From: Dermatophilaceae bacterium
GTDB lineage: Bacteria; Actinomycetota; Actinomycetes; Actinomycetales; Dermatophilaceae
Length of the DNA stretch: 45,729 nucleotides
NCBI GenBank assembly: GCA_014377705.1
Contig: JACMPC010000070.1
Location: 1 to 45,729 of the forward strand
Direction: 5' to 3'
Below, one piece after another: positions 1 to 45,729 of the stretch (position 1 is the stretch's first letter; each line of letters starts with the position of its first letter). Below the pieces are notes generated by a model. That model saw only the letters and a list, made by a program, of their open reading frames with translations. It ran no database searches and had not been told where the DNA came from. Made by a program: the position numbers and the translations under genes.

Positions 1-249
1 CGTGGGCATTCGCCGCTGGCCGCGATTCTCTGGGTGGCCGGTGCGATGCTCGTCATGGACGCCGTGCTGAGACGACGTGTCGTGTGCCTGCTGGTCGGCG
101 CCGCAACCATCGGGCTCACAGTGGTCGGTCTCTGGGCCGTCCTGTCTCTCGTCCTGGGCAACCTGCAGCGTGGCTTCGATGTCCTCCTGCTCCTCACCGA
201 CGGCTACCTGGCTCTGGCCACGCTGTGTGAGGCGCTGAGGAACCGATGA
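1..249 (+). CDS. C-terminal part of a small membrane protein (5' end outside window)
   Basis: The frame is open from the first base and stops with TGA at 247-249, so this is the 3' end of a gene that starts before the window. The visible 82 residues hold two hydrophobic stretches. One is around residues 3-20 and the second is a long one after a short RRR turn (VVCLLVGAATIGLTVVG and onward). The tail is polar and ends EALRNR. This fits an integral membrane protein with at least two segments. The basic RRR between them suggests a cytoplasmic loop there. I do not recognise the family, and no function can be assigned. A GTG at 34 could serve as a start, but the frame upstream of it is equally hydrophobic, so I treat the gene as truncated by the window edge. 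Confidence 0.55.
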   Translation, partial: RGHSPLAAILWVAGAMLVMDAVLRRRVVCLLVGAATIGLTVVGLWAVLSLVLGNLQRGFDVLLLLTDGYLALATLCEALRNR

Positions 250-270
250 CTTCCGCAGCTCAGCGCGTCA

Positions 271-296
271 CCCCGGCGGTGCGGCATCTGCCGGGG
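271..296. terminator. GC-rich inverted repeat between convergent genes
   Basis: CCCCGGC (271-277) and GCCGGGG (290-296) can pair as a 7-bp stem with a 12-nt loop. The repeat lies between the end of the left-edge membrane gene and the end of the isomerase-like gene on the other strand. That is where a bidirectional terminator is expected. There is no T-run, so intrinsic termination is only inferred. Confidence 0.4.
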
Positions 297-358
297 ACGA
301 TTCTCATGCGAAGCGACTGCGGTCATGGATCAGGCCTCGAACGGCATTACCTTTCGGG

Positions 359-1165
359 TCAGAGCACGGCAGCCGCGGCGAGGTGCAGCCTCGCGAAGGC
401 GAGCGACTCGGCCAGGTCGCTCTCACGCTGCCGTTCGGACATCCTCCGGGTGCCGACCTCGACGACGACCGACCCCGAGAAGTGCTGCACCGCGAGGAGC
501 TCGAGCAGCTCCGCGCACGGCTGACTGCCGCGGCCGGGCACCAGGTGCTCGTCCCTGGCCGATCCCAGGCCGTCGGCCAGGTGCAGATGCGCGAGTCGCG
601 GCCCGAGCGCCACGGCCATGGCCATGGCGTCCGACCCCGCGGTCGCCGTGTGGGAGAGGTCGAGGGTCACGTGGTCGTAGGGCTGGGTGACCGGGTCCCA
701 GTGCGGCAGGTAGGCCTCGACCGAACGGTTGCGCGCCCGCCACGGGAACATGTTCTCGACGGCGAGCCTGATACCGGAGTCGTGCTCGCGCAGGGCCACC
801 CCGTCGGCGAACTCGACGGCGTACTCCTTCTGCCAGCGGAACGGCGGGTGCAGCACGACGGTGTCCGCCCCCACGGCGGCCGCCAGCGCGATGGAGTTGT
901 CGACCTTGGGCCACGCCTCCGGGCCCCAGACCCGCTGGGTGAGCAGGAGCGTGGGCGCGTGGATCGACACGATCGGCATCCCGTGCAGGTCCGACAGCGC
1001 CTTCAGTGCCCCGGCCTCCTGGGAGACCGGGTCGGTCCACACCATGACCTCGAGCCCGTCGTAGCCGAGTCGCTGCGCCAGGTCAAAGGCGGTCGCGCAG
1101 TTCTCCGGATACACCGATGCGGTGGACAGCGCCACTCGCGCCAGGGGCACCTGAACTCCGGTCAT
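359..1165 (-). CDS. Sugar phosphate isomerase/epimerase-like TIM-barrel protein
   Basis: A 268-residue protein of the xylose-isomerase-like / AP-endonuclease-2-like TIM-barrel superfamily. Visible signatures are SIHAP (near residue 70), VVLHPPF (near 105), AVENMFPW (near 140), VTLDLSHT (near 170) and LAHLHLADG (near 195), with a late VVVEVG strand. The His, Glu and Asp residues in these strands are the usual metal ligands of the fold. ATG at 1163-1165 is the only good start, just before the conserved first strand. It lies 24 bp downstream of the Ppx gene on the same strand. Mycobacteria have a comparable pair (Rv0496 ppx1 and Rv0498), which supports orthology. The substrate is unknown, so isomerase is a family label rather than a demonstrated reaction. 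Confidence 0.85.
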
Positions 1166-1189
1166 GACACCGAGCCTAACCGCGCGGGC

Positions 1190-2122
1190 TCAACCCGCCG
1201 AGATCCAGTCCAGCCGGCGGAGGATCAGGCCCTCTCGCAGTGCCCAGGGACAGATGTCGAGCCGTTCGATGCCCAGCAGGTCCATCGCCGCCTCGGCGAC
1301 GATAGCCCCCGCCAGCAGCTGTGGCGCGCGACCCGGGGAGACCCCGGGCAGCGCCGAGCGCTCGCCGGTGGTCATCCCGGCGAGCCTGGACACCAGCGCC
1401 GCAACATTCTTGCGCCCCAGGGTGCGAACGGCATACGGTCCGTCGGTGCTGGACGGCGCGCCGGCGATACGGGCCAGGGAGCGCAGCGTCTTGCTCGTTC
1501 CCACGAAGCGGTCGGGAACCCCCGCCTTGTTGACGTCTCGCAGCACCCGGGCGATGTCGGCCCGCACCTGCTTGCGCACCGCCTTGACCTGCGCCGGCTT
1601 GGGCGGGTTCCCGGCCAGCCCCGACCGGGTCAGCCGGCCGGCCCCCAGAGGCAGGCTCAGCGCGATGTCGGGTACCTCGTCGATCCCGGCGGCCAGCTCC
1701 AGCGAACCACCGCCGATGTCCACCACCAGCAGCCGTCCGCTGGACCAGCCGAACCACCGCCGGACCGCCAGGAAGGTCAGCTTCGACTCGTCCTCACCGG
1801 ACAGCACCTGCAGCTCGACCCCGGTCTCCTCGCGCACCCGCGCCAGAACCGCCTCCCCGTTGGGCGCCTCACGAATAGCACTGGTAGCAAAGGCAAGCAG
1901 GTCCTCGACACCCTGGTCCTCGGCGAACGTGAGGCATTCGTGGGTGAACGCCACCAAGGCGTCGGCGCCGGACCGGTCGATCGAACCGTCCGCCTCGACG
2001 TGTTCGGCGAGCCGTAGCTCGATCTTGTGCGACGACGTGGGCAGGGGATGGGCGCCGACGTGCGCGTCGACCACCAGCAGGTGGACGGTGTTGGATCCCA
2101 CGTCGATCACGCCAAGTCGCAT
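1190..2122 (-). CDS. ppx: Ppx/GppA-family exopolyphosphatase / pppGpp phosphohydrolase
   Basis: A 310-residue ASKHA-fold phosphatase. The motifs appear in order: [14 protein letters not shown] at the N-terminus (phosphate-1 loop), ATSAIREA (near 90), SGEDE (near 118, catalytic Glu region), DIGGGSLEL (near 155, phosphate-2 loop), [19 protein letters not shown] (near 220) and a C-terminal [11 protein letters not shown]. The length matches the short two-domain actinobacterial Ppx1/Ppx2 proteins rather than the roughly 500-residue E. coli Ppx. Members hydrolyse terminal phosphates of polyphosphate or convert pppGpp to ppGpp. The sequence alone does not decide which. It is the first gene of a two-gene minus-strand unit with the TIM-barrel protein. 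A 145-bp divergent spacer separates it from the Cys-rich gene at 2268. Confidence 0.92.
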
Positions 2123-2267
2123 GTGCTGAACCTACCGAGGTGAGTACCCGAGCGGATGGCTTTCGCCGGCGCGCGCTCCAGAATGTAAGACAAATCTTCC
2201 GCTCACCCGCCATCAGCGACGACATGCAAGCCATACCGTGAGGGGCTTCGCCGCATAGTCTTGACGG

Positions 2268-3095
2268 ATGCCAGAGACTCCCCTCGATATACCGCGCCTG
2301 TGGGTGGAGTTCACCGACCCCGCCGACGCCGGCCAGCGCTTCCGCTGCGACCTGACCTGGCTCACCTCGTCCTGGTCCTGCATCTTCGGCAACGGGTGCG
2401 CGGGAATCTACTCCGGCCGCCCCGACGACGGCTGCTGCACGCTGGGCGCGCACCTCACCGACAAGGACGACGTATCGCGGGTGAAGGCTGCCGTCGCCGA
2501 GCTCGGCCAGGACGAGTGGCAGCACCACTCAGCCGGCCAGGGCGGTCGCTGGAAGGTCAAGGAGGACGGGGAGCCCAAGACCAGGGTCGTCGACGGCGCC
2601 TGCATCTTCCATAACCGTCCGGGCTTCCCCGCGGGAGCCGGGTGCGCGCTGCACCAGCACGCCAGGCTTCACGGCCTCGAGCCGCTCACCGTCAAACCGG
2701 ACGTCTGCTGGCAGCTGCCGATCCGGCGTACGTACCGCAAGGTCAAGCTGCCCGATGAGAGCTCCTACCTCGAGGTCACCGTCACCGAGTACGACCGGCG
2801 GGGCTGGGGCCCTGGCGGCCACGACCTGGACTGGTACTGCTCGGGCAACCCGCAGGCCCATGTCGGCAGAGAGCCGGTCTTCGTCAGCAACGGCGCCGAG
2901 CTGCGCGAGCTGATGGGCGCCGCCGGGTATGGCGAGCTGGTCGTCCGGTGCCACGCCCACCTGGCGGCGGTGCGCGCAGCCGAGTCGGCCGGGTCAACCG
3001 AGGCGCCCGGGTCGGCCGGGTCGCGCAGGCTGCTCCCGCTTCTTGTCCACCCGGCAACTCTGGCGGCACGCAAGGACGCGGACCCGGCGAAGTGA
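2268..3095 (+). CDS. Conserved Cys-rich actinobacterial protein (Rv0495c-like)
   Basis: A 275-residue soluble protein with many cysteines and histidines. Near the N-terminus are C38 and C45 and nearby GC and GCC motifs ([20 protein letters not shown]). Later come [17 protein letters not shown] and DVCWQLP. The spacing suggests a metal or Fe-S site, which is inference. The arrangement beside ppx matches the mycobacterial neighbourhood, where Rv0495c adjoins ppx1, so I call it Rv0495c-like. The last 35 residues are low complexity, rich in S, A, G and P. They come from a short GCCGGGTC-type repeat around 2985-3030 and overlap the next gene's start. The start is ATG 2268. The stop overlaps the GTG of the methyltransferase gene. 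Confidence 0.8.
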
Positions 3096-3838
3096 CTTCA
3101 GCCGAGTCGGTGGCCGTCGCCCAGGCCGTGGCCGGAGCCGGAGCCGGGACCCCGAACCCGAGCCCGAACATCTGGCACCACCCTGACGTCTACGAGATCG
3201 AGAATCGCGGGGTTGACCCCGAGGGTCTGATCGAGGCTGCTATGGCAGGCATCCACGACTGGGCCGGGCTGCAGGTCCTGGACGTTGGCTGTGGCAGTGG
3301 CTTCCATCTGCCACGGTTCGCAAAGAGCGCCTCCACCGTGGTGGGGGTGGAACCGCACGAGCCACTGGCAGACCTGGCCAGGCAACGGGTGCACGACCTG
3401 TCGCTGGCTAACGTGTCGGTCCTGGACGGCTCCGCCCAGGCGCTGCCTCTGGCCGATGACAGCGTCGACGTCGTGCAGGCTCGCTGGGCGTACTTCTTCG
3501 GGCCGGGGTGCGAGCCCGGCCTGGCCGAGGTGGAACGGGTGCTGCGACCGGGCGGCACCGCGTTCGTGATCGACAACGACGCCACGCGGTCGACCTTCGG
3601 CGGCTGGTTCCGCCAGGCGATGCCGTCCCATGACCCCGTTGCGGTCGAACGGTTCTGGGCCAGGCAGGGCTGGTCCCGCGACCGCATTGACATGCGCTGG
3701 GCCTTCGGGTCGCGGGCGGACTTCGAGGCGGTCCTGCGAATCGAGTTCAGCCAGACCCTGGTGGACGGCATCCTGGCCGACCACCAGGGGACGGGCGTGG
3801 ACTACGCGGTGAGCCTGTGGTGGCGCACCTTCGCCTGA
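3092..3838 (+). CDS. Class I SAM-dependent methyltransferase
   Basis: About 248 residues. The start is GTG 3092, which overlaps the upstream stop as GTGA and so implies translational coupling. A longer reading is possible from 2948, but it would run antisense-like through the upstream gene's tail and has no family support. Motif I is [15 protein letters not shown] (roughly residues 48-62). The acidic end of strand 2 is [10 protein letters not shown]. Motif II/III is [26 protein letters not shown], and [11 protein letters not shown] is the post-III strand. This is the typical Methyltransf_11 layout for small molecules. The C-terminal third is Trp- and Arg-rich. The substrate is unknown. The paired Cys-rich gene does not reveal it. 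Confidence 0.85.
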
Positions 3839-3905
3839 ACAGGCGCACCGACGCGTCCGACCATCCGGGAGCCGGCCCGGACATGCCCCCCGTACAGTGC
3901 GGACG

Positions 3906-4298
3906 ATGACCGTCGAAAACCCTTCCTCCGCGGCACCGATGCAGCCTCTTGTCCAGATCGGGGACATCAGCGTCGACCAGCACTGGGTCCACACGCCGGC
4001 CGGCTGGGTGCCGACTTCGCAGGCCACCTGGACGGTGCAGGACATGACCCTGCGGGCCATGGTGATTCCCACCTACGCGATCGTCCTGGCGATCGTGACC
4101 TCCGTCATGACGTGCCTGCTGGGCCTGCTCTTCCTGCTGATCAAGGAGGACCGCCCGACCGGATGGGTTCAGACCACCGTCCACGGACCGGATATCGCCC
4201 ACACGACCCAGGTGCCGGTCAGCCGCCAGGAGATGGTCCTGGACGTCTGCGCGCGGGTGGACTATGCCCGATCGCTCACCGCAGCCGCGCAGTCGTGA
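3906..4298 (+). CDS. Small single-pass membrane protein, conserved hypothetical
   Basis: About 130 residues. ATG 3906 is preferred over the in-frame GTG 3897. The N-terminal half has IGDISVDQHWVHTPAGWVPTSQ, split by one hydrophobic segment (IPTYAIVLAIVTSVMTCLL and onward, near residues 60-85). After this comes a basic KEDRP turn and a polar C-terminal domain with QTTVHGPDIAHTTQVPV. This layout recurs in actinobacterial proteins of unknown function. The segment has the length of one long or two tight transmembrane helices. The last codons and stop lie inside a 48/45-bp direct duplication that continues toward radA. Function unknown. Confidence 0.7.
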   Translation: MTVENPSSAAPMQPLVQIGDISVDQHWVHTPAGWVPTSQATWTVQDMTLRAMVIPTYAIVLAIVTSVMTCLLGLLFLLIKEDRPTGWVQTTVHGPDIAHTTQVPVSRQEMVLDVCARVDYARSLTAAAQS

Positions 4299-4383
4299 CG
4301 ACCTGAGCTGCCCTGTTTTTGTGCCGGATGGTCTGGGCAGTCGTGAGGACCTGACCTGCCCGCCGGTGCCGGATGGTCTGCGC
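4291..4383. repeat. Imperfect tandem duplication (48 + 45 bp) spanning a stop codon
   Basis: Unit one (4291-4338) begins AGTCGTGACGACCTGA and ends GTGCCGGATGGTCTGGGC. Unit two (4339-4383) begins AGTCGTGAGGACCTGA and ends GTGCCGGATGGTCTGCGC. The first copy contains the last codons and TGA stop of the membrane-protein gene. The second fills most of the spacer before radA. The copies differ by a few substitutions and a 3-bp indel in the middle. Confidence 0.85.
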
Positions 4384-4417
4384 GGGCTTGTCGGTCGCGT
4401 CCCATAGGGTCGCCGGC

Positions 4418-5797
4418 ATGGCAACCAAGGCGATGACTCGTTCTCCCGGCCACCGCTGCTCCGAATGTGGCTGGTCGACGGTCAAGTGGGTCGGGCGCTG
4501 TGGAGAGTGCCAGGCCTGGGGCACGGTCAGCGAGATCGGCGCGGTCGGGACCAGGACGACCGCGGCCGTGATGGTCGACCGCCCGGCCATCCGGATCGGA
4601 GAGGTCGATGCCCGCCAGGCCGAGGCGCGCACGACGGGTGTGAGCGAGTTCGACCGCGTCCTGGGGGGCGGCCTGGTCCGCGGCGCCGTGGTCCTGGTGG
4701 CAGGCGAGCCGGGGATCGGCAAGTCCACGCTCGTGCTCGACGTCGCCGCCAGAGCCGCCCGGCAGGACCAGACGGTCCTCTATGTCACCGGTGAGGAGTC
4801 GGCCTCCCAGGTACGGATGCGGGCCGAACGCATCGAGGCGATGGCCAAGAACCTCTTCCTTGCGGCCGAGACCGACCTGGCCACGGTGCTGGGTCAGATC
4901 CATCAGATCATGCCTGATCTCGTCGTCATCGACTCTGTTCAGACCATCGCCAGCGGCGAGGTCGACGGTGCGGCCGGCAACGTCTCCCAGATCCGCGAGG
5001 TGGCGGCCTCACTCATCCAGCTGGCCAAGTCCAGGGGCATCTCGATCCTGCTGGTCGGTCACGTCACCAAGGACGGGTCGATCGCCGGGCCACGCGTCCT
5101 CGAGCACTCGGTCGACGTCGTGATCCAGTTCGAGGGCGACCGGCACTCCCGGCTACGGCTCGTGCGCGCGGTCAAGAACCGCTATGGCCCCACCGACGAG
5201 GTGGGCTGCTTCGACCTGTCGGATGTCGGCATCGTCGGCCTTCCCGACCCCAGTGGCCTGTTCCTGTCCAGCCGCGACCTGATCGTCCCTGGCACCTGTG
5301 TCACCGTCGCGCTCGAAGGAAGACGTCCTCTGGTCACCGAGGTTCAGGCGCTGCTGTCGGCCACCACAGCCCCGTCGCCGCGGCGCACGACCAGCGGGCT
5401 GGACAGCTCCAGGGTGGCCATGATCCTCGCCGTCCTCGACAAGCGAGCCGGAGTCCCCGTCCGCCAGGCCGACTGCTACGTGTCAACAGTGGGCGGGGTC
5501 AAGGTCTCCGAACCCGCCTCGGACCTTGCGATCGCACTGGCCATGGCCGGCTCTGTCTCCGACCGGGCCCTTCCGCCGGGGACCGTCGCCATAGGAGAGG
5601 TCGGCCTCGCCGGTGAGATCCGGGCCGTCACCGGCATCCCCCGCCGGCTCGCCGAGGCCGCCCGCCTCGGGTTCGTCACGGCCGTGGTCCCCGCCGGGGC
5701 CCTGGGCGGCGACCCCACCCCACCGGGGATTCAGGTCATCGAGGTCAGTGACATCCGCCGGGCCGTCAACCTCGGGTTCCCGGCCCGGACGAGGTGA
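4418..5797 (+). CDS. radA: DNA repair protein RadA
   Basis: A 459-residue RecA-like branch-migration helicase that works with RecA in recombinational repair. A four-cysteine zinc finger is visible (C14, C17, C28, C31: CSECGW and CGECQAWG). A RecA-type ATPase follows with Walker A GEPGIGKST (96-104) and LVVIDSVQT as Walker B. The RadA-specific KNRYG motif (VKNRYGPTDEVGCF) comes next. The C-terminal domain is Lon-protease-like (SDLAIALAMAGS and GEVGLAGEIRAV). ATG 4418 places the zinc finger at the usual position. ATG 4433 is also possible, and the longer reading from 4373 adds residues with no family match. disA follows 167 bp downstream on the same strand, a common actinobacterial and Firmicutes pairing. 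Confidence 0.97.
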   Translation: MATKAMTRSPGHRCSECGWSTVKWVGRCGECQAWGTVSEIGAVGTRTTAAVMVDRPAIRIGEVDARQAEARTTGVSEFDRVLGGGLVRGAVVLVAGEPGIGKSTLVLDVAARAARQDQTVLYVTGEESASQVRMRAERIEAMAKNLFLAAETDLATVLGQIHQIMPDLVVIDSVQTIASGEVDGAAGNVSQIREVAASLIQLAKSRGISILLVGHVTKDGSIAGPRVLEHSVDVVIQFEGDRHSRLRLVRAVKNRYGPTDEVGCFDLSDVGIVGLPDPSGLFLSSRDLIVPGTCVTVALEGRRPLVTEVQALLSATTAPSPRRTTSGLDSSRVAMILAVLDKRAGVPVRQADCYVSTVGGVKVSEPASDLAIALAMAGSVSDRALPPGTVAIGEVGLAGEIRAVTGIPRRLAEAARLGFVTAVVPAGALGGDPTPPGIQVIEVSDIRRAVNLGFPARTR

Positions 5798-5964
5798 CCG
5801 ATCCTGCCCAGGCCTGCGCCAGATCACGGGTCGGTCACAACGCGCGCCAGGACGTCTATGACCGATAGACTTCGCATTAGCTGGGAGTCTGAGCCGGCGG
5901 CTGGATCCGACTCCGGCTTCACGATCCGAACCAGCCCGCCCAGCCCGAGGGGGCAAGGAAAATC

Positions 5965-7041
5965 TTGGAACGAAGCGACGACAAGTTGTTGCATGCCACT
6001 CTGGCGGCAGTGGCCCCGGGGACCGAGCTGCGGGACGGGCTGGAGCGCATCCTGCGGGGGCGCACCGGCGCGTTGATCGTGCTGGGCAACGACAAGGTCG
6101 TCGAAAGCATCTCCAGCGGCGGTTTCCCGCTCGACATCGAGTTCTCCAGCACCCGGCTACGCGAGCTCGCCAAGATGGACGGGGCGATCGTGCTGGACCG
6201 CGAGGGCGCGCATATTCTGCGCGCAGCGACCCAGCTCCTGCCAGACCCGTCGATCGAGACCAACGAGTCCGGCACCCGGCATCGCACGGCCGAGCGAGTC
6301 GCGAAGCAGACTGGTTTCCCGGTGGTATCGGTGAGCCAGTCCATGCAGATCGTGGCGCTGTACGTCGCAGGGACACGCCACGTTCTGGAGAACTCCAGCG
6401 CCATCCTCTCCCGCGCGAACCAGGCCCTGCAGACGCTCGAGCGTTACAAGACCCGCCTCGACGAGGTCACCGGCGCTTTGTCGGCCCTGGAGATCGAGGA
6501 CCTGGTCACCGTCCGTGACGTGGCCACCGTGCTCCGGCGCCTCGAGATGGTCCGCCGGATCAAGGAGGAGATCGACAGCTACGTCATCGAGCTCGGCACC
6601 GACGGCCGCCTGCTCACCCTGCAGCTGGAGGAGCTGACCGGCGGCCTGGGCAATGACCGCGAGCTGGTGATCAGCGACTACCTCGATGCCGCGCACAACA
6701 GCGACACCGTCGAGCAGGTGCTGGCCGACCTGATGAAGCTCACGTCGATCGAGCTGCTCGACCTCGCCGCCGGCGCCAAGGCTGTGGGCTTCATCGTGGG
6801 CGGTGACGCCCTCGACGCACCGGTCAGTCCAAGAGGATACCGGCTGCTGACCAAGGTGCCCCGGCTGCCCCGGGCCATCATCGAACGGCTGGTGGAGCAG
6901 TTCGGAAGCCTGCAGAAGCTGCTCGCGGCCAACCTCGAAGATCTGATGGCCGTCGAGGGCGTGGGCGAGGGACGTGCCCGCGCCGTTCGCGAAGGCCTGT
7001 CCCGGCTGGCCGAGTCGAGCATTCTCGAGCGTTACGTCTGA
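5965..7041 (+). CDS. disA: DNA integrity scanning diadenylate cyclase DisA
   Basis: A 358-residue protein that makes c-di-AMP from two ATP and binds branched DNA. The DAC domain holds the catalytic DGA motif at 72-74 (MDGAIVLD) and RHR at 105-107 (GTRHRTAER). These positions match characterised DisA proteins within a few residues. A central helical spine (roughly 145-280) and a C-terminal helix-hairpin-helix domain ([22 protein letters not shown]) bind DNA and mediate octamer formation. The start is TTG 5965, preceded by an AAGGA-like ribosome site. No ATG lies nearby in frame. The gene sits directly after radA, fitting the known functional link in which RadA modulates DisA at stalled forks. 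Confidence 0.96.
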
Positions 7042-7118
7042 GCCGTGCGTGCCGCCGCATGAGTGACACCGTCATGGTTGACCCCCTGGCGACTGGCCCT
7101 CGTGGCGCTGCCCCACAG

Positions 7119-7251
7119 GTGACCGATTGCCCCATGACCGGCCCCACGTGACCGGCCCCAGGTGACCGATCTCAAAGCGACCGATCCCCCAGTGACCGAC
7201 CCCCCAGCCACCGACCCCCAAGCGACCGTTGCCAAGGCGACCGCTCACGCC
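7119..7251. repeat. Nine-unit degenerate 14/15-bp tandem repeat at the mutY 5' end
   Basis: Units resembling GTGACCGAYCCCCCA begin at 7119, 7134, 7148, 7162, 7177, 7192, 7207, 7222 and 7237. Seven are 15 bp and two (7134, 7148) are 14 bp, so the reading frame changes twice. The coding portion gives a repeated VTDPPATDP-like peptide. Several units carry a GTG or ATG that could act as a start codon. Confidence 0.88.
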
Positions 7252-8154
7252 TCACCGGGACGGCTCAGCACGCTGCACCGCCGAATCCTGGACTGGTACG
7301 CCCTGGAGGCCAGGGATCTCCCGTGGCGCGACCCCGGCACCTCACCGTGGGGGGTCCTGGTCTCGGAGGTCATGCTCCAGCAGACACCCGTCAGACGCGT
7401 CGAGCCGGTGTGGCGGCAGTGGATGTCACGCTGGCCCACCCCTGCCGCACTGGCCTCCTCCGCGTCCGGCGATGCGGTTCAGGCCTGGGGCAGGCTGGGA
7501 TATCCACGCAGGGCCCTGCGGCTGCACGCTGCCGCCACAGCAATGGTCGAGCGCCACAACGGCGACGTACCCGGCACCCTGCCCGAGCTGCTCGCACTCC
7601 CCGGCGTGGGTGCCTACACCGCTGCGGCCGTGTCCGCCTTCGCCTTCGGCCAGCGCACGGCAGTGGTCGACACGAATGTGCGCCGGGTGTTCGCCCGCGC
7701 TGTCGGCGGCTCCGGACAGGCCGCTCCCTCCCTGACCCGGGACGAGACGAACCTGGCCGTGGCACTGCTTCCCGAGGACCACGTCGAGGCACGAACCTGG
7801 GGCGTGGCGGTGATGGAGCTGGGCGCCCTCGTGTGTCTGGCGCGCTCACCGCGATGTCCGGACTGCCCGGTGCGCGATCTGTGCGCCTGGCAGCTGGCTG
7901 GCCGACCGGCATACGAGGGTCCGGTGCGCCGAGCACAGTCCTGGCATGGCACCGACCGGCAGTGCCGGGGTGTCATCCTCGCGGCGCTAAGAGCCACCAC
8001 CGAACCCGTCGCCCAGTGCGACGTGGACGCACTCTGGCCGGCAGACGACCCCCAGCGAGACCGATGTCTGGACAGCCTGGTCGCGGACGGCCTGGTGGAA
8101 CCCCTGCCTGGGGGCAGGTTCAGGCTCCCCGGCCGCCAGGACCTGACCAACTAG
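7162..8154 (+). CDS. mutY: A/G-specific adenine glycosylase MutY
   Basis: A 330-residue HhH-GPD glycosylase that removes adenine mispaired with 8-oxoguanine. Catalytic Glu69 lies in SEVMLQQTPV. The helix-hairpin-helix is LPGVGAYTAAAV (146-157) and the catalytic Asp is D170 (VVDTNVRR). The 4Fe-4S ligands are C225, C232, C235 and C241 (C-x6-C-x2-C-x5-C). The NUDIX-like 8-oxoG-reading domain of E. coli MutY is not recognisable. The C-terminal part instead resembles the short winged-helix-like tail of actinobacterial MutY. Family homology begins near residue 36 (LHRRILDWY). The first 30 residues come from the 15-bp repeat, so the true start is uncertain (GTG 7162 or GTG 7192). The 3' end overlaps the GntR gene in a palindrome. 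Confidence 0.93.
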   Translation: MTDLKATDPPVTDPPATDPQATVAKATAHASPGRLSTLHRRILDWYALEARDLPWRDPGTSPWGVLVSEVMLQQTPVRRVEPVWRQWMSRWPTPAALASSASGDAVQAWGRLGYPRRALRLHAAATAMVERHNGDVPGTLPELLALPGVGAYTAAAVSAFAFGQRTAVVDTNVRRVFARAVGGSGQAAPSLTRDETNLAVALLPEDHVEARTWGVAVMELGALVCLARSPRCPDCPVRDLCAWQLAGRPAYEGPVRRAQSWHGTDRQCRGVILAALRATTEPVAQCDVDALWPADDPQRDRCLDSLVADGLVEPLPGGRFRLPGRQDLTN

Positions 8155-8169
8155 TCGGTCAGGTCCTGG
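8136..8169. terminator. 34-bp near-perfect palindrome over two convergent stop codons
   Basis: CCAGGACCTGACC (8136-8148) pairs perfectly with GGTCAGGTCCTGG (8157-8169) around an 8-nt centre containing ACTAGT. The central CTAG supplies the TAG stop of mutY (8152-8154) and, on the other strand, the TAG of the GntR gene (8153-8151). A 13-bp stem at a convergent junction is a strong candidate bidirectional terminator, although it lacks a T-run. Confidence 0.75.
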
Positions 8170-9008
8170 TCCCAGATGGAGCTCATCTCCTCGAAGGTGC
8201 GCGCCATGATCCCCAGCATTGCCGCGTGGGCATCGTCGCCGTTGCCCCGCTGGATCGCGCTGGCGACGTCGACATGTAGCTGGAGGGCCTGTTCATGTGG
8301 TTGCCGCGGCATGAGCCCGTACTGGGTTCGCCCTGTGAGCACCGCTTCGACGAGCGTGCTGAGCTTGGCGAACATCTCGTTGCCCGAGCTAGCGAGGACG
8401 AGACGATGAAACTCGATGTCGAGAACCAGGAATGCCTCCGCATCGTTGGCCTGCCCTGCCGCCCACAGCTTGCCCGCCAGTCCCATCAGATCGCTGGCGC
8501 CGGCCAACGTGGCCCGATGAGCCGCGAGCCTCGCCGCTTCTGGCTCGATGGCGGTTCGCAGCTCGGTGAGGGACTGCAGCTGGGCGATCCGCGACGGGGA
8601 CGCCAGACGCCAGCGGATGACCTGCGGGTCGTAGAGATTCCATCTCGTTGCCGCGAGCACCTGAACGCCAATCCTCTGACGCGAGGCGACCATACCCATC
8701 GAGGCCAGCACCCTGACCGCCTCGCGCACGACCGACCGCGAGACGCCGTACCGCTCCTGGATCTGGTCGATCCGCACCACTGAGCCGATCTCGAGCTCAC
8801 CTCCACAGATCGCCAGGCCAAGCCGGTCGAGAAGGCGGGCATGCAGACCGGTCAGCTCAGTGCTGTCAGCGTCCGGCAGGCAATGGCCATCCCGGCCCCC
8901 CCGGCCCCCCCGCCTGCTCTCGCCTTCGAGCGCCGCTGACCCGACATCAGGCCCGTTAGTTGTCTTCACGCTGTTCGTCATGGAATTCATCATATCGTTC
9001 ACAAGCAT
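8151..9008 (-). CDS. GntR/FadR-family transcriptional regulator of the sugar-acid locus
   Basis: Up to 285 residues. An N-terminal winged helix-turn-helix (roughly 52-115) reads RLGLAICGGELEIGSVVRID, then ERYGVSRSVVREAVRVLASMGMV, the classic GntR recognition segment. The rest is an FCD ligand-binding domain with the metal-site pattern (ELRTAIEPEAARLAA, then DIEFHRLVLASSGNEMF and QALQLHVDVASAI). The FCD class usually binds sugar acids or organic acids. The gene is divergent from the sugar-acid operon, so local control by a hexonate or keto-deoxy acid is likely. The start is ambiguous: in-frame ATGs at residues 1, 6, 7 and 10 all precede a Gly/Arg-rich variable leader. It ends inside the palindrome shared with mutY. 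Confidence 0.92.
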   Translation of the reverse strand: MLVNDMMNSMTNSVKTTNGPDVGSAALEGESRRGGRGGRDGHCLPDADSTELTGLHARLLDRLGLAICGGELEIGSVVRIDQIQERYGVSRSVVREAVRVLASMGMVASRQRIGVQVLAATRWNLYDPQVIRWRLASPSRIAQLQSLTELRTAIEPEAARLAAHRATLAGASDLMGLAGKLWAAGQANDAEAFLVLDIEFHRLVLASSGNEMFAKLSTLVEAVLTGRTQYGLMPRQPHEQALQLHVDVASAIQRGNGDDAHAAMLGIMARTFEEMSSIWDQDLTD

Positions 9009-9012
9009 GAAG

Positions 9013-9041
9013 TTGCTTAAGTATGTTTTTTAACTTAGCCT
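9013..9041 (+). promoter_or_regulatory. Candidate promoter with overlapping operator for the sugar-acid operon
   Basis: TTGCTT (9013-9018) and TAGCCT (9036-9041) are separated by 17 bp and fit a sigma-70-type promoter with the actinobacterial TANNNT -10. The spacer carries an inverted repeat, TAAGT-N10-ACTTA (9018-9037), in a locally AT-rich patch. A repressor bound there would occlude polymerase. The site lies between the divergent GntR gene and the binding-protein gene, so it is the best candidate operator. Assignment to this regulator is inference. Confidence 0.4.
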
Positions 9042-9118
9042 GCGAGCATTGAGGCAGATGTAAAAGTGGATCAGTGCGAGCGCGTCGGCACAGGGCGGCT
9101 CATGAGATGGGAGACACA

Positions 9119-10423
9119 ATGAAGCGTCATTCAGCTGTACGTGTCGCTGCCATGGCAGCAGCGGCACTCATGGCCGCAGGAGCATTAGCCTCCTGCGGCA
9201 GCGGCAGCGGGACCCCCGCCGCGGACAAGGAGTCGAAGACACTCCGGGTGACCCTCGCCAACCATGTGTGGACCGACACGGTGAAGAGCAGGCTTCCGGA
9301 GTTCGAGAAGCAGACGGGACTGAAGGTCGAGCTGAGCCAGTACGGCGAGGACCAGCTCTCGGACCAGTACAACGTCAAGCTGAACGCCGGCACCAGTGAG
9401 ATCGACGTGATGATGTACCGGCCTCTGCAGGAGGGGAAGCTGTTCGCCAAGAACGCCTACCTCGCGGACCTGAGCGATGACGTGAAGACGAACAAGGAGT
9501 GGGGCTGGGCAGACTTCCAGTCGGGCCCCGTTCTGGCCACGACATACAAGGAGAAGGTGGTCGGGGTCCCGATCATCACCGAGCAGGAGGTCCTCTACTA
9601 CCGCAAGGACCTGCTGAAGAAGGCCGGGCTCGAAGTTCCCAAGACCATGGTCGAGCTGGAGGCTGCGGCCAAGGTGATCAAGGCGCAGAATCCGGGCGTG
9701 GCAGGCTTCGTCGCACGCACCGGCAAGTCGGCCGCAGTGACGCAGTTCTCCAGCTTCCTCTACAGCTTCGGCGGTGACTTCATCGACGAGAGCGGCAAGT
9801 CCGGCGTCTCGAGCGACGCCGCCAAGAAGGCCTACGCGTTCTACGGCGGCCTGATCCGCAACTACGGCCCGGCCAACGTCAGCACCGACATGAGCTGGCC
9901 AGAGGCGATGGCCATCTTCACCCAGGGCAAGGCAGGCCTCTACACCGAGGCCGACAGCCTGTACAAGAACGCCACGGACCCGGTGAAGTCCAAGGTCGCC
10001 AAGAGCGTCGGCTTCGCCCCGCTGCCAGCTGGCTCCAGCGGCTCGAAGGCGTACAACATCCCGTCGTGGGCGCTCGGGGTCAATGAGGCCTCCGCCAACC
10101 AGGCGAACGCCTGGAAGTTCATCGAGTGGGCCACCAGCAAGGCCATGACCCTTGAGATCCAGAAGGCCGGCGTCCCCGGTGCCCGCACCTCGGTCTGGAG
10201 CAACCCGGCAGGTATCTCCACCTACCCGGCGGACCTAGCTGCGACGATCGCGGCCAGCACCAAGAACGGGGTCGGTCACGATCGACCCCTCGTCATCAAG
10301 GTGCCTGAGTCGCGCGACATCGTGGGAAACCCGATCGTGGTCGCCATCACCGGTGGCGACTCCGGCGCGGCCGCTGATGCGGCCGGCGCGGCCTTCCAGA
10401 AGGTCCTAGACGCCGAAAAGTAG
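9119..10423 (+). CDS. ABC transporter sugar-binding lipoprotein (family 1)
   Basis: A 434-residue extracytoplasmic solute-binding protein. A lipoprotein signal runs from MKRHSAVRV through an Ala-rich core to a lipobox ending LASC, with the lipidated Cys at about residue 28 and a GSGSG linker after it. The mature protein shows the family-1 pattern: LRVTLANHVWTD, FEKQTGLKVELSQYG, EIDVMMYRPLQEG, GVPIITEQEVLYYRKDLLKKAGLEVPKT and MAIFTQGKAGLYTE. ATG 9119 is preceded by a GGGAGA ribosome site. The longer GTG start at 9074 would bury the signal peptide. It captures substrate outside the membrane for the two permeases that follow. The neighbouring enzymes suggest a hexonate, hexuronate-derived or aldobionic acid ligand. 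Confidence 0.92.
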   Translation: MKRHSAVRVAAMAAAALMAAGALASCGSGSGTPAADKESKTLRVTLANHVWTDTVKSRLPEFEKQTGLKVELSQYGEDQLSDQYNVKLNAGTSEIDVMMYRPLQEGKLFAKNAYLADLSDDVKTNKEWGWADFQSGPVLATTYKEKVVGVPIITEQEVLYYRKDLLKKAGLEVPKTMVELEAAAKVIKAQNPGVAGFVARTGKSAAVTQFSSFLYSFGGDFIDESGKSGVSSDAAKKAYAFYGGLIRNYGPANVSTDMSWPEAMAIFTQGKAGLYTEADSLYKNATDPVKSKVAKSVGFAPLPAGSSGSKAYNIPSWALGVNEASANQANAWKFIEWATSKAMTLEIQKAGVPGARTSVWSNPAGISTYPADLAATIAASTKNGVGHDRPLVIKVPESRDIVGNPIVVAITGGDSGAAADAAGAAFQKVLDAEK

Positions 10424-10434
10424 CAACGGGCGAT

Positions 10435-10479
10435 CGGATGGCCGGGCAACCTGGCCGCACGCCACCAACTGGCCATCCG
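10435..10479 (+). promoter_or_regulatory. Intercistronic stem-loop between binding-protein and permease genes
   Basis: CGGATGGCC (10435-10443) pairs with GGCCATCCG (10471-10479), a perfect 9-bp stem with a 27-nt loop, within the 107-bp gap. Stem-loops at this position in ABC-transporter operons commonly protect the binding-protein message and attenuate the permease genes. That role is inferred here. Confidence 0.5.
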
Positions 10480-10530
10480 GTTGCTCCCTGATCCGCCCGT
10501 CTTCTTCAGGCAACGAGTGCGAGGTACCTC

Positions 10531-11454
10531 ATGACCGTGATGGTCACCACCAGACCCACCGCGCGGCAGGCATGTTCCGCGTGGGCGAACCGCCACCGAA
10601 AGTGGCTCTTCGCGGCACCCGCGATGCTCTTCGTCGGGCTGCTGATCATCGTCCCGCTGGCCTGGACCGTGTACCTGAGCCTCACCGACGCCCAGGGGTC
10701 CGTCCGGGCCGAGTCGGAGTTCGTCGGACTTGCCAACTACCTGAAGGTATTCAGCGATACCGAACGGTTCTGGCCCTCAGTATGGCGCACGTTCACGTTC
10801 ACCGGTGGCGCCGTCGCCGCCGAGATGGTGCTGGGGATGGGGATCGCCCTGCTGCTGTGGCGACCGTTCAAGGGGGAGAAGTGGGTCCGCGTGGCAATCC
10901 TCATGCCACTGGTGGCTACCCCCGTCGCGGTCGGCATGATGTGGCGGCTCATCTTCGACCCCAACATCGGGTTCGCCAACCAGCTCCTGGACTGGTTCGG
11001 CATCCCGGCCCAGCCGTGGCTGTCGGGCCAGACCAGTGCGCTGCCCACGCTGATCTTCATCGACGTCTGGCAGTGGACCCCGATGATCGTGCTGATCCTG
11101 CTCGCGGGCCTGACGTCGCTGTCCGACGAGCCGGATGAGGCGGCCCGGATCGACGGCGCGAGCTCGTGGCAGCGGTTCCGGTTCGTCACCCTCCCCCTGC
11201 TCAGATCGACCGTGATCGTCGCCATCGTGCTGCGCGGGATCGACGCCCTCAAGACGTTCGACATCCTGTATGCGACCAAGGGCAAGGGCGGCGGCTCGTT
11301 CCACGAGGTCGAGACGCTGAACGTGTACGCCTTCGGGCTGAGCTTCGACTACAACGACTACGGGATCGCCTCGACCGTGCTGATCCTGTTCTTCCTGCTC
11401 ATCATCGCGATCATGTGGATGGTCACCTACCGTCGAAAGGGAGACCGGTCATGA
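10531..11454 (+). CDS. ABC sugar transporter permease (MalF/UgpA type)
   Basis: A 307-residue inner-membrane permease with about six hydrophobic segments, the first being WLFAAPAMLFVGLLIIVPLA. The cytoplasmic EAA loop that contacts the ATPase is DEAARIDGASSWQRFRFVTLPLL (near residue 195-220). The start is ATG 10531 with a GAGG ribosome site. It follows the binding-protein gene after a 107-bp gap holding a stem-loop, and its TGA overlaps the ATG of the next permease as ATGA. The two permeases should form the heterodimeric channel. No ATPase gene lies in the operon, so a shared MsiK-like ATPase encoded elsewhere is the likely partner. Confidence 0.92.
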   Translation: MTVMVTTRPTARQACSAWANRHRKWLFAAPAMLFVGLLIIVPLAWTVYLSLTDAQGSVRAESEFVGLANYLKVFSDTERFWPSVWRTFTFTGGAVAAEMVLGMGIALLLWRPFKGEKWVRVAILMPLVATPVAVGMMWRLIFDPNIGFANQLLDWFGIPAQPWLSGQTSALPTLIFIDVWQWTPMIVLILLAGLTSLSDEPDEAARIDGASSWQRFRFVTLPLLRSTVIVAIVLRGIDALKTFDILYATKGKGGGSFHEVETLNVYAFGLSFDYNDYGIASTVLILFFLLIIAIMWMVTYRRKGDRS

Positions 11455-12368
11455 CCGACACCGCGACAACGCCCCCCGCAGCCGACCGCACGATGGCCAA
11501 GGGGACGCGCCGCCCAGGACAGCCTTTGCAACGGCCCACACTCCCCCGACGTCGACGCAAGCAGCCGGCCTATCCGGTATTCCGGGTGGTCGTGCTTACG
11601 CTGACGGTGCTGCTGTTCATCGCGCCGCTGGTGTGGATGGTGGTGGCATCTCTGAAGACGAATGTGGACATCTACGACCCTGACAAGACCTTCTTCTTCA
11701 CGCCCACACTCGATAACTATGCCAATGTGCTGGGACGCAACAACTACTTCGTCTTCATCTTCAACAGCTTCTGGGTGGCTCTGTGCTCGACAGTCTTCTC
11801 GTTGATCCTGGGAGTGCCGGCGGCCTACGCGATGAGCAGGTTCACCATGCATCGATCGGCGATGGTGGTGCTGATGGCCCGCATCATCCCGGGGGTGAGC
11901 CTGCTGGTGCCGTGGTACTTCATCTTCGCCAACCTGCGTCTTGTCGGTGGCTTCGGTGTGCTGATCCTGTCCCATATGTTCGTGGCGCTGCCGCTGATCG
12001 TGTACCTCATGATGTCCTTCTTCGACTCCCTGCCCACCGAGCTCGAGGACGCCGCGCAGGTGGACGGGCTGACCCCCATCGGGGCCTTCCTGCGCATCAC
12101 CCTGCCCCTGTCGGTACCAGGTCTGGCGACCGCGGGCATCCTGTCTTTCATCTTCTCCTGGAACAACTTCATGTTCGCCCTGGTCCTGTCCGGCGCGAAC
12201 ACGAAGACGCTTCCCGTCGCGATCTTCAACTTCGTCTCCTACGCCAGCATCGACTGGGGAAGCCTGATGTCGGCGGCCGTCATCGTCACCGTCCCCATCA
12301 TGGTGATCGCCCTCTTCACGCAGAAGTACGTCGTATCCGGCCTCACCGCCGGGGCGACGAAGGGCTGA
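11451..12368 (+). CDS. ABC sugar transporter permease (MalG/UgpE type)
   Basis: A 305-residue permease. The start is ATG 11451, overlapping the upstream stop as ATGA, with an AAAGGGAGA ribosome site. An N-terminal basic cytoplasmic extension (PLQRPTLPRRRRKQ) precedes the first membrane segment (VVVLTLTVLLFIAPLVWMVV). The EAA motif is ELEDAAQVDGLTPIGAFLRITLPLS (near 205-228). The protein ends with the usual KYVVSGLTAGATKG tail. Conserved positions such as FNSFWVALCSTVFSLILGVPAAYAMSRF match the carbohydrate uptake CUT1 group. It pairs with the preceding permease. The gluconokinase gene starts 3 bp after its stop, so transport and first metabolic step are co-transcribed. Confidence 0.92.
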   Translation: MTDTATTPPAADRTMAKGTRRPGQPLQRPTLPRRRRKQPAYPVFRVVVLTLTVLLFIAPLVWMVVASLKTNVDIYDPDKTFFFTPTLDNYANVLGRNNYFVFIFNSFWVALCSTVFSLILGVPAAYAMSRFTMHRSAMVVLMARIIPGVSLLVPWYFIFANLRLVGGFGVLILSHMFVALPLIVYLMMSFFDSLPTELEDAAQVDGLTPIGAFLRITLPLSVPGLATAGILSFIFSWNNFMFALVLSGANTKTLPVAIFNFVSYASIDWGSLMSAAVIVTVPIMVIALFTQKYVVSGLTAGATKG

Positions 12369-12371
12369 TCG

Positions 12372-12968
12372 ATGCACAGACCTTCCAGCCAGCCGCCGTC
12401 CACGCAGTCACCGTCCACGCAGTCACCGTCAACGCCGTCTCGGGCGATCCCGCCCATCGTCGTCATGGGCGTGCAGGGATCCGGCAAGACCACCATCGGG
12501 GGGCTGCTGGCAGAACGACTCGGCGTGCCGCTTGTTGACGGGGACAGCCTGCACTCGACGGAGAACAAGAAATGGATGGCCTCCGGGCATGCGCTCTCCG
12601 ACGCTCAACGTCTGCCGTGGCTGCATGAGGTGGGCAATCGCCTCGCGCTGGGCGCCGGGTCCGGAATCGTCCTGGCATGCTCGGCCCTCAAACGCAGCTA
12701 CCGCGACCTGCTTCGGGAGCATGCTCCCACGACGCTCACGGTCTATGCCCGTGGGGACCTCGATCTGATCCACGAACGGATCACGGCCAGGCATCACGAG
12801 TACATGCCGGTCTCGCTGCTGCAGACACAGTTCGACGACCTCGAGGAACGACAGGCTGACGAGGCCGGCGTAACAGTCGACATCGCGCAGCCCCCCGGAC
12901 AGATCGTCGACCGGATCATGGCAACCATAGCCAGAGAGGGTGCTGTCCATGACAACCAGCCGAGTTGA
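12372..12968 (+). CDS. gntK: Gluconokinase
   Basis: A 198-residue P-loop kinase that phosphorylates D-gluconate to 6-phosphogluconate. Walker A is GVQGSGKTT (33-41). Other GntK hallmarks are DGDSLHSTENKKWMASGHALSD, WLHEVGNRL, VLACSALKRSYRDLLR, ITARHHEYMPVSLLQTQFDDLE and a C-terminal DIAQPPGQIVDRI. The family usually starts just before the P-loop strand. The first 27 residues (SQPPSTQSPSTQSPSTPS) are an extra low-complexity extension made by a 15-bp tandem repeat. The start is ATG 12372, 3 bp after the permease stop. The last 20 bp overlap the start of dgoD. It may alternatively act on related hexonates. Confidence 0.93.
   Translation: MHRPSSQPPSTQSPSTQSPSTPSRAIPPIVVMGVQGSGKTTIGGLLAERLGVPLVDGDSLHSTENKKWMASGHALSDAQRLPWLHEVGNRLALGAGSGIVLACSALKRSYRDLLREHAPTTLTVYARGDLDLIHERITARHHEYMPVSLLQTQFDDLEERQADEAGVTVDIAQPPGQIVDRIMATIAREGAVHDNQPS
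12396..12440. repeat. Three 15-bp tandem units in the gntK 5' end
   Basis: CCGTCCACGCAGTCA occurs perfectly at 12396-12410 and 12411-12425, with a diverged third copy at 12426-12440. The units add an in-frame repeated PSTQS peptide ahead of the kinase domain. Confidence 0.9.
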
Positions 12969-14157
12969 GACCGCAGTTGGCCGGGTCGAGACGACAGTCA
13001 GCCGGGTCGAGACGACAGTCAGCCGAGTTGAGACCTTTCTGGTGGCGCCCCGCTGGTTGTTCGTTCGGATCGAGACAGAGGCAGGGGTCGTCGGCTGGGG
13101 CGAGGCCAGCCTCGAAGGGCATTCGAACGCCGTGCGTACGGCGGTCGACCAGTTCGCGGAGCACCTTCTGGGCAGTGACCCGGCGCGTATCGAGGACCAC
13201 TGGCAGGTGCTCACCAAGAGCGGCTTCTACCGCGGCGGTCCGGTCCTGGCAAGCGCGGTCTCAGGCATAGACCAGGCGTTGTGGGACATCAAAGGCAAGA
13301 CCTTGGGCGTGCCCGTGCACGAGCTCCTGGGAGGCGCGGTCCGGGACCGCATCCGGGTGTACGGGTGGGTCGGCGGCGATGATCCCAGCGGGATTGCCGA
13401 GGCCATCCAGGCTCAGATCGATATCGGCCTCACGGCCGTCAAGATGAATGCCTGCGGTCCCATGGGACCGCTCGGCTCCGTCGCCGAGATCGACGCTGTT
13501 CTCGAACGAGTCGCGGCGGCTCGCGAGGTGCTCGGACCGCACCGCGATGTCGCGGTCGACTTCCACGGACGCCTCACCCTGGCCAACGCGCGCCGGATCG
13601 CGCCACTGCTGGAGCCACTGCGCCCGTTCTTCATCGAAGAGCCCGTCGTTCCCGAGAACTCGCACCTGATCGGACAGATCGCGGCGTCGACGTCCATTCC
13701 GATCGCCACCGGAGAACGGCTCTACAGCCGGCAGGACTTCCTCCCGGTGCTCCAGGCCGGCATCGCCGTGGCCCAGCCCGACCTCTCGCACGCGGGCGGT
13801 ATCTCGGAGGTGCGCCGCATCGCGGCCATGGCCGAGGTGTACGACGTCCAGCTCGCGCCGCACTGCCCGCTCGGCCCGATTGCGCTGGCCGCGTGTCTGC
13901 AGGTGGGCTTCTCGACCCCGAACTTCCTGATCCAGGAGCAGAGCATCGGCATTCACTACAACCAGGGCGCTGAGATGCTGGACTACGTGCTCGACACAGC
14001 GCCGCTGCAGTTCGTGAACGGCAACATCGAGCGGCTCACCGGCCCCGGCCTGGGCATCGACGTCGATGAGACGGCTGTGCGCGCGGCAGATGCCCGCGGT
14101 CACTCCTGGCGAACCCCGGTGTGGCGCCACCCGGACGGTTCCCTGGCAGAGTGGTGA
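12949..14157 (+). CDS. dgoD: D-galactonate dehydratase family protein (enolase superfamily)
   Basis: A 402-residue acid-sugar dehydratase closely resembling E. coli DgoD over the whole barrel. Metal and catalytic positions are visible: DFHGR (Asp ligand and catalytic His), FFIEEPV, IATGERLYSR, QPDLSHAGG, APHCPLGP (catalytic His) and LIQEQSIGIHYN. The reaction is D-galactonate to 2-keto-3-deoxygalactonate plus water. ATG 12949 is preferred, with AGAGAGGG upstream; GTG 12940 is the alternative. The natural N-terminal strand (SRVETFLVAPRW) is preceded by three extra RVETxV heptads from a 21-bp repeat, so the N-terminus is about 20 residues longer than usual. The start overlaps gntK and the stop overlaps the aldolase start as GTGA. 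Confidence 0.93.
   Translation: MTTSRVETAVGRVETTVSRVETTVSRVETFLVAPRWLFVRIETEAGVVGWGEASLEGHSNAVRTAVDQFAEHLLGSDPARIEDHWQVLTKSGFYRGGPVLASAVSGIDQALWDIKGKTLGVPVHELLGGAVRDRIRVYGWVGGDDPSGIAEAIQAQIDIGLTAVKMNACGPMGPLGSVAEIDAVLERVAAAREVLGPHRDVAVDFHGRLTLANARRIAPLLEPLRPFFIEEPVVPENSHLIGQIAASTSIPIATGERLYSRQDFLPVLQAGIAVAQPDLSHAGGISEVRRIAAMAEVYDVQLAPHCPLGPIALAACLQVGFSTPNFLIQEQSIGIHYNQGAEMLDYVLDTAPLQFVNGNIERLTGPGLGIDVDETAVRAADARGHSWRTPVWRHPDGSLAEW
12958..13041. repeat. Four 21-bp tandem units at the dgoD 5' end
   Basis: Units begin at 12958, 12979, 13000 and 13021. Each encodes (S/G)RVET followed by two residues. Units two and three are identical except for the first base. Unit four merges into the conserved first strand of the enzyme, so the repeat appears to be copied from the gene's own N-terminal codons. 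The array starts inside the overlap with gntK. Confidence 0.92.
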
Positions 14158-14834
14158 GAGACGCAGTGCTGGAGAGCGCGGCGGTGACACCGCTATCCGG
14201 AGATTTCCTCGGCGAGCTCACGCAGGCACGCCTGCTGGCCATCATCCGCAGCACCGATCCCGAGGCAGCGACTCAGGCCGCCCTCGTCCTGTGCGAGTCC
14301 GGTATCAGGTTCCTTGAGGTATCCCTGGTCACGACCGAGGCACTGCGCGTCATCGCCGAGGTGGCTCGCCGCGCCCCGCACGGCTGCCTGATCGGGGCAG
14401 GGACCGTGCTCACCCGCGACGACGTTGCCCGCGCCCACGAGGCCGGTGCCAGGTTCATGGTCACCCCGGCGGTGACGGAGAGCGTGGCCGAGTCGGTGGC
14501 TCGCGGGATTCCCGTGCTCGCGGGCGCACTCACCCCGACCGAGGTCGTCGCGGCGCGGAACCTCGGGGCAACCGCCGTGAAGCTGTTTCCCGCCGCGAAC
14601 GGTGGCCCGGCGTACCTGCGAGCCCTGCGCGACCCACTGCCGGACGTACCGTTCGTGCCGGTGGGCGGAGTAGATGCCGGGCGGGCCGCCGAGTACCTTG
14701 CGGCAGGCGCCGTAGCAGTCGGAGTCGGCAGCCCCCTCGTGGGGGACGCAGCCCGGGGCGGGGACCTCGAGGAGCTACGTGAGCGCGCCGCTGAGTTCCT
14801 CAGCGTGGCCCAAGCATCCCGGGCGCCCCGATGA
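14154..14834 (+). CDS. 2-dehydro-3-deoxy-6-phosphogluconate / -phosphogalactonate aldolase
   Basis: About 226 residues, a class I KDPG aldolase that splits KDPG or KDPGal into pyruvate and glyceraldehyde 3-phosphate. Visible features are LLAIIRSTDPEAA at the first strand, E55 in FLEVSL, LIGAGTVLT, the Schiff-base Lys143 in TAVKLFPA and the phosphate loop VPVGGVDAGRAAEYLAAGAVAVGVGSPLV. GTG 14154 overlaps the dgoD stop as GTGA. GTG 14151 and GTG 14166 are near alternatives. Position between dgoD and the KDG kinase gene mirrors dgoA placement, so it probably accepts the galactonate-derived phosphoester and perhaps KDPG too. Confidence 0.92.
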   Translation: MRDAVLESAAVTPLSGDFLGELTQARLLAIIRSTDPEAATQAALVLCESGIRFLEVSLVTTEALRVIAEVARRAPHGCLIGAGTVLTRDDVARAHEAGARFMVTPAVTESVAESVARGIPVLAGALTPTEVVAARNLGATAVKLFPAANGGPAYLRALRDPLPDVPFVPVGGVDAGRAAEYLAAGAVAVGVGSPLVGDAARGGDLEELRERAAEFLSVAQASRAPR

Positions 14835-15778
14835 TCCCCCTCGACGTCGCCACCCTGGGCGAGACCATGATCAGCCTCCGAACCGGCACCCCTCTCCGCC
14901 TGGGCGGAACCATGACGATGACCATGGCCGGCGCTGAGTCGAACGTGGCGATCGGGCTCGCGCGCCTGGGTCACACGGTGCGCTGGGGCGGCCGGGTGGG
15001 CGCGGACGAAGTCGGCGCCTTCATCCTGCGCACCCTGCGGGCAGAGTCGGTGACCGTCGACACGGTGGTGGTCGACCCCACACGGCCCACCGGTCTCATG
15101 CTGGCTGAGCGTCGCGTCGCCGACATCTCCCGGGTGAGCTACTACCGCGCCGGGTCGGCCGGGTCCGCGCTCGCGCCCGCCGACGCCGCAGCCTGTCTGG
15201 CCGACACCCCCCGGGCTCTTCATCTCACGGGGATCACCCCCGCCCTCTCCCGATCCGCGGCCGAAGCCGTCGTGACAGCGGTCGACCTGGCCCGCCACGG
15301 CGGAACGCTGGTAAGCATCGACGTCAACTACCGATCACGTCTGTGGACACCGCAGGAAGCGCGCCCGGTGCTCTCCGCGCTCGTCCGCAGGGCACACATC
15401 GTGATCGCCTCCGAGGACGAGCTCGCCCTGGTGGTGGACGACCCGGACGAAGCGGCCGCCTTCGGGGAGCTCGCGGCGTCGGGCGTCAGCCAGCTCGTGA
15501 TCAAGAGGGGGGCCCGCGGTGCAACCGTCTGGCACGAGGAAGGCTGTCATCACGCCACGGCCATCCCGGTCGCCGTGCTCGACACCATCGGTGCCGGCGA
15601 TGCCTTCACCGCCGGCTACCTCTCGGGAGTGCTCGACGGGTTGCCGCCCGACGTCGCGCTCCGCCGCGGCACCGTCACCGCCGCATTCGCCGTCGCGGGC
15701 GTGGGCGACTGGGAAGGACTGCCGACCCGGGGCGACCTGTCCCTCCTGGACGCCGAGGCAGGAGCCACCGTGCGCTGA
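14831..15778 (+). CDS. kdgK: PfkB-family 2-keto-3-deoxygluconate (KDG/KDGal) kinase
   Basis: A 315-residue ribokinase-fold sugar kinase. The N-terminal motif is TLGETMISLRTG, with AGAESNVAIGLARLGHTVRWGGRVGADEVG as PfkB signature 1. DVNYRSRLW follows in the middle. The anion-hole and catalytic signature 2 is DTIGAGDAFTAGYLSG with the catalytic Asp. SEDEL and KRGARGATVW fit KdgK rather than fructokinase. It phosphorylates the 2-keto-3-deoxy acids produced by the two dehydratases in this operon. ATG 14831 overlaps the aldolase stop as ATGA. The order of aldolase then kinase is the reverse of the reactions. Confidence 0.92.
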   Translation: MIPLDVATLGETMISLRTGTPLRLGGTMTMTMAGAESNVAIGLARLGHTVRWGGRVGADEVGAFILRTLRAESVTVDTVVVDPTRPTGLMLAERRVADISRVSYYRAGSAGSALAPADAAACLADTPRALHLTGITPALSRSAAEAVVTAVDLARHGGTLVSIDVNYRSRLWTPQEARPVLSALVRRAHIVIASEDELALVVDDPDEAAAFGELAASGVSQLVIKRGARGATVWHEEGCHHATAIPVAVLDTIGAGDAFTAGYLSGVLDGLPPDVALRRGTVTAAFAVAGVGDWEGLPTRGDLSLLDAEAGATVR

Positions 15779-15839
15779 ACCGCCGGCGTGACCAGTTCCC
15801 GGGATGTTGAGGCAACCGTATGAGCAGCAGGAGAGCAGC

Positions 15840-17069
15840 ATGAGGATCGACAGGGCAGAAGTCATCGTGACGAGTCCGGACCGCAATTTCGTCACCTTGC
15901 GACTGACCACCGACGACGGCCTCGTCGGACTGGGAGACGCGACGCTCAACGGCAGAGAGCTCGCCGTCGTCGCATACCTGCAGGAGCACGTCGTACCGCT
16001 GCTGATGGGCAAGGACGCCCACCGGATCGAGGACACCTGGCAGTTCCTGTACAGGAGCGCCTACTGGCGTCGGGGACCGGTCACGATGGCGGCGATCGCC
16101 GCAGTCGACGTCGCCTTGTGGGATCTCAAGGCCAAAGCCGCCGGGATGCCCCTGTACCAGCTGCTGGGCGGCGCCAGCCGTGACCGCCTTCTGGCCTACG
16201 GTCACGCGTCCGGACGGGACCTCCCGGAGCTGTTCGACTCGATCCGCAAGCATCAGGGGCTCGGCTACCGCGCCATCCGCATCCAGACCTCCGTCCCGGG
16301 TCTGAACGCGATCTACGGCGTCGCGGCTCAGGCCCAGTCCAGTGGCAAGCGCTATGACTACGAGCCGGCCCAGCGTGCCGACCTGCCCAAGGAGGAGGAC
16401 TGGGACACCCGCGCCTACCTCGGCCACCTGCCCTCGGTCTTAGAGGCCGTGCGCGCCGAGTTCGGCCCAGACCTGCCACTCCTGCACGACTGTCACCACC
16501 GCCTGACACCCATCCAGGCGGCAAAGCTCGGCAAGTCGCTTGAACCATTCGACCTCTTCTGGCTCGAGGACTGCACCCCCGCCGAGAACCAGGACGGCCT
16601 GCGCCTGGTTCGCCAGCACACCACCACGCCGCTCGCGATCGGTGAGGTCTTCAACACCGTCTGGGACTACCAGACTCTGATCAAGGACCAGCTCATCGAC
16701 TACGTTCGCTCGGCCGTCACCCACGCCGGCGGGATCTCGCCGATGAGGAAGATCATGGACTACGCAGCGCAGTACCAGATCAAGTCCGGTATTCACGGCC
16801 CGACCGACATCTCACCCGTGGGAATGGCGGCTGCCCTTCACCTCGACCTGGCCATCCACAACTTCGGCATCCAGGAGTTCATGCCCCACGGGGACCTCAC
16901 CAACGCCGTCTTCGAGCAGTCCTTCACCTTCACCCGCGGGTATCTGCACCCGGGCGAGCGGCCCGGACTGGGCGTAGACCTGGAGGTCGACGAAGCAGGC
17001 AAGTACCCCTACCAAACGGCCTATCTGCCCTTCAACCGACTACAGGACGGAACAGTGCACGACTGGTAG
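15840..17069 (+). CDS. manD: D-mannonate dehydratase ManD (RspA-like enolase superfamily)
   Basis: A 409-residue dehydratase that converts D-mannonate, or in some subgroup members D-gluconate, to 2-keto-3-deoxygluconate. ManD markers are the N-terminal [43 protein letters not shown] then [13 protein letters not shown] (metal Asp plus catalytic His), [45 protein letters not shown] and the C-terminal GRxYLHPGE-like [12 protein letters not shown]. The start is ATG 15840 with AGGAGAG ahead; the longer TTG 15804 reading is unlikely. It is separated from kdgK by 61 bp and ends the operon. High- and low-activity members are hard to tell apart from sequence alone. Confidence 0.92.
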
Positions 17070-17103
17070 ATGGTGCACGACCGGCCGACCGTGCACGACT
17101 GGT
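17055..17103. repeat. Triplicated GTGCACGAC(T/C)GG and stem-loop at the manD stop
   Basis: Copies lie at 17055, 17073 and 17091. The first holds the manD C-terminal codons (VHDW) next to its stop. GTGCACG (17073-17079) and CGTGCAC (17090-17096) also form a 7-bp inverted repeat with a 10-nt loop. This may terminate manD and the convergent acetyltransferase gene. Confidence 0.7.
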
Positions 17104-17121
17104 GGTGAGCCGAGGTGCTGA

Positions 17122-17622
17122 TCAGAGGACGCGCAGCATCCGAGTGTTCCCCAACGTGTTGGGCTTGACGCGCTCAAGGTCGAGAAACTCGGCCACGCCC
17201 TCGTCATACGACCGAAGCAGCTCGGCATAGACGTCGGGCTCAGCGGCCTGGCCCACGATCGGCGAGAAACCGTGCTCGGTGAAGAAACCCATCTCGAAGG
17301 TGAGGCAGAAGATGCGCGTCAGCCCCAGCTCCCGGGCATCCGCGAGCAAGGTCTCCAGGAGTCGCCCACCCAGACCGTGTCGGGTGAAGGCAGGGTGCAC
17401 CGCAAGGGTGCGGACCTCTGCGAGGTCTTCCCACATCACGTGCAGGGCGCCACATGCGATGATCCGGCCTGGCACCTCCGGGTCCTGAACCACCCGAAAC
17501 TGCTGCAGCGCCTCGTAGTACGCCACCGGGTCCTTGGGGGTGAGCGTGTTGCCCGCCAGCGGACGCACGAGCTCACGGATCGAGCGCACATCGCTGCCGC
17601 GCGCCCAGCGAACCTCGTTCAC
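17122..17622 (-). CDS. argA: Amino-acid N-acetyltransferase, single GNAT domain (ArgA-like)
   Basis: A 166-residue GNAT enzyme. The acetyl-CoA-binding segment is VRTLAVHPAFTRHGLGGRLLETLLADAREL (the R/Q-x-x-G-x-G/A loop). FCLTFEMGFFTEHGFSPI is strand 5. The tail FLDLERVKPNTLGNTRMLRVL is typical of actinobacterial short ArgA (Rv2747 type), which acetylates glutamate or glutamine to begin arginine synthesis. It lacks the amino-acid-kinase domain of E. coli ArgA, as expected for this group. ATG 17622. It lies 37 bp downstream of the LCP gene on the same strand and converges with manD. Biosynthetic partners are not nearby. Confidence 0.87.
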   Translation of the reverse strand: MNEVRWARGSDVRSIRELVRPLAGNTLTPKDPVAYYEALQQFRVVQDPEVPGRIIACGALHVMWEDLAEVRTLAVHPAFTRHGLGGRLLETLLADARELGLTRIFCLTFEMGFFTEHGFSPIVGQAAEPDVYAELLRSYDEGVAEFLDLERVKPNTLGNTRMLRVL

Positions 17623-17659
17623 GACAGGTTCGTCATCACAGCGCCGCTCAGTACGACGC

Positions 17660-18868
17660 TCACAACAGGTTGCCGTCCTTGATGTCGGCGAAGAATCGTC
17701 TGGCCTGGCTGTCGAACAGGACGATCGACTGGCCGTCCGACGACGTCCCGATGCTGCCGGCCGCGACCCGGTTGTGCACTCTCCTGGGGCTGGTGATGTA
17801 GGTGGCTGCGGCGAACGTCAGCACCTGTTCGGCAGTCAGGTCGGTCGAGATGTTGGGACTGGCCACCTGAAGGATGCCGGGCAACCGCAACGGGCCCGCC
17901 AGCTTGGTGAATCCGCCGGCGGCCAGGATCAGGAGACCCTGGTTGGCCGAGCGACCGAAGTCGCCCCCGGCGACGGTATGACGCTGGCGTCCGTAGGCCA
18001 GGGCCTCGCGGCCGGTCAGCTTGTTCGGGCCCTTCTTCACGAAGACATCCGCGCCCGCGCCCTTAACGGCGACCGGCACGTTGATCGGCAGGCCACCGAT
18101 CCCGTCGATGGTCTTCTTGAAGGAGTCGAAGCCGGTGATCACGTAGCCCTCGAGCGGGACCCCCGTAGCCGAGACGACTGTCCTCCTGAGCCCATTCGGT
18201 CCGCCGAAGGTCAGCGCCGAGTTGATCTTGCCCCTGCCCCCGGTGGCCAGGTTCACGTAGGAGTCCCTCGCGATGCCCAGGATCCCGCCGCCACCGTGAC
18301 CGTCGACGCCGACGATGTGCAGGCTGTCGGCGCGGGCCTTGTTCATCGACTGACCCTTGCGGGCATCCGACCCGACCAGCAGGATGCGGCGGGCGCCACC
18401 GAGCTGGGCCACCGGCAGCCCGATCGAAGGCCACCAGCCGCCGACGACCTTCCATCGGGGTGCCTTCACGGCGAGGGTGACGTCCTTGCCAGAGGCCACC
18501 ACAGCGATCGGGACACCCTTGAACGTCGAGACAGCGCCCCTGACAGCGAGCGGCCCCGCCGCCTTCACCGGTGTGCGCTGACGAATCGCCCGGACCAGGG
18601 AGGACGACGACGGCACCGCGCCACCGAAGTAGAGCGGCTTGATGACCACGGCCAGATCGGCCGGCACTCCCGTCGCGGTGAACGGCGACGGTTTTGCCAC
18701 TGCTGCCTTGGTGGTCGGCGCCACCGTCGACTTTGTGGACGCCTTGGTGGACTTGGTGGCCCCGGGTGGCGGTGAGGAACACGCGCTCAAGGCCAGGAGG
18801 GCGACGAGCAGGGCTGACAGCCCGAGGCCGGGAGACGGGCGCGACGTGGACCCAGAAAGAACAGACAT
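17660..18868 (-). CDS. LytR-CpsA-Psr (LCP) family protein with lipoprotein signal
   Basis: About 402 residues. ATG 18868 is favoured: GGAGAG lies directly ahead and the signal follows at once, whereas the 18916 start only adds residues. The signal peptide ends LALSACSSPPPG, a lipobox with Cys near residue 30. A Ser/Thr/Lys-rich linker follows. The LCP core (roughly 155-330) shows ILLVGSDARKG, RADSLHIVGVD, GILGIARDSYVNLA, GKINSALTFGGPNGL, GFDSFKKTIDGIGGLPINV and LTGREALAYGRQRH then GDFGRSANQ. The acidic and Arg positions match pyrophosphoryl-polyprenyl phosphate binding. LCP enzymes attach glycopolymers to peptidoglycan. Most are anchored by a transmembrane helix, so a lipid anchor is unusual. 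Confidence 0.87.
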   Translation of the reverse strand: MSVLSGSTSRPSPGLGLSALLVALLALSACSSPPPGATKSTKASTKSTVAPTTKAAVAKPSPFTATGVPADLAVVIKPLYFGGAVPSSSSLVRAIRQRTPVKAAGPLAVRGAVSTFKGVPIAVVASGKDVTLAVKAPRWKVVGGWWPSIGLPVAQLGGARRILLVGSDARKGQSMNKARADSLHIVGVDGHGGGGILGIARDSYVNLATGGRGKINSALTFGGPNGLRRTVVSATGVPLEGYVITGFDSFKKTIDGIGGLPINVPVAVKGAGADVFVKKGPNKLTGREALAYGRQRHTVAGGDFGRSANQGLLILAAGGFTKLAGPLRLPGILQVASPNISTDLTAEQVLTFAAATYITSPRRVHNRVAAGSIGTSSDGQSIVLFDSQARRFFADIKDGNLL

Positions 18869-18902
18869 CTCTCCACCGTACGTCGTGCCCGCTTCCCGGC
18901 CC

Positions 18903-18924
18903 CACGCCCGTCTCACCCGGCGTG
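18903..18924. terminator. Weak hairpin between clpC and the LCP gene
   Basis: CACGCC (18903-18908) and GGCGTG (18919-18924) form a 6-bp stem with a 10-nt loop in the 72-bp gap after the clpC stop. No T-run follows. It could reduce read-through from clpC into the LCP gene, but the support is only structural. Confidence 0.3.
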
Positions 18925-18940
18925 ACCCCCAGCAGCTAGG

Positions 18941-21541
18941 TTACTTCTCTTCGAGAGCACCCGGGGTCGTCACCGTGTCCTGGATGTCCTGGATGTCCTG
19001 GATGTCCTGGACATCGCCATCCTGGATGTCGCCAACCTTAATGTCGCTGTCCTTGACATCGCTCAGGGCCGAAGGGTCCAGCACAGAGTGCACCTCGCCC
19101 TTGAAGGTAAACTTCTCGTCCTTCTCGGCGCCGTCGGTGCCAACCAGAACGATCTGGCCGGCCTTGATCTCTCCGTAGAGAATCTTCTCGGAAAGGACGT
19201 CCTCGATGTCGCGCTGGATCGTGCGCCGCAGGGGACGCGCACCGAGCACCCGGTCGTACCCCTTCTTAGCCAGCAGGGCCTTGGCCGCGGACGTGAGCTC
19301 GATGCCCATTGCCTTGTCCTTCATCCGGATGTCGAGCTTGGCGATCATCAGGTCGACGATCTGGACGATCTCTGGCTCGGTCAGCTGCGGGAAGACGATG
19401 ATGTCGTCGACCCGGTTGAGGAACTCCGGACGGAAGTGCTGCTTGAGCTCGTCGGTGACCTTGTTCTTCATCCGCTCGTAGCCGGTCCTGGTGTCGCCGC
19501 CGGCCGCGAACCCGAGCGACTGACCCTTGGAGATGTCCCGGGTGCCGAGGTTCGTGGTCATGATGATCACGGTGTTCTTGAAGTCGACGCTCCTGCCATG
19601 GGCATCGGTCAGGCGGCCGTCCTCAAGAATCTGCAACAGCGAGTTGAAGATGTCCGCGTGCGCCTTCTCGACCTCGTCGAAGAGCACCACGGAGAAGGGC
19701 TTGCGACGGACCTTCTCGGTCAGCTGGCCGCCCTCTTCGTAGCCGACATAGCCGGGGGGGGAACCGAACAGCCTGGAGACCGTGTGCTTCTCGCTGTACT
19801 CGGACATGTCGAGCTGGATCAGCGAGTCCTCGTCGCCGAACAGGAACTCCGCCAGAGTCTTGGCCAGCTCGGTCTTGCCGACGCCGGTGGGACCAGCGAA
19901 GATGAACGACCCGCCGGGACGGCGCGGGTCCTTCAGGCCGGCGCGCGTGCGCCGGATCGCCTGGGCGATCGCCTTGATGGCCTCGTCCATGCCGACCACC
20001 CGCTTGTGCAGCTCGACCTCCATGTGAAGCAGGCGCGAGGACTCCTCCTCGGTCAGCTTGAACACGGGGATTCCGGTCGAAGCGGCCAGGACCTCGGCGA
20101 TGAGCTCCTCGTCGACCTCGGCCACGACGTCCATGTCGCCGGACTTCCACTGCTTCTCGCGCTCGGCCTTCTGGTTCAGCAGGGTCTTCTCGTCATCGCG
20201 CAGGGACGCGGCCTTCTCGAAGTCCTGGGCGTCGATCGAAGACTCCTTCTCGCGGCGGACGTGCGCGATCCGCTCGTCGAACTCGCGCAGGTCCGGCGGT
20301 GCCGTCATCCGGCGGATCCGCAGCCGCGCACCTGCCTCGTCGATCAGGTCGATCGCCTTGTCCGGCAGGAACCGGTCGTTGATGTAGCGGTCGGCCAGGT
20401 TTGCTGCCGAGACCAGCGCGGCATCGGTGATGGACACCCGGTGGTGCGCCTCGTATCGGTCTCGCAGACCCTTGAGGATCTCGATGGTGTGCGCCAGGGT
20501 CGGCTCGGCAACTTGGATCGGCTGGAAGCGCCGCTCCAGGGCGGGGTCCTTCTCGATGTGCTTGCGGAACTCGTCCAGGGTGGTCGCCCCGATCGTTTGG
20601 AGCTCGCCACGGGCCAGCATCGGCTTGAGGATGGACGCCGCGTCGATCGCGCCCTCGGCCGCCCCGGCGCCGACCAGGGTGTGAATCTCGTCGATGAACA
20701 AGATGATGTCGCCGCGAGTCCGGATCTCCTTGAGGACCTTCTTCAGGCGCTCCTCGAAGTCACCGCGGTAGCGCGAACCGGCGACAAGGGCACCCAGATC
20801 GAGCGTGTAGATCTGCTTGTCCTTGAGCGTCTCGGGGACCTCACCCCGCACGATGTCCTGGGCCAGGCCCTCGACGACAGCTGTCTTGCCGACGCCTGGC
20901 TCACCTATCAGGATGGGGTTGTTCTTGGTTCTTCGGGACAGCACCTGCATGACCCGCTCTATCTCTTTGCCGCGACCGATGACCGGGTCGAGCTTGCCCT
21001 CCCGGGCGGCCTCTGTGAGGTTGCGGCCGAACTGGTCCAGGACCAGCGAACCGGCAGGAGTGCCCTCGGCCGGACCGACCCCGGCGCCTTGGTGCTCCTT
21101 GCCCTGGTACCCGCTCAGAAGCTGGATGACCTGCTGGCGGACCCGGTTGAGGTCGGCGCCGAGCTTGACCAGCACCTGGGCGGCAACGCCCTCGCCCTCA
21201 CGGATCAGGCCCAGCAGGATGTGCTCGGTGCCGATGTAGTTGTGGCCGAGCTGCAGCGCCTCGCGCAGGCTCAGCTCGAGGACCTTCTTGGCGCGCGGGG
21301 TGAAGGGGATGTGACCGGAGGGAGCCTGCTGGCCCTGGCCGATGATCTCCTGAACCTGCTCGCGGACAGCGTCCAGCGAGATCCCGAGGTTCTCCAGCGA
21401 CTTGGCAGCGACACCTTCGCCCTCGTGGATCAGACCCAGCAGAATGTGCTCAGTCCCGATGTAGTTGTGGTTGAGCATGCGTGCCTCTTCTTGGGCAAGC
21501 ACAACCACCCGGCGGGCTCGGTCGGTAAACCGTTCAAACAT
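18941..21541 (-). CDS. clpC: ATP-dependent Clp protease ATPase subunit ClpC
   Basis: An 866-residue Hsp100 unfoldase that feeds substrates to ClpP. Two N-terminal Clp repeats ([20 protein letters not shown] and [21 protein letters not shown]) bind adaptors. AAA+ domain 1 has [13 protein letters not shown] and [13 protein letters not shown]. The UVR-containing middle domain ([29 protein letters not shown]) marks ClpC rather than ClpA or ClpB. AAA+ domain 2 has [16 protein letters not shown] and [16 protein letters not shown] is the ClpP-contact loop region. ATG 21541 has AAGGAG upstream. The C-terminus beyond FKGEVHSV is an acidic tail with a repeated DIQ tripeptide from a 9-bp repeat, absent from most ClpC proteins. 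Confidence 0.97.
18978..19013. repeat. Four 9-bp tandem units at the clpC 3' end
   Basis: TCCTGGATG repeats at 18978, 18987 and 18996, with a variant at 19005. On the coding strand these give consecutive DIQ tripeptides in the acidic ClpC tail. More degenerate copies ([10 protein letters not shown]) continue toward 19045. Confidence 0.92.
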
Positions 21542-21559
21542 CGCTCATCGCTCCTTGCT

Positions 21560-21575
21560 ATCGAGATACCTCGAT
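21560..21575. promoter_or_regulatory. Inverted repeat in the clpC leader
   Basis: ATCGAG (21560-21565) and CTCGAT (21570-21575) are separated by 4 bp and flanked by direct GCTAT repeats. The site lies 19 bp ahead of the clpC ATG, just upstream of its AAGGAG. It could be an operator or a leader hairpin. It does not match the HspR (HAIR) pattern. Nothing else is obvious in the 290-bp spacer to the osmC gene. Confidence 0.35.
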
Positions 21576-21831
21576 GCTATCTGTGCGCGCCCCTGAAGAC
21601 ATGCGTAAGGCGTGGACCTGTGCGTGATCGGATCAACGATGTCGTATGCCGGTCTGTTCCGCCTGCTTAACCGCCCGGGTTCATGTTCGCCCACGGCGTA
21701 TCCCGACGGCAGGTGGCGGCGGCAGGTCAGCGGTGGCATAGTCAACAGCCGTCGGCACCATCCGACCTGACCTGCGTAGGTTTGCACCAGCACGCCTGCC
21801 TGTATCCGTTCTAGTCACCGAGGAGACCAAC

Positions 21832-22266
21832 ATGGCCACAACACGGACCGCCCGAGCGCACTGGGAAGGTTCTCTGATGGAGGGCGCCGGCCAGGTCTCC
21901 CTCCTGTCCTCAGGGGTCGGGACGTTTGAGGTGAGCTGGGCTTCCCGCGCGAACGAGGGGGCGAACGGCAAGACCAGCCCCGAAGAGCTGCTCGGCGCCG
22001 CGCACGCCACCTGCTTCTCGATGGCGCTCTCCAACGAGCTGGCCAAGTCGGGCACGCCGCCGACCCAGCTCGACACCTCAGCAGACGTGACCTTCCAGCC
22101 GGGCACGGGCATCACCGGGATCGTCCTGAGGGTCAGTGGCACGGTTCCGGGGATCACCGCCGAGGAGTTCGCCGAGGCCGCCGAGGGCGCCAAGGCCGGC
22201 TGCCCCGTGAGCCAGGCACTGGCGGCCACCCCCATCACCCTCGAGGTCGGCGCCTTTACCGCCTGA
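21832..22266 (+). CDS. osmC: OsmC family peroxiredoxin
   Basis: A 144-residue hydroperoxide-reducing protein. The two redox cysteines are in LLGAAHATCFSMALSNELA (near residue 62) and AKAGCPVSQALA (near 124). TSPEELLGAAHA is the OsmC helix signature. It starts at ATG 21832 after GAGGAGACC. It acts as a homodimer in the cytosol against organic peroxides, probably recycled by dihydrolipoyl partners in actinobacteria. The spacer to clpC upstream is 290 bp and divergent. It converges with the glycosylase gene 49 bp downstream. The paralogous Ohr type has a different Cys context, so OsmC proper is the better call. Confidence 0.93.
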   Translation: MATTRTARAHWEGSLMEGAGQVSLLSSGVGTFEVSWASRANEGANGKTSPEELLGAAHATCFSMALSNELAKSGTPPTQLDTSADVTFQPGTGITGIVLRVSGTVPGITAEEFAEAAEGAKAGCPVSQALAATPITLEVGAFTA

Positions 22267-22315
22267 CGATCACCTTCGAGCTCGGCAGCTTCTCATTTTC
22301 TGAGGCGGTTGCTGG

Positions 22316-23260
22316 TCAGCGGCGGCGCTGGCAACGGCCGCACCAGAAGAGGTTGCGGCCGGCGACCAGCCTCGTGCGTACCCTGGCGCCGCACACCCGG
22401 CAGGGCTCCCCGGTCCGCTTGTAGAGGTAGAAGCGTCGTTCGAAGCGGTCACCGAGGCGCGCCCCGGTGCCCGCTTCGGTATGCGCGGCCGCAGAACCGT
22501 CCGTGACCTCGGCCAGAGCCTGCATGGCGTCGGCGACCTGGTCGTCCATCGTGAGGATCTGGCCGAACGCGACCCCGAGCGGCATCAGGGTGACCAGGTC
22601 GTCCCAGATCGCCTGCCAGGTGACGGGCCGGATCTCCCGGCCCGGGCGGAACGGGTCGACCCGGTGGCGGAACAGCACCTCGCACCGATAGACGTTGCCG
22701 ACCCCGGCCAGCACGCCCTGGTCCATCAGCAGCTCGCCGATCGGCCGGGCGCTGCCCGAGATCCGGTGCAGCGCCAGACCCGGATCAGCGTCGGGCCGCA
22801 GCGGATCGGGGCCGAGCCGCGCCCTAATCTGGTCGACCTTGTCAGGGGTGAGTACGGCACACACGGTCGGACCCCGCAGGTCCCCCACCCAGGCATCGTT
22901 CAGCAGCCGGAGCCGGACCTGCCCCTCCACCGGGATCTGGCTGCCCAGCAGGACCTGGGTCCGCGGCGGGACCTGACTCTCCGGCATACCTGCCGGTCGT
23001 GCGTCCGGCTGCAGGCCCAGGTGGTGACGCCTTACTGAGAACCTGCCGATCAGGCCCAGGTGGACGTTCAGCCAGCGCTCCCCCTCGAACTCGACGAACA
23101 GGTGCTTGCCCCACGCCGACGCCTCGGTCAGGGTGAGCCCGTCCAGCAGCGCGGCGCCGTCGTCGAACCTGCCCTGAGGGCTGGAGACGGCAACCGGCGA
23201 CCCGGCAAAGGCCCGGTTGAGCCGGCCGGCCAGGGCGTGCGTCGTATGACCTTCGGGCAT
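22316..23260 (-). CDS. nei: Fpg/Nei family DNA glycosylase (Nei-like)
   Basis: A 314-residue bifunctional glycosylase/AP lyase for oxidised bases. The catalytic N-terminus MPEGHTTHALAGRLNRAF uses Pro2 as the nucleophile and Glu3. SSPQGRFDDGAALLDG then WGKHLFVEFEGERWLNVHLGLIGRF carry the conserved Lys and the void-filling region. GVGNVYRCEVLFRHRVDPF is the H2TH helix pair. The zinc finger is CRVCGARVRTR then FWCGRCQ. MPEGHT plus HLGLIGRF resembles actinobacterial Nei1 (Rv2464c type) more than Fpg. It starts 5 bp after the ku stop on the same strand, so co-expression with NHEJ is likely. Confidence 0.92.
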   Translation of the reverse strand: MPEGHTTHALAGRLNRAFAGSPVAVSSPQGRFDDGAALLDGLTLTEASAWGKHLFVEFEGERWLNVHLGLIGRFSVRRHHLGLQPDARPAGMPESQVPPRTQVLLGSQIPVEGQVRLRLLNDAWVGDLRGPTVCAVLTPDKVDQIRARLGPDPLRPDADPGLALHRISGSARPIGELLMDQGVLAGVGNVYRCEVLFRHRVDPFRPGREIRPVTWQAIWDDLVTLMPLGVAFGQILTMDDQVADAMQALAEVTDGSAAAHTEAGTGARLGDRFERRFYLYKRTGEPCRVCGARVRTRLVAGRNLFWCGRCQRRR

Positions 23261-23265
23261 CCGCC

Positions 23266-24057
23266 TCAGCTGGCCTCGCCGCGCGCGGCCTTGGCCCGCT
23301 CGACGCTGCGCTGCAACGCGGCCAGCAGGTCGACCACCTCACCGCCTGTCTCCTTGGCCGCCGGCACCTCCTGCACCTCGCCACCATCGAGCTTTGCCTT
23401 GACCACAGCCTCGACCGCAGACTGGTAGTCGTCCACGTAATCGTCCGGCACATAGTCCCCGGCCAGCGACTCGACCAGCAGATTGGCCATCTTGAGCTCG
23501 GCCGGCTTGGCGTCCGTCTCCCCGTCGAGCCTGGCAAAGTCGGGCGAGCGGACCTCGTCCGGCCACAGCATGGTCTGCATGACGATGACGTCGTCCCGTA
23601 CCCGCAGCACGGCCATGGTCATCCGGGCCCGCAGCGAGACGGTCACGATGGCCATCCGGTCGGCGGCCTTGAGCGCATCCCGCAACAGGGCGTAGGGCTT
23701 GCCGGCCGTCTTGTCCGGCTCGAGATAGTAGGTCTTGTCAAGCAGCATCGGATCGATCTGGTCGGCCGGCACGAACTTGTCCACGGCGATCTCGCGGCTG
23801 CTGCGGGTCGGTAGATCCGCCAGGTCCTCGTCGGTCAGCACGACCATCTGTCCGTCCTCGGTCTCGTATCCCTTGGCGATGTCGTCATAGGACACCTGCT
23901 CGCCGTCGATGCTGCAGACGCGCTGGTACCGGATCCGGCCACCGTCCTCGCGGTGCACCTGCCGGAACTGCACGTCGTGGTTCTCGGTGGCCGAGTAGAG
24001 CCGCACCGGAACGTTGACGAGGCCGAAGGACACGGCACCCTTCCAGATGGCACGCAC
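23266..24057 (-). CDS. ku: Non-homologous end joining protein Ku
   Basis: A 263-residue bacterial Ku core that forms a homodimeric ring on DNA ends. It starts VRAIWKGAVSFGLVNVPVRLYSATE from GTG 24057, the universal Ku N-terminus. A longer frame to 24237 would translate the repeat-containing spacer and has no family match. Other conserved parts are VHREDGGRIRYQRVCSIDGEQV, FVPADQIDPMLLDKTYYLEPDK, ARMTMAVLRVRDDVIVMQTMLWPDEVR and ELKMANLLVESL. The C-terminal tail (VVDLLAALQRSVERAKAARGE) is the region that recruits LigD. It is divergent from the ligase gene with a 120-bp spacer, and the Nei gene follows in the same unit. Confidence 0.95.
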   Translation of the reverse strand: MRAIWKGAVSFGLVNVPVRLYSATENHDVQFRQVHREDGGRIRYQRVCSIDGEQVSYDDIAKGYETEDGQMVVLTDEDLADLPTRSSREIAVDKFVPADQIDPMLLDKTYYLEPDKTAGKPYALLRDALKAADRMAIVTVSLRARMTMAVLRVRDDVIVMQTMLWPDEVRSPDFARLDGETDAKPAELKMANLLVESLAGDYVPDDYVDDYQSAVEAVVKAKLDGGEVQEVPAAKETGGEVVDLLAALQRSVERAKAARGEAS

Positions 24058-24100
24058 GGTCTGATCACCCTCCCCAGATCCTCGGAATGTGCTAGCGGAG

Positions 24101-24130
24101 ATGTCACTGCGGGAAATGTCACTGCGGGAT
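24101..24130. repeat. 15-bp tandem duplication in the ku leader
   Basis: ATGTCACTGCGGGAA (24101-24115) is followed by ATGTCACTGCGGGAT (24116-24130). It lies in the ku/ligase divergent spacer, 44 bp upstream of the ku GTG. Confidence 0.9.
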
Positions 24131-24148
24131 GCGTGATGGTCTCGCGGA

Positions 24149-24169
24149 CCTGACGTTCCCTCCGTCAGG
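24149..24169. promoter_or_regulatory. 7-bp inverted repeat just upstream of the ligase gene
   Basis: CCTGACG (24149-24155) and CGTCAGG (24163-24169) with a 7-nt centre end 8 bp before the ligase ATG. It may be an operator shared by the divergent ku and ligase genes, or a leader hairpin near the ribosome site. Confidence 0.4.
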
Positions 24170-24177
24170 ATGGACCC

Positions 24178-25116
24178 ATGCGCCCCATGCTGGCTAGTGC
24201 GGGAACCGTCATCCCGGCCGGCCCGGAATGGGCCCACGAGATCAAGTGGGACGGCATGCGGGTGCTGGCCGACGTCGCCGGTGGCCGGCTGAGGCTGTCA
24301 TCGCGCAACGAGAACGACGTGAGCAGCAGCTTTCCCGAGCTGAGCACCCTGGCCGGCCCGGGGCTGCCCGACGACATGCTGCTCGATGGTGAGGTGGTGG
24401 CCCTCGAGGCAGGCGTTCCGTCGTTCGCTGTACTGGCCGAGCGCATGCACGTCAGCAACGCGACCAGGGCGGGTCGCCTTGCGGCCTGCCTGCCGGTGAC
24501 CTTCATGGTGTTCGATCTGCTGCGCCTGGGCGGCGTCGACCTTACCGGCAACCCTCTTGCCGCCCGACGCGCAGCCCTGGAGGACATCTCCCTGGCCGGC
24601 CCCAACGTGCAGGTGCCACCTACCTATGAGGACGGGGCCGCATTGCAGGCCGCAACGCTGGAACAGGGGCTGGAAGGCGTCGTCAGCAAACGGCTCTCGT
24701 CCAGATACCGCCCGGGTCGGCGCAGCCCCGACTGGCTGAAGCTGCCCCATCGCGCTTCGAGGTCGGTGGTGATCGGCGGATGGCGGCTGGAGACCGGCAG
24801 TGACCACCGGCCTGGCGCGGTGCTGGTCGGCCGCCCGACCCCCGATGGCCTGGCCTATCTGGGGCGCGTCGGAAGCGGCCTGGCAGGCCAGGAGCAGCAG
24901 CGCGTTCTGTCTGCGCTGGAGGACCTGGGGGTCGACACCTCCCCCTTCGCCGACGAGGTCCCGAAGCTCGATGCGCAGGGGACGAGGTGGGTCCGGGCGG
25001 AGGTCGTCGTGGACGTGCAGTCCCTTGGCCTGTCCGCGCAAGGCCGCCTGCGGCAGCCGGCATACCGTGGTCTACGACCTGATCTGTCACCCGACGACGC
25101 ACGCGATCAGGGGTGA
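24178..25116 (+). CDS. ATP-dependent DNA ligase, LigD ligase-domain type
   Basis: A 312-residue ligase corresponding to the ligase domain of LigD. Motif I is EIKWDGMR with the adenylated Lys23. Motif III is VTFMVFDLLRL, motif IV GLEGVVSKR, and motif V DWLKLPHR. An OB-fold domain follows (SVVIGGWRLETG through RWVRAEVVVDVQSLG, with the usual LRQPAYRGLRPD). It seals ends held by Ku. ATG 24178 is the only start consistent with the short N-terminal strand. The polymerase gene follows 6 bp later on the same strand. No phosphoesterase domain is attached. Confidence 0.92.
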   Translation: MRPMLASAGTVIPAGPEWAHEIKWDGMRVLADVAGGRLRLSSRNENDVSSSFPELSTLAGPGLPDDMLLDGEVVALEAGVPSFAVLAERMHVSNATRAGRLAACLPVTFMVFDLLRLGGVDLTGNPLAARRAALEDISLAGPNVQVPPTYEDGAALQAATLEQGLEGVVSKRLSSRYRPGRRSPDWLKLPHRASRSVVIGGWRLETGSDHRPGAVLVGRPTPDGLAYLGRVGSGLAGQEQQRVLSALEDLGVDTSPFADEVPKLDAQGTRWVRAEVVVDVQSLGLSAQGRLRQPAYRGLRPDLSPDDARDQG

Positions 25117-25122
25117 GGGCGC

Positions 25123-26052
25123 GTGCCGGACAACGCAGGCGCAGCGGCAGTGACGGCAGTGACGGTGGATGGCCGGCGCCTCCAGCTGAGCAACCTGGAC
25201 AAGGTCATGTACCCCGCGACCGAGACCACCAAGGGTGAGGTGCTCAACTACTACGCCAGGGTGGCTCCGATCCTGCTGCCACACCTCGCCGACCGGCCGG
25301 TGACCCGGATCCGCTGGCCGCATGGCACCGGCCTGCCGTCATTCTTCGAGAAGAACCTCCCACCGGGAGCGCCGTCCTGGCTGCACTTCGTCACGGTCCC
25401 GACCAGCGGGACGCGCACGCAGAGCGGCAACGATACGATCCGCTACCCGGTCGTGCGCGACACCGCGGACCTGACCTACCTGGTGAACCTCGCCTCGCTG
25501 GAGCTCCACGTGCCCCAGTGGCGATTCGACGCCGACGGCCGGCCAAGCCCTCCTGACCGCCTGGTGATCGACCTCGACCCCGGGTCACCGGCCGGGCTGC
25601 ACGAGTGCGCCCAGGTAGCGCTGCTGGTGCGAGAGCGCCTCAGGAGCATCGGCCTGGACACGGCTCCGGTGACCAGCGGCAGCAAGGGCATGCAACTGTA
25701 TGCCGCGCTGCCCGGTGAGCAGGACTCCGAGACGATCAGCGATATCACCCGGGAGATCGCCCAGGATCTGACCCGGCTGCAACCGGGGCTGGTGGTGTGG
25801 AAGATGACCACGTCCCTGCGTCCCGGGAAGGTACTGCTGGACTGGAGCCAGAACGCCGCAGCGAAGACGACGATCGCGCCGTACTCGCTGCGTGGCAAGG
25901 AAGCCCCCTTTGTCGCAGCCCCCCGTACCTGGGCGGAGATCGAACGAGGAGCAGACAAGCGCGACGCCCTGCGACAGCTAGACCTGGACGACGTCCTGGC
26001 CAGGCTGACCCGCGATGGCGACACCTTCGCCGCCGCCCTTTCGCAAACCTAG
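25123..26052 (+). CDS. LigD-type primase-polymerase (stand-alone POL domain)
   Basis: A 309-residue archaeo-eukaryotic-primase-like polymerase that fills gaps during NHEJ. LSNLDKVMYPATETTKGEVLNYYARVAP is the standard N-terminal signature, RPVTRIRWPHG and FFEKNLPPGAPSWL follow. Catalytic Asp pairs lie in VIDLDPG. SGSKGMQLY is the nucleotide loop, and VLLDWSQNAAAKTTIAPYSLRG carries the third acidic residue. The GTG 25123 start follows the ligase stop by 6 bp. In many bacteria the POL, PE and LIG modules are fused; here POL and LIG are separate and PE is missing. The last codons and TAG are duplicated in the downstream 32-bp repeat. Confidence 0.93.
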   Translation: MPDNAGAAAVTAVTVDGRRLQLSNLDKVMYPATETTKGEVLNYYARVAPILLPHLADRPVTRIRWPHGTGLPSFFEKNLPPGAPSWLHFVTVPTSGTRTQSGNDTIRYPVVRDTADLTYLVNLASLELHVPQWRFDADGRPSPPDRLVIDLDPGSPAGLHECAQVALLVRERLRSIGLDTAPVTSGSKGMQLYAALPGEQDSETISDITREIAQDLTRLQPGLVVWKMTTSLRPGKVLLDWSQNAAAKTTIAPYSLRGKEAPFVAAPRTWAEIERGADKRDALRQLDLDDVLARLTRDGDTFAAALSQT

Positions 26053-26115
26053 GGACCGTGCGCGGCAAGAACTCGCAGACCTAGGGACCGTGCGGGGTTG
26101 AACCCGCAAAACTAG
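26041..26115. repeat. 32-bp tandem duplication containing the polymerase stop codon
   Basis: Unit one (26041-26072) and unit two (26073-26104) share TCGCARACCTAGGGACCGTG followed by CGSGG. A partial third unit (CGCAAAACTAG) runs to 26115. The TAG at 26050-26052 is the real stop of the polymerase gene, and the later copies repeat it outside the gene. Confidence 0.88.
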
Positions 26116-26147
26116 CTACGCTGCTCACGCAGAACCGGACTTGGCAG

Positions 26148-26187
26148 ACGGAAAGGTCACGACGCAGCCACGTCATGACCTTCCGTC
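26148..26187. terminator. Hairpin between convergent polymerase and lsr2 genes
   Basis: GACGGAAAGGTCA (26148-26160, one bulged A) pairs with TGACCTTCCGTC (26176-26187) around a 16-nt loop. On the plus strand it is followed by GTTTTC. The position between convergent genes makes a bidirectional terminator likely. Confidence 0.65.
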
Positions 26188-26198
26188 GTTTTCTCGCG

Positions 26199-26531
26199 TC
26201 AGCTATGAGCCTTGTCGTAGGCAGCCAGGACGCCGGCCGAGATACGGCCGCGGTCGCTGACCTGGTGTCCGTTCTTACGAGCCCACTCACGGACCGCACT
26301 CAGGTCCCCTCGACGCTCCCCGCCAGAAGCCCCTGCCTTGCGCGAGCTCTTGCGGCCCCCGGCTCGGCGAGCATGGCCCAACCAGGCAGCAAGGTCGTTA
26401 CGCAGTTTCTTGGCGTTGGCCGCGGTCAGGTCGATCTCATAGGAGACACCGTCGAGCGAGAACGATACGGTTTCAACCGCCTCGCTTCCATCGAGGTCGT
26501 CAACCAACATGTATTGAACGCGTTGCACCAT
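26199..26531 (-). CDS. lsr2: Nucleoid-associated xenogeneic silencer Lsr2
   Basis: A 110-residue DNA-bridging protein that silences AT-rich DNA in actinobacteria. The N-terminal dimerisation domain (VQYMLVDDLDGSEAVETVSFSLDGVSYEIDLTAANAKKLRNDLAAWLGHAR) is followed by a basic linker (GGRKSSRKAG). The C-terminal DNA-binding domain is VREWARKNGHQVSDRGRISAGVLAAY, with RGR as the minor-groove hook. ATG 26531 is preceded by GGGAG. The 81-bp upstream spacer is noticeably AT-rich for this genome and holds ATCGG-N6-CCGAT (26568-26583), consistent with self-regulation. It lies downstream of lysS and a small membrane protein on the same strand. Confidence 0.96.
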   Translation of the reverse strand: MVQRVQYMLVDDLDGSEAVETVSFSLDGVSYEIDLTAANAKKLRNDLAAWLGHARRAGGRKSSRKAGASGGERRGDLSAVREWARKNGHQVSDRGRISAGVLAAYDKAHS

Positions 26532-26612
26532 AAAAACTCCCGAATGAGGAACGATGATGAGTCGATGATCGGTGTTCGCCGATTATTAGGACTCCACCAT
26601 ACTCGACGATTC

Positions 26613-26825
26613 TCACAATGCAGAATCCAACTTGCCAACAATATCCGATTGCCTCGCCGGAGAACCCGACGACTCTTGCGCGGCCTCCCACTGGGAATGA
26701 GCCAACCGCTCACGGCGGTCGCCTTCAAGCATTGCCTTGATGATCAGATAGAACAAGAAGGCGACACCGGCACTGGGCAACAGAGCACCGAGCGCGATCA
26801 ACACAGAATGCAGGCTCACGTTCAC
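26613..26825 (-). CDS. Small membrane protein coupled to lysS
   Basis: A 70-residue protein. One hydrophobic segment spans roughly residues 5-30 (VLIALGALLPSAGVAFLFYLIIKAML). A charged cytoplasmic tail with EGDRRERLAHSQWEAAQ follows. GTG 26825 overlaps the lysS stop as GTGA, so translation is probably coupled. It is followed 81 bp later by lsr2. I do not recognise a named family. Its place between lysS and lsr2 seems deliberate, given the tight overlap. Its composition matches the neighbouring genes. Confidence 0.65.
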   Translation of the reverse strand: MNVSLHSVLIALGALLPSAGVAFLFYLIIKAMLEGDRRERLAHSQWEAAQESSGSPARQSDIVGKLDSAL

Positions 26826-28321
26826 TCCGGCTTCAGCAATGGGAACAGAATGGTCTCTCGGATACCAGACTGCGTGAACAACATGACGATCCGATCTATT
26901 CCAAGACCGAGACCACCCATAGGCGGGGCACCATACTCCAGTGCTCGGAGAAAGTCCTCGTCGAGCTGCATCGCCTCAACATCCCCGGCAGCGGCGCGCA
27001 GGGACTGCGCGGTGAGCCGGTCACGCTGGATCACCGGGTCGATCAGCTCCGAGAACGCCGTCCCGCGTTCGGTGCCACCAATGATGAGGTCCCAGGCCTC
27101 GATCAGCCTGGGGTCCGTGCGGTGCGGGCGGGCGAGCGGCTGCGCCGACGGCGGGTAGTCGTAGACAAAGGTGGGCTGCAGCAAGGTCGGCTCGACGATC
27201 TCACCGAACAGCTCGACCACCAGCTTCTCGGCATCCCATCCGGGTTGTACCTGCACATTGTGACGGGCTGCGATCGCCCGCAGGGTCTGAACATCAGTCT
27301 CTGGGGTGACGTCCTCGCCGATCGCCTCGGAAAGGCCCTGATAGACCCGCAGCCAGCGCCATTCCCCGGCAAGCTGAATCTGTCCGGCGGGCGTGTCGAT
27401 GACTCGCGAACCAAAGGCGTCAGCCGCAGCGAGAACGATAGCCTGAGTCAGCTCGGCCATGGTGTGCTGGTCGCCATACGCTTCATAGACCTCAAGCAGG
27501 GTGTATTCAGGGCTGTGGGTCGAGTCCACACCCTCGTTCCGGAAGACCCGGCCCATCTCGAAAACCTTGTCAACCCCGCCGACGACCGCTCGCTTGAGAT
27601 AGAGCTCCAGGGCAATCCGCAGCGACATATCTATGTCGAAGGCATTGAGGTGCGTAGGAAAGGGTCGCGCCACTGCGCCACCATGAACCAGCTGAAGAAC
27701 CGGGGTCTCGATCTCAATGAACCCTCGGTCGTGCAAAGTCTCCCGCACCGCGCGAACAATGGCCGCGCGGTCGCGAACCATATCGCGCGCCTCCTGGCGC
27801 ACGATGAGGTCGGCGTACCGCTGGCGCACCCGGGACTCTTCGGAGAGCTCGCTGTGCATCGTCGGAAGCGGCCGCAGCGCCTTGCTGGCCATCACCCACT
27901 CGTCTGCCAGCACCGAGAGCTCGCCGCGCCTGCTGGAGATGACCCGGCCGTGCACGAAGACGAAGTCACCAAGGTCCACATCGGCTTTCCAGGCGGTCAG
28001 GGGCTGCTCTCCCACCTCAGCCAGGCTCAGCATGGCCTGGAGGCGTGTGCCGTCCCCCTCCTGCAGGGTGGCGAAGGCCAGCTTGCCGGTATTGCGGATG
28101 AATACCACCCTGCCCACGACACCCACGACGTCCTGGGTCTCTTCCGCGGTCTCCAGGCGCCCGTAGGCCTCGCGCACCTGCGCGAGCGTGTGCGTGCGAG
28201 GCACGCCGACCGGATACGGCTGCCTACCCTCCTCCAGAATTCGTGCGCGCTTGTCCCGTCGGACACGCATCTGCTCGGGCAGGTCTATCTCTTGTACGCC
28301 GGGTGCTCGGGTGTCGCTCAC
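26822..28321 (-). CDS. lysS: Lysyl-tRNA synthetase, class II
   Basis: About 499 residues from GTG 28321 (VSDTRAPGVQEIDLPEQMRVRRDKR); a longer GTG 28357 reading adds 12 unsupported residues. The N-terminal OB-fold anticodon-binding domain spans roughly 40-160 (VVGVVGRVVFIRNTGKLAFATLQEG). The catalytic core has motif 1 at FIEIETPVLQ, motif 2 at FEMGRVFRNEG then THSPEYTLLEVYEAY, and motif 3 at GLGLGIDRIVML. Active-site segments read GGAVARPFPTH and LRIALELYLKR, where E. coli has GGASARPF and LRIAPELYLKR. I believe these variants are common in this bacterial group. It charges tRNA-Lys. The small membrane protein gene overlaps its stop. Confidence 0.93.
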   Translation of the reverse strand: MSDTRAPGVQEIDLPEQMRVRRDKRARILEEGRQPYPVGVPRTHTLAQVREAYGRLETAEETQDVVGVVGRVVFIRNTGKLAFATLQEGDGTRLQAMLSLAEVGEQPLTAWKADVDLGDFVFVHGRVISSRRGELSVLADEWVMASKALRPLPTMHSELSEESRVRQRYADLIVRQEARDMVRDRAAIVRAVRETLHDRGFIEIETPVLQLVHGGAVARPFPTHLNAFDIDMSLRIALELYLKRAVVGGVDKVFEMGRVFRNEGVDSTHSPEYTLLEVYEAYGDQHTMAELTQAIVLAAADAFGSRVIDTPAGQIQLAGEWRWLRVYQGLSEAIGEDVTPETDVQTLRAIAARHNVQVQPGWDAEKLVVELFGEIVEPTLLQPTFVYDYPPSAQPLARPHRTDPRLIEAWDLIIGGTERGTAFSELIDPVIQRDRLTAQSLRAAAGDVEAMQLDEDFLRALEYGAPPMGGLGLGIDRIVMLFTQSGIRETILFPLLKPE

Positions 28322-28466
28322 TGGGCAAGGGTACCCAGCAGCGTCGACCGCGCTCACCTGTAGTCACGACCTGGGAGACGGACGACACCCGGGCAGCCCA
28401 CGGCACGCCCTCCGCCAGGACCGCCCCGCACGCGTCCGCCGGGGGGAAGGAGGGAGGATCGCCAAC

Positions 28467-28973
28467 CTAGAAGAGCGCCATCCCGCAGACCGCCAGCTCG
28501 AGTTCGAGCAGCTGCTTCTTGCGGTCCAGACCCCCGCCGTAGCCGGTCAGGCTGCCGTTCGAGCCCACCACCCGGTGACACGGGATGACAATGCCGATCG
28601 GGTTCTTGCCGTTGGCCAGACCCACCGCCCGTGCGGCACCCGGCGAACCGATACGTGCGGCCAGCTCGCCGTAGGACTCGGTCTCGCCGTAGGGAATCTT
28701 CAACAGGGCAGCCCAGACCCGTCGCTGGAACTCGGACCCCCGAGGCGCCAGCGGCAGGGTGAAGCGGGTGAGCGACCCGGTGAAGTACGCGTCGAGCTGA
28801 TCCGCCGCGTTCTTGAACGGCTCGGCCTGCCGGCCCGCTGGTTCATCTTCGCCGAGGTCTTCGTCATCGGGACGATGCCGCTGAAGGTCCATGTACAGGC
28901 CGACCAGCGCGCTGTCCTGGGCGACCAGGGTCAGCGGACCTACGGGGCTCTCGATCACGATATGGCTGCGCAT
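28467..28973 (-). CDS. ogt: Methylated-DNA--protein-cysteine methyltransferase
   Basis: A 168-residue suicide repair protein that takes alkyl groups from O6-alkylguanine. The active-site PCHRVVG contains C132. The helix-turn-helix (YGELAARIGSPGAARAVGLANGKNP) includes the Arg finger. The N-terminal domain starts SHIVIESPVGPLTLVAQD. The ATG at 28973 overlaps the stop of the upstream Ada/AlkA gene by one base (TGATG), a sign of coupled translation. It sits 145 bp ahead of lysS. Together with the fusion upstream it forms an alkylation-repair pair. The Ada protein here lacks its own C-terminal methyltransferase domain, so this gene supplies that activity. Confidence 0.95.
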   Translation of the reverse strand: MRSHIVIESPVGPLTLVAQDSALVGLYMDLQRHRPDDEDLGEDEPAGRQAEPFKNAADQLDAYFTGSLTRFTLPLAPRGSEFQRRVWAALLKIPYGETESYGELAARIGSPGAARAVGLANGKNPIGIVIPCHRVVGSNGSLTGYGGGLDRKKQLLELELAVCGMALF

Positions 28974-30550
28974 CAGGCGGCCTCCTCATCAGGCATGTGG
29001 TTGATCGGGTGATTTCCTGTCGCCCAGAGATACTGGACGGCATACGAACGCCAGGGCCGCCAGAGGTGAGAGTGGTCGGTGAGGCCTCTATGCGTCGCGG
29101 GCATCCCGAGCTTCTCGGCGGCAAGCCTGATGCCCAGGTCGCCGGCAATAAACGCGTCGGGATCACCCAGGGATCGCATTGCGATGATGTCGACGGTCCA
29201 GGGCCCGAAACCGTGCAGGGCATTCAGCCGGACTCTGGCCTCACGCCAGTCGGCCCCCAGATCCAGGTCGAGCCGTCCCTGCGCGAGAGCCTCCACCAGA
29301 CCCATCAGGGTGCGCCGGCGTGACAGCGGCATGGCGAGATCGCACGGATCCATCAGGGCCAGAGTCTGTGGAGTGGGAAACAGGTGGGTGAGGCCGCCAT
29401 GGGGGTCAGTAATCGGATCGCCGTATCCGCGGACCAGCCGCGCCCCGTGGGTGCGGGCCGCCGCCGTCGAAACCTGTTGCCCCAGAACAGCTCTGATGGC
29501 GAGCTCGGCAGAGTCTACCGTTCTCGGGACACGCCGGCCCGGGCTGCTTGCGACGAGTCTGGCCATCGCGGGATCTGCGGACAGGACGGCGTCCACAGCC
29601 TCCGGGTCGGCGTCGAGGTCGAGCATCCAGCGGCACCGGCTGATGGCGCTGGTGAGGTCGCGCTGATCGGTGAGCGAGATCTGGCAGGCCACATGGTCGG
29701 GGGTTGGCCGCAGCGCAACGACGGCGTGACCGTGGGGGAGTCGAATCGTTCGACGGTAGGCACCCGCGCGCCACTCCTCAACTCCGGGAACGGCGGTCGC
29801 CACCAGGTGGCCGAACAAGTTGTCCGGACAGAACGGCTTCCGGAAGGGAAGACGAAGCGACAAGGTGCCCACCGCCGCGGATGTCGTCGGGGTGCCGACA
29901 GACGCGGATTGCTGCAGTGCTGCGGCAGGCGCGGAAGCGAGCTCCGGCATACCCCGGCCGCCCTGTTGTCCTCCCGCGACTCTGGCCAGGGCCCGCAGCT
30001 CGGTGGGTGACTGGGCGAATACTTCCCGGACGGTGTCATTGAAGGTTCGGATGCTGGCGAACCCGGCGGCGAAGGCGACATCGGTCATCGACAGCGGGCT
30101 CGTCTCAAGGAGAACCCTTGCGGTCTGGGCCCTTTGGGCTCTTGCCAGAGCCAGTGGACCCGCTCCGACCTCGGCGCTGAGCTCGCGCTGGATCTGGCGC
30201 ACGCTGTAGCCCAGCCGGCTGGACAGTCCCGTGACGCCTTCACGGTCAACGACACCGTCCGCGATCAGTCGCATGGCTCGCGCGATCAGGTCCGAGCGGA
30301 AGTTCCACTCCGGGGATCCGGGGCTGGCATCGGGGCGGCAACGCTTGCAGGCGCGGAAGCCGGCCTGCTGAGCCGCGGCAGCACTCGGGTAGAAACGCAG
30401 GTTCTGGCGATGCGGCCGGGCGGGGCAGCTCGGGCGGCAGTAGATGCCGGTGGTCACCACGGCACAGAAGAACCAGCCGTCGAAGCGTGCGTCCCTGGAG
30501 CGTATGGCGCGTTCGCAGGCTTCGGAGTCCTTGTGCATATCCATGATCAT
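28973..30550 (-). CDS. Ada regulatory domain fused to AlkA DNA-3-methyladenine glycosylase
   Basis: A 525-residue fusion. The N-terminal Ada metal-binding domain has zinc ligands C38, C42, C68 and C71 (GIYCRPSCPARP and CKRCRPD). In Ada, C38 takes methyl from phosphotriesters and activates DNA binding. An AraC-type HTH pair follows (roughly 95-195: LSSRLGYSVRQIQREL, MTDVAFAAGFASIRTFND). A variable linker then leads to AlkA: an N-terminal domain (LRLPFRKPFCPDNLFGHLVATAVPGVEEW) and HhH-GPD (LHGFGPWTVDIIAMRSLGDPDAFIAGDLG, with the catalytic Asp in the VDIIAMR to GDLG region). The start is ATG 30550 or an ATG 12 bp downstream. It senses methylation and repairs 3-methyladenine. Confidence 0.93.
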   Translation of the reverse strand: MIMDMHKDSEACERAIRSRDARFDGWFFCAVVTTGIYCRPSCPARPHRQNLRFYPSAAAAQQAGFRACKRCRPDASPGSPEWNFRSDLIARAMRLIADGVVDREGVTGLSSRLGYSVRQIQRELSAEVGAGPLALARAQRAQTARVLLETSPLSMTDVAFAAGFASIRTFNDTVREVFAQSPTELRALARVAGGQQGGRGMPELASAPAAALQQSASVGTPTTSAAVGTLSLRLPFRKPFCPDNLFGHLVATAVPGVEEWRAGAYRRTIRLPHGHAVVALRPTPDHVACQISLTDQRDLTSAISRCRWMLDLDADPEAVDAVLSADPAMARLVASSPGRRVPRTVDSAELAIRAVLGQQVSTAAARTHGARLVRGYGDPITDPHGGLTHLFPTPQTLALMDPCDLAMPLSRRRTLMGLVEALAQGRLDLDLGADWREARVRLNALHGFGPWTVDIIAMRSLGDPDAFIAGDLGIRLAAEKLGMPATHRGLTDHSHLWRPWRSYAVQYLWATGNHPINHMPDEEAA

Positions 30551-30767
30551 GCCTTGTGCCGACCATTCGTACTAGCGAAGATGCGACATCAACAGACACT
30601 CCGGGTCGTCGCGTCTCGGGCCTCATCACGACCATGTCCACGGGACCCTTCAAGCCCGGGACGCCTCCGGCCGCGCCCCTTCGAAGGGGTGAGCGTGCCT
30701 GTTGTGGAATGGAGCCCGCCGCCGTGGCTGGTTTCATTCGTCGGTCTCATGAGGTGCAGCAGAACAC

Positions 30768-31336
30768 ATGTGCGACACGTTCTCGCAGGCTCTCACCTTG
30801 ATGGCTGAGGCATTCGCTGATGCCCAGGCGGGGGCGGGGTTCCTGGCGCCGGGGGATCTGGCGGCGGAGGTTGACGGGGCGCAGCGGGTGGTCAACGCGG
30901 CGGGTGCGGTGCAGGCGTTGCGGGTGGCCCAGTATGCCGGCCGGCAGCAGGAGCCGGACGGCTCTGGTGTCTGGGTGGATGTTGATCACGGGGTGGGGCA
31001 TGTCAGTGAGCTCGCCTCTGACTGTTTTGGGCCGATGTTGGCGATGAGCCCGGTCGCGGCCAGCCGCAAGTTCATCCAAAAACGCGACGGCACCTGCCGC
31101 TTCCCGACTGCCGGCGAGGCTCCACCCGCTGCGAACCCGACCACGTCACCGCCCACTCCCGCGGCAGACCCACCACCCCCTGGAACCTCGCAAGTCTCTG
31201 CAAACACCACCACCGCGTCAAACACAACGCCGGCTGGACCCTGACCATGACCCGAAAAGGCGTGTGCACCTGGACCGACCCCCACGGACGCCAGTACGTC
31301 ACCAACCCCGCAGACCACCACGAGCTCGCCGCCTGA
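30768..31336 (+). pseudogene. Broken DUF222 / HNH endonuclease gene (internal deletion plus frameshift)
   Basis: The 5' part (from 30768) encodes the N-terminus of a DUF222 protein (MCDTFSQALTLMAEAFADA, ending PMLAMSPVAASRK). It then jumps directly to the start of the HNH domain (FIQKRDGTCRFP), so several hundred residues of the usual middle are missing. Just after CRFP, near 31106, a one-base loss shifts the frame. The +1-shifted frame from 31109 reads C..., then RCEPDHVTAHSRGRP, TTPWNLASLCKHHHRVKHNAGW and ends DHHELAA with TGA at 31334. Both HNH histidines and Cys are recognisable there. The intact family is 400-500 residues, often multicopy in actinobacteria. The 477-bp open frame is therefore not a functional gene. 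Confidence 0.88.
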
Positions 31337-31535
31337 GCTGACGCCGAGCGTGTGCCAGGTGGCTATCCGAGGCCGCCGGTCGCAGGTCGCCGGTCGCCGG
31401 AAGGGCGGCCTTCATGGGTTGCCGATCCTGCCCACTCCGCGGCCCCGGCGGGTCGGGGGTCGCTCGTGTGCAACTGTGGGCGAAGATGGGATCCTGAGCT
31501 GCACCAGCACGCCACCCACGAGGAGATCTCCGAGC

Positions 31536-34100
31536 ATGGCCCGTCGCACGTCATCAAGCCCGCCGCACCCGGCAGACTTCACCGAGCGGATCGTTGACAT
31601 CGACGTCGAGGAGGAGATGCAGGGGGCGTTCCTGGAGTACGCCTACTCGGTGATCTACTCCCGCGCTTTGCCGGACGCCCGTGACGGACTCAAGCCGGTC
31701 CAGCGACGGATCCTGTTCGGGATGAGCGAGATGGGGCTTCGCCCCGAGCGTGGACATGTGAAGAGCAGCCGTGTCGTCGGTGAGGTGATGGGCAAGTACC
31801 ACCCGCACGGTGACGGCTCCATCTACGACGCGCTGGTCCGCCTGTCCCAGTCCTTCACCATGCGCCTGCCACTGGTCGACGGCCACGGCAACTTCGGTTC
31901 GCTGGATGACGGTCCGGCGGCGGCCCGCTACACCGAGGCCCGGCTCGCCCGCGCCGCGATGCTGATGACGGAGAGCCTGGACGAGGAGACGGTCGACTTC
32001 GTTCCCAACTACGACGACCAGCTGATGCAGCCGGGGGTCATGCCTGCGGCCTTCCCGAACCTGCTCGTCAATGGTGCCAGCGGTATCGCGGTCGGCATGG
32101 CCACGAACATGGCGCCACACAACCTCGTCGAGGTGATCGGTGCCGCTCGTCACCTGATGGCCAACCCCCAGTGCTCACTAGACGACCTGATGAAGTTTGT
32201 GCCCGGTCCCGATCTCCCCTGTGGCGGCAAGATCGTCGGGCTGGAGGGGATCCGTGATGCGTATCTCACGGGTCGTGGGTCGTTCCGCACCCGGGCGACG
32301 ACCCGGATCGAGCACGTCACGCCCCGCAAGCTGGGCATCATCGTCACGGAGCTCCCCTACCTCGTCGGACCCGAGAAGGTCATCGAGAAGATCAAGGATC
32401 TGGTCCAGTCCAAGAAGCTCCAGGGCATCAGCGATGTCAAGGACCTGACCGACCGCAAGCACGGCCTGCATCTGGTCATCGAGATCAAGGGCGGATTCCA
32501 CCCCCAGGCGGTGCTGGAGCATCTTTTCAAGATGACCCCGATGGAAGACAACTTCGGTATCAACAACGTCGCGCTCGTCGATGGACAGCCGCGCACCCTC
32601 GGACTGAAGGACCTCCTGCGGGTCTACGTCGAGTTTCGCACGGACGTGGTGCGCCGCCGCAGCGCCTACCGCCTGCGCAAACGGGAGGAGCGGCTCCACC
32701 TCGTCGAGGGCCTTCTCATCGCGATCCTGGACATCGACGAGGTCATTCAGGTCATCAGGGCTTCCGATGATGCCACCATCGCCAAGGCCCGGTTGATGGA
32801 CGTCTTCGACCTGTCCGACCCGCAGGCCACCTACATCCTCGATCTGCAGCTTCGCCGGCTGACCAAGTTCTCCCGGGTCGAGCTCGAGACCGAGAAGGCC
32901 GAGCTGGAGCGTCAGATCGAGGCGCTGCGCGCAATTCTGGGTGATGAGAAGCTGCTCCTGAAGACGGTGTCGAACGAGCTGGCACAGGTCGCCAAGGCGC
33001 ACGGGACGCCGCGTCGCACGGTTCTGCTGGAGTCCGCCGGTCAGCCGGTCACCTCAGCCACGCCGCTGAAGCTGACTGACGACCCCTGCTGGGTGCTGCT
33101 GTCCTCCACCGGTCTGATGGCTCGCACCACGAATGTCGAGGCGCTACCCAGCACAGGGAGCCGGCATAAGCACGACGCCGTGACTGCAGCAGTCCAGACC
33201 ACTGTCCGGGGCCATGTCGCCCTGATCACCTCGCGCGGGCGGATGATCCGGCTCGCCGCACTTGACCTGCCTATCCTGCCGCCGACCAACGGCACCCCGT
33301 CTCTGTCCGGCGGTGCTCCGCTCGGGGCGTTCGTCGACCTGCCCAAAGATGAGCAACCACTGACCCTGACATCCCTGTCGCCGCAATCCCCCGGCCTCGC
33401 CCTCGGAACGGCACAGGGCGTGGTCAAGCGAGTGACGACCGACTACCCGGGGAACAAGGACGACTGGGAGCTCATCAGCCTGAAGTCTGGCGACCGCGTG
33501 GTGGGTGCGGTCGAGCTTCGCACCGGAAACGAGGATCTCGTATTCATCACCTCGGATGCCCAGCTGCTGCACTTCCCCGCAGCCGGCGTGCGCCCGCAGG
33601 GCCGAACAGCCGGAGGAATGGCTGGTATCAAGCTGGCTGTCGGCGCACACAGCGTGTTCTTCACCGCGGTCAATCCCGAGGTGGACAACCTGGTGGTCAC
33701 CTCGAGCGGCTCGTCAGGGGCCTTGCCCGGCACCGAGCCAGGATCGCTGAAGGTCACCCCGTATGCCGAGTACCCCGCCAAGGGCCGGGCGACCGGTGGT
33801 GTCCGTTGCCATCGCTTCCTGCGCGGCGAGGACACTCTGGTCCTCGGCTGGGTCGGGGGCAGCCCGGCCAGGGCGGCCGCTGCCAACGGCGTTGCCCTGG
33901 AGCTGCCCGAGGCCACCGGCAAGCGTGACGGCTCCGGCCTCCCGGCGGCCACCCCGATCGGCGCCATCGTCGGGCCTCTGCCCGAGCCCCGCGAAACGCT
34001 GCTGGCGCCCTCACCTGACCCTGCCGACCTCGCCGATGATGGTGCGGCATTGCTCCCGGGGCCGGAGTCGACACCCGAGTTCCCCGCGAGCCGGGGGTGA
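31536..34100 (+). CDS. parC: DNA topoisomerase IV subunit A-type protein (ParC/GyrA family)
   Basis: An 854-residue type IIA topoisomerase breakage-reunion subunit. ATG 31536 is used (GAGGAG ahead). The longer frame from 31350 reads through an unrelated spacer. The winged-helix core has [33 protein letters not shown] and catalytic Tyr132 ([11 protein letters not shown]). The tower domain and a coiled coil ([21 protein letters not shown]) follow. The C-terminal beta-pinwheel is present but without a recognisable QRRGGRG-type GyrA box, which together with the nearby parE supports ParC. At the quinolone-determining region the residues are G94-S95-I96-Y97-D98, where mycobacterial GyrA has A-S-I-Y-D. 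The tail is Pro/Ala-rich. Confidence 0.92.
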
Positions 34101-35092
34101 GCGGGGCTGCGGCTGTGCGTCACGGCCGCAGCAGACCTGACGCGTGCTCGATCCTCTGGGATGGCGCGCAGGTCTCGGCACTGGGCACGGCTCCCGCGGC
34201 CGCGTTCTGGGTGGCTCTCGAACAGAACGGCCCCTGGGGTGCCAGGGCGGCCACCCAGTCCCACCTCGACCCTGACCTCGGCAGGGCCTTGGACCGCATG
34301 TGTAATAACGCAGGCGGGCGCTTGCTGCTGATCCGTTGCCCAGACGCACATTCAGACCCGCCCCGGGGCAGTCTCCAACGGGTCTACCTTGCTGGCGGGC
34401 TGGCGGGCACCCCCTGGCTCCTGGAGGCGGATCTGACTGACCCGGCGAGACTCTGCCTGCTGGACGCCGACCAGCTGCGAAGGGGGGACGCTGATGCCAT
34501 CCAGGCAGTACTGCCCGAGCTGCGCCCCTCCCCCGCCCCCGTCCTGATGATCTGCGCCAACTCCAGGCGAGACATCTGCTGCTCCGTGCGGGGAAGACCG
34601 GTGGCTGTTGAGGCCGCTCTGGAGCGCCCCGGCCAGATATGGGAGTGCTCGCACACCGGTGGACACCGCTTCGCCCCGACGGGCGTCCTTCTGCCCTCCG
34701 GCCAGGTCTTCGGCCGGCTTTCAGGTACCTCCAGCATTGCCGCCGTCGATGCAGCGCGCCGTGGCGAGGTACCCGCGGAGCTGCTGGGTCCGACATACGA
34801 CCGTGGACGCAGTCATCTTGCCGCGCCCGGGCAAGCGGCCGAGTCCATGGTGCGACAGCAGATCCGGGAGTCCAGCCAGCTTGCCTTCACCACGGTGGCG
34901 GTTCCGTCAGCAGCTCAGGAGAACGCCTGGGACTGCCGGGTCAGCCACGTCGACGGGCGCCACTGGGATGTGTTGGCCACTCGCGGCCCCGGGGCCGACG
35001 ACCTGCCCGAGTCCTGCGGCAAAGAGGCCGTGCCGACCTGGAAGTGGTCCGTGGATCTCGCGGACGACGTGGTCAGAGATTCCCGTCGATGA
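34097..35092 (+). CDS. Sucrase/ferredoxin-like thioredoxin-fold [2Fe-2S] protein
   Basis: A 331-residue protein of the sucrase/ferredoxin-like family (PF06999). The GTG 34097 start overlaps the parC stop as GTGA. The family core is in the second half: VLMICANSRRDICCSVRGRPVAV, then WECSHTGGHRFAPTGVLLPSGQVFGRLS. The two-cysteine C-x7-CC pattern plus a later CSH motif is the likely thioredoxin-like [2Fe-2S] ligand set. The name sucrase is historical and enzymatic sucrase activity is not implied. Neighbouring topoisomerase genes do not explain it. Its last codons overlap a hydrolase remnant on the other strand. Confidence 0.82.
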   Translation: MSGAAAVRHGRSRPDACSILWDGAQVSALGTAPAAAFWVALEQNGPWGARAATQSHLDPDLGRALDRMCNNAGGRLLLIRCPDAHSDPPRGSLQRVYLAGGLAGTPWLLEADLTDPARLCLLDADQLRRGDADAIQAVLPELRPSPAPVLMICANSRRDICCSVRGRPVAVEAALERPGQIWECSHTGGHRFAPTGVLLPSGQVFGRLSGTSSIAAVDAARRGEVPAELLGPTYDRGRSHLAAPGQAAESMVRQQIRESSQLAFTTVAVPSAAQENAWDCRVSHVDGRHWDVLATRGPGADDLPESCGKEAVPTWKWSVDLADDVVRDSRR

Positions 35093-35239
35093 AACCAAGC
35101 ATCCGGATCCAGGCGTCGGCGCACTCGGCCCGCCACTGTGCGAAGCCCTGGTCGAAGGACGAGTGGGGCGCCCCCTCGAAGGCCCCGCTGGTGGCGTGAA
35201 GACAACGTCGTCATGCGCATAGAGCCCGGCCGTGCACCC
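35073..35239 (-). pseudogene. C-terminal remnant of an alpha/beta hydrolase (dienelactone hydrolase type)
   Basis: On the minus strand the frame ending at TGA 35075-35073 reads FEGAPHSSFDQGFAQW then AECADAWIRMLGFIDGNL. This matches the C-terminal GAPHSFFD and DAWRRVLxFI pattern of dienelactone hydrolases, with the catalytic His in PHS. Upstream, another frame reads AGLYAHDDVVF, the strand that normally precedes FEGAPHS. The two halves are separated by a 20-bp insertion (35178-35200 region) that breaks the frame. No N-terminal half or nucleophile elbow exists, since parE begins at once. Only the end of the gene survives. Confidence 0.72.
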
Positions 35240-35296
35240 GTACGCAAGTCGGACGAGAAGAACAACGGTGGACCCGGTCCACCCATCCCGTGCGGG

Positions 35297-37450
35297 TCAG
35301 GCGTCGATGCGTTGCCGGTCCAGAGCAGCGGCAGAGTCGATGATGAAGTCCTTGCGCGGGGCGACGTCGTTGCCCATCAGCAGGTCGAACACCTGCTCGG
35401 CGACCTCAGCGTCCCGCAGGGTCACCCTGCGCAGGGTGCGGTGCCGAGGGTCCATGGTGGTCTCGGCCAGCTGGTCCGCGTCCATCTCGCCAAGACCCTT
35501 GTAGCGCTGTAGCGGCTGCTTGACCTTGCGGCCCTTCTTCTCCAGCGAGGACATGACCTTGCGCATCTCGGCCTCGCTGTAGGTGTAGAGGAGATCGTTC
35601 TTCTTGCCACCCGCGTTGATCACCTCGATGCGGTGCAACGGCGGGACGGCGGCGAAGACCCGTCCGTCGGCGACCAGGGGCCGCATGTAGCGGAAGAACA
35701 GGGTCAACAGCAAGGTGCGGATGTGCGCGCCGTCGACGTCGGCATCCGTCATGATGATGACCTTCCCATAGCGCGCGGCGCTGAGATCGAACGATCGACC
35801 CGATCCCGCACCGATGACCTGAAGGATCGCCGCGCACTCGGCGTTCTTGAGCATGTCGGCCAGCGAGGCCTTCTGCACATTCAGGATCTTGCCGCGGATC
35901 GGCAGCAGCGCCTGGTGGTCCGAGGACCGGGCAAGCTTGGCGGTTCCGAGCGCGCTGTCACCCTCGACGATGAACAGCTCGGTCCGGTCGACATCGCTGC
36001 TGCGGCAGTCCGCCAGCTTGGCCGGCAGGGAAGAGGTCTCCAGGGCGTTCTTGCGGCGCTGGGTCTCCTTGTGCTGTCGCGCGCTGATCCGCGACTTCAT
36101 CTCGGCAACGACTTTTTCGAGGAGCTGAGCCGCTTGCGCCTTCCCGCCGCGCTTGGGCGAGGTGATCATCACGGTCAGCTCCTTCTCGACGACCCTGGCA
36201 ACGATGGCACGCACCGCAGAGGTGCCCAGCACCTCCTTGGTCTGACCCTCGAACTGGGGCTCGGCCAATCTCACCGTGACCACCGCGGTGAGTCCGGCCA
36301 GCACGTCGTCCTTCTCGACCTTGTCCGACCCGACCTTGAGCCGGCGGGCATTGACCTCGAACTGCTTTCGGAAGACCTTGAGCATCGACTGCTCAAAACC
36401 AGCCATGTGGGTGCCGCCTTTGTGGGTGGCGATGATGTTGACGAACGAGACCGTCTTGGTCTCATAGCCGGTGCCCCACCTCAGTGCGATGTCGACCACA
36501 CACTCGCGCTCGACATCGGCGGGGGTCATCCGTCCTCGTTCGTCAAGAACCGGCACGTTCTCATGGAACGTCCCAGATCCCTGCAGGCGCCACACGTCGG
36601 TCAGCGGTGGGTCGATGGCCAGGAACTCGGCGAACTCGCTGATGCCGCCGGCATGGCGGAACGTCTCCTCAAAGGGACCGTTCTCCCCTGGTGTGCCCGG
36701 CACGCGGCGATCGTCACGGATGACAAGGGTCAGACCCGGAATGAGATAGGACGTCTGGCGGGCCCGGGAGGCCAGGTCGTCGTAGGTGAAGCCCGCCTCC
36801 TTGAGGAAGATCTGACGGTCCGGCCAGTAGCGGACCCTGCTGCCGGTCCTGCCACGGCCCACCTTGCCGATGATGCGCAGCTCGCTGTTGTCCACGTAGG
36901 GCGTGAACGGCGCATCGGGGCTCTTGACACCATCCACGTCGTCATAGACGCCGGGCTCACCGCGGTGAAAGCTCATCGCATGGGTCTTCATCCCGCGGTC
37001 GACCTCGACGTCCAGACGGGCCGAAAGCGCGTTGACCACGGAGGCGCCGACACCATGCAGCCCCCCGGAGGCTGTGTAGGACCCACCTCCGAACTTGCCG
37101 CCGGCATGCAGCTTGGTGAAGACCACCTCGACACCCGACAGGCCGGTTCGTGGCTCCATGTCGACCGGAATGCCCCGACCGTTGTCGCGGACCTCGACCG
37201 ACCCGTCAGCCATCAGCGCCACATCGATCCGGTCACAGACGCCGGACAGGGCCTCGTCAACGGCGTTGTCGATGATCTCCCAGACGCAGTGCATGAGCCC
37301 TCGGGAGTCGGTCGAGCCGATGTACATCGCCGGACGCTTGCGGACCGCCTCCAGGCCTTCGAGCACCTGTAGGTGACGGGCCATGTAAGTCGATGTGTCC
37401 GCGGTCGATGTGTCCGCTCTGAACGTGCTCGCGTTGGGCGCGACGGCCAT
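35297..37450 (-). CDS. parE: DNA topoisomerase IV subunit B-type protein (ParE/GyrB family)
   Basis: A 717-residue GHKL ATPase. ATG 37450 is chosen since family homology begins soon after (YMARHLQVLEGLEAVRKRPAMYIGS). The longer 37780 frame covers a non-conserved spacer. ATP-binding parts are EIIDNAVDEALSG, RDNGRGIPVDM, GGKFGGGSYTASGGLHGVGASVVNALS and the QTK-like loop (TKEVLGTSAVRA). The TOPRIM domain has ELFIVEGDSALG, IRGKILNV and TDADVDGAHIRTLLLTLFFR. The tail RYKGLGEMDADQLAETTMDP and ATTMD-like motif contact ParC. With ParC it decatenates chromosomes. The N-terminus includes an in-frame ADTST duplication. Confidence 0.95.
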   Translation of the reverse strand: MAVAPNASTFRADTSTADTSTYMARHLQVLEGLEAVRKRPAMYIGSTDSRGLMHCVWEIIDNAVDEALSGVCDRIDVALMADGSVEVRDNGRGIPVDMEPRTGLSGVEVVFTKLHAGGKFGGGSYTASGGLHGVGASVVNALSARLDVEVDRGMKTHAMSFHRGEPGVYDDVDGVKSPDAPFTPYVDNSELRIIGKVGRGRTGSRVRYWPDRQIFLKEAGFTYDDLASRARQTSYLIPGLTLVIRDDRRVPGTPGENGPFEETFRHAGGISEFAEFLAIDPPLTDVWRLQGSGTFHENVPVLDERGRMTPADVERECVVDIALRWGTGYETKTVSFVNIIATHKGGTHMAGFEQSMLKVFRKQFEVNARRLKVGSDKVEKDDVLAGLTAVVTVRLAEPQFEGQTKEVLGTSAVRAIVARVVEKELTVMITSPKRGGKAQAAQLLEKVVAEMKSRISARQHKETQRRKNALETSSLPAKLADCRSSDVDRTELFIVEGDSALGTAKLARSSDHQALLPIRGKILNVQKASLADMLKNAECAAILQVIGAGSGRSFDLSAARYGKVIIMTDADVDGAHIRTLLLTLFFRYMRPLVADGRVFAAVPPLHRIEVINAGGKKNDLLYTYSEAEMRKVMSSLEKKGRKVKQPLQRYKGLGEMDADQLAETTMDPRHRTLRRVTLRDAEVAEQVFDLLMGNDVAPRKDFIIDSAAALDRQRIDA
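37389..37418. repeat. 15-bp tandem duplication in the parE 5' end
   Basis: GTCGATGTGTCCGCG (37389-37403) is followed by GTCGATGTGTCCGCT (37404-37418). On the coding strand this duplicates the peptide ADTST shortly before the conserved YMARHL start of the ATPase domain. Confidence 0.9.
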
Positions 37451-37885
37451 GGATGCGCGGGTCCTGGATGCGCCGCCCGTCACGGTTGCGCTCCTGCTTG
37501 TCGGGGTGGCGATGGCCACGGACGTCCTCTCGGTACGGCGGAGGAGTCGGCCGAGGCCAACCCCAGAACTCCCTTGCAGGCTATCTCCCCGTACCGACAG
37601 GCACGCGACAGGCACGCGGGCGGCACGCGGGTGGCACACGGCATACGGCATGGCAACTATTGCGCGGAGAGTGAAACAGGCCACGACTTGGCCTCCATAC
37701 GGCCAGAATGGATGTCGGGAAGGAATCTTCGTGTTTGACTGTTGTAACCGGCGAATGGGTAAGCCCACCAAGCAATCCACTCGGTGCGCGTCTACGAAGT
37801 ATCAGCAGAAGAAGTATCAGAACGGATACCGACGAGATCACGACACCAGGTAGGACCGCCAACGGCGCCCAATACGACGAAAAGG
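37451..37885. other. Divergent parE / zinc-ribbon spacer with 11-bp repeats
   Basis: This 435-bp gap separates divergent genes and should hold promoters for both. Four 11-bp units lie at 37596-37639: GACAGGCACGC twice, then GGGCGGCACGC and GGGTGGCACAC. A TTGACT is present at 37735-37740, but no good -10 follows at proper spacing. Open frames across the gap are extensions of parE and the zinc-ribbon gene without family support. I see no RNA gene. Confidence 0.6.
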
Positions 37886-38113
37886 ATGGCTGACGTGACA
37901 ACTGCACTGGCACCGACTCTGACCGTGGCTGATCGCTGCGACCGCTGTGGCGCCCGGGCCTACGTCCGAGCCAGCCTCAGCTCAGGTGGGGAGCTGTTGT
38001 TCTGCGCCCACCACGGTCGCGAGCACCTGCCCAAGCTGCAAGATCTGGCGACGAGCATTCAGGACGAAACCGATCGCCTGATACCGGCCCCTGCCGGCGC
38101 GGAGACGTCCTAG
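37886..38113 (+). CDS. DUF7455-type zinc ribbon protein
   Basis: A 75-residue protein. ATG 37886 (MADVTTALAPTLTVADRCDRCGARAYVRASL) follows an AAAGG site. CDRCGARAYV provides CxxC and LLFCAHHGREH provides C-x-H-H, a short zinc-ribbon signature. Actinobacteria often encode this protein next to parE or the principal sigma factor gene. Its position here, divergent from parE, fits that pattern. No biochemical role is known to me. A longer open frame from 37784 is probably not used. Confidence 0.85.
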   Translation: MADVTTALAPTLTVADRCDRCGARAYVRASLSSGGELLFCAHHGREHLPKLQDLATSIQDETDRLIPAPAGAETS

Positions 38114-38167
38114 ATCAAGACGTGCCATATCGAGGAGCGCCAAATCCTGGCGGCCGTCTGAACCGCT

Positions 38168-38650
38168 ATGGACGGAGTCGATGTTGTCGTAGGACTGCTC
38201 ATGGTGGTCGGGTTCGTTGGCATCGTTGTGCCCCTCCTACCTGGCCTCCCGCTGATCTGGGCTGCTGTCCTGGTCTGGACTCTCGAGACACAGCGCCAGG
38301 CTGGGTGGGTCGTCTTGGCCATCGCCACGGTCCTGGCGCTGCTGGGAGTTCTGCTGCGGTTCCTCCTGCCGGGCCGATACATGGCCCGGGCGGGAGTGAC
38401 CACGTCCAGCACGGTGGCCGGGGCGGTTCTGGGCATCGCGGGCTTTCTCGTAATCCCGGTCGTCGGCGTCTTCCTGGGCTTCGCGCTCGGGACCTATCTG
38501 GCCGAGCGGATCAAGGTCGGCACACATGCTACCGCCTGGCCGTCTACCAAGCAGGCCCTCAAAGCCATCGCGCTGAGCATAGGTATCGAGCTGTTGACTG
38601 GCCTCACGATCGTCACTACCTGGCTGATCGGTGTGACGACGATCGCCTGA
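38168..38650 (+). CDS. DUF456 membrane protein
   Basis: A 160-residue integral membrane protein with about four hydrophobic stretches: VVVGLLMVVGFVGIVVPLLP near the N-terminus, VVLAIATVLALLGVLLRFL, VAGAVLGIAGFLVIPVVGVF and IGIELLTGLTIVTTWLIGV near the end. The PLLPGLPLIW turn and the FLVIPVVGVFLGFALGTYLAE glycine-rich helix are the DUF456 hallmarks. ATG 38168. It follows the zinc-ribbon gene by 54 bp. The role is unknown; membrane remodelling or transport has been guessed for the family. Confidence 0.87.
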   Translation: MDGVDVVVGLLMVVGFVGIVVPLLPGLPLIWAAVLVWTLETQRQAGWVVLAIATVLALLGVLLRFLLPGRYMARAGVTTSSTVAGAVLGIAGFLVIPVVGVFLGFALGTYLAERIKVGTHATAWPSTKQALKAIALSIGIELLTGLTIVTTWLIGVTTIA

Positions 38651-38679
38651 CCATCCGAGTATGTTAGCTGCGTCGCTTT

Positions 38680-38727
38680 TCGTGGCCCGGTGGGTTTCGC
38701 TACTCAGTCAGTCTCGTGGCCCGGTGG
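38680..38727. repeat. Direct repeat in the 214-bp gap after the DUF456 gene
   Basis: TCGTGGCCCGGTGG occurs at 38680-38693 and 38714-38727. The gap lies between convergent genes. I see no gene or clear terminator in it beyond this repeat and a small GTGG/CCAC hairpin after the second copy. Confidence 0.6.
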
Positions 38728-38864
38728 TGCGGCGCCACAAGACCGACAAGCGATGGGTCGTGGCCAAGCAGGTGAGGACAGTCTGTGATTGACGTGCGCA
38801 TGCCCTATGCCTCGCTGGCCCCCGATTGCCGCAACGGCTGAAAACTGATTCATCCCACGAATCG

Positions 38865-39299
38865 CTACTGACCCTCGTCGCGACGGCGATCCCATCGGTT
38901 TTCAAGACGACGCAAGAACGGTTTCTTGGTGGCGTCGGTCCCCTTGGCCGTCTTGCGCATCTTGCCGAGGCGGCCTGCGGGAGCATGCGGGCGCACCGTC
39001 CCGTCCTCGGTGACGGCGCCCAGGTTGGCCTTGGGCCCTTTGGGCGGGGTGATCGCGTAGGCGACTCCTGCCACCATCAGCGCAAAGCCGATGGCTCCCC
39101 ACCAGATGGACTCTGTCGCAACGCCAAGGACGACCAGCCCGAGACCTGCAACGACTCCCGCTGCCCCGATCACGAGCCCCCGGCGAAGGCGGGCACGCGC
39201 AGCAGAGCCCTGCATCTGCGAGGCGAACTTTGGATCCTCGGCATACAGCGCTTGTTCCATCTGCTCTAACAGACGTTGCTCGTTCTCTGAAAGCGGCAC
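38865..39299 (-). CDS. DUF3040 membrane protein
   Basis: A 144-residue protein. GTG 39299 gives the family N-terminus (V)PLSENEQRLLEQMEQALYAEDPKFASQM, ahead of which the frame is not conserved. Two close membrane helices follow (GLVIGAAGVVAGLGLVVLGV and IWWGAIGFALMVAGVAYAI). The C-terminal tail is basic and ends RRLENRWDRRRDEGQ. AGGTCGAG provides the ribosome site. The family is common near the mraZ/dcw cluster and dinB in actinobacteria; dinB lies directly upstream here. Function is unknown, possibly linked to cell envelope or division. Confidence 0.9.
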   Translation of the reverse strand: MPLSENEQRLLEQMEQALYAEDPKFASQMQGSAARARLRRGLVIGAAGVVAGLGLVVLGVATESIWWGAIGFALMVAGVAYAITPPKGPKANLGAVTEDGTVRPHAPAGRLGKMRKTAKGTDATKKPFLRRLENRWDRRRDEGQ

Positions 39300-39413
39300 T
39301 CTCGACCTCCCGTGGGCGGCTCTACTGTATGACAACAACGCCCCACGATGCCGATTAGTGCCAGAAATCGACGCTGTGTGGTGCTAAGTCAAGGTTCTCA
39401 TCAACTACCCCGC

Positions 39414-40673
39414 TCAGGATATGTCGCCGCGCTTCGGAGTGGTAGCCAACCGCTCACCTTCGACCAGACTTGCTGGGCGAACGGCACCGGCACCGAACCG
39501 TGCACTGGCCTGGTCGACCGCGCGATCGGCGTCTCGCCAGCCGTGCTCCGGCTCGTCGAGCAGACCCTGAACCGGCGCCAGATCAGAGTCCATGAGGCCC
39601 TCCATCCGGACTCCGACCAACCGCAGGCGGGCCCGTTGCAGACTCAGCCCGTCATAGAGTGCCCGCGCCGTCGCGTAGATGTCACGGCTGACGTCTGTCG
39701 GGTCACGCAGGGTCCTGGAACGGGTGATCGTGGTGAAGTCGGAGAAGCGCACCTTGACCGAGATCGTTCGCCCCACCATCCCCGCCGCGCGTACGCGGGC
39801 TGCCGTGCGGTCGCTGAGCTTGAGCAGCTCCCGGTGGATGTATGCCGGGTCATCCACGTCGAAGGGAAACGTCTCGTCGGCGCCGATGCTTCGTTCACGA
39901 CGGGTGGGCGTCACCGGACGGGAGTCGCGCCCCCAGGCCAGCGCGTGCAGGGCGGGACCAGCGTTGTCGCCGAGGGCCCTGCGCAGCGTGTCAACGGGGG
40001 TGTGGGCGATATCAGCCACGGTGTGCAGGCCCAGACGCTGCAGAACCTCCTCTGTCCTGTCGCCAACTCCCCACAGTGCCCCGACCGGTAGCTGGTGGAG
40101 GAAAGGGACCACCTCGGCCTCGGGCACGATGAGCAGCCCGTCAGGTTTGGCCAGTCCCGACGCCAGCTTCGCGATGAACTTGGTGGTGGCAACGCCGACC
40201 GAGCAGGTGATGCCCTGCTCGTCGGCAATCGTGTCGCGGATCCGCTGGGCGATCTGGAGTGGTCTGCCCAGCCGCCGTCTGGCGCCGGAGACATCCAGGA
40301 ACGCCTCGTCCAGCGAGAGGGGTTCGACCAGCGGCGTGACGCTGGCGAAGACCGCCATGACAGCCCGGGAGATGCGCTCGTAACGGGCATAGTCAGGGGC
40401 GATAACGGTCGCTTGCGGGCACAGCCGGCGGGCCCGGGCGATCGGCATCGCCGCCGCCACGCCGAAGGCGCGAGCCTCGTAGGTCGCGGACAGCACCACC
40501 CCTCGGTTACCGCCTCCGGCAATGATGACCGGCGTGCCCCTGAGCTCGGGGCGAGAGAGCAGGGAGGCCAGGGCATAGAACGCATCCATGTCCACGTGCA
40601 GGATCGAACAGCCGTCGTCGTCAGGTGCCTGCCCGTCCGGACGTTCGGGCAAGACATACTGGCGCCGGCTCAT
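39414..40673 (-). CDS. dinB: DNA polymerase IV (DinB, Y family)
   Basis: A 419-residue translesion polymerase. Catalytic acids lie in HVDMDAFYA (D28, D30) and SLDEAFLDV. YEARAFGVAAAMPIARARRLCP and CSVGVATTKFIAKLASGLAKPDG are fingers and palm signatures. LWGVGDRTEEVLQRLGLHTVADIA is the thumb HhH, and a little-finger domain follows (RTISVKVRFSDFTTITRSRTL). ATG 40673. The C-terminus ends GERLATTPKRGDIS, where I see no clear beta-clamp motif. It is downstream of the methyltransferase and dnaE2 on the same strand, so all three may be co-expressed, perhaps under damage control. Confidence 0.95.
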   Translation of the reverse strand: MSRRQYVLPERPDGQAPDDDGCSILHVDMDAFYALASLLSRPELRGTPVIIAGGGNRGVVLSATYEARAFGVAAAMPIARARRLCPQATVIAPDYARYERISRAVMAVFASVTPLVEPLSLDEAFLDVSGARRRLGRPLQIAQRIRDTIADEQGITCSVGVATTKFIAKLASGLAKPDGLLIVPEAEVVPFLHQLPVGALWGVGDRTEEVLQRLGLHTVADIAHTPVDTLRRALGDNAGPALHALAWGRDSRPVTPTRRERSIGADETFPFDVDDPAYIHRELLKLSDRTAARVRAAGMVGRTISVKVRFSDFTTITRSRTLRDPTDVSRDIYATARALYDGLSLQRARLRLVGVRMEGLMDSDLAPVQGLLDEPEHGWRDADRAVDQASARFGAGAVRPASLVEGERLATTPKRGDIS

Positions 40674-40730
40674 CGGCGTGCCCCCGGCAACAGGTCAGAC
40701 AGGCCATCGGACTGACGCGGGGCCGGGAAG

Positions 40731-41507
40731 TCAGCCGCGGCGTGCCAGCACGTGCAGGGCTGCACCGATGTGCCCCAGGAACGCGTAGTCGGGATGATGT
40801 GAGGCGGTCTGCTCCAGCATGAGCAGTGCGGTCCGGTCCGCTTCGAAGTCGACATAGGCGGCTGGCACCAGGTCGCTGAAGATGCGAACGCCATGCAGGT
40901 CCTGAACAACAAGTCCGGCGCCCTCGACAAGGGCCGTGATGCCTGCCGCATCGAAGCGCCGCGGCAAAGGGTCCGCCGGACCCCAGCGACCGTCGTCGCT
41001 GGTGAGCGCGCGCTGAGCCTGGGCAAACTGGCCGGCGAGGGCCCGAGCCAGCACTGCGGCGATACGAGTTGCAACAACAAGGCTGACATGGCCGCCGTCG
41101 GCGAGTACCCCCGCAACGGAGCGCAGAGTTGCCGCCGGGTCATCGACGAACTCCAGCGCACCATGGCAGCACACGAGGTCGGCATCGGCATCGGGGTGGA
41201 CCTCGAGCAGGTTGGCAGCGTCACCCTGCACGGCCACGACCCGCCCGGCGACTCCTGAGTCACCGGCTCGGCGAAAGAGCGAGGCAAGCGCGTCGAGGCT
41301 GGGGTCGATGACCGTGACGTGATGACCGAGCTGGGCCAGCGGGACGGCCAGACCGCCGGTGCCACCACCAAGATCGACCACCCGCAGAGGACGACCGAGC
41401 TGTTGTTCGCGCTCGAGCACGATGGCTCGCACGGACTCCCAGACGGCAGCGGTGCGCACGGAGGTCTCGACGCCGCCTCGACCACTACGTCGCACTTCAT
41501 CGGCCAC
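40731..41507 (-). CDS. SAM-dependent methyltransferase next to dnaE2
   Basis: A 258-residue class I methyltransferase. Motif I is RVVDLGGGTGGLAVPLAQLG, strand 2 ends VTVIDPSLDAL, and DLVCCHGALEFVDDPAATLRSVAGVLADGGHVSLVVA holds motifs II and III. The rest (PRRFDAAGITALVEGAGLVVQDLHGVRIFSD) resembles the CmoM/SmtA-like group, whose E. coli member methylates a tRNA modification. GTG 41507 follows AGAGGAG. It lies 84 bp after the dnaE2 stop and 57 bp before dinB. The substrate in this organism is unknown. Confidence 0.85.
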   Translation of the reverse strand: MADEVRRSGRGGVETSVRTAAVWESVRAIVLEREQQLGRPLRVVDLGGGTGGLAVPLAQLGHHVTVIDPSLDALASLFRRAGDSGVAGRVVAVQGDAANLLEVHPDADADLVCCHGALEFVDDPAATLRSVAGVLADGGHVSLVVATRIAAVLARALAGQFAQAQRALTSDDGRWGPADPLPRRFDAAGITALVEGAGLVVQDLHGVRIFSDLVPAAYVDFEADRTALLMLEQTASHHPDYAFLGHIGAALHVLARRG

Positions 41508-41591
41508 GGCAAGGCTCCTCTGATGCTGGTAGTCGCCGACGGGAAACGGGCCTGACGGGGCGACTGCGGTGACGCTCGGGTCGTATCCACC

Positions 41592-44500
41592 CTAGCGTCC
41601 TGAGCTTCCCGGGCTGGCGTGCCACAGCTTGCGGGGTGGAGCGCCTTCCTGGGGCACGGCGTGGCCCTCCGTGGGCAGCTTGCGGGAGTCCCTGGCATCA
41701 CCCCCGGCAGGTTTGACGTCCGCGTAGGGCGACTGCCTGAACCCTGAGGCGTGCACCAGCATCCTGCGGCGGGATCCGCCAGCCCCATCGATCGGGTCGT
41801 CTTGGTCGCCACCGTGCTCATCGGCTTCGGACAGCGTCGCGTGGACTTCCTCGAGACCACCTCGGCTCCAGTCGTCCCACAACCCGGAAAGCTCCCACGC
41901 CCCGGTCGCACGCAGGGAGACCCCCCTGGGCCCGGTACGTCGCAGGATCCCGCGGACCAGCAGCATCCAGGAGTGGAAAACTGTTGCCGCATAAGGGCCC
42001 TGGACATCTTCGAAAAAAGTGGCGTCAACCGGTCCGGTCGAGTCGTCAAGGGTCAGGAACACCACTCGTCGACCCGAGCGGACCGGCGGTGTCTGGGTGG
42101 CGACCTTCACCCCGGCAACCCACAGCTCGGACCGGCTGCGTTGTCCGAGCAGCTGACCGGACCGGGTCACTCCGAGCGCCTGCAACATGGGGGCATAGAA
42201 GTCGATGACGTGAGCACTGGCATCCAGCCCGAGGATGTCCAGCTCGGCCCGAACCCGCTCCTGGCCCGTCATCTCGGGCAACCCGGTGGCTGTGGTGAGC
42301 TCGGGGGCATCCCCCAGATCCAGGGTGAGCTGGGTGGGCTGCGCCCGGGCCGGCATGACGGGCAACGCGCCCTGGGACTGAGCCGCCGCGAGAAGTCGCA
42401 CGTCACGCGTCCGCGGGCCAGCCGGTCGATCCGGTGCCGCCGGCCCCGGTGTCGATTCTCTGGTTGCCGTCGATTCTCTGGTTGCCGCTGCGGCCCCGGA
42501 GAAGCTGCGGGACGGTCGAGCTGCCGCCCTGCGACCGGCTCGACGCACCGATCTAGAAGTGGATGTCGCGGAAGACCACCGGTCGAGTTCGGCCACATGC
42601 AGCAAGAGGTCGCGCCGGGTCACCCTGCCGCGTCGCCCGGTTGAACTGCTGGCGCCGGAGACCCCCATCGTGCCGCCGTGCCGGCTCAGTCCATAGAGCG
42701 AGTCGAATCCCCCGGCCATGACCAGTCGCTCGACCACCGGGCGGCTGACCTGGGCGCGATGCCAGAAATCGGCAAGAGTGATGTAGGGATGGCCGGCCAG
42801 GATGCGCTGCACCTCGGCGTCGCTGATTCCCTTGACGTCGGCCAAAGACAGCCTGATGCCATAATCTCGCCCATCGGGCAGATCGGGACAGGGCTGCTGC
42901 TCCGCGGGATCCGCGTTGTCTCCTTGCCCCCATAGAACGACCCGTTCCACCTGGTAGCTCTCGCCTGAGGCATTGACGTCCAGCCCCAGAATCGTGATGC
43001 CCAGGTTGCGGGCGTCATCCAGGATCAGTCGTTTGGGGTACATGCCCGGGTCGTGGGTGAGCACCCCGGATAGGAAGGCTGCCGGGTGATGAGCCTTGAG
43101 CCAGGCCGACTGGTAGGTGGGCAAAGCGAACGCTGCCGCGTGGGCCTTGCAGAACCCGAAGGAGGCGAAAGCCTTGAGAACCTCCCAGATCCGGTCGACC
43201 GAGGCCGGCTCATATCCCCTGGCCGCCGCTGCCGGGCGCCACCAGGTCTCGACGTCCAGCTGACCCTGAGGTGATCCGAGTGCCCTGCGCACCTCATCTG
43301 CCTGGGCCAGGGTGACGCCGGTGGTCTCGGCAACGATCTTGAGCACCTGTTCGTGGAAGACCACGACGCCCTGGGTCTCCTTCAGCGCCGACACAAGGCT
43401 GGGGTGGAGGTACTCCGGCGCACGCCAATGGTTGCGGGCCAGCAGGAACGGGCTGATCATGTCGGACTTGACCGGGCCGGGGCGGAACAACGAGATGTCG
43501 ATGATGAGGTCTTCGAAGGTCTCCGGGCCGAACTTGCCGATCAGCTCACGCTGACCGGGGCTCTCGATCTGGAAGCACCCCAACGTGTGCGTGGACCGGA
43601 TAAGACGGAACGCCCTGTCATCATCGAGAGTGACCTGTGCCCGGTTGTCAAGATCGATGTTGACGCCGTCGACCCGGGCCACCTCGTCGACAGCGTGCGC
43701 CATCGCGGACTGCATGCGGATGCCGAGGATGTCGAGCTTGAGCAGGCCCAGGGTCTCGACGTCGTCCTTGTCGAACTGGCTCATCGGAAACCCCAGCCAG
43801 CTGGCCTCGACCGGGGTGCGATCAAGCAGTCCCTTGTTGGACAAGATCACACCACAGGGATGCACGGCGATGTGCCGGGGCAGACCGTCGAGCCGTTCCA
43901 CGAGGTCGAAAAGGACCCGCAGGCGAGGAGCAGTCAGGCCGCTGGCGCGCAGCTCGGGCAGCTCGGCCAGGGCGCCCCGGACATCGCGGGCCCGAATGTG
44001 TGGGAACGCCTTGGCGATGACGTCGATCTCACCCGGCGGCAACCCGAGCGCGGCGCCGGCGTCCCTGATCGCATGGCGCACCCGGTAGGTGTCCATCATC
44101 GATACACAGGTCACCCGGTCACCACCGAAGCGTTCCAGGACGTGCTCGTAGATCTCGGTGCGCCGGGCTGACTCCACGTCGATGTCGATGTCGGGAAGCT
44201 GGGCCCGCAGAGGTGAGCAGAACCGCTCCATGAGCAGGCCATGACGCAACGGCTCCACCCCGCTGATGCCGAGCAGGTAGTTGACCAGGCTGCCGGCCCC
44301 CGAACCTCGCGCCGCCACCCGCACCCCGAGATCACGGATCAGGTCGCACACCGCAGCCACCGTCATGAAGTAGGTCGGGTAGCCGAGCCCGGCGATGACC
44401 CGAAGCTCGTCTTCGAGCCGCGATGCCACCGCTGACAGCTCGGCGTCCCCCGCTCCCCCGTATCTGGTCGCGATGGCCCCCCGGCAACGAGCCGCCAGAA

Positions 44501-45596
44501 TCTCCTGAGGACTCTCGCCGACGGCGATGCCGAGGGTTGAGGGCTCCGGAAGGTGCACCGAGCCGATACCGAGGTCGGTGCGCGAGTCCAGCGCACACGA
44601 CTGCGCCAGGGCCACGGTGTCGGCCATCAGCTGGCGGGCCCGGTCACGTTCACCGCTGCCCCCACCGGTGACCCCCGCGCCGGCGGCCCGGGCGACGTCG
44701 CAGGCCACGGAGTACATCTGGGCGGACGAGCTGAGATGGCCGGCCATAGTTACCCGGTCGAGATGACGCGTGTCCAGTGGCACGAGGCGGCGGGCTGCAT
44801 CAAGGAGGTCGACGGTCACTGCGCCGCCGGGATCGGCATGCCGGACCGCTGCCGTGAGCACCGTGGGCAGACCGGCCTCTGTGGCCAGACCCAGCAGCCG
44901 GGCGGCATGCCCGAGGCTGGCAGGGGTTCCCTCCGGCCCGCCATGGCACACCACCTCGATGACCACGCCGCCGCGCGGCAGCAGGTCAACCCACCGGCGA
45001 AGGAGCAGACGTGCCCGCTGGGGCTGGCGGGCCAGCAGGGCCTGGCCCACATCAGAGCCCGGTCCGAGCAGGACCACGAGTGCCAGCGCTCCGGTCCGCG
45101 GATCGACGGCCATCTCGGCAATGAGCTCTGCGTTGCTGACCGGAGCCCCGCGTTCACCGCTGAGGTGGGTCTGGGTAACCAGATGGCACAACCTGCCCCA
45201 ACCAACGCCGGGATCGACCCCGGCTCCCTGTCCACGAGCCAGCACGGTGACCCGGGGGTATCGGGGATCGACCTCGGCGCCGCCCCGGGCGGGATGGGCA
45301 CGACCAGGGTGGACCCGCTCTGCCCGAGCCCCCCGCCCGGCACCGACATTGGCCTGCCCTGTCGTCTGGGATGTGCCCTGTCTCACAGCCAGATCCACCC
45401 CGAGCACCGGAGCGATGCCGGCCTGGTCGCAAGCCTGCACGAAACGGACCGCCCCATAGAGTCCGTCGCGGTCGGTCAGTGCCAGCGCGGGCTGGCCCTG
45501 CGCGCAGGCACGCTCCACCAACGCCGCAGGGGTCGATGCGCCGTAACGCAACGAGAAGCCGGACGCGACGTGCAGGTGGACAAAGACGTCACTCAT
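41592..45596 (-). CDS. dnaE2: Error-prone DNA polymerase DnaE2 (ImuC)
   Basis: A 1334-residue C-family polymerase for damage tolerance and mutagenesis. ATG 45596 (MSDVFVHLHVASGFSLRYGAS) fits family N-termini; GTG 45611 adds five residues. The PHP domain starts FVHLHVASGFS and continues ALTDRDGLYGAVRFVQAC. The palm has LRAQLPDIDIDVES (catalytic Asps) and GVRVAARGSGAGSLVNYLLG. HPCGVILSNKGLLDRTPVE is also conserved. A C-terminal OB domain (VVFLTLDDSTGPVDATFFEDVQ) and the LWHASPGSSGR tail finish it. It is longer than the usual 1050-1150 residues, due to low-complexity inserts near residues 75-155 and 1000-1090. Methyltransferase and dinB genes follow. An 18-bp array precedes the start. Confidence 0.93.
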   Translation of the reverse strand: MSDVFVHLHVASGFSLRYGASTPAALVERACAQGQPALALTDRDGLYGAVRFVQACDQAGIAPVLGVDLAVRQGTSQTTGQANVGAGRGARAERVHPGRAHPARGGAEVDPRYPRVTVLARGQGAGVDPGVGWGRLCHLVTQTHLSGERGAPVSNAELIAEMAVDPRTGALALVVLLGPGSDVGQALLARQPQRARLLLRRWVDLLPRGGVVIEVVCHGGPEGTPASLGHAARLLGLATEAGLPTVLTAAVRHADPGGAVTVDLLDAARRLVPLDTRHLDRVTMAGHLSSSAQMYSVACDVARAAGAGVTGGGSGERDRARQLMADTVALAQSCALDSRTDLGIGSVHLPEPSTLGIAVGESPQEILAARCRGAIATRYGGAGDAELSAVASRLEDELRVIAGLGYPTYFMTVAAVCDLIRDLGVRVAARGSGAGSLVNYLLGISGVEPLRHGLLMERFCSPLRAQLPDIDIDVESARRTEIYEHVLERFGGDRVTCVSMMDTYRVRHAIRDAGAALGLPPGEIDVIAKAFPHIRARDVRGALAELPELRASGLTAPRLRVLFDLVERLDGLPRHIAVHPCGVILSNKGLLDRTPVEASWLGFPMSQFDKDDVETLGLLKLDILGIRMQSAMAHAVDEVARVDGVNIDLDNRAQVTLDDDRAFRLIRSTHTLGCFQIESPGQRELIGKFGPETFEDLIIDISLFRPGPVKSDMISPFLLARNHWRAPEYLHPSLVSALKETQGVVVFHEQVLKIVAETTGVTLAQADEVRRALGSPQGQLDVETWWRPAAAARGYEPASVDRIWEVLKAFASFGFCKAHAAAFALPTYQSAWLKAHHPAAFLSGVLTHDPGMYPKRLILDDARNLGITILGLDVNASGESYQVERVVLWGQGDNADPAEQQPCPDLPDGRDYGIRLSLADVKGISDAEVQRILAGHPYITLADFWHRAQVSRPVVERLVMAGGFDSLYGLSRHGGTMGVSGASSSTGRRGRVTRRDLLLHVAELDRWSSATSTSRSVRRAGRRAAARPSRSFSGAAAATRESTATRESTPGPAAPDRPAGPRTRDVRLLAAAQSQGALPVMPARAQPTQLTLDLGDAPELTTATGLPEMTGQERVRAELDILGLDASAHVIDFYAPMLQALGVTRSGQLLGQRSRSELWVAGVKVATQTPPVRSGRRVVFLTLDDSTGPVDATFFEDVQGPYAATVFHSWMLLVRGILRRTGPRGVSLRATGAWELSGLWDDWSRGGLEEVHATLSEADEHGGDQDDPIDGAGGSRRRMLVHASGFRQSPYADVKPAGGDARDSRKLPTEGHAVPQEGAPPRKLWHASPGSSGR
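42452..42487. repeat. 18-bp tandem duplication in the DnaE2 linker
   Basis: TCGATTCTCTGGTTGCCG occurs perfectly at 42452-42469 and 42470-42487. On the coding strand it encodes a duplicated ATREST peptide in a Ser/Arg/Ala-rich linker before the OB domain. Confidence 0.92.
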
Positions 45597-45729
45597 GTCC
45601 ACCAACGTCACTCATGTCACCAACGTCACTCATGTCACCAACGTCACTCATGTCACCAACGTCACTCATGTCACCAACGTCACTCATGTCACCAACGTCA
45701 CTCATGTCACCAACGTCACTCATGTCACC
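45597..45729 (-). repeat. Array of at least seven perfect 18-bp repeats ahead of dnaE2
   Basis: Plus-strand unit ACCAACGTCACTCATGTC is repeated without change at 45601-45618, 45619, 45637, 45655, 45673, 45691 and 45709-45726, with a partial copy to the window end. On the minus strand each unit reads GGTGAC then ATGAGTGACGTT, so it contains a start codon plus codons of MSDV, the same as the dnaE2 start ATGAGTGACGTC. The array frame is open (MSDVGD per unit). An extra G next to the gene puts it one base out of frame with dnaE2. It then stops at TGA 45591-45589, just inside dnaE2. Confidence 0.95.

Follow-up and report, generated by a model that had tools for sequence, protein, structure and literature searches.

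A perfect 18-bp tandem array stands directly in front of a dnaE2-like gene for an error-prone polymerase in a member of the Dermatophilaceae, and the array is genuine. Judged by its sequence, it looks as if the stop/start overlap between dnaE2 and a preceding HEPN_SAV_6107 gene (HEPN), which comprises ATGAGTGA and its neighboring bases, had been expanded in tandem in this lineage only. The array is most readily understood as a tolerated repeat, and it is considered fairly probable that its open frame carries ribosomes between the HEPN stop and the start of dnaE2 and so keeps the two genes translationally coupled. The position between two genes, whose stop/start overlap the array appears to copy, is not visible from the window alone. 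Uncommon here are the content and the perfection of the unit, which were found in one of 186 genomes of the family.

The array and its two contig ends

The window is the whole stretch of DNA that was analyzed, 45,729 nucleotides that make up all of contig C205 in a genome assembly of 3.78 Mb and 278 contigs. The array takes up positions 45600 to 45729 on the minus strand as a period-18 run of 130 bp without a mismatch (unit GGTGACATGAGTGACGTT on the coding strand). It holds seven exact units and continues past the contig end, which bears out the sequence-only reading of at least seven identical 18-bp copies running off the window. TRF places the array at 45586-45729 with 7.9 copies, a 99% match, and a score of 279, the top of its 27 rows in the window.

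Twelve exact matches to the unit were found in this genome (G000), split six and six between C205 and the beginning of contig C160, and all of them are confined to these two facing contig ends. This count misses the window's seventh copy, as one base is cut off in the phase searched. Bases 1-124 of C160 form a period-18 array that is identical to the one in C205. The two ends share at most 109 bp in register, so that a single array would hold at least 145 periodic bases or about eight units, which is only a minimum because the assembly breaks within the array.

That break, together with the absence of the array from two sister genomes, would also suit an assembly artefact, in which the array or its length was produced by the assembler or by amplification. 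Such an origin is very improbable, as two contigs enter the same array from separate flanks, each of them unique, and cover 130 and 124 bases of it without a mismatch, and paired contig ends of this kind are the look of a real array that is too long for the assembler. Contig C1 also starts in an array, an unrelated 15-bp repeat of 13.5 copies (L133, positions 1-199).

A search for the unit in related genomes had been proposed by the sequence-only reading. With a pattern of two consecutive units (36 bases, at most three mismatches), the array was found in one of 186 family genomes, this one, and the 185 others yielded no second carrier.

The surrounding operon and its junctions in the genus

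The gene that follows the array runs from 41592 to 45596 on the minus strand and encodes 1334 amino acids in a frame without internal stop. Five Pfam domains were assigned to the product (PHP, DNA_pol3_alpha, finger, HHH, and OB). Its top NCBIfam match is the error-prone DNA polymerase PRK05672 with 597.4 bits, which falls below the cut-off of 939, and DnaE (PRK05673) is nearly level with 588.3 bits. Another DnaE-like frame of 1246 amino acids is located on contig C156. Two Y-family polymerase genes (IMS) are found at 39414-40673 of the window and at 31544-31999 of contig C31, and one of them is Pol IV, downstream of dnaE2. Inside dnaE2, at 42451-42487, an 18-bp unit (ATRESTATREST) is repeated in 2.1 copies with a 100% match.

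Contig C160 carries two genes on the same strand as the array, both assigned by domain match: HEPN_SAV_6107 at 118-570 and DUF6504 at 574-954. A putative SOS-type box (GAACACGTGTTC) follows at 1059-1070, which places it upstream of the array by about 0.95 kb. The pattern used for this box is the LexA-type consensus GAACN4GTTC. C160 and C205 are two contigs rather than one and are regarded as neighbors because of their common array and the gene order of relatives. With the contigs joined in this way, the inferred order would be SOS box, DUF6504, HEPN, array, and dnaE2. From the order of the three genes and the upstream box, the array appears to lie within an operon and away from its promoter. 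To judge by the LexA-type box, the operon that carries the array is apparently SOS-controlled, that is, a DNA-damage operon.

All three further genomes of the genus have DUF6504, HEPN, and dnaE2 as neighbors on a single contig. Among 96 distinct loci of relatives, HEPN precedes dnaE2 in 85 (the remaining 11 gave no match), and in a wider set it does so in 138 of 156 loci; in both cases the neighbor was detected by a short motif rather than by a profile. The 1500 bp preceding dnaE2 contain GAACN4GTTC in 78 of 92 loci, compared to 0 of 92 for a control stretch of at most 1500 bp taken from dnaE2 (four of the 96 loci were too short and were left out). Within the genus, the succession of SOS-type box, DUF6504, HEPN_SAV_6107, and dnaE2 has the look of a conserved operon, and the box and HEPN were seen again in most relatives examined. 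HEPN_SAV_6107 is a possible accessory factor of DnaE2. In the part of a HEPN survey that was available (PMC3710099), the table row for HEPN-M (SAV_6107) holds a dash, and among the open-licence literature matches listed, none links the names SOS box, DUF6504, HEPN_SAV_6107, and dnaE2.

Two genomes of the genus lack the array, and in both HEPN directly overlaps dnaE2 in the same ATGAGTGA as here. In G003, HEPN ends in ACA TGA and its TGA shares a 4-nt overlap with the dnaE2 ATG, and in G001, HEPN ends in CAT GAG TGA with an 8-nt overlap with dnaE2. The HEPN end in the first unit of the array matches that of G003, and the end of the array frame on dnaE2 matches the HEPN end of G001. Based on these two junction geometries, the array is read as a multiplied stop/start junction. 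The junction of G002 (L016, about 1440-1500) has a degenerate insert in which an NN gap occurs, and HEPN and dnaE2 form one open frame. This insert indicates that the junction can change among members of the genus.

Frames through the array and the dnaE2 start

The dnaE2 start codon is the ATG at 45596-45594 on the minus strand, immediately after the last unit. The choice of this ATG is drawn from relatives, since other in-frame starts are present (GTG at 45611, TTG at 45605, and GTG at 45602). On the C160 side, the ATG of the first unit is overlapped by the HEPN stop codon TGA. In between runs a relay frame (45589-45729, minus strand) that reads (MSDVGD)n...MSDVGGHE and is open toward the window end. 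It stops at the TGA at 45591-45589, which corresponds to bases 6-8 of dnaE2, so that five dnaE2 bases are read before the stop and the relay TGA and the dnaE2 ATG give an 8-nt overlap. An open (MSDVGD)n frame that ends 5 bp inside dnaE2 had been described from the window, with the suggestion that its translation can bring ribosomes to the dnaE2 start. The frame was recovered as described, and its geometry supports the suggestion.

The extra G that had been thought to separate the frames is likewise present. The terminal GGTGGAC (45597-45603, minus strand) has one G more than GGTGAC and sets the relay frame and the dnaE2 frame apart; by reading, loss of this G would fuse the two. It also completes an 8-bp inverted repeat around the dnaE2 start, with an upstream arm at 45596-45603 (GGTGGACA) and a downstream arm within dnaE2 at 45575-45582 (TGTCCACC), both on the minus strand. 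Per unit, the frame shared by HEPN and dnaE2 contains one stop, the second frame two, and the ATG frame none. The ATGs of the array all fall into one frame, which ends on the dnaE2 start. Since 18 bp equal six codons, the copy number leaves every frame unchanged, and on/off phase variation is ruled out.

In the proposed mechanism, a ribosome terminating HEPN would reinitiate at the overlapping ATG of the first unit and would translate the MSDVGD repeat through the array. On its way, it would melt a predicted hairpin of -14.0 kcal/mol that covers the dnaE2 start, terminate at the TGA inside dnaE2, and reinitiate at the dnaE2 ATG. The coupling of HEPN and dnaE2 would be kept at any copy number, which would account for the tolerance of the insert. 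According to the available part of a study on other organisms (PMC10666635), coupling in the six gene pairs tested was almost gone at about 20 nt, and two genes set apart by a long insert of at least 145 bp would be expected to lose their coupling unless a relay frame bridged it. The relay needs no switching function. The gain or loss of a unit would not turn dnaE2 on or off, and the copies probably do no more than hand ribosomes on. The open frame itself could be due to chance, as a unit of 3n bp that is copied from an ATG-containing junction yields one easily.

A neutral repeat born by replication slippage is rather unlikely by comparison. In that case, dnaE2 would start independently, either from the ATG at 45596 or from the GTG/TTG codons just upstream, and its translation would be unaffected by the array. 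The relay geometry, which fits at both ends, argues against such independence, as do the hairpin predicted over the dnaE2 start and the weak pairing of the dnaE2 leader to the 16S tail (-6.2 kcal/mol with an assumed tail sequence). The junctions of relatives speak in its favor. Of 85 relatives, 36 have a dnaE2 start in frame at -4, -1, or -8 relative to the HEPN stop and 49 do not, 37 of the latter having a start within 30 nt. Given these 49 relatives, tight HEPN-dnaE2 coupling cannot be called conserved.

Nor is the hairpin conserved. The longest stem at this place is 5 bp in G001, G002, and G003, stems of at least 8 bp are seen there in 4 of 156 relatives, and the stems of relatives show no excess over shuffles (mean of 5.15 vs 5.06). 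The RNA fold of the array with the dnaE2 start is no better than that of shuffled sequences (z of 0.58, with 143 of 200 shuffles equal or better), and a special RNA structure is ruled out on both grounds. An Rfam search of C160 gave nothing at gathering score. The unit pairs to the same assumed 16S tail with -7.2 kcal/mol, which is within the random range at a random 5% quantile of -10.5, and a strong ribosome site was not found in the unit.

Repeats in relatives and in known systems

Tandem repeats with a period of 12-40 were scored at the dnaE2 loci of relatives, and positions were counted from an HLH motif 18 bp inside dnaE2. Starting from 190 loci, 187 had a dnaE2 start (L090, L104, and L107 were dropped), and 156 were left after removal of exact duplicates; the array described here is not among them. 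A dnaE2 match at an E-value of 1e-15 was obtained in 141 of the 186 family genomes, and junctions were taken from 60 of these 141 and supplemented with other loci. Among the best 80 of 580 named loci, the nearest are the metagenome-assembled genomes UBA4719 and palsa_659, followed by others that include Knoellia and Janibacter.

Arrays scoring at least 20 were found at the HEPN/dnaE2 junction (-200 to 0) in 14 of 156 loci, around the HEPN 5′ end (-600 to -400) in 20 of 155, and in the dnaE2 linker (+200 to +300) in 12 of 154. Only one of 155 loci had such an array at -400 to -200, and none of 156 at 0 to +200. A smaller first survey of 96 loci gave a like picture for the junction, the HEPN 5′ end, and the linker (8/96, 9/95, and 7/94). 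These counts mark the junction as permissive rather than special, and its role as a special repeat target was rejected. Repeats gather where the protein or the spacer can vary freely. A unit of 3n bp is the rule, with 73 of 81 survey arrays at a score of at least 20 having a period divisible by three.

The similar frequency of arrays at the other permissive spots of the locus favors the neutral repeat, and so does the repeat content of this genome, where TRF reports 61 arrays in 261 kb (the array at dnaE2 is counted twice, once per contig). Comparably strong arrays elsewhere in the same genome reach scores of 301, 298, and 272, and one of these likewise opens a contig. Other strong arrays were noted in L011 on C160 (2013-2168, 3.1 copies of 51 bp) and in L134 (128-310, three copies of 60 bp). 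The array in front of dnaE2 is longer and cleaner than any in the survey, scoring 112 from the window side alone against a top survey score of 68.5. The HEPN stop was located in 11 of the 14 junction arrays (it was not found in the other three) and is covered by the array in none of the 11. The closest likenesses are L023, with three extra 18-bp units that copy dnaE2 codons, and, weakly, L036, with three GTGA units. L023 (1441-1515, G036) reads THLPSF-THLSSV-THLPSF-THLHVAS, an 18-bp expansion of the first dnaE2 codons directly after the HEPN stop. L036 (1448-1500, G045) holds three degenerate units of 18/19 bp with GTGA in each and a score of only 13; it is possibly a worn-out stop/start array at the HEPN/dnaE2 junction.

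A functional role of the copy number is also conceivable, in which the units, each with an ATG and a weak GGTGA site, would gather ribosomes onto the hairpin-covered dnaE2 start, a larger number of units would increase dnaE2 output, and slippage would tune damage-induced mutagenesis while the operon stays intact. The single frame that is shared by the array ATGs and ends on the dnaE2 start would serve this purpose, the perfect identity of the units suggests recent change, and, in the available part of PMC2734929, Mycobacterium tuberculosis strains with a longer repeat have higher fpg1 mRNA. Such tuning is nonetheless quite improbable, because the ribosome-site strength of the unit lies inside the random range, the array is present in one of 186 family genomes, and the frame is copy-neutral. 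If copy number did set the output, mutation supply would be tunable through a frame-safe repeat. The sequence-only reading had proposed a slippage-prone array that tunes the mutation rate and knew of no described example. This proposal was not upheld, as gain or loss of a six-codon unit leaves the frames unaffected and, in relatives, two further permissive places in the operon have arrays at a similar frequency, while arrays also occur elsewhere in the examined part of this genome; precedents have also been published, as far as the sources consulted extend, in mycobacterial interspersed repetitive units (MIRUs) and in the fpg1 repeat of M. tuberculosis.

MIRU units measure from tens of bp up to about 100 bp, and the period here is 18 bp rather than well above it. 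According to the available part of a 2025 review (PMC12548453), the ORF of a MIRU couples at -4 nt to the gene that follows, and this coupling is believed to soften the consequences of the insertion. The likeness lies in a short ORF that is repeated at the beginning of a gene, is coupled downstream, and makes an insert believed to do little harm. As in MIRUs, the relay ORF overlaps the flanking stop and start, with 8 nt at dnaE2 instead of 4. MIRUs are, as far as that source goes, mobile and present in many mycobacteria, whereas the array occupies one place, was apparently made from the junction, and is not interspersed at many loci (12 matches at two facing contig ends only).

VNTR3239/ETR-F is a variable tandem repeat just upstream of fpg1, likewise an actinobacterial DNA-repair gene, and its length goes with expression in M. 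tuberculosis, as reported in the accessible portion of PMC2734929. Several strains were compared there, whereas the present array is known from one genome and from sequence alone; unlike VNTR3239/ETR-F, it carries start codons in an open frame. With the phase-variable (contingency) repeats of Neisseria and Haemophilus, the array shares its location at the 5′ end of a gene and a repeat structure prone to slippage, as far as the material at hand describes them.

Contingency repeats act via a change of frame or of promoter spacing. The 18-bp unit cannot shift the frame, and no change of promoter spacing was found, as judged by the SOS-type box only. Within the sources as available, relay ORFs of like geometry (MIRU) and a repair-gene repeat whose length tracks expression are already in print; among the open-licence literature matches listed, none concerns a repeat array at a dnaE2 start.

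As only one genome carries the array, its value lies in a clean reporter test of relay coupling. If the copy-neutral relay is true, a coupled operon would survive a long insert, and a multiplied overlap would act as a relay at any copy number.
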